Origin: Acidimicrobiales bacterium
GTDB lineage: Bacteria; Actinomycetota; Acidimicrobiia; Acidimicrobiales; SKKL01
DNA: 64,000 nt
Direction of reading: 5' to 3'
NCBI GenBank assembly: GCA_034521975.1
Contig: JAXHLR010000004.1
Coordinates: 396,165 to 460,164 of the forward strand
Each line of letters begins with the position of its first letter. The stretch's first letter is position 1. Positions 1-64,000 of this stretch are shown piece by piece. The position numbers and the translations under genes are program-made. Under the pieces are notes generated by a model. That model worked only from the letters and a program-made list of their open reading frames with translations, was not told the DNA's origin and searched no databases.

Positions 1-288
1 CTCGTCGAAGTGCACCACGAACGTGCAGTCGACCCCTGCCGCTTCGAGGAGCTCCAGCTTCTGGTCGAGCGAGGTCAGCAGCGCCGGCGCGCTCTCGGGC
101 CGCAGCAGCGTGGCCGGATGACGGTCGAAGGTCACCACCGCGGTGGCGACGCCCAAGCGGTCGGCTTCGGCCTGGGTGGCCCTGATGACCGACTGGTGCC
201 CGAGGTGCACCCCGTCGTAGACGCCGATGGTGACCGCACAACCGGCGATGGATGCGGGACTGTCCTCGTTGTCGCGGATGACCTGCAC
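1..288 (-). CDS. ribF: Bifunctional riboflavin kinase/FAD synthetase, N-terminal part (cut by window edge)
   Basis: Makes FMN from riboflavin and FAD from FMN in the cytosol. Only the first 96 codons are present; the gene leaves the window on the left. The visible part is the N-terminal adenylyltransferase domain: GVYDGVHLGHQ at about residues 22-32 is the nucleotide-binding HxGH-type motif, followed by AVVTFDRHP. It follows truB in the same frame after a 57-nt gap, and the GTG at 288 is the only usual start codon between the truB stop and the conserved block. Being downstream of truB is the usual actinobacterial order. The kinase domain is not visible, so bifunctionality is inferred from the family. 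Confidence 0.93.
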   Translation of the reverse strand, partial: MQVIRDNEDSPASIAGCAVTIGVYDGVHLGHQSVIRATQAEADRLGVATAVVTFDRHPATLLRPESAPALLTSLDQKLELLEAAGVDCTFVVHFDE

Positions 289-345
289 GACCCCGACGCT
301 ATCGGCCGTGGCAGTCCGGGCACCACAAGGCCGAACGGTCGCCGA

Positions 346-1218
346 TCATCGGGGAGCCACCACCACCGCCGGTTTGACGCGACCGTCGCCGGCGGGCTCG
401 TAGACCGCGAGGAGCCGACCCTCGGGGTCGACGACCGGCCACGGCCCGTCACCGTCGGCACCCAGCGTCGCCCGGTCGAGCACCCGGCCGTGTCCGACCA
501 GGACCGCGGTGTCGGTGTCGGCCCGCACCGACGCGTAATCGCGCAATGCCGCCGCCGGCGGCAGGACCACCGGCGCCTCCACCGGGTGAGCATCGGCCAA
601 GGTGAACGATCCGATGGCGGTGCGCCGCAGCGCCCTGAGGTGGGCGCCACCACCGAGCGCGGCACCGAGGTCGGCGGCCAAGGTCCGCACGTAGGTGCCC
701 GACGAGCACTCGACCTCGGCCTCGAGCACTCCCGGCTCGCCGTCGACCGAGGTGAGCTCGAACCGGTGCACGGTGACGGGGCGAGCCTCGCGCTCGACCT
801 CGACCCCTTCGCGGGCCAGCTCGTGGAGGCGTCTGCCACCCACCTTGACCGCCGACACCATCGGCGGCACCTGCCAGATGTCGCCGGTGAGCGCCAGCGC
901 CGCCTCGCGGGCGGCGTCGAGGGTGACGTGGGACATGTCGTAGGTAGCGGTGACATCGCCCTCGGCGTCGAGGGTGGTGGTCTCGGAGCCGAGCACGATC
1001 TGGCCCACATAAACCTTGCGCAGCGGGGTCAGGAACCGCAGCAACCGGGTGACCCGCCCCACACCCACCAGCAGGACCCCGGTGGCACCGGGATCGAGGG
1101 TGCCGGCGTGGCCGACCTTGCGGGTGCCGAGCACCCCACGCAGCTTGGCGACAGCGTCGTGGGAGGTCCATCCCGGCGCCTTGTCGATCACCGCCAGCCC
1201 GTCGGGGCCTGTGCTCAC
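346..1218 (-). CDS. truB: tRNA pseudouridine(55) synthase TruB
   Basis: Isomerises uridine 55 in the T-loop of tRNA. The 290-residue protein begins with the typical IDKAPGWTSHDAVAKLR stretch and has GHAGTLDPGATGVL (about residues 36-49), in which the Asp is the catalytic nucleophile of the TruB family. YVRTLAADLG and LRRTAIGSF later in the chain are standard TruB C-terminal core elements. The ATG overlaps the rbfA stop by 4 bp, indicating translational coupling; ribF follows. Length is normal for an actinobacterial TruB. Nothing unusual seen. Confidence 0.97.
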   Translation of the reverse strand: MSTGPDGLAVIDKAPGWTSHDAVAKLRGVLGTRKVGHAGTLDPGATGVLLVGVGRVTRLLRFLTPLRKVYVGQIVLGSETTTLDAEGDVTATYDMSHVTLDAAREAALALTGDIWQVPPMVSAVKVGGRRLHELAREGVEVEREARPVTVHRFELTSVDGEPGVLEAEVECSSGTYVRTLAADLGAALGGGAHLRALRRTAIGSFTLADAHPVEAPVVLPPAAALRDYASVRADTDTAVLVGHGRVLDRATLGADGDGPWPVVDPEGRLLAVYEPAGDGRVKPAVVVAPR

Positions 1219-1637
1219 GGTCCGTCCTCGTCCGGATCAGAAGCCGACCGAGGATCGGGCTCGTCGTCACGCACCTCGGGGAGGTCGCGCAGGATCGCCT
1301 CGATGCGGGCCGCGCTCTCGGCCACGGTGTCGAGCCGGAACACCAGCTCGGGCACACGCCGGACCCGCGCCTGGGTGCCGATGGCCCGCTGCAGGCGGAT
1401 CCGATGATCGGCCAGGGCGAGCGCGGCGTCCTGCTCCTGATCGGCGTCGTGCACCAGGTAGAACACCGTTGCCCGCGACAGCTCGGCATCGACGTCGACC
1501 TCCATCAACGTCACCAGATCGAGCCGGGTGTCGTCGATGCGCTCGAGCTCGTCTGCCAGGATCTCCTGGAACAGCTTGTTGAGCCGCGCGGTGCGCGGGT
1601 AGTGACGCCCCGAGCTACCACGGGAGCGCCGGCTCAC
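1215..1637 (-). CDS. rbfA: Ribosome-binding factor A
   Basis: Cold-shock-associated factor that binds the 30S subunit and helps 16S rRNA maturation. The 140-residue protein opens with a basic segment and then RTARLNKLFQEILADELERI, typical of RbfA, and contains the single KH-like fold with DVDAELSRATVFY in the middle and VPELVFRLD near the end. The C-terminus is an acidic tail (DEPDPRSASDPDEDGP). It overlaps truB by 4 bp at its 3' end and the ylxP stop by 4 bp at its 5' end, so ylxP-rbfA-truB should be translated from one message. Confidence 0.95.
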   Translation of the reverse strand: MSRRSRGSSGRHYPRTARLNKLFQEILADELERIDDTRLDLVTLMEVDVDAELSRATVFYLVHDADQEQDAALALADHRIRLQRAIGTQARVRRVPELVFRLDTVAESAARIEAILRDLPEVRDDEPDPRSASDPDEDGP

Positions 1638-1927
1638 CGATCCACCTCCAGCCAGTGGCGCTCCACCCCGAGCACCTGCACGTCGGGCACCGACCAGATG
1701 AAGCGTTCGACCTCATCGACCACCTCGGTGGCATGGTGAGCTGAGTTGGACACAACCGCCACCCCGATGCAGGTTCGCTGCCAGGTGTCCTCGTGGTCGA
1801 CCTCGGCGATGGCCACGCCGTAGCGCCGGCGCGCCCCTTCGATGATGGGCTTGAGCGTTGCTCGCTTGGCCTTCAGCGAGCGGGACTCGCCCAGGTGCAG
1901 GTCGACACGCATGCTGAGCACGTGCAC
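1634..1927 (-). CDS. ylxP: DUF503 family protein YlxP
   Basis: A 97-residue member of the DUF503/YlxP family, which is almost always found between infB and rbfA and is thought to act in ribosome assembly; its exact role is not established. Family features visible are LHLGESRSLKAKR near residues 10-22, the AEVDHEDTWQR segment and the SNSAHHATEV stretch. It lies 17 bp after the infB stop and overlaps rbfA by 4 bp. The context suggests a small ribosome-linked accessory factor. Confidence 0.9.
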   Translation of the reverse strand: MHVLSMRVDLHLGESRSLKAKRATLKPIIEGARRRYGVAIAEVDHEDTWQRTCIGVAVVSNSAHHATEVVDEVERFIWSVPDVQVLGVERHWLEVDR

Positions 1928-1944
1928 GGATCAGGCTCCGATCG

Positions 1945-4944
<3,000 letters not shown>

Positions 4945-5087
4945 AGCCCTGTCCAGTCCCTTCGTCGTTGTTCGATTCGTGGTGTTGCGTGCTCGTGGTG
5001 GGTGTCCGGGGGTGGCGCGCCAGGACCCCTCGTGGACCGAAGGACCAGTCTCGCGCACTGTCCCCACCGGCACGAATGCCGGGGAGG

Positions 5088-5387
5088 TCAGCGCTTGGGC
5101 GTGTGCCCCGGGGAGCGTGTCGGCGGCTCAGAACCGAGGTCGTCCTCGCTCACGAGGATCCCTGTGATCGGAGCCCGGAACGCCCGGGAGAAGGCCTTCC
5201 GCTTGGTCGCCTCGGCGAGGCAGGTCGTGGGGCCTCGACAGAGCCAGGCGCCACGTCCCTCCAGGGTAGGACCGATGACCACGAATCCGTCGGGTCGTCG
5301 CACCGTTCGCACCAGATCGGGCTGTGGTGCCGGACGCCGACAGCCGATGCAGGTGCGGATCGGGACACGGTCCCGCCGCGTCGCTAT
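5088..5387 (-). CDS. ylxR: YlxR (DUF448) RNA-binding protein; apparent ATA start
   Basis: Small cytosolic RNA-binding protein of the YlxR family; the Bacillus homologue (RnpM) binds RNase P RNA. The family signature RTCIGCRRPAPQPDLVR is visible from about residue 11, followed by GRGAWLC and KRKAFSRAFRA. The only usual start codon in frame is a GTG at 5312, inside the conserved domain and after the RTCIGC motif. The frame stays open upstream, and an ATA at 5387, overlapping the nusA TAG by two bases, would give MATRRDRVPIRTCIGC. This start is therefore inferred: either a rare ATA start or a base change from ATG. It sits between nusA and infB as in most bacteria. Confidence 0.8.
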   Translation of the reverse strand: MATRRDRVPIRTCIGCRRPAPQPDLVRTVRRPDGFVVIGPTLEGRGAWLCRGPTTCLAEATKRKAFSRAFRAPITGILVSEDDLGSEPPTRSPGHTPKR

Positions 5388-6778
5388 GGCGTCTCGTCTC
5401 CGTCGTCGGCCACCGATTCGGTGTCGGCAGCGGCATCGGCTGAGGTGGCGACCGGCTCGTCGGCGACCGACGCGGACTCAGCCGCCGCCGTGTCCGCCGA
5501 TCCGGCTGTCGGCTCGGATTCCTCGGCCTGATCGGCTTCGTCGGCTTGATCGGATTCCTCGACCTCGACCGCGAGGTCGTCGAGCGATGCGCGGCCGCCG
5601 TCGACGACCGCTGCCTCCTCGGCGTCGAGCGGCTCGGTGTCGGTCAGCTCCGCCTCGTTCTCCGACCCTTCCTCGACGCTGGCCGACCACTCCTCGAGCG
5701 ACAGCGCGGGGCCGCCCTCGGCGGGCTGCCACATCTGCTCACCCGACTCGGGATCGACGATCCACTCGCCCTCGGCCCACTCCTCGCCGGCATAGGACTC
5801 CTCCTCGGCGAGCTGGGTCTCGCTCTTGATGTCGACCCGCCACCCGGTGAGGCGCGCCGCCAGACGAGCGTTCTGGCCTTCCTTGCCGATGGCGAGCGAC
5901 AGCTGGTAGTCCGGCACGATCACCGTGGCCGTTCCGGACTCCTCGTCGATGCGAACCTCCTTGACCCTCGCCGGCGACAACGCCTTCATGACGAAGTCGG
6001 GCGGGTCGTCGGAGAAGGGCACGATGTCGATCTTCTCGCCACGCAGCTCGTTGACCACCATGCGGACCCTGGCGCCACGGGCTCCGACGCAGGCACCGAC
6101 CGGGTCGACGTTGGAGTCGTTGGACCAGACGGCGATCTTGGTGCGGTGCCCCGGTTCGCGAGCGCACGCCTTGATCTCGACGATGCCGTCGGCGATCTCG
6201 GGGACCTCGAGCTCGAAGAGGCGCTTGATGAGGCCGGGGTGGGTGCGGCTCACCACGATCTGGGGGCCCTTCGCGGTCTTGCGGACCTCGACGATGTAGG
6301 CCTTGAGGCGCCCGCTGGCCTCGGGGCGCTCGTAGGGGACCTGCTCGGCCTGCGGGAGCAGCGCCTCGACCCGCCCGAGGTCCAACAGGGTGTAGCGGCT
6401 GTCGCTCTGCTGGACGATGCCGGTGACGATGTCGCCTTCGCGACCGGCGTACTCCTCGTACTTGAGCTCGCGCTCGGCCTCGCGGATGCGCTGCATCATG
6501 ACCTGCTTCGCGGTCTGTGCCGCGATGCGACCGAAGTTGGCGGGGGTGACGTCGAGCTCGGGACCGACCGGTTCGCCCTCCTCGTCGAGGTCCTGGGCCA
6601 GCACCCGGATCTCGAAGGTGTCGGGATCGATGGTCACCCAGGCGTACTCGTGGGCCTCGGGCATGCGCTTGTAGGCCGACTCGAGCGCGTCCGCGAGCGC
6701 CCCGAAGAGCGTCTCGACCGAGATGCCCTTGTCGGTCGCCAACGCCTGCAGCGCCTCCATCATCTCGGGGTTGCTCAT
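5384..6778 (-). CDS. nusA: Transcription termination/antitermination factor NusA
   Basis: Binds RNA polymerase and nascent RNA, controlling pausing, termination and antitermination. The 464-residue protein starts MSNPEMMEALQALATDKG; the ATG at 6778 has a strong AGGAGG seven bases upstream and overlaps the rimP stop by 4 bp. Domains in order are the N-terminal polymerase-binding domain, S1 (GDIVTGIVQQSDSRY), KH1 and KH2 (DPVGACVGARGARV and AIGKEGQNARLAARL) and an acidic C-terminal tail rich in Glu and Asp that ends at a TAG. The tail replaces the proteobacterial AR repeats, as is usual in actinobacteria. Confidence 0.97.
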   Translation of the reverse strand: MSNPEMMEALQALATDKGISVETLFGALADALESAYKRMPEAHEYAWVTIDPDTFEIRVLAQDLDEEGEPVGPELDVTPANFGRIAAQTAKQVMMQRIREAERELKYEEYAGREGDIVTGIVQQSDSRYTLLDLGRVEALLPQAEQVPYERPEASGRLKAYIVEVRKTAKGPQIVVSRTHPGLIKRLFELEVPEIADGIVEIKACAREPGHRTKIAVWSNDSNVDPVGACVGARGARVRMVVNELRGEKIDIVPFSDDPPDFVMKALSPARVKEVRIDEESGTATVIVPDYQLSLAIGKEGQNARLAARLTGWRVDIKSETQLAEEESYAGEEWAEGEWIVDPESGEQMWQPAEGGPALSLEEWSASVEEGSENEAELTDTEPLDAEEAAVVDGGRASLDDLAVEVEESDQADEADQAEESEPTAGSADTAAAESASVADEPVATSADAAADTESVADDGDETP

Positions 6779-7332
6779 CGGTTGGACCTCCTGGTGGAAC
6801 CCTCGTCGGGCGCGCTCGGGTTGGAGTTGGCATCGGGCGGGGTCATGCCCCACTCGAACACCGTGCGGGCAGAGTCGATCGTGTCGTAGGCGAGGCGGGC
6901 CTCGCTGTCGTCGGCGCCGGAGTCCTCAGCGGCCCCGGAGGTGGCGTCGTGTCGGATGGTCACGGCCTCGTCGTCGGCACCGAGCACCACGCCACGGACG
7001 CGTCGGGCGGGCTGGGCGGGCTCGCGCACCTTGACCGTGACGGTCTCGCCGACCGCTCGCCGGAAGTGCTCGGGGGTGCGAAGCTTGCGCTCGAGCCCGG
7101 GAGTCGAGACCTCGAGGGTGTACCGACCGTCGATGGGATCGACCTCGTCGAGGGCCCGTGAGATCTCCTTGGTGATGACGCCGAGATCGTCGATCCCCGG
7201 GGCCTGGGCGCCGCCCACGCCGGTGACGGTGACCCGCAGGGTGGGACCGTGCTGGTCGAGATCGTAGAGCTCGAACCCGTGGGTCGCGACGATGGGTTCG
7301 GCGATGGCGCGCACCTCGTCGATCCTGGTCAT
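6775..7332 (-). CDS. rimP: Ribosome maturation factor RimP
   Basis: Assists late 30S subunit assembly. About 185 residues; EVSTPGLERKLRTPEHFRRA in the middle is the RimP hallmark, preceded by the N-terminal domain with THGFELYDLDQ. The ATG at 7332 is chosen because GGAGG lies five bases upstream; a GTG at 7338 is also in frame but touches that site. It overlaps nusA by 4 bp. The gene is first in the nusA-infB operon and is preceded by a strong leader hairpin. Confidence 0.95.
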   Translation of the reverse strand: MTRIDEVRAIAEPIVATHGFELYDLDQHGPTLRVTVTGVGGAQAPGIDDLGVITKEISRALDEVDPIDGRYTLEVSTPGLERKLRTPEHFRRAVGETVTVKVREPAQPARRVRGVVLGADDEAVTIRHDATSGAAEDSGADDSEARLAYDTIDSARTVFEWGMTPPDANSNPSAPDEGSTRRSNR

Positions 7333-7373
7333 CGTCACCTCCCAGCGGTCGTTGTCCGGCTGCTCTCACAACA

Positions 7374-7399
7374 AAGGCGTGGGCCGAAGCCCACGCCTT
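7374..7399 (-). promoter_or_regulatory. Leader hairpin of the rimP-nusA-infB operon
   Basis: On the minus strand an 11-bp perfect stem (AAGGCGTGGGC paired with GCCCACGCCTT) is closed by a TTCG tetraloop and followed by TGTTGT. It lies about 40 bp upstream of the rimP start. Structured leaders before rimP-nusA are known in several bacteria and can act as attenuators or NusA-responsive elements. Here the role is inferred from position and stem strength; a terminator for an upstream transcript is an alternative, although the neighbouring gene is divergent. Confidence 0.7.
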
Positions 7400-7518
7400 C
7401 GTGCGACACTGCGTACTAGAGCGAGGACCCGGAGTATACCTCACGACAACCGTTCGGCGGGCTGAGCCGGGTCAGGTCGCCACCTCGATCGGTCTCGTTC
7501 ACTGTCGTACCCCCTCTG

Positions 7519-7524
7519 CATACT
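7519..7524 (+). promoter_or_regulatory. Possible -10 element, leaderless start of the HNH gene
   Basis: CATACT ends six bases before the ATG at 7531, so transcription would start at or next to the A of the ATG. TTCACT at 7498-7503 is a weak -35 with a 15-bp spacer. No Shine-Dalgarno sequence is seen, which fits a leaderless message. Confidence 0.4.
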
Positions 7525-7530
7525 TGACGC

Positions 7531-8802
7531 ATGGATGCAGCAGCGCTGGCCAGGGTCACCGACACGGTGGCGGCGATCGATGTCGACGCGCTCGAGCCGC
7601 GCCATGCCGAAGACCTGACGGCCGCTGCGGCCCGCCTCTCCCACGCTGCGGGGGCCCTCGCCGCCCGGTCCGCCCGGCGGGTGGGCCAGACCGGTGCGCA
7701 CCGTCGATGCGGCGATCGCACCGAAGCCCACCACCTCGCCCGGGTCTCGGGAGTGGGGCTTGGCGCAGCGAAGACCGCCCTCGACGTCGTCGGCGCCACC
7801 GATCAGCTGGCGGCCACGGATGAGGCGTACCGAGCCGGTGAGGTGTCGCTGCGTCAGGCCGCGGCCATCTGCGGTGCCGCGCTGGTCGACCGGCGAGCCG
7901 AGTCGCGCCTGCTCCGCATCGCCACGACGCGAGGCATCGGCCAGCTCGAAGAGGAGTGCGCCCGGGTGCGGGCTGCTGCGGCTCCCGACGACGAAGCCGA
8001 ACGCCATCGGCGGGCTCGCCGCGAACGGGGTGCGTGGAAGCACCAGAACCACGACGGCTCGGCCGAGATCCGATTCCGGTCCTCGACCGAGGACGTCGCC
8101 GAGGTCTGGGCGGTGGTGTCGGCCTACCGCGACCGGCTCTTCCGTTCCGGCGGGGCCGACAGCTCGACCGGCGAGCGACCAAGCTTCGACCAGCGCAGCG
8201 CCGACGCGTTCCTCGACATGGCTCGAGCCGCGGCCAACGGGAGCGTGCTCACCCCCGCGACCCAGCCGAGCCTCGACCTCGACGGCCTGGAACCCATCCG
8301 CCCCGGGGTCAACGTCGCGAAGGTCATCGTCCGAGTCGACCTCGCCACCCTTCTGCGTGGCTACCCCACCGGTGACGAGGTGTGCGACATCCCAGGCCAT
8401 GGCCCCATCCCGGTCGCCGCGCTGCGCGACATGCTCGCGACCGGCAACCCGATCCTCGCCGCGGTCGTCACCAAGGGGGTCGACGTGGCCACGGTGGCCC
8501 ACCTCGGGCGCGACCCCACCGCCCACCAGCGCACGGCCCTCGAGTGGCTGAACCCACGGTGTCGAGCCGAAGGGTGCGACCGCACGATGGGCCTCGAGAT
8601 CGACCACCGCATCGACTGGGCCCCGACCGAGGTCACCCTGTTGGGCTGGTTGGAGTGGCTCTGCACACACCACCACGGCCTCAAGACCTCGAAGGGCTGG
8701 CGCCTCGTCCACGGCAAGGGGATCCGAGCCTTCGTCCCACCCGACGACCCGAGGCATCCCAACCAGGCCCGCAGCACCAGCACCAGCACCAGCACCAGCT
8801 GA
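7531..8802 (+). CDS. DUF222 / HNH endonuclease-domain protein (13E12-repeat type)
   Basis: A 423-residue member of the abundant actinobacterial DUF222-HNH family. An alpha-helical DUF222 region covers roughly residues 1-330, and the C-terminal HNH motif has CRAEGCD, then EIDHRIDW and CTHHHGLKTSKGW, so the Cys pair and the catalytic His residues are present. The chain ends in repeated Ser-Thr pairs encoded by AGCACC units. Members are multi-copy and of unknown biological role; nuclease activity is inferred from the motif. It stands alone between rimP and a convergent methyltransferase pseudogene. A CATACT hexamer six bases before the ATG suggests leaderless transcription. Confidence 0.88.
   Translation: MDAAALARVTDTVAAIDVDALEPRHAEDLTAAAARLSHAAGALAARSARRVGQTGAHRRCGDRTEAHHLARVSGVGLGAAKTALDVVGATDQLAATDEAYRAGEVSLRQAAAICGAALVDRRAESRLLRIATTRGIGQLEEECARVRAAAAPDDEAERHRRARRERGAWKHQNHDGSAEIRFRSSTEDVAEVWAVVSAYRDRLFRSGGADSSTGERPSFDQRSADAFLDMARAAANGSVLTPATQPSLDLDGLEPIRPGVNVAKVIVRVDLATLLRGYPTGDEVCDIPGHGPIPVAALRDMLATGNPILAAVVTKGVDVATVAHLGRDPTAHQRTALEWLNPRCRAEGCDRTMGLEIDHRIDWAPTEVTLLGWLEWLCTHHHGLKTSKGWRLVHGKGIRAFVPPDDPRHPNQARSTSTSTSTS
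8773..8796 (+). repeat. Four AGCACC units at the 3' end of the HNH gene
   Basis: Four perfect AGCACC hexamers encode Ser-Thr dipeptides immediately before the final AGC TGA. The repeat is in frame and only extends the C-terminal tail. Confidence 0.9.
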
Positions 8803-8863
8803 CGAGCGTGGTCCGCAGCGGAGCAGCCCGGTTCGGCCGGTGCTTCGCGCGCCTCGTTCCGAG

Positions 8864-9625
8864 TCAGCCTTCGATGGAGGCGGCGACCAGCAGCACGAGT
8901 GGCACTCGACGCCGACGTTCGAGCTCGGCACCGTCATCGGCGAGCAGGGCAGGAGAGGGCTCGCACTCCCGGACGCCATCGAGCCGGAACCCCACGTCGA
9001 TGAGGACACGCAGGTAGTCCTCGACGGTGCGGTGGTGCCAGACCACCGTCGATCCGAACCACGGCCGCTCGCGGGGACCGCGCACGAAGGAGTCGTCGAC
9101 GGTCCAGTCGGCCCGGCGACCGTGCCCTCGTCCTTCGTTCGAAGTGATGACCGGATAGCACACCGAGAACACGAACCGACCACCTGGACCGAGCGATCGG
9201 CGCACGCTCGCGACCGCGTCCTCGAGGTCAGCCACGTAGTGCAGCGCCATCCTCGACAGCACGAGGTCGAACGTGCCGAGCGAGGTGCCGAGCTAGGTGC
9301 TGAGCTCGGTGCTGAGCTCTTCGATCGCGATCCGCCAGAAGTCCACACCGTCGGCTGCATGCTGAACACGCGCCAGCTCGACCATCGCCATCGAGGCGTC
9401 GATGCCCACATAGCGGGCCGCACCCAGCTGTCTCACCAGCGGTGCCGTCGATCCATCGCCGCTCCCCAGGTCGAGGACGGGCGAGCCGGACAGATCGCCG
9501 AGCATCTCGACGAGGTTCGGCTGTTCCATCACCACGTTGGGACTCGACGCTCCCCCGTGTCGATGTCGCAGGTAGGCCGCCCGCGAGCTTGCATCGTCGT
9601 AGAACTCCTCGGCCGTGCTGGTCAC
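8864..9625 (-). pseudogene. Class I SAM-dependent methyltransferase interrupted by an in-frame TAG
   Basis: Reading from a GTG at 9625 (AAGGAGG seven bases upstream) gives a small-molecule-type methyltransferase with LDLGSGDGS (SAM-binding motif I) followed by YVGIDAS, then a TAG at 9295-9293. The same frame then continues with FDLVLSRMALHYV and LGPGGRFVFSVCYP, the expected second half of the fold. Without the stop it would be 253 codons. The TAG lies in the third unit of a 12-bp tandem repeat, so repeat expansion plus a G-to-T change (GAG to TAG) explains the break. The first 110 codons alone would lack the rest of the fold. Substrate unknown. Confidence 0.8.
9272..9319 (-). repeat. Four 12-bp tandem units containing the amber codon
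   Basis: Read on the minus strand: GAGCTCAGCACC twice, then TAGCTCGGCACC, then TCGCTCGGCACG. These encode ELST, ELST, stop-LGT and SLGT, after which the conserved FDLVLS block resumes in the same frame. The unit length keeps the frame, so only the GAG-to-TAG change interrupts translation. Confidence 0.92.
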
Positions 9626-9717
9626 GTTCGATCCTCCTTGTCGGTGGAGGTCCGAAGCACCCAGATGCGAGATCGTACAGGAGGCGTCGCCAGGCGCGCC
9701 GAGTTCGCCGGGACGGT

Positions 9718-11142
9718 TCAGTAGGCGCGGGCGACCAGTGCCACGAGGTCTGCCTCGTCGGCCGAGCCCGGAACCGAGCCGTCGGGGCGCTGCAGGCAGC
9801 GGACGGTGATCGAGTGCTCGGCGAGCGTGTCCTCGCCGGCATCGCCGACCAGGTCCCACGGGATACGGGCGAACCCGGTCGCGGCAGCCTCGATCGCCTC
9901 GTCGATGGTGGAGACGTCGACCAGCCCGTTCGCCACCGTGGCCACCGCTTGGTCGTGCAGCGACCACTGGGCCGCGTCGAGGGCCGAGCGGACCGACCCG
10001 GCCATGTCGACCACGCCGGTGGTGGTCTTGCGATCGGGCGAGTCCGAGGGCAGATCCCGGCGCACCACGGTGACGACACCGGCGGCGAGATCGCGAGGAC
10101 CGACCTCGACCCGGACGGGAACCCCCTTGAGCTCCCAGTCCGTTGAGCGCCGCCCGAACGACACCTCGACGCGGTCGTCGAGCTCGGCCCGGATCCCCGC
10201 GAGGCGGATCTCCTCGACCATGAGACGGGCTCGCTCGAGGCACTCCTCGTCATCGCGGACGACCATGACGACCACCTGGATCGGAGCGAGCCGGGGCGGC
10301 ACCCTCAGCCCGTCGTCATCGCCGTGAGCCATGATCAGACCACCGATCATGCGGGTGGACACTCCCCACGACGTGGTCCAGGTGAGCTGGAGCTGACCGT
10401 CGGCATCGAGGTAGTCGATCCCGAACACCTTGGCGAAGTTCTGACCGAGCTCGTGGCTGGTGCCCATCTGCAGCGCCTTGCCGTCGCCCATCATCGCTTC
10501 GCAGGTGAGGGTGTTGATCGCGCCGGCGAAGCGCTCCCTCGCTGTCTTGCGGCCGATGAACACCGGGATGCCCAACACCTCGACCATGAAGTCGCGGTAG
10601 ACCTCGTGGAGGATCCTCAGCGCGTACTCGCGGGCATCGACCTCGGTGGCGTGCGCGGTGTGTCCCTCTTGCCACAGGAACTCGGTGGTGCGCAGAAAGA
10701 TCCGTGGACGCAGCTCCCAACGGACCACGTTGGCCCATTGGTTCAACAGCAGGGGGAGGTCGCGATGGCCCTGGATCCACTTGGCCATGTACTCGCCGAA
10801 CACGGTTTCGGAGGTGGGTCGCACCACCACCGGTTCGTCGAGGTCCTTGCCCCCGGCGTGGGTGACCACGGCAAGCTCGGGGCTGAAGCCTTCGACGTGG
10901 TCGGCTTCGCGCTGCAGGTACGACTCGGGGATGAACAGGGGGAACGACACGTTGGAGGCCCCGGCCTCTTTGATCCGGTCGTCGACCTCGCGCTGCATCC
11001 GCTCCCAGATGGCGGTGCCGTAGGGCCGGATGACCATGGTCCCCCGCACCGGGCCGTTCTCGGCCAGCTCGGCCTTGGCGACGACGTCCTGGTACCAACG
11101 AGGGAAGTCCTCGGCCTGGGGTGTGAGCACTCGAGCAGCCAT
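9718..11142 (-). CDS. proS: Prolyl-tRNA synthetase, short (archaeal/eukaryotic-like) type
   Basis: Charges tRNA-Pro. The 474-residue protein starts MAARVLTPQAEDFPRWYQD and contains the class II blocks VRPTSETVFGEY, FLRTTEFLWQEGHTAHAT and GTSHELGQNFAK. This is the ProS-type-3 layout without the bacterial editing insertion. Type 3 enzymes often end with a zinc-binding cysteine domain; here the tail keeps VRCLQ and a final Ala-Tyr but has no CxxC pair, so the zinc site looks lost. The gene occupies the usual actinobacterial slot between ispG and rimP, with an MFS transporter and a methyltransferase pseudogene inserted beside it. Confidence 0.95.
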   Translation of the reverse strand: MAARVLTPQAEDFPRWYQDVVAKAELAENGPVRGTMVIRPYGTAIWERMQREVDDRIKEAGASNVSFPLFIPESYLQREADHVEGFSPELAVVTHAGGKDLDEPVVVRPTSETVFGEYMAKWIQGHRDLPLLLNQWANVVRWELRPRIFLRTTEFLWQEGHTAHATEVDAREYALRILHEVYRDFMVEVLGIPVFIGRKTARERFAGAINTLTCEAMMGDGKALQMGTSHELGQNFAKVFGIDYLDADGQLQLTWTTSWGVSTRMIGGLIMAHGDDDGLRVPPRLAPIQVVVMVVRDDEECLERARLMVEEIRLAGIRAELDDRVEVSFGRRSTDWELKGVPVRVEVGPRDLAAGVVTVVRRDLPSDSPDRKTTTGVVDMAGSVRSALDAAQWSLHDQAVATVANGLVDVSTIDEAIEAAATGFARIPWDLVGDAGEDTLAEHSITVRCLQRPDGSVPGSADEADLVALVARAY

Positions 11143-11216
11143 GGACGGCGAGCCTACCCGGATGGGCACCATCGCCGATTCGGTGTTGACGCCGCACCCG
11201 CTAGGGTCAGCGATCG

Positions 11217-12584
11217 GTGTCGGATCCCACTGCCCTCTCTGCCAGCGCCGCGACCCGGATCGCCGACGCCGACCACCACGTCTCCAGCTTCGTCGCGCTC
11301 CGCCATGCGATCGGCTCGGCATGGGCGTTGCTCGTCGGCATCACCCTGCTGATGCTCGGCACCGGGCTCCAAGGGAGCCTGCTCGGTCTCCGAGCCAACT
11401 TCGAGGGCTTCGACACGACCACGGTCGGTGTCGTGATGTCGAGCTACTACCTCGGCTACCTGCTCGGCTCCACCCAAGCGCCCAAGCTGGTGGCCACCGT
11501 CGGCCACATCCGGGTCTTCGCCGCCTTCGCATCCATCGCGTCGAGCACCGTGCTGCTCCACGCCCTCGCCGTCGCTCCCGCCGGATGGGTCGCCTTCCGC
11601 GTGGCGTCGGGGTTCTGCATGGCGGGCCTGTTCGTCGTGGCCGAGAGCTGGCTCAACGACACCGCCACCAACGAGACCCGCGGCTCGATGCTGTCGCTCT
11701 ACGGAGTGGTGGTGAGCGGTGGCATGGGAGCAGGTCAGCTGCTGTTGAACCTGGCCGATCCCAGCGGCTTCGAGCTGTTCATCCTCACCTCGGTGCTGGT
11801 CTCGCTCGCGCTGGTCCCCGCCGCGCTGTCGGTGCGTTCCGCACCCCGGTTCCTCCAACCCACACCCGTCAGGCTCAAGACGGTGTTCGAGGCCGCGCCG
11901 CTGGGGGTCGTGGGGGCGATCCTGTCCGGCGCCGCGTCGAGCGCGATCTTCGGTGTCGGGGTCATCTACGCCCAGCTCCGAGGGCTGACCCTCGCCGAGA
12001 CCGCGACGTTCATGCTCGTCGCCATCCTCGGCGGAGCGGTGCTGCAGTGGCCGATCGGATGGCTCTCCGACCACACCGACCGGCGCCGCATCATCAGCGC
12101 CGCCGCGGCAGTGGCAGCGGGCTTGTGCGTCGTCGGCACCATGGGTCCCAACGGAGTCGTCCTGCTTGCGGTCATCGGCCTCCTCGGAGGGTTCTCGCTC
12201 CCGCTCTACCCTCTCGTGAACGCCCACACCAACGACTGGATCGCCCACGAGCAGATGGTCGGGGCGGGAAGCCGGCTCATCATGTCCAGCGGCATGGGGG
12301 CCATCGGAGGACCGATCCTGGCATCGACAGCGATGGCCACCATCGGCGCCGCGGGGTTCTTCTGGTTCCTGGCCGTCGTGCACGTGGCGGTGGCAGTGTT
12401 CGCCGCGTGGCGGATCGTGGTCCGGCCACCGCGACCGGTTGGCGAGCAGACCCACTTCGCCCCCGTTCCCGCCCGCGGTTCGTCGGTGCTGGTGTCGGCG
12501 ATGTACCCCGAGGCCTACGACGAGGAGGACGAGCCGGTGTTCGACACCGAGGAGATCCCCGTGGTGGTCATCGACGACGAGTAG
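11217..12584 (+). CDS. MFS transporter (YcaD-like)
   Basis: A 455-residue inner-membrane transporter of the major facilitator superfamily with about twelve hydrophobic segments; LMLGTGLQGSLLGLR in TM1, YYLGYLLGS in TM2 and RVASGFCMAGLFVVAESWLN resemble the YcaD/UMF2 subgroup. The loop GWLSDHTDRRR between TM8 and TM9 is the MFS motif-A copy. A 60-residue acidic cytoplasmic tail follows the last TM. It is the only plus-strand gene in this stretch, divergent from proS by 74 bp and convergent with ispG. Substrate unknown. GTG start at 11217. Confidence 0.85.
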   Translation: MSDPTALSASAATRIADADHHVSSFVALRHAIGSAWALLVGITLLMLGTGLQGSLLGLRANFEGFDTTTVGVVMSSYYLGYLLGSTQAPKLVATVGHIRVFAAFASIASSTVLLHALAVAPAGWVAFRVASGFCMAGLFVVAESWLNDTATNETRGSMLSLYGVVVSGGMGAGQLLLNLADPSGFELFILTSVLVSLALVPAALSVRSAPRFLQPTPVRLKTVFEAAPLGVVGAILSGAASSAIFGVGVIYAQLRGLTLAETATFMLVAILGGAVLQWPIGWLSDHTDRRRIISAAAAVAAGLCVVGTMGPNGVVLLAVIGLLGGFSLPLYPLVNAHTNDWIAHEQMVGAGSRLIMSSGMGAIGGPILASTAMATIGAAGFFWFLAVVHVAVAVFAAWRIVVRPPRPVGEQTHFAPVPARGSSVLVSAMYPEAYDEEDEPVFDTEEIPVVVIDDE

Positions 12585-12620
12585 GTCGCTGGCACGGACC
12601 GAAGCGCCGTCGACTGCCGC

Positions 12621-13850
12621 TCAGCGGGTGAGGTTGCGGATGACCTCGACCCGGGCCTCGCTGGCGTTGGCGTCGGTGCCCTTGTCGTCGAGCAACCGTG
12701 CCCGGTCGCGCTCGGCCTCGCGCGCCGCCTTCTCGGTGTCGACCCTGGCCAGGGCGGCGTCGGTGCCGTGCTCGACGATGAACTCGGCCCACTCGACCAG
12801 CTGGCCCACCATCTCGTCCTCGGGAACCACCGCCACGTTCTGGCCCTTCACGAACAGATGGCCTCTCCCCCGCCCTGCGGCGATGCCCAGGTCGGCGTCG
12901 CGCGCTTCGCCCGGACCGTTCACCACACACCCCATCACCGCCACCTGCAGCGGGATCTCGCGCTCGCCGAACGCGGCCTGGGCGTCGGCCGCCACCTGGA
13001 TGACATCGACCTCGGCCCGCCCGCAGCTCGGACAGGCGATGAGGTCGATCGACTTGCGCTCACGGAGCCCCAAGGCCTCGAGCAGCTGGCGCCCGGCGCG
13101 GGCCTCCTCGACGGGGTCGGCGGTGAGCGAGTACCGGATCGTGTCGCCGATCCCCTCCGCCAGCAGGGTGGCGAGGCCCGCGGTGGCCTTGACCACACCT
13201 GCGGGGGGTGGGCCGGCTTCGGTGACCCCGAGGTGCAGCGGGTGGTCGGTGGCCTCGCTGAGCTGGCGGTAGGCCTCGATCATCAACGGCACGTTGGATG
13301 CCTTGACCGAGATCTTGACGTGGTCGAAGTCGACCTCGTGGAAGTAGGCAAGCTCGATCATGGCCGATTCGACCATCGCCTCGGGGGTGACCCGCCCGCC
13401 GTGCTTCTCGTAGAGGGCGGGATCGAGCGATCCGCCGTTCACCCCGATGCGGATCGGCACACCGCGATCGCGACACTCGGTGGCCACCGCCTTGATGTGC
13501 TCGGGCTTGCGGATGTTGCCGGGATTGAGCCGCAGACCGTGGACTCCCGCCTCGAGCGCGGCCAGCGCCATGCGGTACTGGTGATGGATGTCGGCGATGA
13601 TCGGCACCGGCGAACGCGGCACGATGCGCGCCAGCCCTTCGGCCGCCTCGCTCTCGTTGCAGGTGCAGCGCACGATGTCGCACCCTGCCGCAGCGAGGGC
13701 GTAGATCTGCTGGAGGGTGCCCTCGACATCGGCGGTCTTGGTGATGGTCATCGACTGCACGGTGACGGGCGCATCGCCGCCGACGGGCACAGACCCAACC
13801 ATGATCTGGCGGGTCGGGCGGCGGGGGAAGGTGACCGATCCTGGATCCAT
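12621..13850 (-). CDS. ispG: 4-hydroxy-3-methylbut-2-enyl-diphosphate synthase IspG (GcpE)
   Basis: Penultimate enzyme of the MEP isoprenoid pathway; reduces MEcPP to HMBPP with a 4Fe-4S cluster. The 409-residue protein has VQSMTITKTADVEGTL near the N-terminus, RLNPGNIRKPEHI in the TIM barrel, and the cluster ligands CPSC and GCVVNGPGEA in the C-terminal domain. It lies 10 bp after rseP, two genes downstream of dxr, which catalyses the second MEP step, so the two MEP genes and the protease share an operon as in many actinobacteria. Confidence 0.97.
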   Translation of the reverse strand: MDPGSVTFPRRPTRQIMVGSVPVGGDAPVTVQSMTITKTADVEGTLQQIYALAAAGCDIVRCTCNESEAAEGLARIVPRSPVPIIADIHHQYRMALAALEAGVHGLRLNPGNIRKPEHIKAVATECRDRGVPIRIGVNGGSLDPALYEKHGGRVTPEAMVESAMIELAYFHEVDFDHVKISVKASNVPLMIEAYRQLSEATDHPLHLGVTEAGPPPAGVVKATAGLATLLAEGIGDTIRYSLTADPVEEARAGRQLLEALGLRERKSIDLIACPSCGRAEVDVIQVAADAQAAFGEREIPLQVAVMGCVVNGPGEARDADLGIAAGRGRGHLFVKGQNVAVVPEDEMVGQLVEWAEFIVEHGTDAALARVDTEKAAREAERDRARLLDDKGTDANASEARVEVIRNLTR

Positions 13851-13860
13851 CGTCAGCCGA

Positions 13861-15195
13861 TCAGTTGGGGAGCTCGAGAGGACTGGCGATGTCGAGGTAC
13901 AGCGCCACCAAGCCGATGCCCACCAGCACGAAGATCACCGCGTAGGTGAGCGGGATCAGCTTGGCGACATCGGCGTGGTAGCGGGCCTTGGACCGAGACA
14001 GCACCTCGCGGACACGTTCGTAGGTGGCGATGGCCACGTGGCCGCCGTCGAGCGGGAGCAGCGGGACCAGGTTGAAGATGCCGATGAAGATGTTGATCAG
14101 TGCCAGGAACAGCAACAGTCCCGCAGGTCCGGTGTCGGCCATCTGAGTGCCGAGTCGGGCCGCGCCGTAGATCGACAGGACCCGGTCGCCTTGGGCTTCG
14201 ATGTCGGTCTCGTCGGACGCGGTGGTGTCGGGGGCGTCGGTTCGGGCGGTGTCGACGGCCATGCCCAGGAAGCTGGAGATTCCCGACGGACTGAAGATCC
14301 GGCCGATGGCCTCGACGGTGAGCCGGGAGACCTCGGCGAACTCGGTGACCGTACGGACGGCGGCCGAGGGAAGCGACAGCCGTTGCGGCGGGTAGTACGC
14401 ACCGATGCCGAGGAACGCGCCACCCTCGCCCGACTCGCCGAGATCGACCGTGCGCTCGATGGCCTGCCCGTCGCGGTTGACCGTCACCCCGACAGACTCG
14501 CCGGGACGGTGCTCGCCGAGGACGTCTTGGAGGTCGTCGAAGGTGACCACCGGGGCGCCGTCGATGGCGACGATCCGATCGCCGACGTCGAGACCGGCCT
14601 GCTCCGCAGGGCTCACCGACGAGGGCTCGGGGCCCGCGAGGTATCCGACCTCCCAGTTGTCGTCCTCGGCGGCACCCACCGCGGCGAAGTACACCAACAT
14701 GGCGAGGAGGGCGATCATGAAGTGCATGGTCGAACCCGCCACTGCGACCGACATCCGCCGCCAGTAGGGCTTCTCGCGGTAGGTGCGCGACTCGTCGGCG
14801 GGATCGACCTCCTCGAGGTTGGTCATCCCGATCACCTTGACGTAGGCCCCCGCGGGGATCGCCTTGATGCCGTACTCGGTCTCGCCTCGGGTGAACGACC
14901 AGATGCGGGGTCCGAACCCGATGAAGAACTCGGTGCACTTCATGCCCGCTGCCCTGGCGGTGACGAAGTGGCCGAGCTCGTGCAGGAAGATCATCACCAC
15001 GATGGCCAGCACCACCACCAGCGCCGACAGCCCTGCCCACAGTCCGAGCAGCACCACGCTGCCGACGAGCAGCGCGAGACGCATCGCGCTGGAGCCGGTC
15101 GGCTCCGGTGGCCGCGCCGGGTGTTGTGGAGGTTCTGCGGGGGGACGCTCCGAGCCCGCATCGGCGGGTTCGGAACGAGCGTCCACGTTGGTCAC
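13861..15195 (-). CDS. rseP: Site-2 (M50) intramembrane metalloprotease, RseP/Rip1 family
   Basis: Membrane zinc protease that cleaves transmembrane anchors, typically of anti-sigma factors. The 444-residue protein has FLHELGHFVTARAAG (zinc HExxH) in TM1, a PDZ domain around residues 170-250 (AEQAGLDVGDRIVAIDG), and PLLPLDGGHVA (third zinc ligand) in a late TM. A Pro-rich 38-residue N-terminal extension precedes TM1. The GTG at 15195 overlaps the dxr stop by 4 bp, so translation is coupled. Position between dxr and ispG is standard for Rip1 orthologues. The substrate is not indicated here. Confidence 0.93.
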   Translation of the reverse strand: MTNVDARSEPADAGSERPPAEPPQHPARPPEPTGSSAMRLALLVGSVVLLGLWAGLSALVVVLAIVVMIFLHELGHFVTARAAGMKCTEFFIGFGPRIWSFTRGETEYGIKAIPAGAYVKVIGMTNLEEVDPADESRTYREKPYWRRMSVAVAGSTMHFMIALLAMLVYFAAVGAAEDDNWEVGYLAGPEPSSVSPAEQAGLDVGDRIVAIDGAPVVTFDDLQDVLGEHRPGESVGVTVNRDGQAIERTVDLGESGEGGAFLGIGAYYPPQRLSLPSAAVRTVTEFAEVSRLTVEAIGRIFSPSGISSFLGMAVDTARTDAPDTTASDETDIEAQGDRVLSIYGAARLGTQMADTGPAGLLLFLALINIFIGIFNLVPLLPLDGGHVAIATYERVREVLSRSKARYHADVAKLIPLTYAVIFVLVGIGLVALYLDIASPLELPN

Positions 15196-16361
15196 AGGTT
15201 CGACTCGATGTGTTGACGGGCGAGGACTCGGGCGATGCGATCGGCTTCCACGACCTCGTCGACCGACGTCGCGGTCCCTCCATCATGCCCGTCGAGGACC
15301 CCATTCGCGACGTCGGGGATGGTGGTCCAGGCGATCTCCCCAGCGAGGAACGCCGAGACCGCCTCCTCGTTGGCCGCGTTGAGCCAGGCCGGCGCAGTGC
15401 CGCCCTGCCGGCCGGCCTCGTAGGCCAGCCCCAGGCAGGGGAAGGCCTCGTGATCGGGCGGTTCGAAGTCGAGGCGGCCGAGGTCGCCCCAGTCGATGCG
15501 ACCGAACGGAGTGGCGATCCGGTCCGGCCACGCCAGGGCGTAGCCGATGGGAAGACGCATGTCCGGCAGCGACAGCTGGGCGATCGTCGATCCGTCGGTG
15601 AACTCGACCATCGAGTGCACGATCGACTGGGGGTGCACGACGACGTCGATGTGGTCGAACCCCAGGTCGAAGAGCAGGTGGGCCTCGATCACCTCGAGGC
15701 CCTTGTTCATGAGCGTGGACGAGTCGACGGTGATCTTGGGTCCCATCGACCAGGTGGGGTGGGCCAGCGCATCCTCGATCGTCACCTCGGCCAGTTCGGC
15801 ACGGGAGCGTCCGCGGAACGGGCCTCCACTGGCGGTGAGGATGATGCGCCCCACCCGCTCGGGGCGGTCGTTGGCCCGCAGGCACTGGTGCACCGCGGCG
15901 TGCTCGCTGTCGACCGGCACCATCTCGGCTCCCGGCGTGGCCATCGCCGCCTTCACCACCGGACCCCCGGCGATGAGCGACTCCTTGTTCGCCAGGGCCA
16001 GGCGGTGACCGGCCTCCAGCGCGGCGATGGTGACATCCAACCCGGCGAAGCCGACCACCCCGTTGACCACGACATCGCCGATGGCGGCCGCGGTGGCCAA
16101 CGCATCGGGCCCCGACAGGAGCTCGACACCGGACGGGAGACGGGCTTCGAGCGTCGCTGCGGCATCGGGGTCGGCGATGGCGACAACCTGCGGCCGGTGA
16201 CGGCGTGCCTGTTCGGCCACCAGCTCGACCGACCGTGCCGCGCCCAGCGCCACCACCTCGAAGCGGTCGGATTCGGCCTCGACGACGTCGAGGGTCTGGG
16301 TGCCGATCGAGCCGGTCGAACCGAGCAGGCACACCTTGGTGCGTGCCTGGTCATCGCTCAT
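15192..16361 (-). CDS. dxr: 1-deoxy-D-xylulose-5-phosphate reductoisomerase
   Basis: Converts DXP to MEP with NADPH in the MEP pathway. The 389-residue protein starts MSDDQARTKVCLLGSTGSIG, a Rossmann NADPH-binding turn. ALANKESLI, PVDSEHAAVHQCL, TASGGPFRGR and WSMGPKITVDSSTLMNKGLEV are the conserved substrate and metal-binding blocks. The ATG at 16361 is 14 bp after the cdsA stop and the 3' end overlaps rseP by 4 bp. Confidence 0.97.
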   Translation of the reverse strand: MSDDQARTKVCLLGSTGSIGTQTLDVVEAESDRFEVVALGAARSVELVAEQARRHRPQVVAIADPDAAATLEARLPSGVELLSGPDALATAAAIGDVVVNGVVGFAGLDVTIAALEAGHRLALANKESLIAGGPVVKAAMATPGAEMVPVDSEHAAVHQCLRANDRPERVGRIILTASGGPFRGRSRAELAEVTIEDALAHPTWSMGPKITVDSSTLMNKGLEVIEAHLLFDLGFDHIDVVVHPQSIVHSMVEFTDGSTIAQLSLPDMRLPIGYALAWPDRIATPFGRIDWGDLGRLDFEPPDHEAFPCLGLAYEAGRQGGTAPAWLNAANEEAVSAFLAGEIAWTTIPDVANGVLDGHDGGTATSVDEVVEADRIARVLARQHIESNL

Positions 16362-16375
16362 GGGTCGCTCCGGAG

Positions 16376-17758
16376 TCAGAAAACCAAGTGGGCCACGTAG
16401 TAGGTGGCCGGCAGCGAGACGAGGATGGCGTCGAAGCGGTCGAGCACCCCGCCGTGTCCGGGCAGGACCGTGCCCATGTCCTTGACCCCGAGGTCTCGCT
16501 TGATCATCGACTCGCACAGGTCGCCGAGCGGTGAGATCAGGGCGAGGACGACACCCAGGACGATGGCGTCGCCCGGCGAGCTGAACGGGGTGATGCCCCC
16601 ACCGATCACGCCGCCGACACCGGCCCAGGTGACCAGGAACGCGGCGACCATGCCCCCCACCGTGCCCTCGATGGTCTTGTTGGGGCTGATGGCCGACAGC
16701 GGGGAGCGTCCCATCGAGCGCCCGACGAGCAGTCCGACGATGTCGTAGGCGATGGGCCCGAGCACCGCGGCGAGCAACAGCCCGGTGCCGTGGGGCAGGC
16801 GCAGCAACAGGGCGGCGAACGAGCCGAACCCGGCCACGTAGGCCACGGTCAACACGGTGACGCCCACGTTGGGCACGGCGTGGTCGTCGCCGATGTCGAG
16901 CACGTACCACAGCAGTGCGACCAGCACCGTGAGCATGGCACCGAGCACCAGTCCCGACTCGCCCCGCCAGTACGCGGCGAGCGGCATCGTGACCGCCGCC
17001 GCGAGGGCGACGAGAGCGGGGGGCGAGTAGCCGACGCGTCGCAGGGTGCTCATCAGCTCGGCCGAAGCCAGGACGAGCACGACGACGACCAGCACCATGG
17101 CAGCCGCGGGTCCGACGCTGATCAGTGCCAGCGCACCCGCCGCCAGGGCGACACCCACGACCGAGGCGAGACCCATGTTGCGTCCGGCGGCGGGTCCTCG
17201 TGCACGGTCGGCGGCGAAGGGGTCGGCACTACGGTCGCCGTAGGGGTCGGACGGCTCCCGCGGCACCGACAACGGATCGGGCGGTGCCTGCGCGTCGTCG
17301 AAGGTGAAGAAGTCGTCCGACGCGGCGCGGTCGTCGCGCACCCCCATTCGGGGAGGTTCGTCGCCCAGCATGCTCAGGTCGGCATCGTCCCAACCGCTGG
17401 ACTGGTCGCGCCACCGCGGCTGGGAGGTGCTCACCCTCGCCCACGGGGCCAGGTCGTCGTCGCCATCGCTGAAGATCCGGGGGACCTCACCGGTGGGTGG
17501 GTCGGTCCAGTGCGGCAACGAGTGCGATCCCGAGCCCTCGCTTGCAGGCGCCTCGCCGAGCCCCGACTCGTCGTCGGTCTCGCCGAGCAGATCGCGAGCG
17601 CGGAACGGTCGGGGCGTATCCTCCTCGGTGGCAGCGGGATCAGCACCCTGGTCGGGCTCGACCGGCCGATCGGACTCGTCGGATGGATCCATCGCACCGA
17701 GCAGTCGGAAACCCTCCTGCTCGTCGTCGTCGTCGGGGTGGGTGGGTCGATCGTCCAC
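16376..17758 (-). CDS. cdsA: Phosphatidate cytidylyltransferase with long acidic N-terminal extension
   Basis: Makes CDP-diacylglycerol, the precursor of phospholipids, in the cytoplasmic membrane. The C-terminal part (about residues 190-460) has seven or eight hydrophobic segments and the family signature SPLGDLCESMIKRDLGVKD followed by LPGHGGVLDRFD. The first 190 residues are hydrophilic, rich in Asp, Pro, Ser and Arg, and have no recognised fold, making the protein about 200 residues longer than typical CdsA. Part of the extension might be a separate upstream start, but the frame is continuous from the ATG at 17758. It lies between frr and dxr. Confidence 0.93.
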   Translation of the reverse strand: MDDRPTHPDDDDEQEGFRLLGAMDPSDESDRPVEPDQGADPAATEEDTPRPFRARDLLGETDDESGLGEAPASEGSGSHSLPHWTDPPTGEVPRIFSDGDDDLAPWARVSTSQPRWRDQSSGWDDADLSMLGDEPPRMGVRDDRAASDDFFTFDDAQAPPDPLSVPREPSDPYGDRSADPFAADRARGPAAGRNMGLASVVGVALAAGALALISVGPAAAMVLVVVVLVLASAELMSTLRRVGYSPPALVALAAAVTMPLAAYWRGESGLVLGAMLTVLVALLWYVLDIGDDHAVPNVGVTVLTVAYVAGFGSFAALLLRLPHGTGLLLAAVLGPIAYDIVGLLVGRSMGRSPLSAISPNKTIEGTVGGMVAAFLVTWAGVGGVIGGGITPFSSPGDAIVLGVVLALISPLGDLCESMIKRDLGVKDMGTVLPGHGGVLDRFDAILVSLPATYYVAHLVF

Positions 17759-17809
17759 GGAGGACCTCCTGATGCTCCCGGGGAGCTGACCGCGGCGAGA
17801 GCCGCCCGG

Positions 17810-18379
17810 TCAGACCTCGAGCAGCTCGGTCTCTTTCTGCTCCAGTGCTGCGGTGATCTCGGCCTCGTAGGCGTGGGTCCGCTTGTCGAGCTCCTTTTCG
17901 GCTCGGGCGAGGTCGTCCTCTGACATCTCCGCGTCCTTCTGGGCGGCTTCGAGGTCCTTGCGGGCGTCGCGGCGGGCGTTGCGGATCGCGATGCGACCGT
18001 CCTCGGCCATCTGGCGAACCACCTTGACCAGGTCCTTGCGTCGCTCCTCGGTGAGGGGCGGAAAGCTGAGCCGGATCGAGTGGCCGTCGTTGCCGGGGGT
18101 GAGCCCCAGGTCGGAGTGCTGCAGTGCCTTCTCGATGGCGCCCAGGTTGTTCTTGTCGAACGGGGTGATGAGCAGCTGGCGCGCCTCGGGGACCTGGAAG
18201 CTGGCGAGCTGCTGCATGGCCATCTCCTCGCCGTAGGCCTCGACCGGCAGGCGCTCGACCAGCGCCGGGGCTGCCCGCCCGGTGCGGATGGAGCCGAACT
18301 CGTGGCGCGCGTGGGCGACCGCACGCTGCATCTTGTCGCCGGCGTCGTCGAGCACGAGCTCGACCAGCTCTTCGCTCAT
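17810..18379 (-). CDS. frr: Ribosome recycling factor
   Basis: Works with EF-G to split the post-termination ribosome. The 189-residue protein has the RRF landmarks FGSIRTGRAAPAL (about residues 28-40), QLLITPFDKNNLGAIEKAL and RLSFPPLTEERRKDLVK, and ends in a charged coiled-coil arm with LDKRTHAYEAEI. The ATG at 18379 was chosen over upstream frames because it opens MSEELVELVLDDAGDKMQ, the normal RRF start. pyrH ends 64 bp upstream; cdsA follows. Confidence 0.96.
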   Translation of the reverse strand: MSEELVELVLDDAGDKMQRAVAHARHEFGSIRTGRAAPALVERLPVEAYGEEMAMQQLASFQVPEARQLLITPFDKNNLGAIEKALQHSDLGLTPGNDGHSIRLSFPPLTEERRKDLVKVVRQMAEDGRIAIRNARRDARKDLEAAQKDAEMSEDDLARAEKELDKRTHAYEAEITAALEQKETELLEV

Positions 18380-18443
18380 CGGGCTGCCGCCTCTGGGGTG
18401 GGGACCATCACCGAGCGAGACGCGGGAGATCGGGGACCGACGG

Positions 18444-19223
18444 TCATGTGACCAGCGTACCGACCGGCTCACCCGCCAGGATGGACCGCACGTTGCCGGG
18501 GCCGAGCAGGTCGAAGTAGACGACGGGCATCTCGTTCTCCATGCACAGCGTGACCGCAGTGGAGTCCATGGCCTGCAGCCCCTGCTTGATCACGTCGAGG
18601 TAGGTGATCTGATCGAGCTTGGTGGCGTCGGGATTGGTGCGGGGGTCGTCGGTGTAGATGCCGTCGGTACCTCCGTGGGTGCCCTTCAGCAACGCTCCGG
18701 CCTCGATCTCGACCGCCCGCAGCGCCGCAGTGGTGTCGGTGGTGAAGAAGGGGTTGCCGCTGCCTCCAGCGAAGATCACCACTCGGCCCTTCTCGAGGTG
18801 GCGCACGGCCCGTCGGCGGATGTAGGGCTCGGCCACCTGGGCCATGTGGATGGCGCTCTGCACCCGGGTCGGCTGACCGAGCTGCTCGAGCACGTCCTGG
18901 AGGGCCAGGGCGTTGATGACGGTGGCGAGCATGCCCATGTAGTCGGCTTGGGCGCGGTCCATGCCCGCACCCTGACCGGTCATCCCCCGCCAGATGTTGC
19001 CGCCGCCGACCACCACCGCGATGTCGACGTCGAACTCGGCCTTGACGGCGACGATCACCTCGGCGATGTCGCGCACCGTCGCACCGTCGATGCCGTAGCT
19101 GGCGGCGCCCGCGAACGCCTCGCCCGACACCTTCAGCACCACACGATCCCATCGGGCCGTTCGCTTGGACGCCACGGGATCGAGGTTCGCCTCGGTGCCG
19201 GTGTCGGGGTCGGCCGCGGTCAC
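18444..19223 (-). CDS. pyrH: UMP kinase
   Basis: Phosphorylates UMP to UDP using ATP; amino-acid-kinase fold, homohexamer in bacteria. The 259-residue protein shows [15 protein letters not shown] (phosphate binding), [11 protein letters not shown] and [20 protein letters not shown], all standard PyrH motifs. About 26 extra N-terminal residues precede the conserved core. The GTG at 19223 follows the tsf stop after two bases; order rpsB-tsf-pyrH-frr is the universal one. Confidence 0.97.
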
Positions 19224-19225
19224 GG

Positions 19226-20020
19226 TCAGCTGCCGATCACGATCTGGTCGAAGCGCACCAGCTTTGCGTCGCCGAGCAGTTGGGCGATGGTCTGCTTCTC
19301 GTCGCGCACGAAGCTCTGTTCGAGCAGAACCCGTTCCTTGAACCAGCCGGTGAGACGACCCTCGACGATCTTGTCGAGCGCGGCCTCGGGCTTTCCCTCG
19401 GCCTTGGTGAGGTCGATGAGCGCACTGCGCTCGGCCTCGACCAGCTCGGTGGGCACCTCGTCGCGGCTGCGGTAGTCGGGCTTGGAGAACGCGATGTGGA
19501 CCGCGATGTCGTGGGCGAGCTCGACGGACCCGCCGCTGAGCTCGACCAGCACGCCGTTGACACCACGACCGTCCTGCAGGTGGAGGTAGGCGTCGACGAT
19601 GTCGCTCTCGCCGATCTCCCAGCGCACCACCTCGCCGACCTCGATGTTCTCCTTCTTGGTGATCTTCATCTGGTCGACCTCGGCGGCCAGCTCACTGACC
19701 GCTCCCTCGCCCCGAGCTGCGACCGCCTCGGCCAGGGTGGTGACGGCCTTGATGAAGTCGTCGGCCTTGGCCGAGAAGTCGGTCTCGCACTTGAGCTCGA
19801 CCATGGCGATGGCGCCGTCGGCCCTGGCGATGGCGACCGCTCCCTGGGTGTTCTCGCGATCGCTGCGGCTGGCGGCCTTGACCAGACCCTGCTCGCGGAG
19901 CCACTTGGCGGCGGCGTCGAAGTCGCCGTCGTTGTTGGTGAGCGCCTTCTTGGCGTCCATCATGCCGGCGCCGGTGGCCTGACGCAGCGCCTGGACGTCC
20001 TTGGCGGTGATGCTGGACAT
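19226..20020 (-). CDS. tsf: Elongation factor Ts
   Basis: Guanine nucleotide exchange factor for EF-Tu. The 264-residue protein starts [27 protein letters not shown], the conserved N-terminal UBA-like domain, and continues with [12 protein letters not shown] (the EF-Tu contact TDF). [17 protein letters not shown] and [12 protein letters not shown] mark the C-terminal core. It starts six bases after the rpsB stop and is two bases before pyrH. Confidence 0.97.
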
Positions 20021-20026
20021 GGGGGG

Positions 20027-21076
20027 TTACGACTCCTGGGTGGTCTCGTCGGGGGCGGACTCGGACTGGGTGGTGGCATCCTGGGCGGCCTCGGCAGGAG
20101 CGGCCGGAGCAGGCGAGGAGGTCTCCGCAGGAGCAGCCTCGGCAGGAGCGGCCTCGGCAGGGGCAGCCGGAGCAGGCGAGGAGGTCTCCGCAGGAGCGGC
20201 CTCGGCAGGAGCAGCCTCAGCAGGCGCAGCCGGGGCGGCCTCGGCACTGGCGCCGGACGCGATGCGGGCCTCCCGCTCGGCTGCGGCAAGCGCAGCCTGA
20301 CGACGGGCCTCGGCTTGCTGGGCGGCGATCTCGTCCTCCTCGCGGAGGCTGCGACGGGGGCCGCTGCTGTCGCCACCCTCGCGACGGGACCGGATGAAGC
20401 GTCCCTCGAGAACGGCGTCGGCGATGACCCGGCACATGAGGTCGCCGGAGCGGATGGCGTCGTCGTTGCCGGGGATCACGTACTGGATGATGTCGGGGTC
20501 GCAGTTGGTGTCCACCACCGCCACGATCGGGATGCCGAGCTTGTTGGCCTCGGTGACCGCGATGTGCTCCTTCTTGGTGTCGAGCACGAACACGATGTCG
20601 GGCAGCTGCTCCATGTCGCGGATGCCACCCAGGTTCCGCTCGAGCTTGTCGAGCTCACGGGAGATCATCAGCGCTTCCTTCTTGGGCATCGCCTCGAACT
20701 CACCCGAGGCACGCATGCGCTGGTACTCCTTCATCTTGGCCACGCGCTTGGACATGGTCTCGAAGTTGGTGAGCATGCCGCCGAGCCAGCGCTCGTTGAT
20801 GTAGGGCATCCCGGACTTCTCGGCATAGGACTGCACCGGCCCCTGAGCCTGCTTCTTGGTGCCGACGAACAAGATGGTGCCGCCGCCGGCGACGGTGTCG
20901 CGCACGAACGTGTAGGCGGTCTCGATGCGCTGGAGGGTCTGCTGGAGATCGATGATGTAGATGCCGTTGCGGTCTCCGTGGATGAACCGCTGCATCTTGG
21001 GGTTCCAGCGCCTCGTCTGGTGACCGAAGTGCACCCCGGCCTCGAGCAGTTGCTTCATGGTCACGACAGCAGTCAT
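20027..21076 (-). CDS. rpsB: 30S ribosomal protein S2 with repetitive Ala/Pro-rich tail
   Basis: Structural protein of the small subunit. The core (about residues 1-240) has [22 protein letters not shown], the S2 signature, and [17 protein letters not shown]. After residue 240 comes a basic-acidic linker and then a tail of roughly 80 residues rich in Ala, Pro, Glu and Thr that contains a duplicated 21-residue unit. The ATG at 21076 has GGAG five bases upstream. Tails on S2 are common in actinobacteria but vary greatly; this one has no known function. Confidence 0.96.
20101..20226 (-). repeat. Two 63-bp direct repeats in the rpsB tail
   Basis: Copies at 20101-20163 and 20164-20226 differ at a few positions and encode two 21-residue units of the type [21 protein letters not shown]. 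The repeat is in frame and lengthens the disordered S2 tail. Confidence 0.9.
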
Positions 21077-21205
21077 GACGGCTCCTTCCATCGGTTGGAC
21101 GAACACCGCACCAACGCCCGGAGGCGACCGTGGTTCGATGCGGCTGGAGATGAGGATTCGCCTTCGGGGTTCCGAGGGCGCGACCCGCGAGCAGGCCGAC
21201 CCGGC

Positions 21206-21211
21206 AGTCTA
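21206..21211 (-). promoter_or_regulatory. Candidate -10 of the rpsB operon
   Basis: TAGACT on the minus strand lies about 130 bp upstream of rpsB, in the 169-bp gap after the M23/esterase gene. No convincing -35 is seen. A leader of about 120 nt would result, long enough for the S2 autoregulation known in other bacteria, but I see no recognisable fold. Confidence 0.35.
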
Positions 21212-21245
21212 GCGGGCGAGAGCCACCTCATCACCAGCCCGATCA

Positions 21246-23150
21246 TCAGCCGACCGAGGCACCGAGCGCATCGCCGAGCAGGTCGCCCGCCAGGTCGTCG
21301 GGACCAATGGGCAGAGTCGCAGCGGTGATGGCCAGACCGCCCAGACTGGTCGCGGTCAGCACCATCTCGGAGGCGAGGTGGTCGCCCATGGTCTCGAACA
21401 AGCCCCGACACGCGGGACCCATGTCGGCCAGACCCAGCGCCAGCTCCCTGGTGGTGGTCTCGTGCCCGGGCACCGCGCCATGGGCGCCGGTCCCCACGAT
21501 GGGCACGGTCACGTGGCGGGCCCCGTCGAGCCGGGTTCTGCGGTCGGCGACCAGGGGGTCGCCGCTGGCTCCCGCGCTGAGGTAGTCGGGCCCGTCGGGC
21601 AGGGGTCTCGACCCGAGCTCGAGGAGCAGGTCGGAACGTCGGGACAGGTCGGGGAGATTGGTACCCCGCGGGTCGGCGGTCGAGCCGATGACCCCCTCCA
21701 CGGCCCGGAGGGCGATCGTCCCTCCGGACAGCGTGCTCGCCTCGACCGACAGCGTGGCCAGATCGGCTCCCTGGTGGGGCGTGGCCATGGTGGCCACCAG
21801 CCCCAGGCGCTCGATCACCTCCCGTCCCCCCTCACGGGACTCCAGCTCGCGCAGGGCCAGGCGCGCCACGACGCCACCCTGGGAGTGGGCGTAGAGGTCG
21901 ACGGTGGCATCGGGCGCGGAGCGAGCTACCTCGGTCAGCAGGTCTGCGAGCAGCGCGCCACGTGAGCCCAGCTCGGTCGAGGACGCTCCCGGGCCATAGG
22001 CGGTCGCCTCGATGTGGGCCAGGTCCCCGGTCGCCGACGCGGTCTCGTCGTCGAAGTGACCGGGGGTACGCCCGCCCGCATAGCTGAACCCGATGACATC
22101 ACCCTCGTGGTAGCCGAGCTCGTCGGTCCGGAGCTCGCCGATGGATGCCCCGTCGCTGCTGGAGTCCAGACCAGCCACCAACACCGCGACCCGACGACCC
22201 GCCGGCTGCTCGGCGATGACGCCCTCGGGGGTGCAGATCTGGCGATGGTGCCACCACTCGACGACCGTCGCGAACGTGCGCCAGGGCGATTCGAGCACGT
22301 CGAAGGTGAACAGCAGTATCGGGGGCACCTCGCCCTGGGCGAGCGGGACCAGGATCCCGAAGACCACCCCGGAGAGGTACGGGTTGACCGCACCGAGGGC
22401 GTAGGGGGCCAGATACCAGCTCACCTCCGCCACGTACGGGGCAACAGCCATGACCACCTCGGAGGTGGAGGTGCCCAACCACCGGGCGGCCTCGAGCTGC
22501 ATCCCGAGCACGGTCGTGCCGCTGTCGATCATCCACCCGCCCGCTCCCATCAGCGCGCCTCCCAGGCGGCCGAGCACCCCGAAACCACCGCCTCCCCCCA
22601 GGTCGAGGGCGATCAGCCGGAGCTCGGCCGCACGCTGGCCCGGGGTCGTCCAGGCGCTGCCGCCCAGGGGCGACTCGGGCACCAGCCGCACCGCGATCGG
22701 TCCCGCCCCGAAGAGCGCCTCGGGGTCGACGTAGCGACCCTGCTCGCGAACGCCTACGTGGGTGACCCCACCTGCGCGGGCAACGACCTGGCCTGCGGCC
22801 ACCTGCTGGCCCAGCCGGACCGACAGCTCACCGACACCCGAGTAGCTGGTCAGGCGCCGGTCGGGGTGCTCGACCGTGACGTGCAGGGCGCCCCCGACCT
22901 GGCCGGCGAAGGTGACCACACCGTCGGCCGCGGCCCGGATCTCATCTCCGGGCGCGGTGGCGTACTCGACCCCCCGGTTGCCGGGCCCGAAGCGGGTGAG
23001 CGGGGGTCTGAACCCGTCGATGATCTCGGCGTCGACCGGATGCTCGTAGGTGACCGCACCGGAACCCTCGTCGGCACGCGCGGGAACAGGGACGAGGAGG
23101 GCAGCGACTGCCCCGAGCACAACAATGAGCGCCGTGACGCGCACCACCAT
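21246..23150 (-). CDS. Secreted fusion: degenerate M23 (LytM-like) domain plus alpha/beta-hydrolase
   Basis: A 634-residue exported protein. Residues 1-26 form a signal peptide ending ARA. Residues 35-150 follow the M23 peptidase pattern (GVEYATAPGDEIRAAADGVVTFAG ... RLGQQVAAGQVVARAG ... THVGVRE), but the usual HxGxD zinc motif reads N-R-G-V-E; only the last His-bearing strand remains, so it is probably a binding rather than cutting domain. A hydrophobic middle section (about 190-300) follows. The C-terminal half is an alpha/beta-hydrolase with AHSQGG (nucleophile about Ser423). It sits between whiG and rpsB, where other actinobacteria carry an M23 peptidase alone. Substrate unknown. Confidence 0.78.
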   Translation of the reverse strand: MVVRVTALIVVLGAVAALLVPVPARADEGSGAVTYEHPVDAEIIDGFRPPLTRFGPGNRGVEYATAPGDEIRAAADGVVTFAGQVGGALHVTVEHPDRRLTSYSGVGELSVRLGQQVAAGQVVARAGGVTHVGVREQGRYVDPEALFGAGPIAVRLVPESPLGGSAWTTPGQRAAELRLIALDLGGGGGFGVLGRLGGALMGAGGWMIDSGTTVLGMQLEAARWLGTSTSEVVMAVAPYVAEVSWYLAPYALGAVNPYLSGVVFGILVPLAQGEVPPILLFTFDVLESPWRTFATVVEWWHHRQICTPEGVIAEQPAGRRVAVLVAGLDSSSDGASIGELRTDELGYHEGDVIGFSYAGGRTPGHFDDETASATGDLAHIEATAYGPGASSTELGSRGALLADLLTEVARSAPDATVDLYAHSQGGVVARLALRELESREGGREVIERLGLVATMATPHQGADLATLSVEASTLSGGTIALRAVEGVIGSTADPRGTNLPDLSRRSDLLLELGSRPLPDGPDYLSAGASGDPLVADRRTRLDGARHVTVPIVGTGAHGAVPGHETTTRELALGLADMGPACRGLFETMGDHLASEMVLTATSLGGLAITAATLPIGPDDLAGDLLGDALGASVG

Positions 23151-23257
23151 GGGACCACTCCCGACAACAGCGGTTCGGGGGGAAGTGGTTCGGGGGAAGT
23201 GGTGGTGGGCGGGTCAGGCTCCGGGCCGCTCCACGGTGTGACGCGACCGGGTGACGG

Positions 23258-24037
23258 CTACGCCAGCTCGCGCTGCGATGCGGAGATCCTGGACCGCAGC
23301 TGGAGCACCGCCTTGGTGTGGATCTGACACACACGACTCTCGGTGACCGAGAGGACCTCGCCGATCTCGGCGAGGGTGAGACCCTCGTAGTAGTAGAGGG
23401 TGAGCACGATCTTCTCGCGCTCGGGCATGCGGTTGATGGAGTCAGCCAGCAGCGACCGCATCTCCTCGACCTCGAACGCGTCGACCGGGCCGTCTCGCTT
23501 GTCGGCGATCGTGTCGCCCAGGGTGAACGACTCGCGCTCTCCCCCGCCCATCGACAACGTCTCGTCCAGCGCCGCCAGACCCACGAACGAGATCTGGCTC
23601 AAGGTCGCCTGCAGCTGCTCCTCGCTGACGTCGAGCTCGGCGGCGATCTCGCTGTCGGTGGGCGTGCGGTGCAGCTTCGACTCGAGCGTCGAGTAGGCGT
23701 TCTCCACCGCTCGGGCCTTGGCCCGCACCGAGCGAGGAACCCAGTCGATGGATCGGAGCTCGTCGAGGATGGCGCCCTTGATGCGAGAGATCGCGTAGGT
23801 CTCGAACTTGAACCCCCTGGCCGGCTCGAACTTCTCGATGGCGTCGATGAGCCCGAAGACTCCGTAGCTGGCCAGGTCGGCCTGTTCGACGTTCTGGGGC
23901 AGACCCACCGCCATGCGCCCGGCGACGAACTTCACCAGCGGCGAGTAGTGCAGGATCAACTGGTCGCGGACACCCCGGTCGCCGGTGCGCTTGAACTCGT
24001 TCCAGATCTCATCGATGTCGAGGGGGTCGTGATCCAC
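23258..24037 (-). CDS. whiG: RNA polymerase sigma factor, WhiG/FliA family
   Basis: Group 3 sigma factor of the FliA/WhiG type. The 259-residue protein has region 2 ([19 protein letters not shown], then [19 protein letters not shown]), region 3 ([16 protein letters not shown]) and region 4 with the helix-turn-helix [23 protein letters not shown]. The GTG at 24037 gives [16 protein letters not shown]. In Streptomyces whiG, encoding the sporulation sigma factor, lies at the same place near rpsB; FliA drives flagellar genes elsewhere. Which role applies here cannot be read from the window: no anti-sigma, flagellar or sporulation gene is adjacent. xerC is 8 bp upstream. Confidence 0.9.
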
Positions 24038-24045
24038 TGAGTTCC

Positions 24046-24933
24046 CTATCCGCGGGGGTGGGTGGCCTCGTGCACCTGCTGGAGGCGCTCGGTGCTCACG
24101 TGCGTGTAGATCTGAGTGGTACCCACGTCGGCATGGCCGAGCAACTCTTGAACCGAGCGCAGATCGGCGCCGCCGTCGAGGAGGTGGGTGGCGAAGGTGT
24201 GGCGCAACGCGTGGGGGTTCACCGGGTTCAGTGACCTGGTGTCGAGGATGCGTCGCACGTCGCGTGGGGTGAGCGGCTTGGCCCGACGGTTGAGGAACAG
24301 CGCGCCGCTGCCCTCGCCCCGGTCCATCTGATCCCGCCCGAGGTCGATCCACGCGCGGACCGCCTGGGCCGCGGCGGCCGACAACGGCACGCGTCGCTGC
24401 TTGTCGCCCTTGCCCCAGACCCGGACCTGGCGACGGCTCAGGTCGAGGTCGCCGGCGACGAGGCCGCACAACTCGCCGACGCGAAGCCCTGAACCGTAGA
24501 GCAGCTCGATGACGGCGTCGTCGCGCAGCGAGATCGGGTCGTCGGCCACCGGCGCGGTGCCGTCGGCAGGAGGCGACGGCTCGAGCAGGGCGTCGAGCTC
24601 GTCGTCGCGCAGCACCCGCGGCAGCCGGCCGGTGCCCGACGGCGCGGACAGCGAGACCGCGGGATCGGTGTCGACCAGCCCGCAGGAGTGCGCCCAGGCG
24701 AAGTACCGCCGTAGCGACGAGGCCTTGCGGCCGACCGAGCGGCGGGCGTACCCCCTGGTGGCGAGATGAGCGAGATAGCGCCTCAGGTGGATCCGGCGGA
24801 CCGAGGCGGGGTCGTCGACTCCGGATCGGGCCACCCAGGTCACGAAGGCGTCGAGGTCGGACCGATACGCCCGGCGTGTCGCCGGCGACACCCCGGTCAG
24901 CACGGCCTCGAAGCGGTCCAGGTCCCAGCCCAC
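24046..24933 (-). CDS. xerC: Tyrosine recombinase XerC
   Basis: Resolves chromosome dimers at dif together with XerD. The 295-residue protein has an N-terminal SAM-like core-binding domain (about 1-90) and the catalytic domain with [13 protein letters not shown] (first Arg), [11 protein letters not shown] (Lys), [12 protein letters not shown] (His-x-x-Arg), [15 protein letters not shown] (His and nucleophile Tyr). All catalytic residues are present. Its setting among dprA, comM and whiG, with no phage genes or attachment sites, supports the housekeeping role rather than a mobile integrase. Confidence 0.9.
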
Positions 24934-25008
24934 GGTCCCACCGTACCGGGCGAGACTCCATGTGACCCCCCACCTGCACCCGAACGACCACGTGGTGACG
25001 TGTGCTGA

Positions 25009-26151
25009 TCATGTCCGCACCCGTTCGACCCAGCCGCCCGAGCGCACGAGCCACCCTCGGTGCTCGAGGTTCATCAGCCGCACCGCCAGATCGCCGAGCG
25101 CCAGACCGGAGCGAGCAGCCAACTGGTCGACACTGACCGGCGTGTCGCCGACCAGGTCGAGCAGGTCGGCGTCGGCGCGGCCGAGGTCGGAGCGGCGCGG
25201 CGCGGAATCGTGGCCCGCGGCATCGTTGGCTGTGACAGCGGAGAACCCGAGAGCGATCAGCACATCGGTGACATCGCGGGCAGGGCCGAGGCCCTCGTGC
25301 AACAGCGCGTTGGTGCCCGCCGAGGCAGGGCTGCGCACCGACCCGGGCACCACCAGCGCCTGGCGGTCGCGCCGAAGTGCTTCGTCGACGGTGTGCAGCG
25401 CACCACCGGTGGCGTGGGACTCGACCACCACGACCACCTCGGACAGGGCGGCGATGATCCGGTTTCGAGCGGGGAACCGCCACGGCAGCGCACCTGCGCC
25501 CATCGGCACCTCCGACACCAGCACGCCCCTGGCCGAGACCGCATCCCAGAGCCGCTGGTGACGACGCGGGTACACGGTGTCGAGACCCGTCCCGACCACA
25601 CCGATCGGCGCGGCACCATCGCTGGCCTCCAACGTGCCTTCGTGCGCGGCGCCGTCGATGCCCAGCGCCAGTCCCGACACCACCGCCACACCAGCCTCGG
25701 CCAGCTGCCGGCCCATCTCCCGTGCCGTGAGACGGCCGCTGCGCGTGCACCGGCGGGTTCCGACGATGGCCACCCGCCGGCCGCTGATCGCTTCGAGATC
25801 GCCGACGGAGAACAGCACCATGGGCGGTTCGAGATCGGCCGCCAGGACCGACGGAAATCGATCGGCGCCGATGGTGGTGACCTCGATGCCGGCCCGATGG
25901 TGCTGGTCGAACAGCGCCGATGGGTCGAGCGTCCGAGATGCACGCGCCCACTCGTCCTGGATCTCGCGTGCCTTCGCGCCGAGGGCACGAGCCACGTCGG
26001 GCTCGTCGGATGGTCGCCCCCGGCACACGGCATCCCAGGCTCGGGCGAACCCGAAGGTCCGCACCAGGGCGGTGAGCCTGCCCGGCCCCATGGCGGGCAG
26101 CGAGGCCAGCGCCACCGCCGCCTCTTCGGGTTCCCGGCTCGAAGCTCTCAC
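25009..26151 (-). CDS. dprA: DNA-processing protein DprA
   Basis: Binds incoming single-stranded DNA and loads RecA during transformation. With the GTG at 26151 the protein is 380 residues: an N-terminal SAM-like part, then the Rossmann DprA domain with [36 protein letters not shown] and [20 protein letters not shown], followed by a C-terminal winged-helix region ([20 protein letters not shown]). It follows comM after one base. Having dprA and comM together suggests residual or active DNA uptake, but no uptake machinery is in the window. Confidence 0.94.
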
Positions 26152-26152
26152 C

Positions 26153-27664
26153 TCAGACCACCGCCCCGATCTCGAACGGCGCGGGAACGGCGCGAAGCGA
26201 CAGCGCCAGCGCCACATGCTCCACCGACAGCGACCCGCCACGGTCTTCCCGATCGGCGAGGGTGAGCGCCAACCGCCGGATGCGGTGCAAGCCACGACCC
26301 GTGAGCTGTCCCGCCCTGAGCCTGGCCTCGAGCAATCTGGTGGCATCGTCTGACAGCGGTGCGACCTCGTCGAGATGTTCGGCGGCCAGCTCGGCGTTGC
26401 ACCGCACCTCGCGGCCCCGGGCCCGCTCGCGCGCCGTCGCCACCCGCTCGCGCACCGACGCCGTGGACTCGCCGGGTTCGCCGCCGATGAGATCGTCGAC
26501 CTCGGGGGCGGCGACGTCGATCCGCAGATCGAAGCGGTCGAGGATGGGGCCCGACACCCGCCGGTGGTATCGGGCCCTGGCCGCGTCCGAGCAGGTGCAC
26601 AACCCGGGAGCGGCCCCTTGACCACAGGGGCAGGGGTTCATGGCCGCGATCAGCAACACCCGAGCCGGGAAGGTGACGGTGCCCGCCGCCCTGCTGACCC
26701 GGATGACGCCCTCCTCGAGCGGCTGACGCAGCGCGTCGACGACCGGAGCCTGGAACTCGCCGAGCTCGTCGAGGAAGAGCACGCCGTGATGGGCGAGGCT
26801 GATCTCGCCCGGTCGCATCATGGCCGACCCACCCCCGGTGAGCGACACGGTGGAGGCACCGTGGTGCGGGGCCCGGAACGGCGGGCGCCGCACCAGTCCG
26901 GCCGACAGGGGCACGCCCGCGGCGGAGTGCACCATGGTGGCATCGAGGGCGTCGTCAGGGGTCAGATCGGGGAGGAGGCCGGGCAGACGCTTGGCCAGCA
27001 TCGTCTTGCCGGCGCCCGGCGGACCGACCATGAGCAGGTGGTGCCCGCCGGCCGCCGCCAGCTCGAGGGCCAGCCGGGCCATCGGCTGGCCGCGCACGTC
27101 GGCCAGGTCGGGTTCGTGGTCGCGCTCGGGGACGGGCTGCACGGGAGCGCTGGGCCATGGTTCGTCGCCGTCGATGGCGGCGACGAGGGTGGTGAGGTCG
27201 GTGGCGGCCCTGACCCGATGGTGACCAACCAGCTCGGCCTCGCCCACCGATCTGGCCGGCACCACCACGGTGGGCGAACCCAGCGCGTGGACCAGCGGCA
27301 CCGTGCCGGCGACGGAGCGGATCGTGCCATCGAGGCCGAGCTCGCCGACGAAGGCCATCCCCCGCACGCGGTCGGGTTGAATGCGTTCCACGGCCACGAG
27401 CAAGGCAATGGCGATGGCGAGGTCGAGCTGAGAGCCCGCCTTGCGCACACCCGAGGGGGCGAGGTTGACCGTGACCCGCTTGAGCGGCCACGGCAGGCCG
27501 CTGGACAACAGTGCGGCTCGGACCCGGTCGCGCGCTTCACGACACGAGGTGTCGGGCAAGCCGACGACGGTGAACCCGGGCAAGCCGTTGGAGACGTGGA
27601 CCTCGACCGATACGGCACGGCCCTGCACGCCGAGCAGCGTGGCCGATGGGACGGTGGCGATCAC
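26153..27664 (-). CDS. comM: YifB/ComM family Mg-chelatase-like AAA+ ATPase
   Basis: Hexameric helicase that promotes branch migration during natural transformation in ComM-studied species. The 503-residue protein has an N-terminal Lon-like domain, Walker A GPPGAGKTMLAKRLPG, Walker B GVLFLDELGEF, the zinc-type NPCPCGQ ... LCTCS cluster and a C-terminal Mg-chelatase domain (GRGLHRIRRLALTLAD). It is directly followed by dprA. Length and order match other actinobacteria. Confidence 0.94.
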   Translation of the reverse strand: MIATVPSATLLGVQGRAVSVEVHVSNGLPGFTVVGLPDTSCREARDRVRAALLSSGLPWPLKRVTVNLAPSGVRKAGSQLDLAIAIALLVAVERIQPDRVRGMAFVGELGLDGTIRSVAGTVPLVHALGSPTVVVPARSVGEAELVGHHRVRAATDLTTLVAAIDGDEPWPSAPVQPVPERDHEPDLADVRGQPMARLALELAAAGGHHLLMVGPPGAGKTMLAKRLPGLLPDLTPDDALDATMVHSAAGVPLSAGLVRRPPFRAPHHGASTVSLTGGGSAMMRPGEISLAHHGVLFLDELGEFQAPVVDALRQPLEEGVIRVSRAAGTVTFPARVLLIAAMNPCPCGQGAAPGLCTCSDAARARYHRRVSGPILDRFDLRIDVAAPEVDDLIGGEPGESTASVRERVATARERARGREVRCNAELAAEHLDEVAPLSDDATRLLEARLRAGQLTGRGLHRIRRLALTLADREDRGGSLSVEHVALALSLRAVPAPFEIGAVV

Positions 27665-27774
27665 CGGACCCTCCTGACACGATTGGTGGTCGGGAGGGGG
27701 AAGTGGTCGTCAGCCTAGGCGACCGGTGTGACGCTGGGAAGGGCGATCATCGGAATTCCCTCACCGGTGCGGGC

Positions 27775-28149
27775 TCAGAGGACCTCGCGGACATAGCGGA
27801 CGATGGCGTCGATCTCCTCCTGGGAGAGGTCGCCGCCGAAGCTCGGCATGGCGCCTCGGCCCTCGGCGATGATCGTGGCCATGGTCGTGGCATCGGGTTG
27901 TCGATCGGGCGACCAGGGACCCCGCAGATCGGGACCGGCACCTCCGCTCCCGTCGGCGCCGTGGCACCGGGAGCACTGGGCGTTCCACAGCTCGCGACCC
28001 TCGACCAGCACGGGGTCGGCGTCGCCGGCATCGTCGACCGGAACCTCGGGCGCCTCGGAACCAGCGCAGCCACCGAGCGTCATCGCCGCCATCGCCACGA
28101 ACCCGAGCACCGACGCGGGCACTCGTCGCTCGACCTGCATCGCCTTCAT
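27775..28149 (-). CDS. Cytochrome c-type lipoprotein
   Basis: Exported single-haem c-type cytochrome of about 124 residues. The N-terminus is a lipoprotein signal ending LGGCAG, so the Cys should be lipidated. A short acidic linker leads to a class I domain with CSRCHG (CxxCH haem attachment) and MPSFGG, whose Met is the distal haem ligand. I chose the ATG at 28149 because it gives a compact signal peptide; an upstream GTG at 28158 is in frame. It is divergent from a tiny membrane protein gene by 21 bp. Its electron partner is unknown; a nitrite reductase lies 20 kb away. Confidence 0.85.
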   Translation of the reverse strand: MKAMQVERRVPASVLGFVAMAAMTLGGCAGSEAPEVPVDDAGDADPVLVEGRELWNAQCSRCHGADGSGGAGPDLRGPWSPDRQPDATTMATIIAEGRGAMPSFGGDLSQEEIDAIVRYVREVL

Positions 28150-28170
28150 CCGGGGCACGATACTGATCGC

Positions 28171-28284
28171 ATGGGAATGAACCCATTCCGCCCTCGTCGC
28201 GGTTCGCGCGTCGCCGACATCGCCTTCGTGGTCGTCGCCCTGGTGGTGTGCGCCGCGCTCGTCGCCTGGGCAGCGCTGGGATGA
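28171..28284 (+). CDS. Tiny single-span membrane protein (37 residues)
   Basis: Short ORF from an ATG at 28171 giving a basic start (MGMNPFRPRRGSRVAD) and one hydrophobic segment of about 20 residues. The TGA overlaps the ATG of the next gene by three bases, indicating coupling. Small proteins of this shape are common in actinobacteria. No function is recognised. Confidence 0.6.
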   Translation: MGMNPFRPRRGSRVADIAFVVVALVVCAALVAWAALG

Positions 28285-28505
28285 ACGCCGACATCACCGC
28301 CACCCTCCCCGATGACGAGCTCGACGTGCGGTTCATCCAGCCCTATGCCGCCACCAAGACCTATCTGTGTCCCGGGTGCAACCAGGACATCACCCCCGGC
28401 ACCGGCCACATGGTCGTCGTCCCCCACACCGATCCCGACCTTCGCCGCCACTGGCACCGCGGGTGCTGGAACCACCGCCACCGGAGGCGACCGGGACGGC
28501 GCTGA
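28281..28505 (+). CDS. Small zinc-ribbon-like protein (74 residues)
   Basis: Starts with the ATG at 28281 that overlaps the stop of the preceding small gene. YLCPGCNQDITPGTGHMVV followed by HWHRGCWNH supplies a CxxC pair plus distal His and Cys ligands, so a zinc-binding fold is likely. The tail is very basic. Such proteins are widely annotated as hypothetical in actinobacteria; I cannot assign a role. The adjoining histidine phosphatase gene is separated by 78 bp. Confidence 0.68.
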   Translation: MNADITATLPDDELDVRFIQPYAATKTYLCPGCNQDITPGTGHMVVVPHTDPDLRRHWHRGCWNHRHRRRPGRR

Positions 28506-28571
28506 ACGCAGGCCCCGCGACGGGACCGCAGCACACCCGGATGACGAGCCGGCGACCCGGAGCACGGGCCC

Positions 28572-28577
28572 TATGCT
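28572..28577 (+). promoter_or_regulatory. Likely -10 of a leaderless histidine-phosphatase message
   Basis: TATGCT ends six bases before the ATG at 28584, and no Shine-Dalgarno sequence lies between. Transcription would start at the initiation codon. No good -35 is visible. Confidence 0.45.
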
Positions 28578-28583
28578 CCGACC

Positions 28584-29261
28584 ATGGAGCTGGTGCTGGT
28601 ACGTCACGCCGAACCCGAGTGGGTCCGGGAGGGTCTGAGCGTCGACAACCCGCCGCTCACCGACCGCGGACGCGACCAGGCCCGCCGGCTGGCCGACCGT
28701 CTGGCTCACGAGCACTTCGACGCGGTGATGGTGTCGACCATGCAGCGGGCATGCCAGACCGCTGCGCCCCTGCTCGAGGTGCTGGGGGCCGAGCCGAGGT
28801 TCGAGAACTGGCTCGAGGAGCTGCGCATGCCCGACTGGACCGGCACGCCGTCCGAGGAGGTCGACGAGCTGTTCACGCGAGCCAGAGCCCGACCCATCGA
28901 GGACCACTGGGACGGCATGGCCGGGGGCGAGAGCTTTCGAGCGTTCCACGAACGCATCACCAAGGGCCTCGAAGCGTCCCTCGCACCACTGGGAACCTTC
29001 CCGACCGACGACGACACTCCGCTCTGGGAGATCGACGACGAGGACGCCCGGGTCCTCGTCGTGGCCCACGCGGGCACCAACGCCACCATCATCGGGCACA
29101 TGCTGGGCATCCAGCCACTGCCTTGGGAGTGGGAGCGGTTCGTGATGTTCCACGCCTCGTTCTCGGTGCTACGACCCATGCGGATCGGCCAGGGCTGGTC
29201 GTTCAACCTGTTCAAGCTGGGCGATGCCGAGCACCTGCCGGACCAGATGCGCACCCGCTGA
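28584..29261 (+). CDS. Histidine phosphatase superfamily protein
   Basis: Cytosolic phosphatase of the phosphoglycerate mutase fold, 225 residues. LVLVRHAEPEW at the start carries the catalytic RHxE; the second catalytic His is in LVVAHAGTNATIIGH near residue 168, and the proton donor Glu lies in the LEELRMPDW region. The substrate cannot be told. TATGCT six bases upstream of the ATG suggests leaderless transcription. It converges with yraN, 14 bp away. Confidence 0.85.
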   Translation: MELVLVRHAEPEWVREGLSVDNPPLTDRGRDQARRLADRLAHEHFDAVMVSTMQRACQTAAPLLEVLGAEPRFENWLEELRMPDWTGTPSEEVDELFTRARARPIEDHWDGMAGGESFRAFHERITKGLEASLAPLGTFPTDDDTPLWEIDDEDARVLVVAHAGTNATIIGHMLGIQPLPWEWERFVMFHASFSVLRPMRIGQGWSFNLFKLGDAEHLPDQMRTR

Positions 29262-29275
29262 GCCTGGACCAGCGC

Positions 29276-29620
29276 TCAAAAGGCTCCTTCGATCACCTCG
29301 ACCCGGCGCCCCATCACGGCCGCGACGTCGAAGCGCACCTCGCGGGGACGCTGCACCGCCTGGTCGAGCCAGACGGCGGCCAGGCGGCGGATGCGGCGCT
29401 GCTTGGCCGGCGTCACCGCCTCGGCGGGGGAGCCGAACGCCCCCGAGCTGCGGGTCTTGACCTCGCAGAACACGACCGCTGCGCCTTTGCGGACCACGAG
29501 GTCGAGCTCGCCGTCACGGCACCGCCAGTTGCGATCGACGATGTCGTAGCCGTGGTCGAGGTACCACTCGGCGGCGCGAGCTTCACCCGCCGCGCCGAGG
29601 ACCTGTCGTGCATGAGGCAT
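29276..29620 (-). CDS. yraN: YraN (UPF0102) nuclease-fold protein
   Basis: A 114-residue member of the YraN family with the restriction-endonuclease-like core: [18 protein letters not shown], then [11 protein letters not shown] and [11 protein letters not shown], giving the Asp-(Glu-x-Lys) PD-(D/E)xK-type residues. Actual activity and role are uncertain; the family lies near rplS, rnhB and dprA/comM genes in many bacteria, as it does here. It ends 14 bp from the convergent phosphatase gene and is downstream of rplS. Confidence 0.88.
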
Positions 29621-29688
29621 CGCCGCTCCCGTCGTCGTGGGTCACCGACGACGGTACCGAGGGAGTGTGACAGCCTTCGGTGGGTGGC

Positions 29689-30036
29689 TCAGGTCTCGCG
29701 CTTCTCGCGGATCCTGGCCGCCTTCCCGACACGGTCGCGCATGTAGTACAGCTTGGCTCGGCGCACGTCGCCCCGGCTGACGACCTCGATCTTGGAGATG
29801 ATCGGGGTGTGGAGCGGGAAGGTGCGCTCGACGCCGACGCCGAAGCTGACCTTGCGGACGGTGAAGGTCTCCTGCAGGCCTCCGCCCTGGCGGCGCAGCA
29901 CGTAGCCCTGGAAGACCTGGATGCGCTCGCGGTTGCCCTCGACCACGCGGACGTGCACCTTGAGCGTGTCACCCGGCGCGAAGTCGGGGATGTCGTCGCG
30001 AAGACTGCTCTGATCGACGAGATCGGTGGGTTGCAT
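29689..30036 (-). CDS. rplS: 50S ribosomal protein L19
   Basis: Large-subunit protein at the 30S interface, 115 residues. [23 protein letters not shown] is the L19 opening and [17 protein letters not shown] with [18 protein letters not shown] the conserved core and end. It is 85 bp downstream of trmD, the normal order rpsP-KH-rimM-trmD-rplS. Confidence 0.97.
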
Positions 30037-30121
30037 GGTGGCGCTCCTGCGCGGGTTCGGGGAGGGCCGGCGGCGCTCACCCTGGTTGAGGCGGACTCAG
30101 CAGGATAGAGGATCGTGCCCG

Positions 30122-30859
30122 TCAGTCCAAAGCCGGGGTGTCGAGACCGAACTCTGCCAGCAGGACACGGTCCTCGTCACCGAGGCCGCCACGTTCGACG
30201 ATGAGGTCGAGGCGCTGGTCCAGTGTACGGGCGATCGCCTGGGCCCGGCGCCAGCGGGCGACCCGTCCGTGGTCCCCGGACCGCAGGACCTCGGGCACCT
30301 CCCACCCGCGGAACTCGGCCGGACGCGTGTACTGCGGGTACTCGAGCAGCCCGTCGCTGAACGACTCCTCGCCGGCGGAGGCATCGTTGCCCATCACGCC
30401 GGGGACCAGGCGACCGACCGCCTCCAGGATCACCATGGCCGCCACCTCTCCTCCGGCCAGCACGTAGTCGCCGATGGACACCTCGTCGTCGACGAGGTGC
30501 TCGCGGATGCGGTGGTCGACGTCCTCGTAGCGGCCGCACAACAGCGAGAACCCGTCGGTGGCGGCCAGCTCGCGTGCCATCGCCTGGTCGAAGCGTTGAC
30601 CGCCGGGGTCGCACAGCAGCAGGGGTCGGGGCGGCTCGACCGCCTCGACCGCAGCGAAGACCGGCTCGGGCCTGAGGACCATGCCCGCTCCCCCGCCGAA
30701 GGGCGCGTCGTCGACGCTGCGGTGCACGTCGGTGGTGTGGGCGCGCAGGTCGTGGGCCCGCACGTCGAGCAATCCCCGCTCCTGCGCCTTGCCCAACAAG
30801 CTTTGGGCGGCGAAGTCGTCGACCATGCCGGGAAAGATGGTGAACACGTCGATCCTCAT
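30122..30859 (-). CDS. trmD: tRNA (guanine-N1-)-methyltransferase TrmD
   Basis: Methylates G37 next to the anticodon using SAM. The 245-residue SPOUT enzyme starts MRIDVFTIFPGMVD and contains DDAPFGGGAGMVL, LLCGRYEDVDHRI and EVSIGDYVLAGGEVAA (the trefoil-knot SAM site), then LLEYPQYTRPAEF. All are canonical. Upstream, 108 bp separate it from a divergent AbiEi-like gene that interrupts the usual rimM-trmD neighbourhood. Confidence 0.97.
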   Translation of the reverse strand: MRIDVFTIFPGMVDDFAAQSLLGKAQERGLLDVRAHDLRAHTTDVHRSVDDAPFGGGAGMVLRPEPVFAAVEAVEPPRPLLLCDPGGQRFDQAMARELAATDGFSLLCGRYEDVDHRIREHLVDDEVSIGDYVLAGGEVAAMVILEAVGRLVPGVMGNDASAGEESFSDGLLEYPQYTRPAEFRGWEVPEVLRSGDHGRVARWRRAQAIARTLDQRLDLIVERGGLGDEDRVLLAEFGLDTPALD

Positions 30860-30955
30860 GCGAGGTCCAGCCTTCCACGCGGGTGCGCACCGCTCCCAGC
30901 TCCTGCGGGACCGCTGGGCCCGTGGGCCACACGGTTCGCTGTCTCAGGTCGTCGC

Positions 30956-30961
30956 TGTACT
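30956..30961 (+). promoter_or_regulatory. Possible -10 of the AbiEi-like gene
   Basis: TGTACT ends six bases before the ATG at 30968; TTCGCT at 30935-30940 is a weak -35 with a 15-bp spacer. Spacing predicts a leaderless message. Confidence 0.38.
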
Positions 30962-30967
30962 GGTGCG

Positions 30968-31912
30968 ATGGACCACGATCTCCAGCTCCTCGAGCTCGCA
31001 TCGCGCCAACACGGACTCGTCACCGCGCCGCAGGCTCACAGGATGGGCCTCTCGGCGAGACAGGTTCAGGGCCGCGTTCGGCGAGGTTCGTTCGAACGGG
31101 TGTCAGCGCTGGTCCTCCGGGTGGCCGGCAGTCCGCACAGCCGCGAACAGGAGATCCTCGCCGCCGTGTGGTCGTGCGGGCCGACCGCCGTGGCCTCACA
31201 CTCCACCGCCGCGTGGCTCCACCGTCTGGACGGGGCCCGACTGACGCTCCCCGCCGAGGTCACGGTCCTCCGCCCGGCGCGGGGAAACCGACAAGTCGCT
31301 CGGGTCCACGAGACGAGGGTGCTGACCAACGCCGACCGCGGCCGCTGCGGGCTGATCCCCGTCATGGCTGTGCCGCGGACGTTGGTCGCACTGGCGGCCA
31401 TCGAGGCTCCCGACGCGGTCGAGGCCGCGCTCGACGGCGCGCTCCGCGACGGACTCGTCAGTCACCGGGAGATGGTCTGGCATCTCGAGCGGCTCGCCAC
31501 CTCCGGACGGGCAGGGTGCGCGCTCCTCCTGTCGCTCCTCGGTGCCGAGCCGAGCTCCACTCGCCGCTGTGAGAGCTGGCTCGAGACTGAATGCCTCAGG
31601 TTGTTCCGCCGCAGCGAGTTGCCCGAACCGCAGGTGCAGCGGGTGGTGCGCGACTCGACAGGGCGGGTGCTACGTGCCGACTTCGCGTTTGCCGAGGGCC
31701 GCCTCGCCGTCGAGGTCTCGGGCCACGCCACCCATGCCACCCGTCGTCGACGCCAAGAAGACGCAGAGCGTCGGGCCGAGCTGGCGCTGCTCGGCATCGC
31801 CCACCTCGAGCTCACCTACGAGGACGTGACCGAACGCCCCGACTACGTTGTGCGGCGCGTGCGCCAGATGCTCGAGCACCTGGGCGATCTGCCGGCACAG
31901 ACCACCCCCTGA
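30968..31912 (+). CDS. AbiEi-antitoxin-like N-domain / DUF559-like protein
   Basis: A 314-residue protein starting MDHDLQLLELASRQHGLVTAPQAHRMG: a winged-helix region of the AbiEi antitoxin type. The C-terminal third (RADFAFAEGRLAVEVSG ... RRRQEDAERRAEL) resembles DUF559, a Vsr-like endonuclease fold. Such proteins are common single genes in actinobacteria; no nucleotidyltransferase toxin (AbiEii) lies nearby, so a toxin-antitoxin role is not supported. It is inserted between trmD and rimM on the opposite strand, and its 3' end is part of a 53-bp duplication. TGTACT six bases before the ATG suggests leaderless transcription. Confidence 0.72.
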   Translation: MDHDLQLLELASRQHGLVTAPQAHRMGLSARQVQGRVRRGSFERVSALVLRVAGSPHSREQEILAAVWSCGPTAVASHSTAAWLHRLDGARLTLPAEVTVLRPARGNRQVARVHETRVLTNADRGRCGLIPVMAVPRTLVALAAIEAPDAVEAALDGALRDGLVSHREMVWHLERLATSGRAGCALLLSLLGAEPSSTRRCESWLETECLRLFRRSELPEPQVQRVVRDSTGRVLRADFAFAEGRLAVEVSGHATHATRRRRQEDAERRAELALLGIAHLELTYEDVTERPDYVVRRVRQMLEHLGDLPAQTTP

Positions 31913-32013
31913 GGTCGCTTCCTGCCGGCAGAACGGCGGCGACGACCGTCAAGGGACCGACTGCCGGCACAGACCACCCCCTGAGGTCGCTTCCTGCCGG
32001 CAGAACGGCGGCG
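31889..32013. repeat. 53-bp direct repeat spanning the AbiEi-like stop codon
   Basis: Copies at 31889-31941 and 31961-32013 are identical over 53 bp, with a 72-bp period. Copy 1 includes the last seven codons and TGA of the AbiEi-like gene; copy 2 lies in the intergenic gap before rimM. Each copy contains the 10-bp palindrome CTGCCGGCAG, which could form a small hairpin between the convergent genes. Confidence 0.95.
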
Positions 32014-32036
32014 GAGCGCTACCGATGCCGGTGGGG

Positions 32037-32501
32037 CTACAGGTCGAACAGGCCGGCCGGGGGGTCGATGGTGACGGTGCCGGCGTCGTGGTCGACCACG
32101 AAGGTGAGCGGTACCAGCGCGCCGGAGTCGAGGACCAACAGATCGTGCGCCGGGTTCGCCTGCACCGAGTCGACCCTGCCCCGTGCGGTGCCGTCGAGCT
32201 CGACCACCTCGGCACCCACCAGCTCGTGGACCCAGAGCTCGTCGGGATCGTCGAGCGCCTCGGCGAGCAGGACGGTGCCACGCAGCGCATCGGCGGCCTC
32301 ACGGCCCTCGATCCCCGCGAAGGCGACGATGTGCTTGTCCTGGTGCGGGCGTGATGACTCGACCTCGAGGGTGTGGTCGCCCGCGACGAGCACCGCACCC
32401 GGCTCGACCCGTTCGAGACGGTTGGTGGTGAGCGCCACCACGACCTCGCCCCCCAGGCCGTGGGCCTTGGTGATGCGTCCGACCTCGAGGTGGTCGGTCA
32501 T
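32037..32501 (-). CDS. rimM: 16S rRNA processing protein RimM
   Basis: Binds S19 and assists 30S head assembly. The 154-residue protein starts MTDHLEVGRITKAHGLGGEVVV, the RimM N-terminal barrel; the PRC-barrel half has LWVHELVGAEVVELDG and VDSVQANPAHDLLVLD. The ATG at 32501 is used because it opens the conserved N-terminus. It is 10 bp after the KH-protein gene. The usual next gene, trmD, is separated by the inserted plus-strand gene. Confidence 0.95.
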   Translation of the reverse strand: MTDHLEVGRITKAHGLGGEVVVALTTNRLERVEPGAVLVAGDHTLEVESSRPHQDKHIVAFAGIEGREAADALRGTVLLAEALDDPDELWVHELVGAEVVELDGTARGRVDSVQANPAHDLLVLDSGALVPLTFVVDHDAGTVTIDPPAGLFDL

Positions 32502-32511
32502 GGACGTGGCG

Positions 32512-32808
32512 TCAGTCGACGAACTCGACGTCGACATCGACGCCGTCTCGCACCGCAGCCGCCCGGACCACGGTGCGGATGGCGTTGGCGACCCGGCCAC
32601 GGCGGCCGATGACCCGGCCCATGTCCCCCGGAGCCACGTGCACGTCGAGGCGCACCCGGTCGAGTCGATCGTCGTTGACCTCGACCTCGACGCCGTCGGG
32701 ATCGTCGACGACTGCCTTGACGAGGTACTCGAGTACCGAGGTGGCGGTAGCCGCCGGCTTGCGGTTGGGGTCGAAGTCGTCGTCGAGATCGGCGTCGGTG
32801 TCGGTCAC
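32512..32808 (-). CDS. khpA: KH-domain RNA-binding protein (KhpA-like)
   Basis: A 98-residue single-KH protein; the GxxG loop is in [18 protein letters not shown]. KhpA proteins bind RNA, often with KhpB, and influence cell division and ribosome-linked processes in Gram-positive bacteria. The N-terminal 30 residues are acidic and unusually long for the family. The GTG at 32808 overlaps the rpsP stop by 4 bp, so translation is coupled; rimM follows after 10 bp. Confidence 0.88.
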
Positions 32809-33131
32809 GAGGTCGACTCGGCTTCGGCGGGGGTCGCTTCGCCAGGACCGGCTTCGGCGGCTGGCGGCGGGGTCCCGGTCTTGAACCACTCCCAGGCCCC
32901 TGAGGCCTTGAGCAGCTTCTCGACCGTCTCGGTCGGCTGGGCACCGCTGCGGAGCCACCCGACCGCCTTCTCGTTGTCGATCTTGATCACCGAGGGATCG
33001 CGGCGGGGCTCGTAGGTGCCGAGGATCTCGATGAATCGCCCGTCGCGGGGCGACCGGGCGTCGGCGGCGACGACCCGGTAGGTCGGCTGCTTCTTCTTGC
33101 CCATCCGCATGAGGCGGAGCTTGACGGCCAC
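32805..33131 (-). CDS. rpsP: 30S ribosomal protein S16
   Basis: Small-subunit assembly protein, 108 residues. [25 protein letters not shown] is split over the S16 signature, followed by [14 protein letters not shown] and [15 protein letters not shown]-like text (here [17 protein letters not shown]). A Pro/Ala/Glu-rich tail of about 25 residues is appended. The GTG at 33131 gives the conserved start. It heads the rpsP-khpA-rimM group, 90 bp after ffh. Confidence 0.95.
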
Positions 33132-33220
33132 GTTCGTGTCTCTTCCTGGATCGGTGTTGGGGATCGACTGCCCAGCATAGGGCGCTGGGGCGACTGGACA
33201 GTCTTGGCCAGATGTGGCCC

Positions 33221-34669
33221 TCAGTTCAACTTGGGGCCCTGACCCGGCACGGGGAACTGGTCGCCGAGCTGGCCGAGTCCGAGCGGGTCGTCGGGGTCGA
33301 AGCGAGGCTTCTGGGGACCCTTGGGGGTGACGCGCCCGCCCTTCTTGGCCTTCTTGTTCTTCTTGCCCTTCTTGGCTCGGCCGGGCATGCCGCCACCCAT
33401 GTCCTTCATCATCGACTGCATCTGTTTGAACTGCTTGATGAGGTTGGAGACCTGATTGGGCTGGGTGCCGGAACCGTTGGCGATGCGGGTGCGCCGCGAC
33501 CCGTTGATGACCTCGGGCTGCACCCGCTCCTCGGGCGTCATCGACTTGATGATGGCCTCGATGCGGGCGATCTCGCGATCGTCGATCTCGGCGTCCTTCA
33601 TCTCCTTGGGGAGGCCCGGCATCATGCCCATGAGGTTCTGCAGCGGGCCCATCTTCTTGAGCTGCTGCATGGTCTCGAGGAAGTCGTCGAGGGTGAACTG
33701 CCCTTCGAGGAGCTTGGTCGCCGTCGCCTCGGCCTCCTCGACCTCGTAGGCCTCCTCGGCCTTTTCGATGAGGGTCAGCATGTCGCCCATGCCGAGGATG
33801 CGACCCGCCAGGCGATCGGGGTGGAACTGGTCGAAGTCGGCCAGCTTCTCGCCGGTCGACGCGAAGGCGATGGGGCGTCCGACGACCTCCTTGACCGACA
33901 GGGCGGCGCCGCCGCGAGCGTCGGAGTCGAGCTTGGACAGGATCACGCCGTCGAGCTCGAGGGTCTCGTGGAACGACTCGGCGACAGCGACGGCGTCCTG
34001 GCCGGTCATGGCGTCGACGACGAGGAAGGTGTAGTGCGGTTCGACTGCGTCGGAGATCTGACGGACTTGTTCCATCATCTCGGCATCGATGCCGAGACGA
34101 CCGGCGGTGTCGACGATGACGACGTCGCGACCGAGCCGGCGGGCCTCGTCGAGACCTCGCTTGGCGACGTCGACGGGGTCGGTCGGCTCGGACCACACCG
34201 GAACGTCGACCTGGTCGGCCAGGGTGCGGAGCTGGTCGACCGCGGCGGGGCGCTGGAGGTCGGCCCCGATGAGCAACGGGTTGCGCCCCTGCTGTTTGAA
34301 CCAGCGCGCCAGCTTGGCCGTGGCCGTGGTCTTGCCCGCGCCCTGCAGTCCGGCCATGAGGACCACCGTCGGCGGCTTCGACGCGTAGGTGATCTTCATG
34401 GTCTCGCCGCCGAGGGTCTCGATGAGCTCCTCGTGGACGATCTTGACGACCTGCTGGGCCGGGGTGAGGCTCTTGCTCAGCTCCTCGCCGGTGCAGCGCT
34501 CGCGGATGCGGTTGACCATGCCGCGGGCGACGCGAACGTTGACGTCGGCCTCGAGCAGGGCGACCCGGATCTCGCGGAGGACCTCGTCGATGTCGGCGTC
34601 GCCGAGGCGACCCTTGCCCCGCAGGCGTTTGAAGATTCCGTCGAATCGGTCAGAGAGTGCGTCGAACAT
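33221..34669 (-). CDS. ffh: Signal recognition particle protein Ffh
   Basis: GTPase subunit of SRP, targeting nascent membrane proteins. The 482-residue protein has the N domain, G domain with [23 protein letters not shown] and [11 protein letters not shown], and the Met-rich M domain ([15 protein letters not shown], then [13 protein letters not shown] and [11 protein letters not shown]) that binds SRP RNA and signal peptides. The C-terminal tail is very Lys/Gly-rich. ftsY, its receptor, is two genes upstream. Confidence 0.97.
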
Positions 34670-34740
34670 GCAGGAGCCGATGCTACCGGACGGTCAGGAC
34701 CCTTCGACCACCGCGCGGGTTCGCGCACGGTGCCAATGGA

Positions 34741-35301
34741 TCAGGCCGACACCTCTTCGGTGGACTCGGAGGCATCGGCAGCCTCGGGATCGTCGGTCTG
34801 GATGCCGGTGGCGGTGCCCTGGTCGGCGTCGCCGCCGATGGTGACGTTGTTGAGCACCGACACCACCCCGCGGACCGCCTTGGCGGCATCTTCGAGGTCG
34901 GAGCGGCCGGTGTCGTGGGGGGCCTCGCCGGCAAGGGTGACCACACCGTCGGTGACCGAGACCTCGGGTTGGGGAAGGTGCCAGGTTCGGGTGCTCGATG
35001 CCAGCTCGGTACGCACCTGGGCGGTGAGCGTCTCATCGTCGATCGGGCCCGACGGTGTGCCCGAGGCCAGGTCGCGGGCCTGTTCGACGAGCTGGCGGCC
35101 GGTGGGGGTCGAGGTGAAGAACCAGCCGAGCCCCAACCCCGCGGCGAAGGAGATCACGCTGCTGCGCATGGCCATGCGGGAGGTGAGGAAGGTGGTCTTC
35201 ACCGAGAGCTTGAACAGGCCCAGTGCTGCCTTGATCGGCAGGATGATCGCCGCCGCCACCAGGCGAAACGGCAACGTGATGAGGAATTTGATCGCACCCA
35301 C
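34741..35301 (-). CDS. BON-domain protein with hydrophobic N-terminus
   Basis: A 186-residue protein. The first 65 residues contain hydrophobic stretches (LPFRLVAAAIILPIKAALGL and SVISFAAGLGLGWFF) likely to insert in or lie on the membrane. Residues about 90-155 form a BON-type domain (DETLTAQVRTELASS ... VSVTDGVVTLAGEAP ... AAKAVRGVVSVLNNV), a phospholipid-binding fold. The tail is acidic. It lies between ftsY and ffh, so a link to the membrane-targeting pathway is possible but not shown. GTG start. Confidence 0.78.
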   Translation of the reverse strand: MGAIKFLITLPFRLVAAAIILPIKAALGLFKLSVKTTFLTSRMAMRSSVISFAAGLGLGWFFTSTPTGRQLVEQARDLASGTPSGPIDDETLTAQVRTELASSTRTWHLPQPEVSVTDGVVTLAGEAPHDTGRSDLEDAAKAVRGVVSVLNNVTIGGDADQGTATGIQTDDPEAADASESTEEVSA

Positions 35302-35380
35302 GGCCAGCTCCTTGTCGAGATCGTGTTCCCCCGGACTATCACGAGACCGCCCGAATCGAAACCCCCAGGGGAGTTTGAGG

Positions 35381-36511
35381 CTAGTCGGTGGCGAAGAGCG
35401 CTTCGACGAACTCGTCCGGATCGAAGTCGATCAGGTCGGCAACGGTCTCGCCGACGCCGACCAGCTTGACCGGGATGCCGAGCTCGGCCTGGATGCTCAC
35501 CACGATGCCACCACGTGCCGATCCGTCCAGCTTGGTGAGCACCACCCCGGTGACGTCGGCGGCGTCGGCGAACTGCTTGGCCTGCATGAGCCCGTTCTGG
35601 CCGGTGGTGGCATCGATGACCAGGAGCACCTCGGCGACCTGTCCGGGTTCGCGGTCGGCGATGCGACGCACCTTGGCCAACTCTTCCATGAGGTTCACCT
35701 TGGTGTGGAGCCGGCCGGCGGTGTCGGCCAGCACCAGGTCGTGACCCCGGGATGCGGCCCGCTGCACGCCATCGAAGATGACCGAGCTGGGGTCGCCGCC
35801 CTCGGCACCGCGGACGAAGTCGGCACCGGTGCGCTCGGCCCAGGTCTCGAGCTGTTCGGCGGCCGCCGCCCGGAAGGTGTCGCCGGCCGCGACCAACGCT
35901 CTGCGTCCTTCACCCGCCTCGCGCGACGACAGCTTGCCGATCGTCGTGGTCTTGCCGGCACCGTTGACCCCGACGATGAGCCACACCGGGACCCGACCTT
36001 CGTCGACGGTTCGGCTGAGGGTGCGGTCGTAGGCACCGATTTGGACCTTCATCTCCTGCTTGAGGGCGTCGAGCAGGGCGGCGGGCTCGGTGATCGACTC
36101 GTCGGCCACGCGCTCGCGCAGGTGGTCGATGAGGGTCATGGTTGCTGCCACGCCGACATCGGCGCGCAGCAGGGCCTCTTCGATCTCCTCCCAGGTCTCC
36201 TCGTCGATCCCGGATCGACCCAGGATCGAGCCGACGTACCCGCTGAAGGTGGAACGAGCCTTGCCGAGACGGTCGCGCAGACGTGGTGGCGCCTCGACGA
36301 CCGGCGTGTGGTCGACCAGGTCGGGAGCGGCGGTGTCGGGAGGGGCCTCGGCCACGGCGGTGCCAGCGGCACCGGAGCCGGTCCGGTCGACCGAACGGGT
36401 GGGCGGCGGTTCGAGCTCGGGGCCGCGGCGACGCCGGGTGGTGACGACGAACGCGGCGGTGGCCCCGACCACGACCAGCAGGGCGATGATGATGATGAGC
36501 AGCTCAGCCAT
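35381..36511 (-). CDS. ftsY: Signal recognition particle receptor FtsY
   Basis: GTPase receptor for SRP at the membrane. The 376-residue protein begins with a hydrophobic anchor (LLIIIIALLVVVGATAAFVV) and an acidic A-domain linker, then the NG domain: VGVNGAGKTTTIGKLS, GDTFRAAAAEQL, LADTAGRLHTK and LTKLDGSARGG. Anchored FtsY is usual in actinobacteria. A serine protease gene separates it from smc by order protease-ftsY. Confidence 0.97.
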   Translation of the reverse strand: MAELLIIIIALLVVVGATAAFVVTTRRRRGPELEPPPTRSVDRTGSGAAGTAVAEAPPDTAAPDLVDHTPVVEAPPRLRDRLGKARSTFSGYVGSILGRSGIDEETWEEIEEALLRADVGVAATMTLIDHLRERVADESITEPAALLDALKQEMKVQIGAYDRTLSRTVDEGRVPVWLIVGVNGAGKTTTIGKLSSREAGEGRRALVAAGDTFRAAAAEQLETWAERTGADFVRGAEGGDPSSVIFDGVQRAASRGHDLVLADTAGRLHTKVNLMEELAKVRRIADREPGQVAEVLLVIDATTGQNGLMQAKQFADAADVTGVVLTKLDGSARGGIVVSIQAELGIPVKLVGVGETVADLIDFDPDEFVEALFATD

Positions 36512-36575
36512 GACCCGTTGAGCCTACTGATCGGCGCGCACGACCCCGGCACCGCGGACCGTCACGTCGGTGCGG

Positions 36576-37991
36576 TCACAGCTCGGAGATGGTGAGCACC
36601 ACATCGAGGTCGATGTCGGAACCGTCGCGCACCACCGTGACCGTGACCGGGGTGCCGGGGTCGAGCGCGAGGATGCTGGCCCGGAGGTCGCGAACCCCAC
36701 GAATCGGCTGGCCGTCGATGGACACGATGAGGTCACCGACCTCGATGCCGGCGTCATCTGCGGGCGTACCGGGGGTGACCTGCTGGACCAGCGCGCCGGG
36801 CCGTCCCTCGACCGCTTCTCGGACCGACACCCCGAGGAAGCCGGACTGGATCGGCTCGCCGTCGATGAGCCGATCGGCGACCGAGATCGCGAGGTCGATC
36901 GGGATGGCGAAGCCGACGCCCTCGTTGCCGCCACCCTGGGTGCGGATGGCGTCGTTGATCCCGATGACCCGGCCGTGTCGGTCGGCCAGGGCACCACCGG
37001 AGTTGCCGGGGTTGATCGAGGCGTCGGTCTGGATCATCCCGACCAGGTAGGTGGCCTCGGTCTCGACCGGCCGGTCGAGCGCCGAGACGATCCCGGAGGT
37101 GACCGTCTGCTCGAGGCCGAAGGGGCTGCCGACCGCGACCGCCATCTGACCGACCGCGATGTCGGCGTCGACGCCGAGGACGGCAGGAACCAGTCCGGGG
37201 CGAGGATCGATGGCGACGACCCCGACGTCGGTCTCGGGGTGGGTGCCGACGATGCTCGCCTCGACCATGGTGCCGTCGGCCAGGCGGACCCGAACCGCGT
37301 TGGCCCCCTGGATGACGTGGGCGGCGGTGACGATGTGACCCTCGTCGTCCATGATGATCCCCGACCCCAAGCCGAAGTCGGTGTCGATCTGGACCACCGA
37401 CGGCGCCACCGCCTCGGCCACCGCCGCCACCGGCTCGACCACGTCGTCGGGGACGATGCCAGCCTCGCCGCCGTCGTCGACCGGGACCGTCTCGGATTCG
37501 GACGCGGCCGGGGACTCGGCCTGCTCGGTCGACTCGCGCTCGGACAGCGCCCACCCCGCGAGCGCACCACCGCCGACGAGGGCGATCGCGGCGAGCACCA
37601 CCAGGGGCAACACCCACCATGGAGCCCGAGCACGGGGTTCCGGCTGGGCGCTCGGTGGGGTCGATGGTGGCGCCGGCGTGGTCGATGACGCGCCCCACTG
37701 GGCGCGGGGAGGGGCGGGAGGCGCTGGGGGCGGCGGCGCAGGCGACGGCGGTGGGGTGGATGCACCCGGCCATCTCGACGTCTCCGGCGGGGGGACGGGG
37801 GGCGGCGACAGGCCGCCCGACTGGGGGCTGTTCGGCGTGGTCGCGGCGTCGCTGGAGAACGGGTCGTCGGCCTGGACCGTGGTGTCGTCGGAGGACGAGG
37901 GGAGCGATGTCTCAGGAGCCTCGTCGGGCGCCTGGTCGGAATCGGTGTCGTCGGCGACACCGGGTTCTGGCTCATGGGGGGTGGTGGACAC
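36576..37991 (-). CDS. Membrane-anchored S1C (HtrA/DegP-like) serine protease with PDZ domain
   Basis: Extracytoplasmic protease of the HtrA family, 471 residues. A Pro/Ser-rich cytoplasmic region (1-122) precedes one TM (WWVLPLVVLAAIALVGGGALAG). The trypsin-like domain has the full triad: HIVTAAHV (His), ETDVGVVAI (Asp) and NPGNSGGALAD (Ser). A single PDZ domain is C-terminal (GTPADDAGIEVGDLIVSIDG). It resembles mycobacterial PepD/HtrA proteins of envelope quality control. It lies between smc and ftsY; the role is inferred from the family. Confidence 0.92.
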   Translation of the reverse strand: MSTTPHEPEPGVADDTDSDQAPDEAPETSLPSSSDDTTVQADDPFSSDAATTPNSPQSGGLSPPPVPPPETSRWPGASTPPPSPAPPPPAPPAPPRAQWGASSTTPAPPSTPPSAQPEPRARAPWWVLPLVVLAAIALVGGGALAGWALSERESTEQAESPAASESETVPVDDGGEAGIVPDDVVEPVAAVAEAVAPSVVQIDTDFGLGSGIIMDDEGHIVTAAHVIQGANAVRVRLADGTMVEASIVGTHPETDVGVVAIDPRPGLVPAVLGVDADIAVGQMAVAVGSPFGLEQTVTSGIVSALDRPVETEATYLVGMIQTDASINPGNSGGALADRHGRVIGINDAIRTQGGGNEGVGFAIPIDLAISVADRLIDGEPIQSGFLGVSVREAVEGRPGALVQQVTPGTPADDAGIEVGDLIVSIDGQPIRGVRDLRASILALDPGTPVTVTVVRDGSDIDLDVVLTISEL

Positions 37992-38047
37992 GCGACCTCC
38001 TTGCCCTGCGCAGGCTATCGGCGAACCCCGAGGGCGTGACCGCGCGC

Positions 38048-41000
38048 TCAGGCCGGCGACGACACGCGTTCGGACACGACCCGGGAGGAGCCGCCGGGCA
38101 CCATGGTGACCCCGTAGAGGCAGTCGGCTGCCTCCATGGTGCGCTTCTGGTGGCTGACGATGAGCAGCTGGGCCTCGGTCCGGAACTCGTGCAACAGGCC
38201 GAGGAAGCGGTGGAGGTTCACGTCGTCGAGCGCGGCCTCGACCTCGTCCATCACGTAGAAGGGGCTGGGCCGGCTGCGGAAGACCGCGAACAGGAACGCC
38301 AGCGCGGTGAGCGAACGCTCGCCGCCGGAGAGCAGCGAGAGCTTCTTGACGTTCTTCCCCGATGGCTTGGCCTCGACCTCGATGCCGGTGGCCAGCATGT
38401 CGTCGGGTTCGGTGAGGCGGAGCCGTCCGGTGCCGCCGGGGAACAGCGTCTCGAACAGCTGGGCGAAGTTGGCCGCGACATCGGCATACGCGTCCGAGAA
38501 GATGTCGACGATCTCGGCGTCGATGGCACGGATCACCTTGGCCAGGTCACGGCGGGTGGACTTGACGTCGTCGAGCTGTTCCTCGAGGAACGTGTGGCGC
38601 TCCTGCAGCGCCTCGTACTCCTCGAGCGCCAGCGGGTTGATCGGGCCCATCAGCCGAAGCTCGCGCTCGAGCTCGCGCACCCGGGCCGCGGCGGTGACAC
38701 CGTCGGCGAGCGGAGGGCACTCGGCCTCGATGGCAGCATCGGGATCGACGTCGAGGTCGCGACGCAGGGTCTCGACCGCGGTCTCGATCCGCACCTTGGT
38801 CTCGGCGTCGGCCATCTCGATGCGGCTGATCCGCTCGCGGGTCTCCTCCAGCGCCTGCTCGACCCCGGCGCGCTCACGGCGGGTGGCGTCGAGATCGGTG
38901 GCCACGGATCGGACGGCATCGGACTGCTCCTTGCGAAGCTCGTGGAGCCGCACGAGCTGGGTCTCGACGAGGTCGAGACGCTCGGCGACCAGACCGGCGA
39001 GCCGGGTGGTGGCGGTGGCCCGGCGATCCATCTCGTGCTTGCGGGCGTTGGCCTCGTCGCGCTCGTGCTGGTCGCGGTCGAGCCGGTCGGTGATCTCGGC
39101 CCGGCGTTGGGTGAGCACCGAGCGTCGCTGCGCCAGACCCGCGGCGGCCACGTCGAGCTCGTGGCGGGTCGCGGCCAACGCCGTGGTGCGCTCGTCGAGA
39201 CGGCTGCGGGCCTCGGCCAGGGCGCGACCTTGCTCGACCCGCTGGGCCTCTTCGTCCTCGAGGACCGGCAGGATCGCGGCCAGCTCGTCGCGACGGGCGG
39301 CTTCGCGCTCGAGGCGGGCGACCTGGTCGCGACGCTGGTTGTCGAGCGCCTCCCGCTGGGTGGTGGCGTCTCGCCGTTCGGTCTCGACGCGCTGGAGCCC
39401 GTCGCTGGCCGCGCTGACGGTGGCGTCGTTGGCGTCGAGCTCCTTGGCGACGGCGCGCTCGGCGTCGCGGGCGACGGCGAGCGCGGCGTCGGCAGCGTCG
39501 ACGGCCGACCCGGCCCGCTCGACCTCGGTCGCGGCGGACTCGGCGTTGGCGGTGGCTTCGTCGAGCGCGGCGCGGGTGGCGCCCGACCCGGCCATGCCGA
39601 TGCGCCAACCGGTGGCACTGAATCGGTCGCCGTCGCGGGTGACGACCACGGCCTGGGGGTTGGCGATGGCCAGGTCGACCGCCGCCTCCCAGCCGGTGTC
39701 GACCACGACCGCGCGCCCGAGGAGGTGATCGAGCAGCGCCTCGACGTCGCGGTTGTCCGAGCGCACGTGGGACCGCACCGGCTGGCCGACGGCGACCGGG
39801 GCCGTGGTCGCCGCGGCGGGGACCGCGGCCCCGAGTGCGAGCACCGCGCCCCGGGCCTGACCGTGGTGGAGGGCTTCGAGGGCCCGACGGCCGGCGTCGA
39901 GACCGTCGACGACCACCGCGGTGAGCGCGTCGCCCACGGCGGCCTCGAACGCGGCTTCCCACCCCTGGTCGACCTCGACGACGTCGAGGAGCGTGCCCAC
40001 CACGCCGGCGATGTCGGCCAAGCGTTCGGCGCCGGCCCTGGCTCTGGCCTCGTCGAGGGCGAGCGACAACGCCTCGGCGCGGGCGGTCCAGCGGTGGCGT
40101 TCGGCCTCGGCGTCGCGGCGGGCGGTCGTGGCCCGCTCGAGCGTTTCCTCGGCCTCGGTCCGGCGTCGCTCGGCGTCGTCGAGGCGAGCGACGATGGGCT
40201 CCTCGGCGTCGGTGGCCGCCGACAGCTGCTCGCGGAGCCGCGCCGCCTCGGCGTCGAGCTCGGATGCTCGTTGGGTGAGACGGGCCAGGCTCTGGTCGAG
40301 GTGGGCGAGGTCGGCCTCGCCCTGCTGGATCGATCCGTTGAGCCCCGACAGCTCGCCCCTGACCTCGGCGGCACGGCCCGACGGCTCGGCGACTCCGTCG
40401 CCCCAGTCGGTGTCGAAGCGCTCGCGGTCGGCGGCGAGCCTGGTCTCTTGGTCGGCGAGGTCGTCGAGCTGGGGTTGCAGGGAACGTTCGGCCTCGTCGA
40501 CCTGGGCCAGCTCGTGGTCGAGGCGAGCGGCTTCGGATTCGAGGTTGGCGATCACGGTGTGGTCGACCATCGCGGTGCGTTCGCGATCGATTCCCCGGGT
40601 GCGCTCGAGCAGCACCGCGTGCAGGCCACGAGCCCGCTCTCGCAGCGACTCGAAGCGCGCCAGGTCGTTGCCGAGGTCGTCGCCGCCGGCGGCGGTGAGT
40701 CGAGCCTCGGCCGCCATGACCTCGGTGTCGAGACGAGACAGGGTGCTGCGGTGCTGTCGCTCGGCCTCGGCCAGCTCGGCACGGGTGGCGGCATCGGCGT
40801 CGAGCTTGGCTCGCAGGGTGGCCAGCTCGCGTCCGGCCACGTGCACCTGCAGCGCGTGCAGCTCGGCCACGACGTCACCGTGGCGTCGGGCAGCGTCGGC
40901 CTGACGCTCGAGGGGTCGCAGCTGACGACGGACCTCGCGCAGCAGGTCCTGGATGCGCAACAGGTTGCCCTCGGTGGAGGACAGCCGGCGTTCGGCCTTC

Positions 41001-41524
41001 TCCTTGCGGCGCCGGTACTTCAACACACCGGCCGCCTCTTCGATGATGAAGCGCCGGTCCTCGGGTCGGGCGTTGAGCACGCCGTCGATCTGTCCCTGGG
41101 ACACGATCACGTGCTGTTGACGGCCGACCCCGCTGTCGGAGAGGAGCTCTTGGATGTCGAGGAGCCGGCAGGGGACACCGTTGATGGCGTACTCGCTCTC
41201 GCCGGTGCGGAACAGGATGCGGGTGAGGGTGACCTCGGTGAAGTCGATCGGCAGCACCCCGGCGGTGTTGTCGATGGTGAGCGACACCTCGGCCCGCCCG
41301 AGGGCGGACCGCTTGGTGGTGCCGGCGAAGATGACGTCGTCCATCTTCTGGGATCGCACCGAGCTGGGTGCCTGGGCCCCGAGCACCCAGGCGATGGCGT
41401 CGACGACGTTGGACTTGCCGCTGCCGTTGGGGCCGACCACGACGGTGATACCGGTCTCGAGGTCGAGCGAGGTGGTCTCGGCGAAGGACTTGAAGCCCTT
41501 CAGGGTCAGGTTCTTGAGGAACAC
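38048..41524 (-). CDS. smc: Chromosome segregation protein SMC
   Basis: Condensin ATPase organising the chromosome. The 1158-residue protein has MFLKNLTLKGFKSFAE and Walker A GPNGSGKSNVVDAI at the N-terminus, two long coiled coils flanking the hinge (about residues 500-650, LADIAGVVGTLLDVVE), the ABC signature LSGGERSLTALAFLFAV and Walker B PFYVMDEVEAALDD at the C-terminus. The GTG at 41524 has GGAG five bases before. No scpA/scpB in the window. Order rnc-mutM-smc-ftsY is the standard actinobacterial one. Confidence 0.97.
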   Translation of the reverse strand: MFLKNLTLKGFKSFAETTSLDLETGITVVVGPNGSGKSNVVDAIAWVLGAQAPSSVRSQKMDDVIFAGTTKRSALGRAEVSLTIDNTAGVLPIDFTEVTLTRILFRTGESEYAINGVPCRLLDIQELLSDSGVGRQQHVIVSQGQIDGVLNARPEDRRFIIEEAAGVLKYRRRKEKAERRLSSTEGNLLRIQDLLREVRRQLRPLERQADAARRHGDVVAELHALQVHVAGRELATLRAKLDADAATRAELAEAERQHRSTLSRLDTEVMAAEARLTAAGGDDLGNDLARFESLRERARGLHAVLLERTRGIDRERTAMVDHTVIANLESEAARLDHELAQVDEAERSLQPQLDDLADQETRLAADRERFDTDWGDGVAEPSGRAAEVRGELSGLNGSIQQGEADLAHLDQSLARLTQRASELDAEAARLREQLSAATDAEEPIVARLDDAERRRTEAEETLERATTARRDAEAERHRWTARAEALSLALDEARARAGAERLADIAGVVGTLLDVVEVDQGWEAAFEAAVGDALTAVVVDGLDAGRRALEALHHGQARGAVLALGAAVPAAATTAPVAVGQPVRSHVRSDNRDVEALLDHLLGRAVVVDTGWEAAVDLAIANPQAVVVTRDGDRFSATGWRIGMAGSGATRAALDEATANAESAATEVERAGSAVDAADAALAVARDAERAVAKELDANDATVSAASDGLQRVETERRDATTQREALDNQRRDQVARLEREAARRDELAAILPVLEDEEAQRVEQGRALAEARSRLDERTTALAATRHELDVAAAGLAQRRSVLTQRRAEITDRLDRDQHERDEANARKHEMDRRATATTRLAGLVAERLDLVETQLVRLHELRKEQSDAVRSVATDLDATRRERAGVEQALEETRERISRIEMADAETKVRIETAVETLRRDLDVDPDAAIEAECPPLADGVTAAARVRELERELRLMGPINPLALEEYEALQERHTFLEEQLDDVKSTRRDLAKVIRAIDAEIVDIFSDAYADVAANFAQLFETLFPGGTGRLRLTEPDDMLATGIEVEAKPSGKNVKKLSLLSGGERSLTALAFLFAVFRSRPSPFYVMDEVEAALDDVNLHRFLGLLHEFRTEAQLLIVSHQKRTMEAADCLYGVTMVPGGSSRVVSERVSSPA

Positions 41525-41654
41525 TCGGTCTCCGGACCTGATGCCGGCGTACCGGCGACGTGACGGGTGATGGCCCCGAGGCTAGCGCCGACCGCGACCC
41601 GCCTCGGTGACCACCCGGCGCAGGGACGAGCGCGGCCACAGGGGTGGGCGGGGA

Positions 41655-42494
41655 TCAGACCTGGCACTCCTCGCACATGTAGGTGGTGGTGCTGCCGGAA
41701 CGAACCTTGACGATCGGCACCCGACACCGACGGCAGGCCAGCTTCTCGCGTCGGAACACCTTCACGTGCTGTTGGTACTCGCCGGACTTGCCGTGCAGAT
41801 CGACATAGGAGTCGCCCTCGAGCGAGGTGCCGCGGTACTTGATGGCATCGTGCAGGGTCTCGACCAGCGCCCGGTAGAGACGGCGGATCTCCTGGGTGGT
41901 GAGCGACCCGGCCACGCGGTCGGGGCGAAGACCCGCGGCGAAGAGGATCTCGTCGACATAGAGGTCGCCGAGGCCGGCGAGCACGGTCTGGTCGAGCAGG
42001 AAGGCCTTGAGCTTGACCTTCTGGCCGCGCAGCATCTCGGCGAAGAGGGTCCACGACACCGGTGTCTCGACCGGATCGAGCCCGAGCGTGCCGAGCCCGG
42101 GAAGCTCCGAGGCGAGGTCGTCGGCGGCGATGACCGACATGGAGAGGGTGCCGCTGCGGTCGCCGAAGCGGAGCTGGCCGCCCTGGGTGAAGGCCATGAT
42201 GACCTGGGTGTCGGGGTCGACCGGCTCCTTGGGAGTCGTCTTTCGTATCCATCCGCCGCTGCCGAGGTCGACGACCAACACCTCGCCCGAGTCGAGGGCG
42301 AACAACAAGATCAGTCCCTTGCGGCTGACACCTCTGATCTTGGCGCCCTCGAGCTTGGAGCCGAAGTGCTTCTTGTTCGGGTGTCCGGTGATGGCGCCCA
42401 TGGTTCCGGGCACCTCCACCGACTTGACGCGCTTGGTCGAGATTTCCTTGTCGAGCTCCCGCCGGATGGTCTCGACTTCCGGTAGCTCACGCAT
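41655..42494 (-). CDS. mutM: MutM/Fpg-family protein lacking key catalytic residues
   Basis: At the mutM position between rnc and smc, 279 residues, with the Fpg fold: RELPEVETIRRELDKEI at the start, an H2TH region (GLGDLYVDEILFAAGL) and a four-Cys zinc finger (Cys254, 257, 274, 277). Active Fpg begins Pro-Glu-Leu-Pro; here residue 2 is Arg instead of the nucleophilic Pro. The conserved Lys of the RRGKYL strand is Leu61, the Asn of GNxY is Asp177, the LGMSG wedge Met is Ser and the zinc-finger Arg is Thr. The start overlaps rnc by 8 bp. The fold call is safe; classical 8-oxoG glycosylase activity is doubtful. A DNA-binding pseudoenzyme or altered lyase is possible. Confidence 0.85.
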   Translation of the reverse strand: MRELPEVETIRRELDKEISTKRVKSVEVPGTMGAITGHPNKKHFGSKLEGAKIRGVSRKGLILLFALDSGEVLVVDLGSGGWIRKTTPKEPVDPDTQVIMAFTQGGQLRFGDRSGTLSMSVIAADDLASELPGLGTLGLDPVETPVSWTLFAEMLRGQKVKLKAFLLDQTVLAGLGDLYVDEILFAAGLRPDRVAGSLTTQEIRRLYRALVETLHDAIKYRGTSLEGDSYVDLHGKSGEYQQHVKVFRREKLACRRCRVPIVKVRSGSTTTYMCEECQV

Positions 42495-43203
42495 CGGTGT
42501 CGCGCTCCCCTCGTTCGTTGGTGTCATCAGGGGCGATGCCCGCGGCCAGCGCGGCGAAGGCCACGCCGGCGGCGGCCTGCTCCGCCTCTTTCTTGGATCG
42601 ACCCTGACCGTGGCCCCACACCTGCCCGCCGATGCGGACCTCGGCCCTGAACACCTTGGCATGATCGGGCCCGCGACCGACCACGTCGTAGACGGGCGCC
42701 TGGTTGTCGAACCGCATGGCCGCCAGTTCCTGGAGCCTGGTCTTGAAGTCGCCGTGTCCGGCCAGATCGTGCGACACCGGGATGTGGGACCCGATGGTCT
42801 CGATGACGACCTCGCGTGCCGCGGCCCATCCTCCGTCGAGGTAGACGGCGCCGAACACCGCCTCGAGGGCATCGGCGAGGATCGACGGTCGTGACCGGCC
42901 ACCGGCTCCCTCCTCGCCCTTGCCGAGGCGAACCGCCTCTCCGAGCCCCAGGTCGAGACCGGCCTCGGCCAGGGTGGCGGCGCTGACCGCGGCCGCGCGG
43001 ATCGGTGCCAGCTCGCCCTCGGGCCGGTCGGGCCAGCGCTGGTAGAGGTGCTCGGTGACCGCCAGCCCGAGGACGGCGTCGCCGAGGAACTCGAGACGTT
43101 CGTTGGACTCGGTGCCCGGGTGCTCGGCGCACCAGCTCCGGTGGGTCAGCGCCAGCTCGAGGAGCGCGCCGTCCCGGAACCGGTAGCGGAGCCGGTCGAG
43201 CAA
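42487..43203 (-). CDS. rnc: Ribonuclease III
   Basis: Double-strand-specific endoribonuclease that processes rRNA. The 238-residue protein has LALTHRSW and the catalytic signature NERLEFLGDAVLGL, then ILADALEAVFGAVYLDGG (second metal site), and a C-terminal dsRNA-binding domain (DFKTRLQELAAMRF ... GQGRSKKEAEQAAAGVAFAAL). The only usual start after the acpP stop in this frame is TTG at 43203; nine codons upstream stay open without one. It overlaps mutM by 8 bp and follows acpP by 30 bp. Confidence 0.95.
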   Translation of the reverse strand: MLDRLRYRFRDGALLELALTHRSWCAEHPGTESNERLEFLGDAVLGLAVTEHLYQRWPDRPEGELAPIRAAAVSAATLAEAGLDLGLGEAVRLGKGEEGAGGRSRPSILADALEAVFGAVYLDGGWAAAREVVIETIGSHIPVSHDLAGHGDFKTRLQELAAMRFDNQAPVYDVVGRGPDHAKVFRAEVRIGGQVWGHGQGRSKKEAEQAAAGVAFAALAAGIAPDDTNERGERDTDA

Positions 43204-43233
43204 CCAGTCGAGGTCGGGTGCAGAGATCAGCGG

Positions 43234-43524
43234 CTAGCCCACTCGGGAGTGGATGTAGTCGACGGCGTCGCGGACCGTCTTGAGATCTTCGAGGTCTTCG
43301 TCGTCGATGCGGAACCCCACCGTGCGCTCGCCGAGCTCCTCCTCGAGCGCCTCGACCAGCTCGATGAGCGCGAGCGAGTCGGCTTCGAGGTCGTCGGCGA
43401 ACGACTGGCCCTCGGCGATGGTGGAGGGGTCGATCTCCAGGATGTCGGCCAGGCGGTCGCGGATCAGCTCGAAGATCTCGTCACGACCGATCGGACCGTG
43501 TTCGACATGGGTCTCTGCTGGCAC
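43234..43524 (-). CDS. acpP: Acyl carrier protein
   Basis: Carries fatty acyl chains on a phosphopantetheine arm. The 96-residue protein has the attachment site ADSLALIELVEALEEELG (Ser about residue 50) and helix II-III text typical of ACP, ending TVRDAVDYIHSRVG. About 15 extra residues precede the conserved start (GTG at 43524). Lying between plsX and rnc is the usual place; the plsX product uses acyl-ACP. Confidence 0.95.
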   Translation of the reverse strand: MPAETHVEHGPIGRDEIFELIRDRLADILEIDPSTIAEGQSFADDLEADSLALIELVEALEEELGERTVGFRIDDEDLEDLKTVRDAVDYIHSRVG

Positions 43525-43627
43525 TCGGTGATACTCCCCGGGTCATCGGATGGGCATGACGCGGGGGATGGTAGCCCACGCGCCCTTGTGAGGTTGTGAT
43601 TCGGCGGGACCGGGGCTGGTCGTGCCC

Positions 43628-44614
43628 TCAGGACCGGGCGACAGCGGTGCGGATCGACTCGACGAGGCCGGCCTGGACCATCTCGGCGGCGGTGCCCACG
43701 GCGTTGCGCATGGCCAGGGCCGAGGACGAACCGTGGCTGATGATGCACACGCCGTCGACACCGAGCATCAGCGCCCCGCCGGTGTTCTCGGGATCGAGCT
43801 GGGCATAGAGCGGCGAAAGCGCCGGCATGAGCGTGCTCGCGGCGTCGCGGGCCTCGTCGCTGGAGTCGAAGACACCGAGCAGCGCGCCGATGAGGGCCCG
43901 CATGCCACCCTCGAGCGACTTCAGGGTGACGTTGCCGGTGAAGCCGTCGGTGACGCACACGTCGGCGACCGACGCCATGAGGTCGCGCCCCTCGATGTTG
44001 CCGATGAACTGGGCCCCGAGGGCGTCCCAGTCGATGTCGACCAGCAGCTTGTGGGCATCTTTGACGAGCGCGTTGCCCTTGGTGGGCTCCTCGCCGATCG
44101 ACAGCAGTCCCACCTTCGGGCACTCGACCCCGTAGCGGTCGCGGGAGTAGATGGCCCCCATCAGGGCGAACTGGACGAGCCACTCGGGCTGGCACTCGGA
44201 GTTGGCTCCCGCATCGAGCAGCACGCACGGCGCGCCGACGGGGTCGGGGATGGGGGTGGCGATGGCGGGGCGGGCGACGCCTCTGATCCGGCCCATGCGC
44301 AAGAGCGCGCTGGCCATGGTGGCGCCGGTGTTTCCGGCACTGACCATGGCTGAGGCCTTGCCGTCGCGCACCGCCTCGGCGGCACGCACCAGCGAGGAGT
44401 CCTTCATGCGCCGCACGCTGCCGCTCGGGTCGGCATCCATGGGGATCACCTCGGATGCCTCGATCACCTCGAGGGGACCGGGGTCGCGGATCTGGTCGGA
44501 TCGCCCGACGAGCACGACGGGGATGCCGTCCTCCTCCTGGGCCTGGCGGGCACCGGCGACGATCTGATCCGGGGCGTGGTCGCCCCCCATGGCGTCGACT
44601 GCGATGGGCAGCAC
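43628..44614 (-). CDS. plsX: Phosphate acyltransferase PlsX
   Basis: Converts acyl-ACP to acyl-phosphate, the first step of phospholipid synthesis in most bacteria. The 328-residue protein shows PIAVDAMGGDHAPDQIV, AMVSAGNTGATMASALL and VLLDAGANSECQPEWLVQFA, then NIEGRDLMASVADVCVTDGFTGNV. All are PlsX blocks. The GTG at 44614 lies seven bases after the rpmF stop. Order rpmF-plsX-acpP is classical. Confidence 0.96.
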   Translation of the reverse strand: MLPIAVDAMGGDHAPDQIVAGARQAQEEDGIPVVLVGRSDQIRDPGPLEVIEASEVIPMDADPSGSVRRMKDSSLVRAAEAVRDGKASAMVSAGNTGATMASALLRMGRIRGVARPAIATPIPDPVGAPCVLLDAGANSECQPEWLVQFALMGAIYSRDRYGVECPKVGLLSIGEEPTKGNALVKDAHKLLVDIDWDALGAQFIGNIEGRDLMASVADVCVTDGFTGNVTLKSLEGGMRALIGALLGVFDSSDEARDAASTLMPALSPLYAQLDPENTGGALMLGVDGVCIISHGSSSALAMRNAVGTAAEMVQAGLVESIRTAVARS

Positions 44615-44623
44615 CTGGCGGAC

Positions 44624-44803
44624 CTAGTCGACCTCGATGGCCTGGCGGCCCTTGTACCAGCCGCAGGCGCCGCACACGACGTGGGGCAGCTTCGCTGCGC
44701 CGCACCGGGGGCAGACGCTGCGCGACGGGGCGTCGAGCTTCCAGGCCGACGCCCGGCGGCTGCGGCTCTTGGCCTTGGAGGTCTTCTTCTTGGGGACAGC
44801 CAT
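44624..44803 (-). CDS. rpmF: 50S ribosomal protein L32
   Basis: A 59-residue zinc-ribbon ribosomal protein: AVPKKKTSKAKSRSRRA, then VCPRCGAAKLPHVVCGACGWYKGRQ with two CxxC pairs, so this is the zinc-binding paralogue type. GAGG lies upstream of the ATG at 44803. The DUF177 gene precedes it, as in most bacteria, and plsX follows. Confidence 0.96.
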   Translation of the reverse strand: MAVPKKKTSKAKSRSRRASAWKLDAPSRSVCPRCGAAKLPHVVCGACGWYKGRQAIEVD

Positions 44804-44896
44804 CTCGATGATCCTCAGGCACAGGGGCGGAAGCAGGCGGGCTCCCGCGGGGACGAACGTGGACGCCTCCGGCCGGTGGCCGGGCACAAGGAGGAG

Positions 44897-44927
44897 ATGA
44901 TAGCGGCCCAGGCCTCGCTGCGTCGAA
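44897..44927 (-). promoter_or_regulatory. Candidate promoter of rpmF-plsX-acpP-rnc
   Basis: On the minus strand TTCGAC (44927-44922) and TATCAT (44902-44897) are separated by 19 bp, in the 157-bp gap between the DUF177 gene and rpmF. It would leave a leader of roughly 85 nt. The -10 is good, the -35 and spacing are only fair. Confidence 0.45.
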
Positions 44928-44960
44928 GCCGCCGGCCCCCGCTCGGGCTCGGTGGGGGTC

Positions 44961-45500
44961 TCAGTCGTCGAAGCGGAGCTCGTCGAGGGCGGCCCAGCGG
45001 GGATCGGCCAGCCGGGACGGCGCGCCGTCGGGCTCGGCTTCGGGGTGCGCGTCGTCGGAAGGCTGGGCGGGGAAGTCGTCGGGGGCGGGGCCCCGACAGG
45101 TCTCGCTGCACAACGGCGCCAGCGGCAGCGCGAGCAGCAGCGACTCTCGCGCCGCAGCACCCAGATCGATCTCGTCGCCCTCGATGGGCCACACCTCGTC
45201 GTCGAGCGGCACCCGGGAGAACACCTCGTGCACATCGGACTCGAGCTCACCCTCGATGGGGTCCAGACAACGTCGACAGGTTCCGTGCCACCGGGCGGTC
45301 ACGGTTCCGGTGAGGGTGAGGGTGCCGGGATCAGCGGTGGATTCGACCGTGAGATCGAGCGACGCGACGGTCCCAGCGTCGATGACCGAGCCCGAGACCT
45401 CGAGCGCCTCCACCGGGAGCTCGCGCTCGACGTGTCGGCGAGTGCCGGGACGCTGGAGCAGATCGCCGACCCCGAGGCGCAGCTCGCGCCCCTCGGTCAT
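44961..45500 (-). CDS. yceD: DUF177 (YceD) family protein
   Basis: A 179-residue DUF177 protein; the family always precedes rpmF and is implicated in 23S rRNA accumulation. Family traits visible are ELPVEALEVSGSVIDAG, GTVTARWHGTCRRCLDPIEGE (first Cys pair, CRRC) and the later PLCSETC pair. The C-terminus is long and acidic (DDAHPEAEPDGAPSRLADP). The ATG at 45500 overlaps the coiled-coil gene upstream by 4 bp. Confidence 0.88.
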   Translation of the reverse strand: MTEGRELRLGVGDLLQRPGTRRHVERELPVEALEVSGSVIDAGTVASLDLTVESTADPGTLTLTGTVTARWHGTCRRCLDPIEGELESDVHEVFSRVPLDDEVWPIEGDEIDLGAAARESLLLALPLAPLCSETCRGPAPDDFPAQPSDDAHPEAEPDGAPSRLADPRWAALDELRFDD

Positions 45501-46132
45501 CGCTGATCCTGGTCGAAGAACACCGTGGTGGGTCCTGCCTCCTCCCCGCCGCGGTCTTCTTCCCCACCACCGTCTTCGGTCGCCTCGGCCGGGTCGGGGT
45601 CGTCGCTGAGGCCGGGACCCCCGAGCTTCGCGGTGCCCTGCAGCTTGGACCTGCCCTCGGCGACGGTGCGGGCGGTGCGTTCGAGGACGATCTCGAAGCT
45701 GGCCAGGCGCTGATCGCAGAAGTCCTCGATCTCGTGGCGCATGGCGCGGGCGTCGGCCTCGGCCTTGTCGACGACCTGGCGGGCCCGCGCCTCGGCGGCC
45801 TTGACGACCTCGGTTCGCTGCACCATCGCTCCGGCTCGGGCGCGAGCCTGTTCGATGATCTCCTCGCCCTCGCGACGGGCCTGGGCCAGGAAGTCGGCGC
45901 GCTCCTTGAGCAGCCAACGGGCGGCGCGCAGCTCCTCGGGGAGCCGGTCGACGGCGTCGTTGAGCATCTCGAGGATCTCGTCGCGGTTGACCATGACCGA
46001 GGTGGACAGCGGCATGGGGCGAGCCGAGCCGATGATGTCGGCCACGCGGCGAAGCATGGTCTCGGCCTCCATGGGCGGCTGGCCCGCCGGAAGGTCGGAG
46101 ATGGGCTCGAGGTCGCTCGGTCGGTCGGTCAT
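45497..46132 (-). CDS. Coiled-coil DivIVA-like / V-type-ATPase-subunit-like protein
   Basis: A 211-residue cytosolic protein, predicted to be largely coiled coil between about residues 40 and 150 (RDEILEMLNDAVDRLPEEL ... ARREGEEIIEQARARA ... AEARARQVVDKAEADARAM) with a disordered acidic tail. It is the positional equivalent of the mycobacterial gene between coaD and the DUF177 gene, described as DivIVA-like. The role is unknown; polar-growth scaffolding is a guess from the family. The ATG at 46132 overlaps the coaD stop by 4 bp; an upstream in-frame GTG at 46147 is less likely. Confidence 0.8.
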   Translation of the reverse strand: MTDRPSDLEPISDLPAGQPPMEAETMLRRVADIIGSARPMPLSTSVMVNRDEILEMLNDAVDRLPEELRAARWLLKERADFLAQARREGEEIIEQARARAGAMVQRTEVVKAAEARARQVVDKAEADARAMRHEIEDFCDQRLASFEIVLERTARTVAEGRSKLQGTAKLGGPGLSDDPDPAEATEDGGGEEDRGGEEAGPTTVFFDQDQR

Positions 46133-46614
46133 CGGTCGTCGCTCCACCGACCCTTCATGCGCTCGATCACCGCGGGCGGGACCATCGATGCGATGTCACC
46201 CCCGAAGCGGGCGATCTCGCGGATGAGGCGCGAGGCGAGGAAGGAGTGCTCCGATGCCGAGGGGATGAACAGGGTGTCGACCCCCGAGATGGCCTGGTTC
46301 ATCTGGGCCATCTGCAGTTCGCTCTCGAAGTCCGACACCGCGCGCAGGCCCTTGACGATGAAATCGGCCTCCACCTCCCGGGCCAGGTCGACCACGAGGC
46401 TGGAGAACATGGTGACCCGCACGTTGTCGAGGTGGGCGAAGACCTCCTTGATCATCGCCTCGCGCTCGGAGAGGCTGAAGAGCGGCTCGCCCTTCTGGGG
46501 GTTGCGCATCGCGGCGACGATCACCTCGTCGAACAGGCGCGATGCCGTCTCGACGATCTCGAGGTGTCCGTTGTGGACGGGATCGAACGAGCCGGGGTAC
46601 AAGACGACGGCCAC
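46129..46614 (-). CDS. coaD: Phosphopantetheine adenylyltransferase
   Basis: Fourth step of coenzyme A synthesis: 4'-phosphopantetheine plus ATP to dephospho-CoA. The 161-residue protein starts AVVLYPGSFDPVHNGHLEIV with the TxGH-type nucleotide motif, and has VKGLRAVSDFESELQMAQMN and SEHSFLASRLIREIARFGGD (ISSTxxR-like). Length and motifs are standard. rsmD lies 6 bp upstream, the usual pairing. Confidence 0.97.
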   Translation of the reverse strand: MAVVLYPGSFDPVHNGHLEIVETASRLFDEVIVAAMRNPQKGEPLFSLSEREAMIKEVFAHLDNVRVTMFSSLVVDLAREVEADFIVKGLRAVSDFESELQMAQMNQAISGVDTLFIPSASEHSFLASRLIREIARFGGDIASMVPPAVIERMKGRWSDDR

Positions 46615-46620
46615 AGCTGG

Positions 46621-47154
46621 CTACTCCGGGGGGTGGGGAGCGGATCGGGACAAGATGGTGACCACGGTAGCCCCGTAGCGCTTCTGACGAACCAACTCCC
46701 AGCCCGGAGGCGCCGCCACCCCGCGGTCGGACTCGCAGACCACCAGCGGGGCGGCACTGGCCTCGAGGAGCTCGTCCCACCGGTCGAACCGGTACGGGGG
46801 GTCGCACAGCATGAGATCGGCCGGCAATGCGTGGCCGAGGTAGGCGAAGGCGTCGGAGGGCACCACCTCGGCCCGGTCGGCGAACCCCAACGACTCGAGG
46901 TTCGCCTCGATCGCGGCCCGGGCCCGACGATCGTGTTCGACGAAACGCACCCGCGCGGCGCCTCTCGACAGCGCCTCGAGGCCCAGGGCACCGCTGCCCG
47001 CGAACAGGTCGACCACGGTGGATCCCGCGACGGCACCGAGCGAGCCGAGGGCGTTGAACAGCGCCTCGCGGACCCGGTCGGTCGTCGGACGGGTGTCGAG
47101 TCCGGTGGGTGCGCCGATGCGACGGCCACGGGCGACCCCGGCGACGATCCTCAC
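46621..47154 (-). CDS. rsmD: 16S rRNA (guanine(966)-N(2))-methyltransferase RsmD
   Basis: Methylates G966 of 16S rRNA using SAM. The 177-residue enzyme starts MRIVAGVARGRRIGAP and carries RPTTDRVREALFNAL, VVDLFAGSGALGLEALSRGA (SAM motif I) and LMLCDPPYRFD (the DPPY catalytic motif). The GTG at 47154 overlaps the stop of the membrane-protein gene by 4 bp, which is unusual for rsmD and suggests cotranscription with the nitrite-reductase-side gene. Confidence 0.95.
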   Translation of the reverse strand: MRIVAGVARGRRIGAPTGLDTRPTTDRVREALFNALGSLGAVAGSTVVDLFAGSGALGLEALSRGAARVRFVEHDRRARAAIEANLESLGFADRAEVVPSDAFAYLGHALPADLMLCDPPYRFDRWDELLEASAAPLVVCESDRGVAAPPGWELVRQKRYGATVVTILSRSAPHPPE

Positions 47155-48398
47155 CCGAGGGACGGTAGCGGCCCGGGCCGGGGACGGAGGAGGACCACGA
47201 GCAGGGCGCCGCGGACGGCGGCGTCGACCACCCACACGGCGAGGGCGACGCCGGAGAAGGTCCACCAGCCCACGACGAGGGCGGCCGCGGCCACGTTGCC
47301 GGCGAGCAACGACACCCACGAACGGGTGATGGCGAAGCCCCGGGCCTGGGAGCGGTGGTCGCGACCCCGCATGATCGGCCCCAGGTAGGCGAGGGCTCCG
47401 ACCACGAGCTGGGCGATGCCACCGACGGCGAGCACGAGCCACAGGCGCCGGGGCAGCGGGTTCGATCCGAGGGCCTCGGCGGCCGCCCACCCGAGGGCGA
47501 TCGCCCACCACACGAGGGCGGCCACCAGCTGGGCGAGTCGCGGTCCGGCCCACCGCCACTGACGCACCCCCAGACGGGGAAGCATCGCGACGGTGGCAAC
47601 CATCGCCACCGCCGCGGCGGCGAGGCCGGCCGCGGCGATCGGTGTCCAGCGGCCCGCCTGGCCGACCGCAGCCGTCGCCACCCCGGCCCCCAGCAGACCG
47701 AGTGCAGCTCGGGCACGACCGGGCCGGTAGCGGGGCGACATCCGCGTGCGGGCCTCGGTGGCGAAGAACGTGGGGAGGGTGGCCGCGACGACCACGCCGA
47801 CCAGACCGAACACGTTGATGAGGGTGTGGGCATCGCGTGCCGCGACCGGTTCGAGCGAACCGTCGAGGGCGAGGAGCAGGCCGAGCCCGCTCCCGGCCAG
47901 ACCGAGGGCGATGGCCAGGAGGTAGCCGTCGATCGACGGGAGGAAGCGCTCGATCACCGCGGTGCGACGGATCCGGACGAGCAGGAGCGCGAGCAGGGCG
48001 AGCGCGGTCAGGATCGCCGCTCCCCCGGCGGCCACGACCCATGGCGTGGACCCCATCTCCTGCCCGACGACCAAGGCGACGACACCGGTGGCCAGAAGCC
48101 ACCGTTGCGTGCTGACCAGTCGGGTCGGCGGCGGCGTCGCGGCCGACCAGGTGATGGCGAAGAGCTGGGTCGTTGCCGAGATCGCGCTCAGGACCCCGCC
48201 GAGCAACAGGAGGTGCAGTGCCATCCACCACCGCTGGGACCCCGCGGCGAGGGCGACCACTGCGGCGGCGACCACGAAGAGTGCGGCCAGACCCAGGGTG
48301 GGCCCGGCCTGCCGGTGGGCCGTGGTGACCCGTCCCGGCGCGCCCTTGGGACGGCCTGAAGGATCGGGACTCTCGGCCCTGGTGGCCTTCTCTGTCAT
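47151..48398 (-). CDS. Polytopic membrane protein next to nirK (NnrS/haem-copper-like, uncertain)
   Basis: A 415-residue integral membrane protein with about twelve hydrophobic segments. Histidines lie in or near membrane segments (WWMALHLLLLGGVLSA, RDAHTLINVFGLVG, GRDHRSQARGF), a pattern seen in NnrS-like and haem-copper-oxidase-like proteins; this resemblance is weak. It is divergent from the HTH regulator by only 16 bp and near nirK, so a role in nitrite or nitric oxide handling is inferred from context. Its stop overlaps rsmD by 4 bp. Confidence 0.55.
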   Translation of the reverse strand: MTEKATRAESPDPSGRPKGAPGRVTTAHRQAGPTLGLAALFVVAAAVVALAAGSQRWWMALHLLLLGGVLSAISATTQLFAITWSAATPPPTRLVSTQRWLLATGVVALVVGQEMGSTPWVVAAGGAAILTALALLALLLVRIRRTAVIERFLPSIDGYLLAIALGLAGSGLGLLLALDGSLEPVAARDAHTLINVFGLVGVVVAATLPTFFATEARTRMSPRYRPGRARAALGLLGAGVATAAVGQAGRWTPIAAAGLAAAAVAMVATVAMLPRLGVRQWRWAGPRLAQLVAALVWWAIALGWAAAEALGSNPLPRRLWLVLAVGGIAQLVVGALAYLGPIMRGRDHRSQARGFAITRSWVSLLAGNVAAAALVVGWWTFSGVALAVWVVDAAVRGALLVVLLRPRPGPLPSLG

Positions 48399-48414
48399 CA
48401 GCTAGAACTATGCC
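48399..48414. promoter_or_regulatory. 16-bp divergent promoter region with overlapping -10 elements
   Basis: The whole space between two divergent ATG codons is 16 bp. TAGAAC (48403-48408, plus) and TAGTTC (48410-48405, minus) each end six bases before their ATG, so both messages would be leaderless and the two -10 hexamers share the near-palindrome TAGAACTA. No Shine-Dalgarno sequence fits on either strand. Polymerase could fire in only one direction at a time. Confidence 0.5.
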
Positions 48415-49077
48415 ATGCCCGACATCCAGCAGCAGGCCCGAGCACTCGGCGATCCCACCCGCCACGGCATCTTCCGTTACCTGGCCGATGCGGAGCGACC
48501 CGTCGGGGTGGCAGAGCTCACCGCGCACTTCGGGCTCAACCACAACGCCATCCGTCAGCACCTGGCCAAGCTCGACGACGCCGGCCTGGTGGTGAGATCG
48601 GTCGCACGCCATGACGGGCCCGGCCGCCCTCCGCTGGTCTTCGAGGTCGATCCCACCGCCGGAAGTCGCTGGGACGTGACCGGCCCCTACGAGCGGTTGG
48701 CCCGCTGGCTGGCCGAGATCATCCGTACCGGGGACAGTCCCCGGGAGGTGGGTCGCCGGGCCGGTGCCAGCCAGGTGCTGGTGGGCACCGAGGCGCCCGA
48801 CGGCCTGGGCGAGCTGGTCGATCAGATGACCCGGCAGGGCTTCGATCCCACCCTCGACGACCGGCCCGGGGGGCTCGACGTGGTGCTGCAGAGCTGCCCG
48901 TACGAAAGCACCGCGCTCGCCGACCCCGACACGATCTGCAACCTGCACCTGGGGTTCGCCGAGGGCGTCGCCGAGCGCGTGGGTGGCATCGCCATCGGCG
49001 GCCTGCACCCCCACGACCCTCGCCAGGCGCGCTGTCGGCTCCGGGTCCGGACCGGCTCGGAGGAAGCAGGCCGATAG
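48415..49077 (+). CDS. ArsR/SufR-like helix-turn-helix regulator with cysteine cluster
   Basis: A 220-residue transcription factor. The N-terminal winged helix (ALGDPTRHGIFRYLADAERP, then HFGLNHNAIRQHLAKLDDAGLV) is of the ArsR/SufR type. The C-terminal half holds Cys161, Cys175 (13 residues between), His178 and Cys207, resembling the cysteine set that binds an Fe-S cluster in SufR-like regulators, so redox or NO sensing is possible. It is 89 bp upstream of nirK in the same direction and divergent from a membrane-protein gene; control of both is inferred. Confidence 0.8.
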   Translation: MPDIQQQARALGDPTRHGIFRYLADAERPVGVAELTAHFGLNHNAIRQHLAKLDDAGLVVRSVARHDGPGRPPLVFEVDPTAGSRWDVTGPYERLARWLAEIIRTGDSPREVGRRAGASQVLVGTEAPDGLGELVDQMTRQGFDPTLDDRPGGLDVVLQSCPYESTALADPDTICNLHLGFAEGVAERVGGIAIGGLHPHDPRQARCRLRVRTGSEEAGR

Positions 49078-49097
49078 ACGGCCGCCGATTCGGGACC

Positions 49098-49116
49098 TTC
49101 GGCCCTTCCGGCCGAA
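49098..49116 (+). terminator. Hairpin after the regulator gene
   Basis: TTCGGCC and GGCCGAA form a 7-bp stem with a 5-nt loop, 20 bp after the regulator stop. There is no T-tract, so it is a weak intrinsic terminator or a processing hairpin before nirK. Confidence 0.45.
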
Positions 49117-49122
49117 TCAGCA

Positions 49123-49148
49123 GTTCTTCCAGACTTCACTAGAAGAAC
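49123..49148 (+). promoter_or_regulatory. Inverted repeat upstream of nirK, operator candidate
   Basis: GTTCTTC (49123-49129) and GAAGAAC (49142-49148) are perfect inverted arms with a 12-bp spacer, centre-to-centre 19 bp, about two helical turns. The last base is 18 bp before the nirK ATG. A dimeric regulator such as the adjacent HTH protein could bind here; a stem-loop in the nirK leader is the alternative. Confidence 0.45.
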
Positions 49149-49166
49149 CTCTGATAGGAGAACCCG

Positions 49167-50564
49167 ATGACCGCACCCTCCACCTCCTCCCGCGACGCGT
49201 GGCCGATCGTGACCGCAACGCTGGCCGTGTTCGCGCTGATCGTCGCCGGCATCGCGCTCGTGGCCAACACCAACGACGGCACCACGACCGAGACGGCGGC
49301 CGCCGCCGGCTATGACGGACCGGCCCTCGAGGTGGACGTCGAGCTGGGCGATCTCTACATCGAACCCGCCGTCGTCGAGGTCGAGGCCGGTCGTCCCCTC
49401 GTGCTGCACGTGACCAATGCCGGGGCGATGGCCCACGACCTCGCGCTGGAGAACGGCGAGGCCACCGCCATGCTCGATCCCGGCGAGTCCGAGACCCTCG
49501 AGGTGGCCGGTCTGTCGCAATCCACCGTCGGGTGGTGCACCGTGGCCGGCCACCGCGAGTCGGGCATGGAGATGACCTTCGAGGTGTCGGGCGGCGACGG
49601 CACCTCCACCGCGCCGGTCGGCGCGACGGCCGACGATGCAGGCGATGACGGGGGCGATCACGCCACGCTGGGGGCCAACCCCGAGTGGGACGGCGAGTTC
49701 ACCCCGTTCGATCCGGCGCTGGAACCCGCACCCGGTGGTACCGAGCACGAGATCACCCTGCGGGCGACCGAGACCCAGATGGAGGTGGCCCCGGGGGTGT
49801 TCCAGGAGGTCTGGACCTTCGACGACCAGGTGCCCGGCCCGATCCTGCGGGGCTCGGTCGGCGACCTGTTCACCGTGACCCTGGTCAACGACGGCGAGAT
49901 CGGCCACTCGATCGACTTCCACGCCTCCAAGGTCGCCTGGAACGACGAGATGCGCACCATCGCCCCGGGCGAGTCGCTCGTCTACCAGTTCCAGGCCGAC
50001 CACGCCGGGATCTTCATGTACCACTGCGGTACGGCCCCCACGCTGCACCACATCGGCAACGGCATGTTCGGGGCCATCATCATCGATCCGCCCGAGCTGC
50101 CCGAGGTCGATCGTGAGTACGTGTTCGTCCAGAGCGAATGGTACCTCGGCCCCGACGGCGCCCCCGGCGATCTGAACAAGATGACCGACGACAACTGGGA
50201 CCTGGTGGTCTTCAACGGCCGCTGGAACCAGTACGCCCACCAACCGATCCGGGTGGAGACGGGCGAGTCGATCCGGGCCTGGGTGCTCGATGCCGGGCCG
50301 TCGGAGAACTCCTCGTTCCACATCGTCGGCACGATCTTCGACACCGTCTACAAGGAAGGCGCATATCAACTCCAGCCCGGCCCCGGACAGGGAGGCGCCC
50401 AGGCGCTCGATCTCCAACCGGCACAGGGCGGGTTCGTCGAGTTCGACTTCGCCGAGGACGGGCTCTACCCGATCGTGACCCACAAGTTCTCCAACGTGGG
50501 CAAGGGTGCGCTGGGCTTGTTCCAGGCCGGCGAGGTCGAACCCGCCGAGGACGCTGCCCACTGA
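49167..50564 (+). CDS. nirK: Copper nitrite reductase with N-terminal fused cupredoxin domain
   Basis: Reduces nitrite to nitric oxide outside the membrane. Of 465 residues, 12-33 are a membrane anchor or uncleaved signal. Residues about 52-142 form an extra cupredoxin with type 1 copper ligands His90, Cys124, His129 and Met134. The NirK core follows: His247 (type 1), catalytic Asp250, His252 (type 2), His286 (type 2), Cys287, His294/295 and Met300 (type 1), and His385 (third type 2 ligand). The active site is complete. The fused cupredoxin probably receives electrons from a cytochrome or other donor. AGGAG lies upstream of the ATG. Confidence 0.92.
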   Translation: MTAPSTSSRDAWPIVTATLAVFALIVAGIALVANTNDGTTTETAAAAGYDGPALEVDVELGDLYIEPAVVEVEAGRPLVLHVTNAGAMAHDLALENGEATAMLDPGESETLEVAGLSQSTVGWCTVAGHRESGMEMTFEVSGGDGTSTAPVGATADDAGDDGGDHATLGANPEWDGEFTPFDPALEPAPGGTEHEITLRATETQMEVAPGVFQEVWTFDDQVPGPILRGSVGDLFTVTLVNDGEIGHSIDFHASKVAWNDEMRTIAPGESLVYQFQADHAGIFMYHCGTAPTLHHIGNGMFGAIIIDPPELPEVDREYVFVQSEWYLGPDGAPGDLNKMTDDNWDLVVFNGRWNQYAHQPIRVETGESIRAWVLDAGPSENSSFHIVGTIFDTVYKEGAYQLQPGPGQGGAQALDLQPAQGGFVEFDFAEDGLYPIVTHKFSNVGKGALGLFQAGEVEPAEDAAH

Positions 50565-50581
50565 CCGATAAGGTCACCCGC

Positions 50582-50779
50582 ATGGAACCCGAGGCGACCA
50601 TCGACTGCATCGACTGTGGCGGGACGTGTCACCTGATCACTCCCCCGCCCGAGGAACGACGGTGGCAGCCGGGCGACGTCGCGGTCTACCGCTGCGAGGA
50701 CTGCAACGACCGCTGGGACCTGATCCTGCCCGACGAGGACGACCTGCGCGGCGACCGGTGGGAGCCCGACCAGATCTGA
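50582..50779 (+). CDS. Small zinc-ribbon protein (65 residues)
   Basis: Starts with the ATG at 50582, 17 bp after nirK, so probably cotranscribed. MEPEATIDCIDCGGTCH and YRCEDCNDRWDL supply two CxxC pairs 30-odd residues apart, a zinc-ribbon layout; the rest is acidic. No function is recognised. It may act in nucleic-acid binding or be a generic actinobacterial zinc protein not specific to NirK. Confidence 0.7.
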   Translation: MEPEATIDCIDCGGTCHLITPPPEERRWQPGDVAVYRCEDCNDRWDLILPDEDDLRGDRWEPDQI

Positions 50780-50812
50780 TCGCCGCCGCGATGGGTCGCC
50801 GACGCGCTCTGT

Positions 50813-50849
50813 GGGCGCGAAGGTGCTGCACCACGACACGTTCGCGCCC
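50813..50849. terminator. Long hairpin between convergent genes
   Basis: GGGCGCGAA and TTCGCGCCC form a 9-bp stem; the 19-nt loop contains a smaller GGTG/CACC stem. It lies between the zinc-ribbon gene (plus) and the small membrane protein gene (minus), so it can serve both directions. Confidence 0.55.
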
Positions 50850-50867
50850 GGAGAGCTCTTGCAGCCA

Positions 50868-51158
50868 TCAGCTGTCGAGGCCTGCTCGTCGTCGCAGCCA
50901 CCGCCACTGCAGGTAGCGGCGGCCGACCGCGGCCATGTAGGTGAGCCCCAGCGCGCCGACGAACGAGCCGACGAACCAGTTCCAGAACAGGATCATCAAC
51001 AACCCGACCCAGAACACGGCGAAGCCGAGCATCGAGTCGATGATCAGGATCGAGCGCCAGTTGCTGGCGTAGATCGCGGGGTTGGCCCACTTGCCGGTGG
51101 GCTCGAACTCCTCGTCGCCGTCGTCGCCGGGGCCTTGGGCTCGATCGGGGTCGGTCAT
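50868..51158 (-). CDS. Small two-span membrane protein (96 residues)
   Basis: A hydrophilic acidic N-terminus (1-30) is followed by two hydrophobic segments (SILIIDSMLGFAVFWVGLL and LFWNWFVGSFVGALGLTYM) and a basic tail (RRYLQWRWLRRR). The ATG at 51158 overlaps the recG stop by 4 bp. Similar small membrane proteins follow recG in other actinobacteria, but no function is known to me. Confidence 0.7.
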   Translation of the reverse strand: MTDPDRAQGPGDDGDEEFEPTGKWANPAIYASNWRSILIIDSMLGFAVFWVGLLMILFWNWFVGSFVGALGLTYMAAVGRRYLQWRWLRRRAGLDS

Positions 51159-53317
51159 GACTTGAGCAGGTACTCCGAGGTGTCGTCGTCGCCGAGGAAC
51201 AGCTCGAGCTCGGCCGCCAGACCACGGTGGGCGTCATCGACCAGCTCGGGATCGTCGTCGACCATCTCGATGGCGATCGCTCGGGCCCGCTCCACCCAGT
51301 CTCGGTCGCGGCGCAGCGACGCCAGCTTGAGGTCGTTGCGGCCCTTCTGCCGCTCCCCCATCAAGGTGCCCTCCCCGCGGAGGTCGAGGTCGACCTCGGC
51401 CAGCTCGAAGCCGTCGGTCGAGCGCACCAGCGCCTCGAGGCGGGCGCGCCCGTCGGGGGTCGTGGCTGCTCCCACCAGATAGCACCACGACTGTTCGGCG
51501 CCACGGCCCACTCGACCTCGGAGCTGGTGCAACTGGGCGATGCCGAACCGGTCGGCGTCGAGGATCACCATCACCGTGGCGTTGGGGACGTCGACCCCGA
51601 CCTCGATGACGGTGGTGGCCACCAGCACGTCGAGCGCTCCCGAGCGGAACAGCTCCATCGTCTGCTCCTTCTCGGCCGGCGACACCCGCCCGTGCAACAA
51701 GCCCACCGACAAGCCGGCCAGCTCGTCGGAGCGGAGGCGCTCGAAGGTCTCCTCGGCCGAGGCCACCTCGAGCTTCTCGGATTCCTCGACCAGCGGGCAC
51801 ACCACATAGGCCTGGCGTCCGGCGGTGACCTCGGCCCGCACGGTGTCCCACATGGCGGCCTCGGCGCCGCTGACCTGGCCGTCGATCTCGCCGTCGGGTC
51901 GGGTCTGCACCCACTCGGTGACGACGGGGGTGCGCCCGGGGGGCAGCTCGTCGAGCACGGACACGTCGAGGTCCCCGTAGACGGTCATGGCCGCGGTGCG
52001 GGGGATGGGGGTGGCGGTCATGACCAGCACGTCGGGGACGGTGCCGTCGGTGTTGGCGGCGCGCAGCGCGGCCCGCTGGTCGACCCCGAAGCGGTGCTGC
52101 TCGTCGATGACCACCGCGCCCAGGTCGGCGAAGGTGACCCCCTCCTGAATGAGGGCGTGGGTCCCGACGAGCAGGTCGACCTCGCCGGCGCCGAGTCGTT
52201 CGAGCATCCGGCGGCGCTCGGCGGCGCTGGTGCGGTTGGTGAGCAGTTCGACCGCCAGCGGGCGGGTGGCGAACAGCGACGCCTCGCCGGCCTCGACCTC
52301 GAACCCGTCGAGGAGCCCACGGATGCCGAGCCAGTGCTGTTCGGCCAGCACCGAGGTGGGGGCCATGAGCGCACCCTGGTGGCCACCTTCGATCGCGACC
52401 AGCAGCGCGGCGACGGCCACCACCGTCTTGCCGGCCCCGACGTCGCCCTGCAGCAACCGGTGCATGGGATGGGGTCGGCCGAGATCGTCGATGATCTCGT
52501 CGACGACACGGCGCTGAGCACCGGTGAGGGGGAACGGCAACTGTCCGAGGAACCGGTCGAGCTGGGCGAGGTGGGTGGTGTCGTGGGCGATGCCGGGCGA
52601 CTCGGCCTCGAGGCGACGCTTGCGCTGCACCAGCGCGAGCTGCACCCGCAACAGCTCGTCGAACACCAACCGGCGACGGGCCCGTTCGGCTGTGCCCAGC
52701 GTGTCGGGGGTGTGGATGCCCCGGAAGGCGGCGGTGCGGCCGACCAGGTCGAAGCGGGCACGCACCTCAGCGGGCACGGGCTCGGCGAACTCGCCGGCGC
52801 GGTCGAGCACCTCGTCCATCCACCGTGCCAGGTCCCATGACATGACCCTGACCTTCTCGGACTGCGGATAGACGGGGATGATCCGCCCGGTGCGGTCGCC
52901 GACGAGGTCGACCACCGGGTTGGTCATCTGCAGCCGGCCACCGAAGCGCTCGATCTTGCCGAACAGGATCGTGTTGGTGCCCGGCGGCAACTGCTTCTCG
53001 CGCCAGGGCTGGTTGAAGAACGACACCTTGAGGGTGCGGTCGCCGTCGCTGACCGTGGCGTTGACCATGGTCTTGCGGTTGCGGGTCCGGCGGGTCGAGA
53101 TCGACCGCACGGTGACCAGGATCATCGCCTCGTCCCCGTCCCCGAGATCGGCGATGCGGGCCTGGCGACTGCGGTCGATGTAGCGACGAGGGTAGGTGGT
53201 GAGCAGGTCGAGCACGGTGTGGATGTCGAGCTCGGCCAGCGAGGCGGCCTTGGCCGCACCGACCCCCTTCAGCTCGGTGACCGGGATCCTGGCCAGCTGG
53301 ACCAGTGTCCGGGCCAC
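51155..53317 (-). CDS. recG: ATP-dependent DNA helicase RecG
   Basis: Branch-migration helicase for stalled replication forks and recombination. The 720-residue protein has the N-terminal wedge OB fold (AMILVTVRSISTRRTRNRK), Walker A LLQGDVGAGKTVVAVAAL, DEQHRFGV (DExH), MTATPIPRT and the C-terminal helicase motifs VGVDVPNATVMVI and QLHQLRGRVGRG. GTG start at 53317, one base after the DAK2 gene stop. The small membrane gene overlaps its 3' end. Confidence 0.96.
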   Translation of the reverse strand: MARTLVQLARIPVTELKGVGAAKAASLAELDIHTVLDLLTTYPRRYIDRSRQARIADLGDGDEAMILVTVRSISTRRTRNRKTMVNATVSDGDRTLKVSFFNQPWREKQLPPGTNTILFGKIERFGGRLQMTNPVVDLVGDRTGRIIPVYPQSEKVRVMSWDLARWMDEVLDRAGEFAEPVPAEVRARFDLVGRTAAFRGIHTPDTLGTAERARRRLVFDELLRVQLALVQRKRRLEAESPGIAHDTTHLAQLDRFLGQLPFPLTGAQRRVVDEIIDDLGRPHPMHRLLQGDVGAGKTVVAVAALLVAIEGGHQGALMAPTSVLAEQHWLGIRGLLDGFEVEAGEASLFATRPLAVELLTNRTSAAERRRMLERLGAGEVDLLVGTHALIQEGVTFADLGAVVIDEQHRFGVDQRAALRAANTDGTVPDVLVMTATPIPRTAAMTVYGDLDVSVLDELPPGRTPVVTEWVQTRPDGEIDGQVSGAEAAMWDTVRAEVTAGRQAYVVCPLVEESEKLEVASAEETFERLRSDELAGLSVGLLHGRVSPAEKEQTMELFRSGALDVLVATTVIEVGVDVPNATVMVILDADRFGIAQLHQLRGRVGRGAEQSWCYLVGAATTPDGRARLEALVRSTDGFELAEVDLDLRGEGTLMGERQKGRNDLKLASLRRDRDWVERARAIAIEMVDDDPELVDDAHRGLAAELELFLGDDDTSEYLLKS

Positions 53318-53318
53318 G

Positions 53319-55001
53319 TCACTCCACGCCGAGGGTGTAGGGGTAGAGCGGTTGTCCGCCGTGGTGCACCTCGGTCTCGGCGTCGGGGCGGTGCTCGTCG
53401 AGCCACTCGGTGATGTGGCGGGTGGTGGCGGGACTGGACCCCTCGCCCTCGAGGATGGTGACCAGCTCGTGGTCGTCGGTGACGATGCGGTCGACCAGAC
53501 CGGTCACGGCGTCGGCCAAGGTGGCCGAGACCGACACGATGCCCGTCGGGCCGATGCCGATGTAGTCGCCGGTGGCGATGGGTCCGACCTCACAGGTGGA
53601 GTCGCGCACGGCGGTGGTGACCTCGCCGGTGACCACCTCGTCGGCGGCGTCGGCCATGGACACGGCGTTATCGGCGGCGGGGGCCTGGGGGTCATAGGCC
53701 AGCAGCGCGGCCATGCCTTCGACGACGGAGTGGGTGGCGACCACCCGGACGGTCTTGGTGGTCTCGGCGTCGACCTGGTTGGCGACCGCCACGATGTTCT
53801 TGTTGTTGGGCAGGATGACCACCTCGTCGGCGGGCACGGCGTCGACGGCGTCGAGGAGCTGGGCGGTGGAGGGGTTCATGGATTGACCGCCGGCGACGAT
53901 CTGGTGCACCCCGAGCGAGTGGAGGATCCGCTGCACGCCCGGGCCGGTGGCCACCGCCACCACCGCGCACGGAACGGGCTCGCTCGGAGCTTCGGGCCCG
54001 CTTCCTGGTTCGGCCGCACCTTCGCGGACCCAGCGCTCCTCTTCGACCTGTTCGGCCAGGTCGGTGACCCGGATGGTGCGGGGCCGTCCGATGTCGATCG
54101 CCGCTTCGATGGCGGCACCGATGTCATCGGTGTGGATGTGGCAGTTCCACAGCCCGTCACCGCCCACGACCACGATCGAATCGCCGATACCCGCCCACAC
54201 GTCCTTGAACGCCCCGATCGTCTCGTCGGGAGCTTCGAGGAAGTACATCACCTCGTAGCGCAGGTCGCCCACGTCGCTGTCGTGATGCTGGTGGCCGACC
54301 CCGTCGGCGTCGACCAGGTGGGGGTGGGCCGACACCACGCCCTCGCCCTCGGTGGGTGTTGGCATCTCCCGTCCGTCGACCACGTGCAGCATCGAGTCGA
54401 GGAACAGCACGAAGCCCGCGCCTCCGGCATCGACGACACCGGCCTCGGCAAGAACCGGCAACAACTCGGGGGTGCGCTCGAGCGCGTCGAGGGCCTTGGT
54501 GCGGGCGGCGTCGAGGCTGGCGACGAGGTCCCGGCCGCCGGCCACGGCGGTCTCGGCTGCCCCGGCAGCTTCGCGGACCACGGTGAGGATCGTGCCCTCG
54601 ACCGGGCGCATCACCGCCTCGTAGGCGGCGTCGGAAGCGGCGGTCAACGCCGCCGCGAAGGTGGGGGCGTCGAACGTTCCGGCTTCGCGGACCACGGAAG
54701 TGAATCCCCGCATGACCTGGGAGAGGATGACCCCCGAGTTGCCGCGCGCGCCCATGAGGGCGCCGTGTCCGATGGCGCCGCACACCGCGGTCAGGTCGGG
54801 ACCGTCGCCGTTGGCTCCCAGGTCGTCGAGCTCGGCCACGACCGACTCGAGGGTGAGCGCCATGTTGGTGCCGGTGTCGCCATCGGGCACGGGATAGACG
54901 TTGAGGCGGTTGATGTGGCGCTGATGGGCCCGCAGCGCGTCGCGGAACTCGCCCATGACCCGGCAGATGGCCGAGGGGTCGAGACGGTCCAGAACGGTCA
55001 T
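53319..55001 (-). CDS. DAK2-domain (DhaL/FakA/YloV-like) protein
   Basis: A 560-residue protein with an N-terminal DAK2 domain: VYPVPDGDTGTNMALTLESV carries the Asp residues that bind Mg-ADP, and GARGNSGVILSQVMRGF is a second conserved block. The C-terminal part (DADGVGHQH onward, with HIHTDDIGAAIEAA) is the FakA-type domain. Gram-positive homologues bind and phosphorylate fatty acids together with FakB; no fakB is in the window, so that role is inferred. It lies upstream of recG as in other actinobacteria and is divergent from rpmB. Confidence 0.86.
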   Translation of the reverse strand: MTVLDRLDPSAICRVMGEFRDALRAHQRHINRLNVYPVPDGDTGTNMALTLESVVAELDDLGANGDGPDLTAVCGAIGHGALMGARGNSGVILSQVMRGFTSVVREAGTFDAPTFAAALTAASDAAYEAVMRPVEGTILTVVREAAGAAETAVAGGRDLVASLDAARTKALDALERTPELLPVLAEAGVVDAGGAGFVLFLDSMLHVVDGREMPTPTEGEGVVSAHPHLVDADGVGHQHHDSDVGDLRYEVMYFLEAPDETIGAFKDVWAGIGDSIVVVGGDGLWNCHIHTDDIGAAIEAAIDIGRPRTIRVTDLAEQVEEERWVREGAAEPGSGPEAPSEPVPCAVVAVATGPGVQRILHSLGVHQIVAGGQSMNPSTAQLLDAVDAVPADEVVILPNNKNIVAVANQVDAETTKTVRVVATHSVVEGMAALLAYDPQAPAADNAVSMADAADEVVTGEVTTAVRDSTCEVGPIATGDYIGIGPTGIVSVSATLADAVTGLVDRIVTDDHELVTILEGEGSSPATTRHITEWLDEHRPDAETEVHHGGQPLYPYTLGVE

Positions 55002-55035
55002 GGGTGCCGAGGATACCGACTGACCGGGGCCCGGC

Positions 55036-55066
55036 TTGTCCATCGGCCTTCCGACGCTGGTAGGAT
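55036..55066 (+). promoter_or_regulatory. Candidate rpmB promoter
   Basis: TTGTCC (55036-55041) and TAGGAT (55061-55066) with a 19-bp spacer lie in the divergent gap between the DAK2 gene and rpmB, predicting a leader of about 55-60 nt. The -10 is good, the spacing long. Confidence 0.5.
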
Positions 55067-55128
55067 CGCTCCTCGTCCCGGATCGCCTTGGCGCGATTCC
55101 CCTTCGTCTGATCCTCCCGAGGTGCCCC

Positions 55129-55323
55129 ATGGCCGCCGTGTGTTCGGTGTGCGGCAAGAAGCCGTCGTTCGGCATGCAAGTCAGCCACTCGCACCGTCGC
55201 ACCAAGCGTCGGTGGAACCCCAACATCCAGCGGGTCCGTGCCGTGGTCGGCGGATCGACCAAGCGCGTCGACGTGTGCACCGGCTGTCTCAAGGCCGGCA
55301 AGATCCAAAAGGCCGTCCGCTAG
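55129..55323 (+). CDS. rpmB: 50S ribosomal protein L28
   Basis: A 64-residue large-subunit protein: [21 protein letters not shown], then [15 protein letters not shown] and [11 protein letters not shown]. Both CxxC pairs are present, so this is the zinc-binding form. GAGG precedes the ATG. It is next to the divergent DAK2/recG genes, the usual actinobacterial pairing. Confidence 0.96.
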
Positions 55324-55450
55324 CGGGCGCGTCCCCTACCTGGCGAAGCCCTCCATGCCGCCCGCGCGCCCGGTCGCCGTTTGGTCAAACGAAGAACCCG
55401 GAAGCTACCGTGAAGTGCCTCACACTCGACGAGGCGCAGGAGAGCAATCG

Positions 55451-55687
55451 GTGCAGGGTGTCATCAAGTCCTACGACCCGGCCACGGGAGACGGCGTGGT
55501 GACCCGCGACACCGACTTCGGCGAGTTCGATCTCGCCCCCGGCGCCCTCGACGGGTCCATCCTCAGGATGCTGCGTCCCGGCCAGCGCGTGGTCTTCGAG
55601 CTCGACGGCTCGGATCACGCCACCACCGTGCGGCTCGGCTCCGAGGCCGACATGGGCACCCGAGGGTTCCCCCAGATCGAGGCCTGA
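55451..55687 (+). CDS. Cold-shock-domain-like small protein
   Basis: From GTG at 55451 (AGGAGA eight bases upstream) this is 78 residues. QGVIKSYDPATGDGVVTRDTD and RPGQRVVFELDG follow the pattern of a cold-shock OB fold (strand, glycine-rich turn, aromatic replaced by smaller residues). The usual RNP1 aromatic residues (GFGFI) are not conserved, so nucleic-acid binding may be altered. It is 127 bp after rpmB and 55 bp before pckG. Confidence 0.72.
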   Translation: MQGVIKSYDPATGDGVVTRDTDFGEFDLAPGALDGSILRMLRPGQRVVFELDGSDHATTVRLGSEADMGTRGFPQIEA

Positions 55688-55741
55688 CGCCTCGACGTCA
55701 CCGACCCATACTCAACCCCCCGGCGAGAGGCTAGGCACGAC

Positions 55742-57538
55742 GTGAGCACCCCGACGAAGAACTCGAAGCTGCTGACCTGGGTGAACGAGTGGGCCGAGAT
55801 CCTCGGTCCCGACTCGGTCGAGTGGTGCGACGGATCGGCCGAGGAGTACGACCGGTTGTGCCGGCTCCTCGTCGAGAGCGGCACCTTCCGCACCCTGAAC
55901 GAGGCCAAGCGCCCCAACAGCTACCTCGCCCAGTCGGATCCCGCCGACGTGGCCAGGGTCGAGGATCGCACCTTCATCTGCTCCGAACACGAGATCGACG
56001 CCGGCCCCACCAACAACTGGCGGGCGCCCGCGGAGATGAAGGCCGAGCTCACCGACCTGTACCGGGGAGCGATGGCAGGCCGCACCATGTACGTGGTGCC
56101 CTTCAGCATGGGCCCGCTCGGATCGCCCATCGCCCACATCGGCGTCGAGCTCACCGACTCCGCCTACGTGGCGGCGAACATGCGGATCATGACCCGCATG
56201 GGCCAGGCGGTGCTCGACACCCTCGGCGACGGCGAGTTCGTGCCGTGCGTGCACTCGGTCGGCGCGCCCCTCGAGCCCGGCCAGGCCGATGTCCCGTGGC
56301 CCTGCGATGCCGACAACAAGTACATCGTGCACTTCCCCGAGACTCGCGAGATCTGGTCCTACGGCTCGGGCTACGGCGGCAACGCCCTGCTGGGCAAGAA
56401 GTGCTTCGCCCTGCGCATCGCCTCGACCATGGCCCGCGACGAGGGTTGGATGGCCGAGCACATGCTCATCGTCGGTGTCACCCCTCCGGGTGGGCACAAG
56501 CACTACCTCGCGGCCGCGTTCCCCTCGGCGTGCGGCAAGACCAACATGGCGATGATGATCCCCAACCTCCCGGGTTGGAAGGTCGAGACGATCGGCGACG
56601 ACATCGCCTGGATGAAGTTCGACGACGACGGCCAGCTCCGGGCCATCAACCCCGAAGCCGGCTTCTTCGGCGTCGCCCCCGGCACCAGCGAGGCCACGAA
56701 CCCCAACGCCTTGCGTTCCCTCGACGCCAACTGCATCTTCACCAACACCGCCCTCACCGACGACGGCGACGTGTGGTGGGAGGACCTCACCGACGAGCCA
56801 CCGGCACACCTCATCGACTGGCGCGGCAACGACTGGACGCCTGACTCCGACACCCCGGCCTCGCACCCCAACGCCCGGTTCACCGCCCCCGCTGCGCAGT
56901 GCCCGTCGATCGACCCCAAGTGGGAGGACCCCGCGGGTGTGCCCATCGAGGCGATCCTCTTCGGCGGCCGGCGCGCCACGAACGTGCCGCTGGTGACCCA
57001 GGCCCGCGACTGGGAGCACGGCGTGTTCCTCGGTTCGATCATGTCGTCGGAGAAGACCGCCGCCGCCGCCGGCACGATCGGCGAGGTCCGGTTCGATCCG
57101 TTCGCCATGCTGCCGTTCATGGGCTACAACGCCGGCGACTACATGAACCACTGGCTCCACATCGGACGCAAGGGAGACGCGGACAAGCTGCCGAAGCTGT
57201 TCTGGGTCAACTGGTTCCGCAAGGACCAGGACGGTCGGTTCATCTGGCCGGGCTTCGGGGACAACATCCGGGTGCTCAAATGGATCATCGCCGAGCTCGA
57301 CGGAGTGGGGAACTCGGTCGACACGCCCATCGGCCTGGTGCCAACCGTCGAATCGATCGACCGGTCCGGCATCGAGGTCACCGACGAGGAGATGGCCGCG
57401 TTGCTCGAGGTCGACCGCGACTCGTGGAAGGGCGAGATCCCCCTGATCCACGAGCACTTCGAGTTCCTCGGCGAGCGCCTGCCCAGTGAGGTGCGGGCCC
57501 AGCTCGACGAGCTCGAGGACCGCCTCGCCGACTACTGA
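55742..57538 (+). CDS. pckG: Phosphoenolpyruvate carboxykinase (GTP)
   Basis: Decarboxylates and phosphorylates oxaloacetate to PEP with GTP, the first gluconeogenic step. The 598-residue protein has the PEPCK-GTP active site [12 protein letters not shown] (kinase motif), [26 protein letters not shown] (metal-binding Asp pair) and [10 protein letters not shown]. The length is typical of the GTP enzyme used by actinobacteria. GTG start; RBS weak (GAGAGG). It converges with the HNH gene, 17 bp away, without a visible terminator. Confidence 0.96.
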
Positions 57539-57555
57539 TCCCTGCCCCCTCTCGG

Positions 57556-58650
57556 TCACCAGTCGTCGTCTTGGTCGTCGGGGTTGGGTGGGTGTCGTCG
57601 TCGTCGGCCGCTGTGGTGGGCGGGGCAGCGGAGGCGTCCGTTGGCTTGGATGGTGAGCCCGCCGGGTTCGTAGGGGTCGATGTGGTCGACGTCGCAACGA
57701 TGAGCGGGGACGGTGCAGGTGTCGATGTCACAGCGCCGGTCCAGGACTTCGACGGCGCGGCGGGTGGCGCCGGTGAACAATCGTTGGCGTTCACCGACAT
57801 CGAGCACTCGTGACGGGCCGTCGAACACGACCCGTTCGATGTCGGCACCCTGGAGCAACGGCAGGATCTCGCCGGGGGTGACCACCGGACCGGTGGAGAG
57901 CTCACACACCCGGCCGGCCAGGGTCGGGTAGTCGACCAGCACCGTGATCAGCGGCCGAGGCTGTTTCGCCCCCTTCGGTGCACTCGAAGCCCGCCGGGCC
58001 ATCTCGATCAGCGCGTCGTAGCGGCGCTGGGCCGCCGTGCGGGCCAGATCCGCATCGGTCGCCGCGTCGCCCAGCCGGTCGCGGGCCTCGGCCCAATCGT
58101 GTTTCCACAGTTCGTTCTCGATGCGTTCCAGCGCGGTGCGGAACTGGGCGAGACCGATCGGGTCGAACCAGGCGTCGAGCGCCCCGGTGCCATCGAGGGT
58201 CTCGGACAGATGCAACCGCCGGGCCTCATAGCGATCCCTCGCCTGGTCCTCGACCCCGTCGGGATCATGGAGCTGACACCAGTAGTCGATGGCTCGACAG
58301 AAGTCGTCGAACCGCAGGCTGCGGGCCTGGTCGACCAGCATCTCCTCGTCGACCGCGAACGCGTCGAGATCGACCCTGGCCGCACCGATCAACCGCAACA
58401 CATGAGCCACCGCGATCTCCCCGGCCCCATGGGCCCGGTCGGTGACCGGCATCTGCCGCAACCGCCGGGCCCGACGCACCACCGACCGGCACTCACCCAC
58501 CGGCCGCCCCGCCGCCCGACCCAACCACCCCGAACACGACTTCGACCCATCATCGGCCCACACCCGCCGAGCATCGGCCTCACCCGCCAGATGCGCCACC
58601 GCCGCATCACCCACGCGACGCCGAACCCACCCCGGCCAGCTCGTCGTCAC
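57556..58650 (-). CDS. DUF222 / HNH endonuclease-domain protein, probably 5'-frameshifted
   Basis: A 364-residue 13E12-type protein: DUF222 region (GEADARRVWADDGSKSC ... EETLV-type helices ... DRYEARRLHLSETLDG) and C-terminal HNH with CDIDTC, HRCDVDHIDPY and LRCPAHHSG. The frame has only a GTG at 58650 and lacks about 30 residues of the family N-terminus. Those residues appear in the next frame upstream (LPTTDRCRRELTCGLGDDELAGVGSA), joining near 58612 if one extra base is removed. It may therefore be a frameshifted copy or a consensus error. Role unknown as for the other HNH gene. Confidence 0.75.
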   Translation of the reverse strand: MTTSWPGWVRRRVGDAAVAHLAGEADARRVWADDGSKSCSGWLGRAAGRPVGECRSVVRRARRLRQMPVTDRAHGAGEIAVAHVLRLIGAARVDLDAFAVDEEMLVDQARSLRFDDFCRAIDYWCQLHDPDGVEDQARDRYEARRLHLSETLDGTGALDAWFDPIGLAQFRTALERIENELWKHDWAEARDRLGDAATDADLARTAAQRRYDALIEMARRASSAPKGAKQPRPLITVLVDYPTLAGRVCELSTGPVVTPGEILPLLQGADIERVVFDGPSRVLDVGERQRLFTGATRRAVEVLDRRCDIDTCTVPAHRCDVDHIDPYEPGGLTIQANGRLRCPAHHSGRRRRHPPNPDDQDDDW

Positions 58651-58984
58651 CCAACCCGCAGGTCAGCTCGCGTCGGCAGCGGTCGGTCGTCGGCAGCCTC
58701 AACCCGCCAGGCATCAGTATCCTGGCGTGCCGAGAGCCTCGACGACATCTGACGCTCAGGCACCGACGCACTCGCGACGGCGATGTCACTCAGCCGTCAC
58801 CATCCCGGTGTGCCCGAGCCATCGACCACCGTCGAGCGCAAGTGCTGACCGTGCGAGCCGGCGCATCCGACGCCTCGAGGCCGCAGTCTCGTCAGGCGAT
58901 CGCAGTTCACCCAAGGCGCCGAGCGCCACCCCGAGGTCCTGGCGGCGACGGTGCCACGGCGGCACCGTCCCGGTCCTGCGCGGC
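58651..58984. other. 334-bp stretch without an intact gene
   Basis: The first 100-130 bp hold, on the minus strand and in a shifted frame, the probable N-terminus of the neighbouring DUF222/HNH gene (from about MPGGLRLPTTDR). The rest (about 58790-58984) shows no convincing coding region, RNA gene or repeat. Confidence 0.6.
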
Positions 58985-59348
58985 TCAGACCCCGATGGTC
59001 ATGGTGCGGATGGCCATGCCCATGAGGAACAGCCCGCCCAGGCCATAGAGCAGGTAGCGCCACTGGTACACCTGTTGGCGGTAGCTGTAGATGATGCCGA
59101 CCGCGGCGATCGACGCGAAGCCGTAGAAGGTGTGGAAGTCGTCGACCTCGCGACCTTGCGAGGCGATCATGATCGTGCCGAGGATCGCCTGCACGACGAT
59201 CGTGACCTGGGCGGCGGCGGTGAACCACCACAGCGACGCGGTGCCGGAGCCGTTCCCACTGGTGCGCGCCGAGTGCCCACAGCCCGGCCGCGGCGTTGGC
59301 GAACACGACGGCCCAGGCGAAGTCGCCGTGCAGCGACAGGATGCTCAC
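58985..59348 (-). pseudogene. Small four-span membrane protein with one frameshift
   Basis: From GTG at 59348 the frame reads MSILSLHGDFAWAVVFANAA, GLWALGAHQWE and then loses sense; one frame over it continues NGSGTASLWWFTAAAQVTIVVQAI, later DDFHTFYGFASIAAVGIIY and ends MTIGV at a TGA (58985-58987). Dropping one G of the GGG at about 59257 restores a membrane protein of roughly 120 residues with four hydrophobic segments. It lies 24 bp after the end of the monooxygenase-like pseudogene and is probably cotranscribed with it. Function unknown. Confidence 0.68.
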
Positions 59349-59372
59349 TGCCGAGGAGACGGTCGCCGGCGG

Positions 59373-59758
59373 TCAGGTCCCCGGCGTGGAGCCGCCGGCG
59401 ACCTCGTAGGACCACAGCTCCGCCGATCATGGCGACCGGGGCCTCTCCCCCGCCGTGGCCTCCACCGGGATGCCGCCCGGTGCCCACCGCCGCCCGACTC
59501 GCCGGAACCGGACGACTCACCGCGGTGGCCGTGGGCGAACGCCGGGCGAGTTGACCCAGGCCTCGAAGGACTCCTCGTCGCGCCAGCGGGTGATGACCAG
59601 CCAGGTGGTGCGGTCGTCGGTCGGCTTCAACAGCTCGAAGCCCTCGAAGCCGGGCTGGTCGTCCACCGCTCCGGCGCGGGCGGCGAAGCGCTTGGCCAGC
59701 TCGTCGCCGCTGTCGGCGGGCACGGTGATGGCGTTGATCTTGATGACGTGGAACCCAT
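59373..59758 (-). pseudogene. ABM-type (haem-degrading MhuD/HmoA-like) monooxygenase with several frameshifts
   Basis: The clearest part, in one frame, is FHVIKINAITVPADSGDELA followed by AGAVDDQPGFEGFELLKP and WLVITRWRDEESFEAWVNSP, closely matching antibiotic-biosynthesis-monooxygenase folds that degrade haem. The likely start is an ATG at 59758 (GAGG upstream), out of frame by one missing base. After NSP the expected AFAHGHRGE is in the next frame, EAPVA in a third, and AELWSYEVAGGSTPGT-stop back in the first. At least four indels in 390 bp break it. Restored, it would be about 125 residues. It heads a small group with the membrane pseudogene. Confidence 0.65.
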
Positions 59759-59809
59759 GTCGTCGGTCCTCGGGTCGGGTCTGGGCAGCTCTTCCACAGT
59801 AGGACGATC

Positions 59810-60418
59810 TCAACGGGCCCATGCCACCAGTGAGAACCGGCATCCCTCGAACCCCTGGCCCGGCTCCATGGTCACCTCGCTCACCTCGTGCAGCGTGGCG
59901 CTGTGGAACAGCACGAGCCGATTGTCGAGTGCCTCGACCACGGTGATGTCATCCTCGGTCCACGCCGCCGGGGTCGCCCCGTCGATCTCGGGGGAGTACA
60001 CCCGCAGCTCGCCACCGCGGAACGCCGGTGGGTGGCGGTGCAGGAACCAGACCGCTGAGATCTTGCGGGCTCCCTCCGCACCGGCGTCTCGCTCATCGAG
60101 GTGAGGTCGGTAGTAGCAACCCGACGACGACGCGGTCACGATGAGCTGGATCGACTGCAAGGTGGAGGCATCGATGTCGAACACCTCGGCCTGGGCTTCG
60201 ATCTCGGCACACAACAGCCCGAGGAACGCCGACTCGAGCTCACCGAGCCGGGCCGAGTCGAGCACGAGGGCATGACGCTGCGCCGAGGGGCCGCCCCGAG
60301 TGTTGCCCCAGACGAACTCTGCCTCGCAGGCGGTCACGCGTGCGAACAGGGCGTCGCGCAGATGAGCGGGAAGGAAGTGGTCGCGCACCAACAGACCTGA
60401 CCTGTCGCTCACACCCAC
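59810..60418 (-). CDS. 2OG-Fe(II) oxygenase, prolyl-4-hydroxylase-like
   Basis: A 202-residue non-haem iron dioxygenase. The metal triad is His106, Asp108 (CYYRPHLDERD) and His177 (FHSATLHEV); Arg194 in GCRFSLVAW would bind 2-oxoglutarate. Fold text AVWFLHRHPPAFRGGELRVY is typical of the P4H/SM-20 group, which hydroxylates prolyl or other protein residues. GTG at 60418 is preferred since GGGAGG lies eight bases upstream; a second GTG at 60412 is possible. It follows the tfuA-like gene after 43 bp in the same direction, so it is likely a tailoring enzyme of the YcaO cluster. Confidence 0.83.
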   Translation of the reverse strand: MGVSDRSGLLVRDHFLPAHLRDALFARVTACEAEFVWGNTRGGPSAQRHALVLDSARLGELESAFLGLLCAEIEAQAEVFDIDASTLQSIQLIVTASSSGCYYRPHLDERDAGAEGARKISAVWFLHRHPPAFRGGELRVYSPEIDGATPAAWTEDDITVVEALDNRLVLFHSATLHEVSEVTMEPGQGFEGCRFSLVAWAR

Positions 60419-60461
60419 GAGTGCCGCCCTCCCACGCCGCCGGGACGACCGGTCGTCGCGG

Positions 60462-61817
60462 TCATCCCGACGATCGGTAGACGTGCTCACGGCGCAGAGC
60501 TTGGATGAATGTCGCACGGTCGCCGAGCTGGTGTTCCAGGAGGTGCTGATCCAGGTCGCAGGGCACGGATCCTCCCCACTCCTCTTCGAACCACCACCTG
60601 AGCAGGTCCTCATCCGAGACCACCTCGCCGCCGTGGAGACCATCGGCGGTCCACGATGGGCCCAACACCTCGTGCTTCTCGCGGGCGCGCTGGAGCAGGG
60701 ACCCGTAGCGGCGGGAGCCGCGGAGCACGTCGATGGCGATCGGGTCCAGCTCGAGTCGCGACTTGGCGCGAGCCCACGCCACGAACGCCTCATCTCGCAC
60801 CTGGGTCCGCAGGTTCGCGGGTGTCATCTCCTCCTCGGCGAGCCAGGTCTCCACATCCGAGGGCTCGAGCAGGCCCATCCGGGCTCGCATCTGGTCGAGG
60901 ACCGCCTGTGTCTCCTCCGGGCGCAGCTCCAGCGAGCGAGCCTGGGCGTAGGCTCCTGCCAACCAGCGCACGAAGGCGTCGTCAAAGACCTGGCGGTGCT
61001 CGTCGGGGCGGAGGCGCAGCTCATCGAGCACCCGCTGCATGTCGCCGCCGGTGGGCCGTGCCGAGCTGGCGGACTGATCGGTGATGATCTCCTGCAGGGC
61101 ACGCTCCCAGAACGTCGTGTGCTCGAAGCTCCAGGTCACCGTCGGAGGTCGAGCTCCGTTCGTCAACCATCCATGCACCTCGCCGAGGAGCTCGCGGGCG
61201 TCGTCGGCCTTGAGGTCGATGGACCCCTCGGCCAACCAGGCCTCGAGCCGTCCGACCGATGCGTCACTGAGCGCGCCGCTGGAGCGGATCGTGCCGACGA
61301 TGCCCGACCAGGTCCGATCGGTGTAGTGGAGCGACTTGGCGAGGTCGATCGAGGTCGCGGCGTCGTGCTCGTCGAGCGTTCCTGCCGCGACGGCTCGGTC
61401 GAGGGTCGCCCGGACGTTGACCATGGCCACGGTGACGGGCCGGAACTCATCATCTGGGCCGAGATGAGCGACCGCGACCTCGTCGTCGTCCTCCAACCAG
61501 CCCGAACGGAACCAGTCATAGACCCGTCCCACGCCGACCATGCCGAAGGGCTCGAGCTCGGCGGCGCGCAGCGCGCCCATGCTGGCCGCCCCGAAGAGCG
61601 CGACGCCCTCGTTCATGGCCCACAGCAACTCCTTGTGCCACGGCGAGGGGACCCGTTCGAAGTAACCGTCGATCATGGCGATCGCCCGAGGTCGGGACTG
61701 AACGGCGCGATACACATCGCCGAGTGCCGCCGGCGGCCGGACCTCGGCACCAGGAAATCGGCGGCTGACCTCGTCTGCCCGCAACGTCGGACCGGTGAAG
61801 ACGATGACATCGCTCAT
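60462..61817 (-). CDS. TfuA-like protein, YcaO partner
   Basis: A 451-residue protein with the TfuA core in its first 150 residues: VIVFTGPTL, AIAMIDGYFERVPSPWHKELL, ALFGAASMGALRAAEL and GVGRVYDWF with DDDEVAV. TfuA proteins partner YcaO enzymes; in thioviridamide-type and methanogen systems the pair makes backbone thioamides, TfuA probably helping deliver sulfur. The C-terminal 300 residues are helical and charged, without a recognised domain; WSFEHTTFWERALQEII recurs in no family I know. The ATG overlaps the ycaO stop by 4 bp, so the two are translated together. Confidence 0.88.
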   Translation of the reverse strand: MSDVIVFTGPTLRADEVSRRFPGAEVRPPAALGDVYRAVQSRPRAIAMIDGYFERVPSPWHKELLWAMNEGVALFGAASMGALRAAELEPFGMVGVGRVYDWFRSGWLEDDDEVAVAHLGPDDEFRPVTVAMVNVRATLDRAVAAGTLDEHDAATSIDLAKSLHYTDRTWSGIVGTIRSSGALSDASVGRLEAWLAEGSIDLKADDARELLGEVHGWLTNGARPPTVTWSFEHTTFWERALQEIITDQSASSARPTGGDMQRVLDELRLRPDEHRQVFDDAFVRWLAGAYAQARSLELRPEETQAVLDQMRARMGLLEPSDVETWLAEEEMTPANLRTQVRDEAFVAWARAKSRLELDPIAIDVLRGSRRYGSLLQRAREKHEVLGPSWTADGLHGGEVVSDEDLLRWWFEEEWGGSVPCDLDQHLLEHQLGDRATFIQALRREHVYRSSG

Positions 61818-63133
61818 GCGGGACGACCTCTGTCGATCGCGGCCTGGGCCCGTGGACCGGGTCGGTACTGCTGGGAGCCCGGTCCCCGATGCTCCAGATC
61901 GGGCACGACGACCTTGTAGACGGGAATCGAATGCTGATGTTGAGTGAGGTCGATCGTGACGACCTCGTCGAGACCCCTGGCGGTGAGCAATCGGACGATC
62001 AGCTCCACGTCGCCCTCCAGCGAGTCGGTCGCATGGCTAGGAAGATCGGCGAACGATCGCGGGGTCGGCTCGTCGAGCAACCTACGCTGGTAGGCACGGC
62101 TCTCGGACCCGGTCGAGCGGGCATAGTCGCGGTAGAGGTAGTCGTCGCGCGAGCCGACGATGAGGGTCAGGCGACTCTGGGCGGCCTCGGTCAACGCCCG
62201 GGAGAACGCGATCGCACTCGAGGGATGGCAACCGTGGCCGGCACCGACGGGTAGCGGGCGCCACGGGTTGGGCTCACGGTCGAAGAGCTCGCAGGTGACC
62301 GACGGGAGCCCGATGTCGGTGGTCGTGTCCCATGCGGCGACCGCGACTCCCGCCTCGTCGCATCGCCGCAACAGCGCCCGGCAGTCCGGGTCGGCAACAG
62401 TGTCGAGCGCGATCCGGCGGGCGGCGCGTCGGGAATCGGAGCCCATCTCGAACAGGGTGGTCGAGTCCCGCTCGATGACCTCGCAGAGCCCGTGGCTGAT
62501 CGCTTCGAGGGGGTGGTTGCCCGACGCGAGGCCGTTGGAGGTGGTGATGAAGCAGCCCGCCCCGGGGAACTTGGGGAAGCTGCAGTCCGTGGACACCACC
62601 TCTTCGGGAACCCACACCGGATCGCCGCTCACGATGTCGACGCCTTCTGCCCACAGGATCTGGAGCCCTCGATCGAACTTGCCGCCGATCGCCTTGGGCA
62701 GCCGGTCGATCTGGAGCATCCGTGCGCGAGACAGGACCTCGTTGGCGCTGGCCCGCCACAGTTGCCCGTCCATGTGCTCGGCATGCCAGAGCTCGATGCA
62801 CTCCATCACACCCGACGCCTTGGCGGCGTCGAGGGTGAGGCCCTTGCCCTGGGAGACCGACAGGCCCCGGGAGTTGGGGCGGACGACCATCACGACGGGG
62901 ATGCCGATGATGTCGAGCCCGGTCACGTTGGCGACGCGGGTGATTCCGAAGGCGTCGAAGCGTTCGCGGACCCATGCCACGGTCTCGTCGGGCGGACGCA
63001 CCCGGTGGGTTCCGTGCACCGTGGTCTTTCCGGCGGTGCCGAACCGTTCCACCAGAGCATCGACGCCCGGCGGCCGGGCCGCCCCGGGCGAGCGAGGCTC
63101 GTCCCGGAGCGACCCGATCAGCACCTCGGTCAT
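61814..63133 (-). CDS. YcaO-domain protein (ATP-dependent backbone amide activation)
   Basis: A 439-residue YcaO enzyme, which uses ATP to phosphorylate a backbone amide oxygen and enable azoline, amidine or thioamide formation. ATP-binding blocks are SQGKGLTLDAAKASG (about 94-108) with MECIE and SNGLASGN followed by EAISHGLCEVIERD (about 199-223). No E1-like or flavin dehydrogenase domain is fused. It overlaps the small upstream gene by 4 bp and the tfuA-like gene by 4 bp. Standing with TfuA but without a cyclodehydratase partner, thioamidation is the best inference. Substrate likely the adjacent 106-residue protein. Confidence 0.92.
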   Translation of the reverse strand: MTEVLIGSLRDEPRSPGAARPPGVDALVERFGTAGKTTVHGTHRVRPPDETVAWVRERFDAFGITRVANVTGLDIIGIPVVMVVRPNSRGLSVSQGKGLTLDAAKASGVMECIELWHAEHMDGQLWRASANEVLSRARMLQIDRLPKAIGGKFDRGLQILWAEGVDIVSGDPVWVPEEVVSTDCSFPKFPGAGCFITTSNGLASGNHPLEAISHGLCEVIERDSTTLFEMGSDSRRAARRIALDTVADPDCRALLRRCDEAGVAVAAWDTTTDIGLPSVTCELFDREPNPWRPLPVGAGHGCHPSSAIAFSRALTEAAQSRLTLIVGSRDDYLYRDYARSTGSESRAYQRRLLDEPTPRSFADLPSHATDSLEGDVELIVRLLTARGLDEVVTIDLTQHQHSIPVYKVVVPDLEHRGPGSQQYRPGPRAQAAIDRGRPA

Positions 63134-63450
63134 CGCCGGAAGTACTGAAGCGATGACGAGTCGACATCGGTCGGCTCGTCGCCGACACCGGCGGAGACGG
63201 GCAGCGATCCGAACGGCCCGGTCATGGCCTTCATCGGCTGAAAGATGTCGGATGGGAACGACGTCTGGGAGATGGTGCGGTTGAAGTCGAAGCCGGAGAC
63301 CTCGTCGTCGGCGAAGGCCTCTCGTGCCACATCTGCACCTTCGCCTTCCACCTTGTAGTTCTGGAGGATCTCGTTGGGGATGAAGTACACCTCTCCCCCT
63401 CCCCCCTGGATGAGGGCTCCTTCGACCGACTTGCGTTCTTCACTGGCCAT
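63130..63450 (-). CDS. Small cysteine-free protein, candidate YcaO/TfuA substrate (precursor)
   Basis: A 106-residue protein starting MASEERKSVEGALIQGGGGE with GAGGAG six bases before the ATG. It has no cysteine. The first 50 residues (GGGGEVYFIPNEIL, then EGEGADVAREAFADDE) are acidic and leader-like; the second half (TSFPSDIFQPMKAMTG and GPFGSLPVSAGVG) has repeated Xaa-Pro pairs and Ser/Thr, then DEPTDVDSSSLQYFRR. Its stop overlaps ycaO by 4 bp. Size and position fit a RiPP precursor or a protein substrate; the lack of Cys excludes thiazole formation. Function is inferred only from context. Confidence 0.68.
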   Translation of the reverse strand: MASEERKSVEGALIQGGGGEVYFIPNEILQNYKVEGEGADVAREAFADDEVSGFDFNRTISQTSFPSDIFQPMKAMTGPFGSLPVSAGVGDEPTDVDSSSLQYFRR

Positions 63451-63504
63451 GATGTGCTCCTCGAGCGCTCGGGTGTAGCTGTCAACCTGGCCAGACGAGG
63501 AGAT

Positions 63505-63514
63505 CCACCGGTGG
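63505..63514. promoter_or_regulatory. 10-bp palindrome upstream of the YcaO cluster
   Basis: CCACCGGTGG, a perfect palindrome, lies 55 bp upstream of the small-protein start in the 100-bp gap after the hydrolase gene. It could be an operator. A TTGACA at 63485-63480 (minus strand) lies between it and the gene but has no matching -10, so the promoter is not located. Confidence 0.3.
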
Positions 63515-63550
63515 TTACAGGGCGCGGACCGACTCGGCCTGCGCTGAGCG

Positions 63551-64000
63551 CTACGAGGTGCCGGAGCGGACCACGGCGAGGAAGCGGTCGATCGCCCGGA
63601 GGGTGTGAAGCGTGCGCACGGAGGAGAACAGGTCGAACGCGTGCTGGGCCCGAGGCAGCTCGGCGTAGACGACCGCCTGGTTCGACACCTCGCGCAGCAT
63701 GCGGGCGAAGGAGCGGGCCTGTTCGACCGGCACGAGGGTGTCGTTGGTGCCGTGGGCCAGGAAGAAAGGTGGGGCGTCGGGTCCGATCCAGCTCATGGGG
63801 CTGGCCTGGTCCCAGGCGTCGGGTTCGTCGGCCAGAGTCGTCTGGAAGACGTGCTTGGTGAGCAGGGCCTCCAGTCCGGCGCTGCCGGTGCCATCGCGGT
63901 TGGTGAAGTCGTAGACGCCGTACATGGGCACCGCGGCCCGGACGCTGGTGTCGGCGTCCTCGAACCCGGGCTGGAAGGCGTCGACGTTCGGGGTGAGCGC
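63551..64000 (-). CDS. Alpha/beta hydrolase (esterase-like), C-terminal part cut by window edge
   Basis: The visible 149 codons run in from the right edge without a start. ALTPNVDAFQPGFEDADTS and RAAVPMYGVYDFTNRDG precede the fold end with PFFLAHGTNDTLVPVEQA (catalytic Asp) and RAQHAFDLF (catalytic His); the nucleophile Ser lies outside the window. It resembles actinobacterial lipase/esterases of the hormone-sensitive-lipase or LipN type. It is 100 bp upstream of the small-protein gene in the same direction; whether it belongs to the YcaO cluster is open. Confidence 0.8.
   Translation of the reverse strand, partial: ALTPNVDAFQPGFEDADTSVRAAVPMYGVYDFTNRDGTGSAGLEALLTKHVFQTTLADEPDAWDQASPMSWIGPDAPPFFLAHGTNDTLVPVEQARSFARMLREVSNQAVVYAELPRAQHAFDLFSSVRTLHTLRAIDRFLAVVRSGTS

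Follow-up and report, generated by a model that had tools for sequence, protein, structure and literature searches.

The window, the whole stretch of 64,000 nucleotides that was analysed, contains four genes on the minus strand, arranged as the first-pass annotation had described them: the genes for a small protein (S), YcaO and TfuA are coupled by ATGA overlaps, and a gene for a 2OG-Fe(II) oxygenase lies 43 bp further on. The features are:

63130..63450, minus strand: S, small protein of 106 aa, candidate RiPP precursor, ATG start; related ORFs adjoin ycaO in other phyla
61814..63133, minus strand: ycaO, 439 aa, predicted ATP-dependent backbone amide activation (PF02624, 262 bits)
60462..61817, minus strand: tfuA, long form, 451 aa (PF07812, 150 bits)
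59810..60418, minus strand: 2OG-Fe(II) oxygenase, putative accessory enzyme, 202 aa (PF13640, 53.5 bits)
63130..63133, minus strand: ATGA overlap of S and ycaO, 4 bp, read from the sequence
61814..61817, minus strand: ATGA overlap of ycaO and tfuA, 4 bp, read from the sequence
63310..63426, minus strand: leader part of S, about residues 9–47, with columns conserved in 22 S proteins and a modelled hairpin and two helices
63133..63309, minus strand: candidate core part of S, about residues 48–106, with a low-confidence model and a likeness to the congener's part that is within shuffles

The ATG of S is preceded by GGAG at 63460–63457, 6 nt ahead, and the oxygenase gene reads from a GTG at 60418, a start of our choice, to 59810. 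The genome holds one YcaO, one TfuA and three ThiS-family loci, and inspection by eye of the genes surrounding the cluster revealed no recognisable dedicated leader peptidase or exporter, which may be encoded elsewhere.

The score of the YcaO domain stands against a Pfam cut-off of 25.7, and the invariant residues are kept in an alignment with seven relatives; the best NCBIfam score, to TIGR03266 with 220 bits, is under the cut-off of 365. An alignment of YcaO (A1) found 80 loci in genome_contigs and none in viral_contigs, and single-protein YcaO scans of the two collections confirmed nothing. In a tree the window YcaO groups with two MAG sequences (96/78, unstarred, with a long end branch of 1.12) and is separated from the YcaO sequences of the window's phylum (L008–L012), and descent together with these was rejected. 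TfuA has its domain at about residues 1–221 (Pfam cut-off 30), and its best NCBIfam score, 192 bits to NF033432, is under the cut-off of 235. The model superposes on the solved TfuA 6xp8 with a Z of 31.6 and an rmsd of 1.4 over 217 residues. A Ser-Lys pair has been published for TfuA, and the positions that do not vary across 36 TfuA proteins include S79, K62 and K203. The C-terminal part, residues 222–451, is helical and matches no Pfam family; among the structural matches listed, all of one domain, none fell on this part, which says little.

The S protein of the window gave no match at E ≤ 1 in Pfam and NCBIfam, and when nine S-type relatives were searched against Pfam and 13 against NCBIfam only Big_2 passed a cut-off, matching a stretch that extends L027 at its N-terminus. 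Foldseek with the S model gave nothing at E ≤ 0.001, and tblastn of the S proteins of Fodinibius and the window against plasmids gave nothing at E ≤ 0.01. The family has a common plan, a conserved N-terminal part followed by a variable and sometimes repeated remainder. The leader motif is L-I-x-G-x-D-G-x-L-Y-x-I, which in the window reads LIQGGGGEVYFI with a G for D at position 18, a departure that speaks against a RiPP precursor. Residues 1–50 are modelled as a hairpin and helices with block means of pLDDT between 78 and 94, and from residue 48 on the blocks have a pLDDT of 45–53. Past residue 47 the likeness of the window S to the S of the congener is not above chance (140/2000 shuffles), and the same holds for Fodinibius (213/2000); the match with the congener extends to residue 73, past the leader, which is a second point against a precursor. 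C-terminal tandem repeats are found in the S proteins of L046, L041, L094 and L088. S is small, gene-encoded and coupled within the operon, and has a conserved leader with a variable core, as a RiPP precursor should, but many Myxococcota S proteins keep C-x-V/L-L/V-N-L at the C-terminus, unlike a variable core, and these conserved ends speak against it.

A search for S-type ORFs at other YcaO–TfuA genes had been proposed in the first-pass annotation, and when it was carried out such ORFs were found adjoining these genes in many loci of several phyla. The proposal that S is the YcaO–TfuA substrate is supported by this co-occurrence, with S-type ORFs detected by the profiles in 43 of the 93 loci and by eye in 8 more. 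S is present in 50 of 59 loci (42 by profile, 8 by eye) when L014, distant rows and one YcaO subclade of 28 rows, which carries another downstream gene, C4, are left out; among 22 C4 loci S was found in L088 alone, and L019 has just 99 contig bases ahead of its YcaO match. With profiles from which groups had been held out, searched against the 25,153 ORFs of the 93 YcaO loci, all the matches listed outside the seed loci (19/19, 5/5 and 8/8) sit at YcaO–TfuA genes, on the strand of ycaO and either 156–304 nt before it or downstream of tfuA. For the Azospirillum-set profile matches were counted outside that whole set, and three of the last eight are from Myxococcota, like their seeds. Single held-out matches are weak (E from 5.4e-8 to 3.2), which counts against a precursor, as does the congener G089, where S is unlinked to a fused YcaO–TfuA of 30% identity. 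In whole searches of 20 genomes or records all 18 S matches share a short locus with YcaO. The linkage of S is beyond chance, because loci from other phyla have S-type ORFs in the same position. That S is a common protein of the lineage was ruled out, since, counting its own genome, it was found in 2 genomes among the 198 searched for the order and in 1 among the 376 for the phylum.

Two weak S profile matches had E values of 0.039 and 0.047, and one of them is in the window's own genome, on contig C5.

In 29 of 46 loci of the S set there is a gene belonging to the kinase/cyclase-AAA-TPR cluster, with the domains confirmed in L059, L004 and L017.

Ten further S matches are from Myxococcota and Acidobacteriota, seven of them beside YcaO or at most 7 kb from it. 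The other three adjoin B12 radical-SAM genes; in one case these form a RiPP maturase pair, with tandem repeats present. At L146 the S-type leader, with five GSAMSKYAA repeats, adjoins two TIGR03975 RiPP radical-SAM enzymes of 568 and 551 bits (cut-off 282), and at L149 it adjoins a B12 radical-SAM gene.

S is best read as a RiPP precursor whose leader is uncatalogued and which is predicted to be thioamidated by YcaO–TfuA, and we consider it likely that the cluster makes a thioamidated RiPP, with a leader on S recruiting YcaO–TfuA and the oxygenase tailoring the core. Residues 1–47 of S, the hairpin and helices, would bring it to YcaO–TfuA, and the core would be the C-terminal 59 residues or lie within these. 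YcaO would activate a backbone amide in the core with ATP, and TfuA would free sulfide from a ThiS-type thiocarboxylate, as described for TfuA in the available part of PMC13185837, whereupon a thioamide would form. Judged from the genes, YcaO and TfuA probably swap a backbone oxygen for sulfur in the peptide, and the product is most likely a sulfur-containing peptide. In the lineage of the window the oxygenase may then hydroxylate a core side chain, and the leader would be cut off by a protease encoded elsewhere.

The 2OG-FeII_Oxy_3 match of the oxygenase is over the cut-off of 27 bits, and the H-x-D, the distal H and the R line up with five relatives, as expected for the family. The first-pass annotation had taken it as a regular part of the cluster, which was not borne out: a six-sequence profile, which would miss other oxygenase families, found no relative in the 92 other YcaO loci bar one match at E 0.29, and the oxygenase was rejected as a standard component. 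Whatever the identity of S, it is a serious possibility, somewhat short of even, that the oxygenase is an unrelated gene which happens to follow tfuA; the nearest relatives found have identities of 26–35%, and of five neighbourhoods inspected, four have no recognised RiPP precursor. However, the gene is on the same strand after a gap of only 43 bp, and one relative, on a Pseudanabaena plasmid, is in a gene run beginning with Nif11-type RiPP precursors. Given the lack of relatives in the other loci, an action on S is an inference.

The first-pass annotation had allowed for a modified protein that stays intact; this is not supported as the favoured outcome, given the conserved N-terminal part with its variable, sometimes repeated remainder and the S-type leader beside the radical-SAM pair of L146. 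McrA and ribosomal protein uL16 are thioamidated proteins that stay whole, and a thioamide in S, perhaps within the GxDGxLY stretch, might likewise tune its function, for instance in signalling with the STAND-like ATPases that many relatives have as neighbours. The confidently modelled N-terminal domain, the C-terminal ends kept in many relatives, the likeness to the congener up to residue 73, the frequent kinase/cyclase-AAA-TPR neighbours, the lack of a peptidase recognised by eye and the best YcaO score, below cut-off, to the McrA-glycine family would agree with this. We nevertheless think it unlikely, as past residue 47 the likeness to the congener and Fodinibius is within shuffles, and the tandem repeats and the RiPP radical-SAM pair beside the same domain fit a leader better than a whole-protein substrate. 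That S is a partner or regulator binding YcaO–TfuA, with the true substrate encoded elsewhere, is very improbable, since several S proteins carry tandem repeats and S occurs beside other RiPP enzymes, even if S is in the operon, has no more than a small folded domain in common across the family and is missing from most C4-subclade loci.

With S as a RiPP precursor, its leader family, absent from Pfam and NCBIfam and seen in six named phyla beyond that of the window, would be shared by the unrelated maturases YcaO–TfuA and B12 radical SAM and often be near STAND-like kinase/cyclase ATPases. We lean slightly towards a class of signal-controlled thioamidated peptides across bacteria, of which the window would hold a variant that has gained a 2OG oxygenase; from the frequent signalling-type ATPase neighbours one may infer that the products have a part in regulated behaviour. 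Finding precursors is a bottleneck of RiPP genome mining, and a leader profile that detects them beside YcaO–TfuA and some radical-SAM genes would assign substrates to many orphan clusters at once and opens the thioamide prediction to testing by reconstitution with two or three genes.

The portion of the literature searched gave no description of the S-type leader. The thioamidated RiPPs catalogued in the available part of PMC13174530 (thioviridamide-like, thiovarsolins, thioamidated thiopeptides, chimeric lanthipeptides and the std cluster) have adjacent ycaO and tfuA, a small precursor-like gene and the TfuA fold of 6xp8 in common with the window, but here S is without family match, tailoring would be by a 2OG-Fe(II) oxygenase and no peptidase or transporter was recognised in the cluster. 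The methanogen pair for McrA glycine thioamidation (TIGR03266 and NF033432) gives the best NCBIfam scores of both YcaO and TfuA, but both are under the curated cut-offs, so that neither scores as an equivalog, and the window TfuA is 230 residues longer. Malit 2021 (PMC8120280) catalogues TfuA-related gene cluster families, with Corallococcus among the dominant ones; the available text describes CCRG-2, Nif11, thiopeptide and albusnodin-like precursors, the S-type leader not among them, and 797 precursor families are given in its supplements. In the TIGR03975 RiPP radical-SAM C-methyltransferase clusters the chemistry is another, and no YcaO match was found in the 15-kb stretch of L146, but there one such pair adjoins the S-type leader.

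The four genes of the cluster lie on the minus strand of the window, and the layout described in the first-pass annotation was borne out, with ATGA overlaps at S/ycaO and ycaO/tfuA and 43 bp from tfuA to the oxygenase gene.

63130–63450, minus strand: S, small protein of 106 aa
61814–63133, minus strand: ycaO, YcaO above the Pfam cut-off
60462–61817, minus strand: tfuA, TfuA above the Pfam cut-off
60418 (GTG start) to 59810, minus strand: 2OG-Fe(II) oxygenase gene, 2OG-FeII_Oxy_3 above the Pfam cut-off

S shows no match at E ≤ 1 in Pfam or NCBIfam. The genome encodes one YcaO, one TfuA and three ThiS-family loci, which could be candidate sulfur donors. The upstream neighbour of S is a LipQ-like esterase (149 bits against a cut-off of 700 for the in-window part only), DJ-1/PfpI-like and beta-lactamase-like genes are located about 10 kb or more from the cluster, and no dedicated leader peptidase or exporter was recognized by eye in a 20-kb stretch around the cluster with a simple gene finder. 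An ABM-domain gene of the heme-degrading type (59517–59843, minus strand) has an ORF overlapping the end of the oxygenase gene, and beyond the window, 1.7 kb upstream of S, there is a 502-aa protein (L097, 6270–7778) without a Pfam family and with four GTYVEDDFAP repeats at its end.

YcaO relatives are rare in the lineage as sampled, with 2 of 198 class genomes and 5 of 296 phylum genomes at E ≤ 1e-30, the own genome included, and a TfuA search of 59 relatives gave a YcaO-TfuA pair in G039 (39 and 42% identity) and a fused pair in the congener G089. The comparison was made over 93 loci, namely the window, 7 loci from plasmids, 5 distant ones from the same phylum, and 80 loci with 41–51% YcaO identity (the best 80 of 524 candidates that passed) that by record title come from Myxococcota or their genera, Proteobacteria, Balneolota (Fodinibius), Chloroflexi, Acidobacteria, Verrucomicrobia and one Bacillota MAG.

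Judged from these sequences, S is a conserved partner of YcaO-TfuA. The proposal that this pair acts on S agrees with the co-occurrence found when a profile of 19 N-terminal stretches was run against the 25,153 ORFs of the loci: an S-type ORF is present in 43 of the 93, counting those encoded on the ycaO strand between 1.2 kb upstream and 5 kb downstream of the ycaO start with domain E < 10, most of them at E < 1e-4. The filter removed chance-level rows elsewhere (E ≥ 8), and a second S copy in L021 falls outside it, 2.2 kb before ycaO (E 1.1e-4). The same locus holds a short YcaO-like piece (3015–3101; 29 residues, 83%). Among 18 further loci read by eye an S-like ORF was seen in eight (L024, L030, L033, L038, L043, L052, L061 and L089) and not in the other ten. 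L051 has a small ORF before ycaO (9526–9804) with TDRTPAGQP repeats and without the S motif.

Because the profile seeds came from the same loci, the search was run again with groups withheld. When sequences of the window, Balneolota, Acidobacteriota and the congener served as seeds, 19 matches turned up in other loci; Azospirillum seeds yielded 5 outside their own group, and Myxococcota-type seeds 8 in other loci, three of which (L022, L023 and L032) are likewise Myxococcota. Single E-values range from 5.4e-8 to 3.2, and the evidence is therefore the positional agreement: all listed matches are on the ycaO strand, either 156–304 nt before the projected ycaO start or downstream, the latter directly after tfuA in L082 and beyond the C4 gene in L088.

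In the YcaO tree (94 rows, 27 in no group), the S group and C4, an alternative gene family downstream of tfuA, require two changes each against shuffle means of 19.3 and 18.0. The S group comprises 46 loci, the window and L088 among them, of which 43 were assigned by profile and 3 by eye. C4 (22 loci) is confined to one subclade of 28 rows (99/84), in which S was found by profile only in L088. The C4 gene of L088 (6855–8159, downstream of tfuA) has a HETGH motif by eye and no match in Pfam or NCBIfam, that of L092 shows a sub-threshold Peptidase_M4 match, and C4 is perhaps a leader protease. Outside the subclade, and with L014 and the distant rows set aside, S is present in 50 of 59 loci (42 by profile, 8 by eye); L019, one of the nine in which no S was seen, offers too short an upstream sequence. 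The YcaO of the window groups with those of L053 and L094, both S-bearing (96/78, not starred, on a long end branch).

The 22 aligned S proteins have G at position 19 in 21 and an aromatic residue at position 22 in all, and D at position 18 in 17, where S of the window has G. An AlphaFold model of the latter (22 rows; mean pLDDT 67, pTM 0.36) places a hairpin and two helices in the first 47 residues (block means 78–94) and is of low confidence beyond (45–53), with a helix at 98–105. S of the window and of G089 align over residues 9–73 (32%, E 2e-9), and the full similarity scores above all 2000 shuffles; after cutting at residue 47 the remainder is within the shuffles, 140 of 2000 being as high, and likewise against Fodinibius S (213 of 2000). 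In L046, L041, L094 and L088 the C-terminal part is taken up by repeats. The Myxococcota proteins keep a C-x-V/L-L/V-N-L end, which counts against a fully variable core. The protein at L088 8190–9125 apparently joins an N-part that looks C10-like by eye to a leader of the S type and an extended series of RGAMAA/QGAMAA repeats. S is best read as a RiPP precursor whose leader guides it to YcaO-TfuA.

The congener speaks against a strict linkage: S of G089 (L105, 5807–6145) is located on a 7.5-kb contig without YcaO, between dapE and hydrolase genes as read, with the fused YcaO-TfuA elsewhere in that genome (L104, 9594–11075), truncated by a contig end and 30% identical over what remains. The fused pair is near HAD and alcohol dehydrogenase genes, and by eye such genes are near the cluster of the window too. 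When the 20 whole genomes or records from which some of the loci derive were scanned with the 22-row S profile, 17 of them contained a total of 18 matches at E ≤ 0.01, all 18 with YcaO in the same short locus. Recovery of these proteins proves nothing, as the profile rows come partly from the same genomes; the weight of the scan is in the absence of any other match. It missed the S-like ORF seen at the YcaO locus in the genomes of L024, L028 and L033.

In 193 Myxococcota genomes the profile gave 9 matches at E ≤ 0.001, five adjoining YcaO (L134, L139, L140, L142 and L141, the known L023), three being S proteins with two domains, some 5 kb beyond tfuA and 6.3 kb beyond ycaO (L143–L145), and one, L146, with no YcaO match in 15 kb. 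Three matches came from 376 genomes of Acidobacteriota, the phylum of the L041 genome: L041 itself, already known, and two that lack YcaO. Of the ten new matches, four thus adjoin YcaO, another three are no more than 7 kb from it, and the three without YcaO (L146, L149 and L150) adjoin B12 radical-SAM genes. L146 (3024–7449), whose S protein has five GSAMSKYAA repeats, encodes two TIGR03975 RiPP radical-SAM C-methyltransferases (568 and 551 bits, cut-off 282), in L149 (7011–8952) the S-type leader is beside a radical-SAM/B12-binding protein with 67 bits to TIGR03975, below the cut-off, and in L150 the neighbour is a putative look-alike of the B12 radical-SAM gene.

STAND-like kinase-or-cyclase/AAA/TPR genes of one blast cluster (for example L017 4355–7912 and L059 6882–9947) are found in 37 of the 93 loci and 29 of the 46 S loci, 37 being a low count since the gene finder missed that of L004; the domains were confirmed in the three checked, L059, L004 (cyclase) and L017 (kinase). 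Crp-type regulators are present in 29 of the YcaO loci.

H-x-D, the distal H and R are all retained in the oxygenase. A profile built from this protein and five relatives (26–35% identity) found no other relative in the 93 loci except one at E 0.29, in L059 on the opposite strand 5.8 kb from ycaO. One of the five relatives' neighbourhoods, on a Pseudanabaena plasmid, has Nif11-type precursors separated from the matching oxygenase gene by two genes, one is near a non-ribosomal peptide synthetase, and in three no RiPP precursor or the like was recognized on reading. We read the oxygenase as an addition of the window's lineage.

TfuA is long (≥415 aa) in 37 cases among L017–L096 and short (<300 aa) in 37 among all loci. 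The model of the window's TfuA (36 rows, mean pLDDT 89) superimposes on the solved structure 6xp8 of a TfuA, with 1.4 Å across 217 residues (Z 31.6); its C-terminal 230 residues are helical, with no family assigned to them. In published work YcaO forms the thioamide and TfuA releases sulfide from ThiS-COSH (PMC13185837, PMC13174530), and by analogy with such published systems thioamide chemistry is predicted for the cluster of the window.
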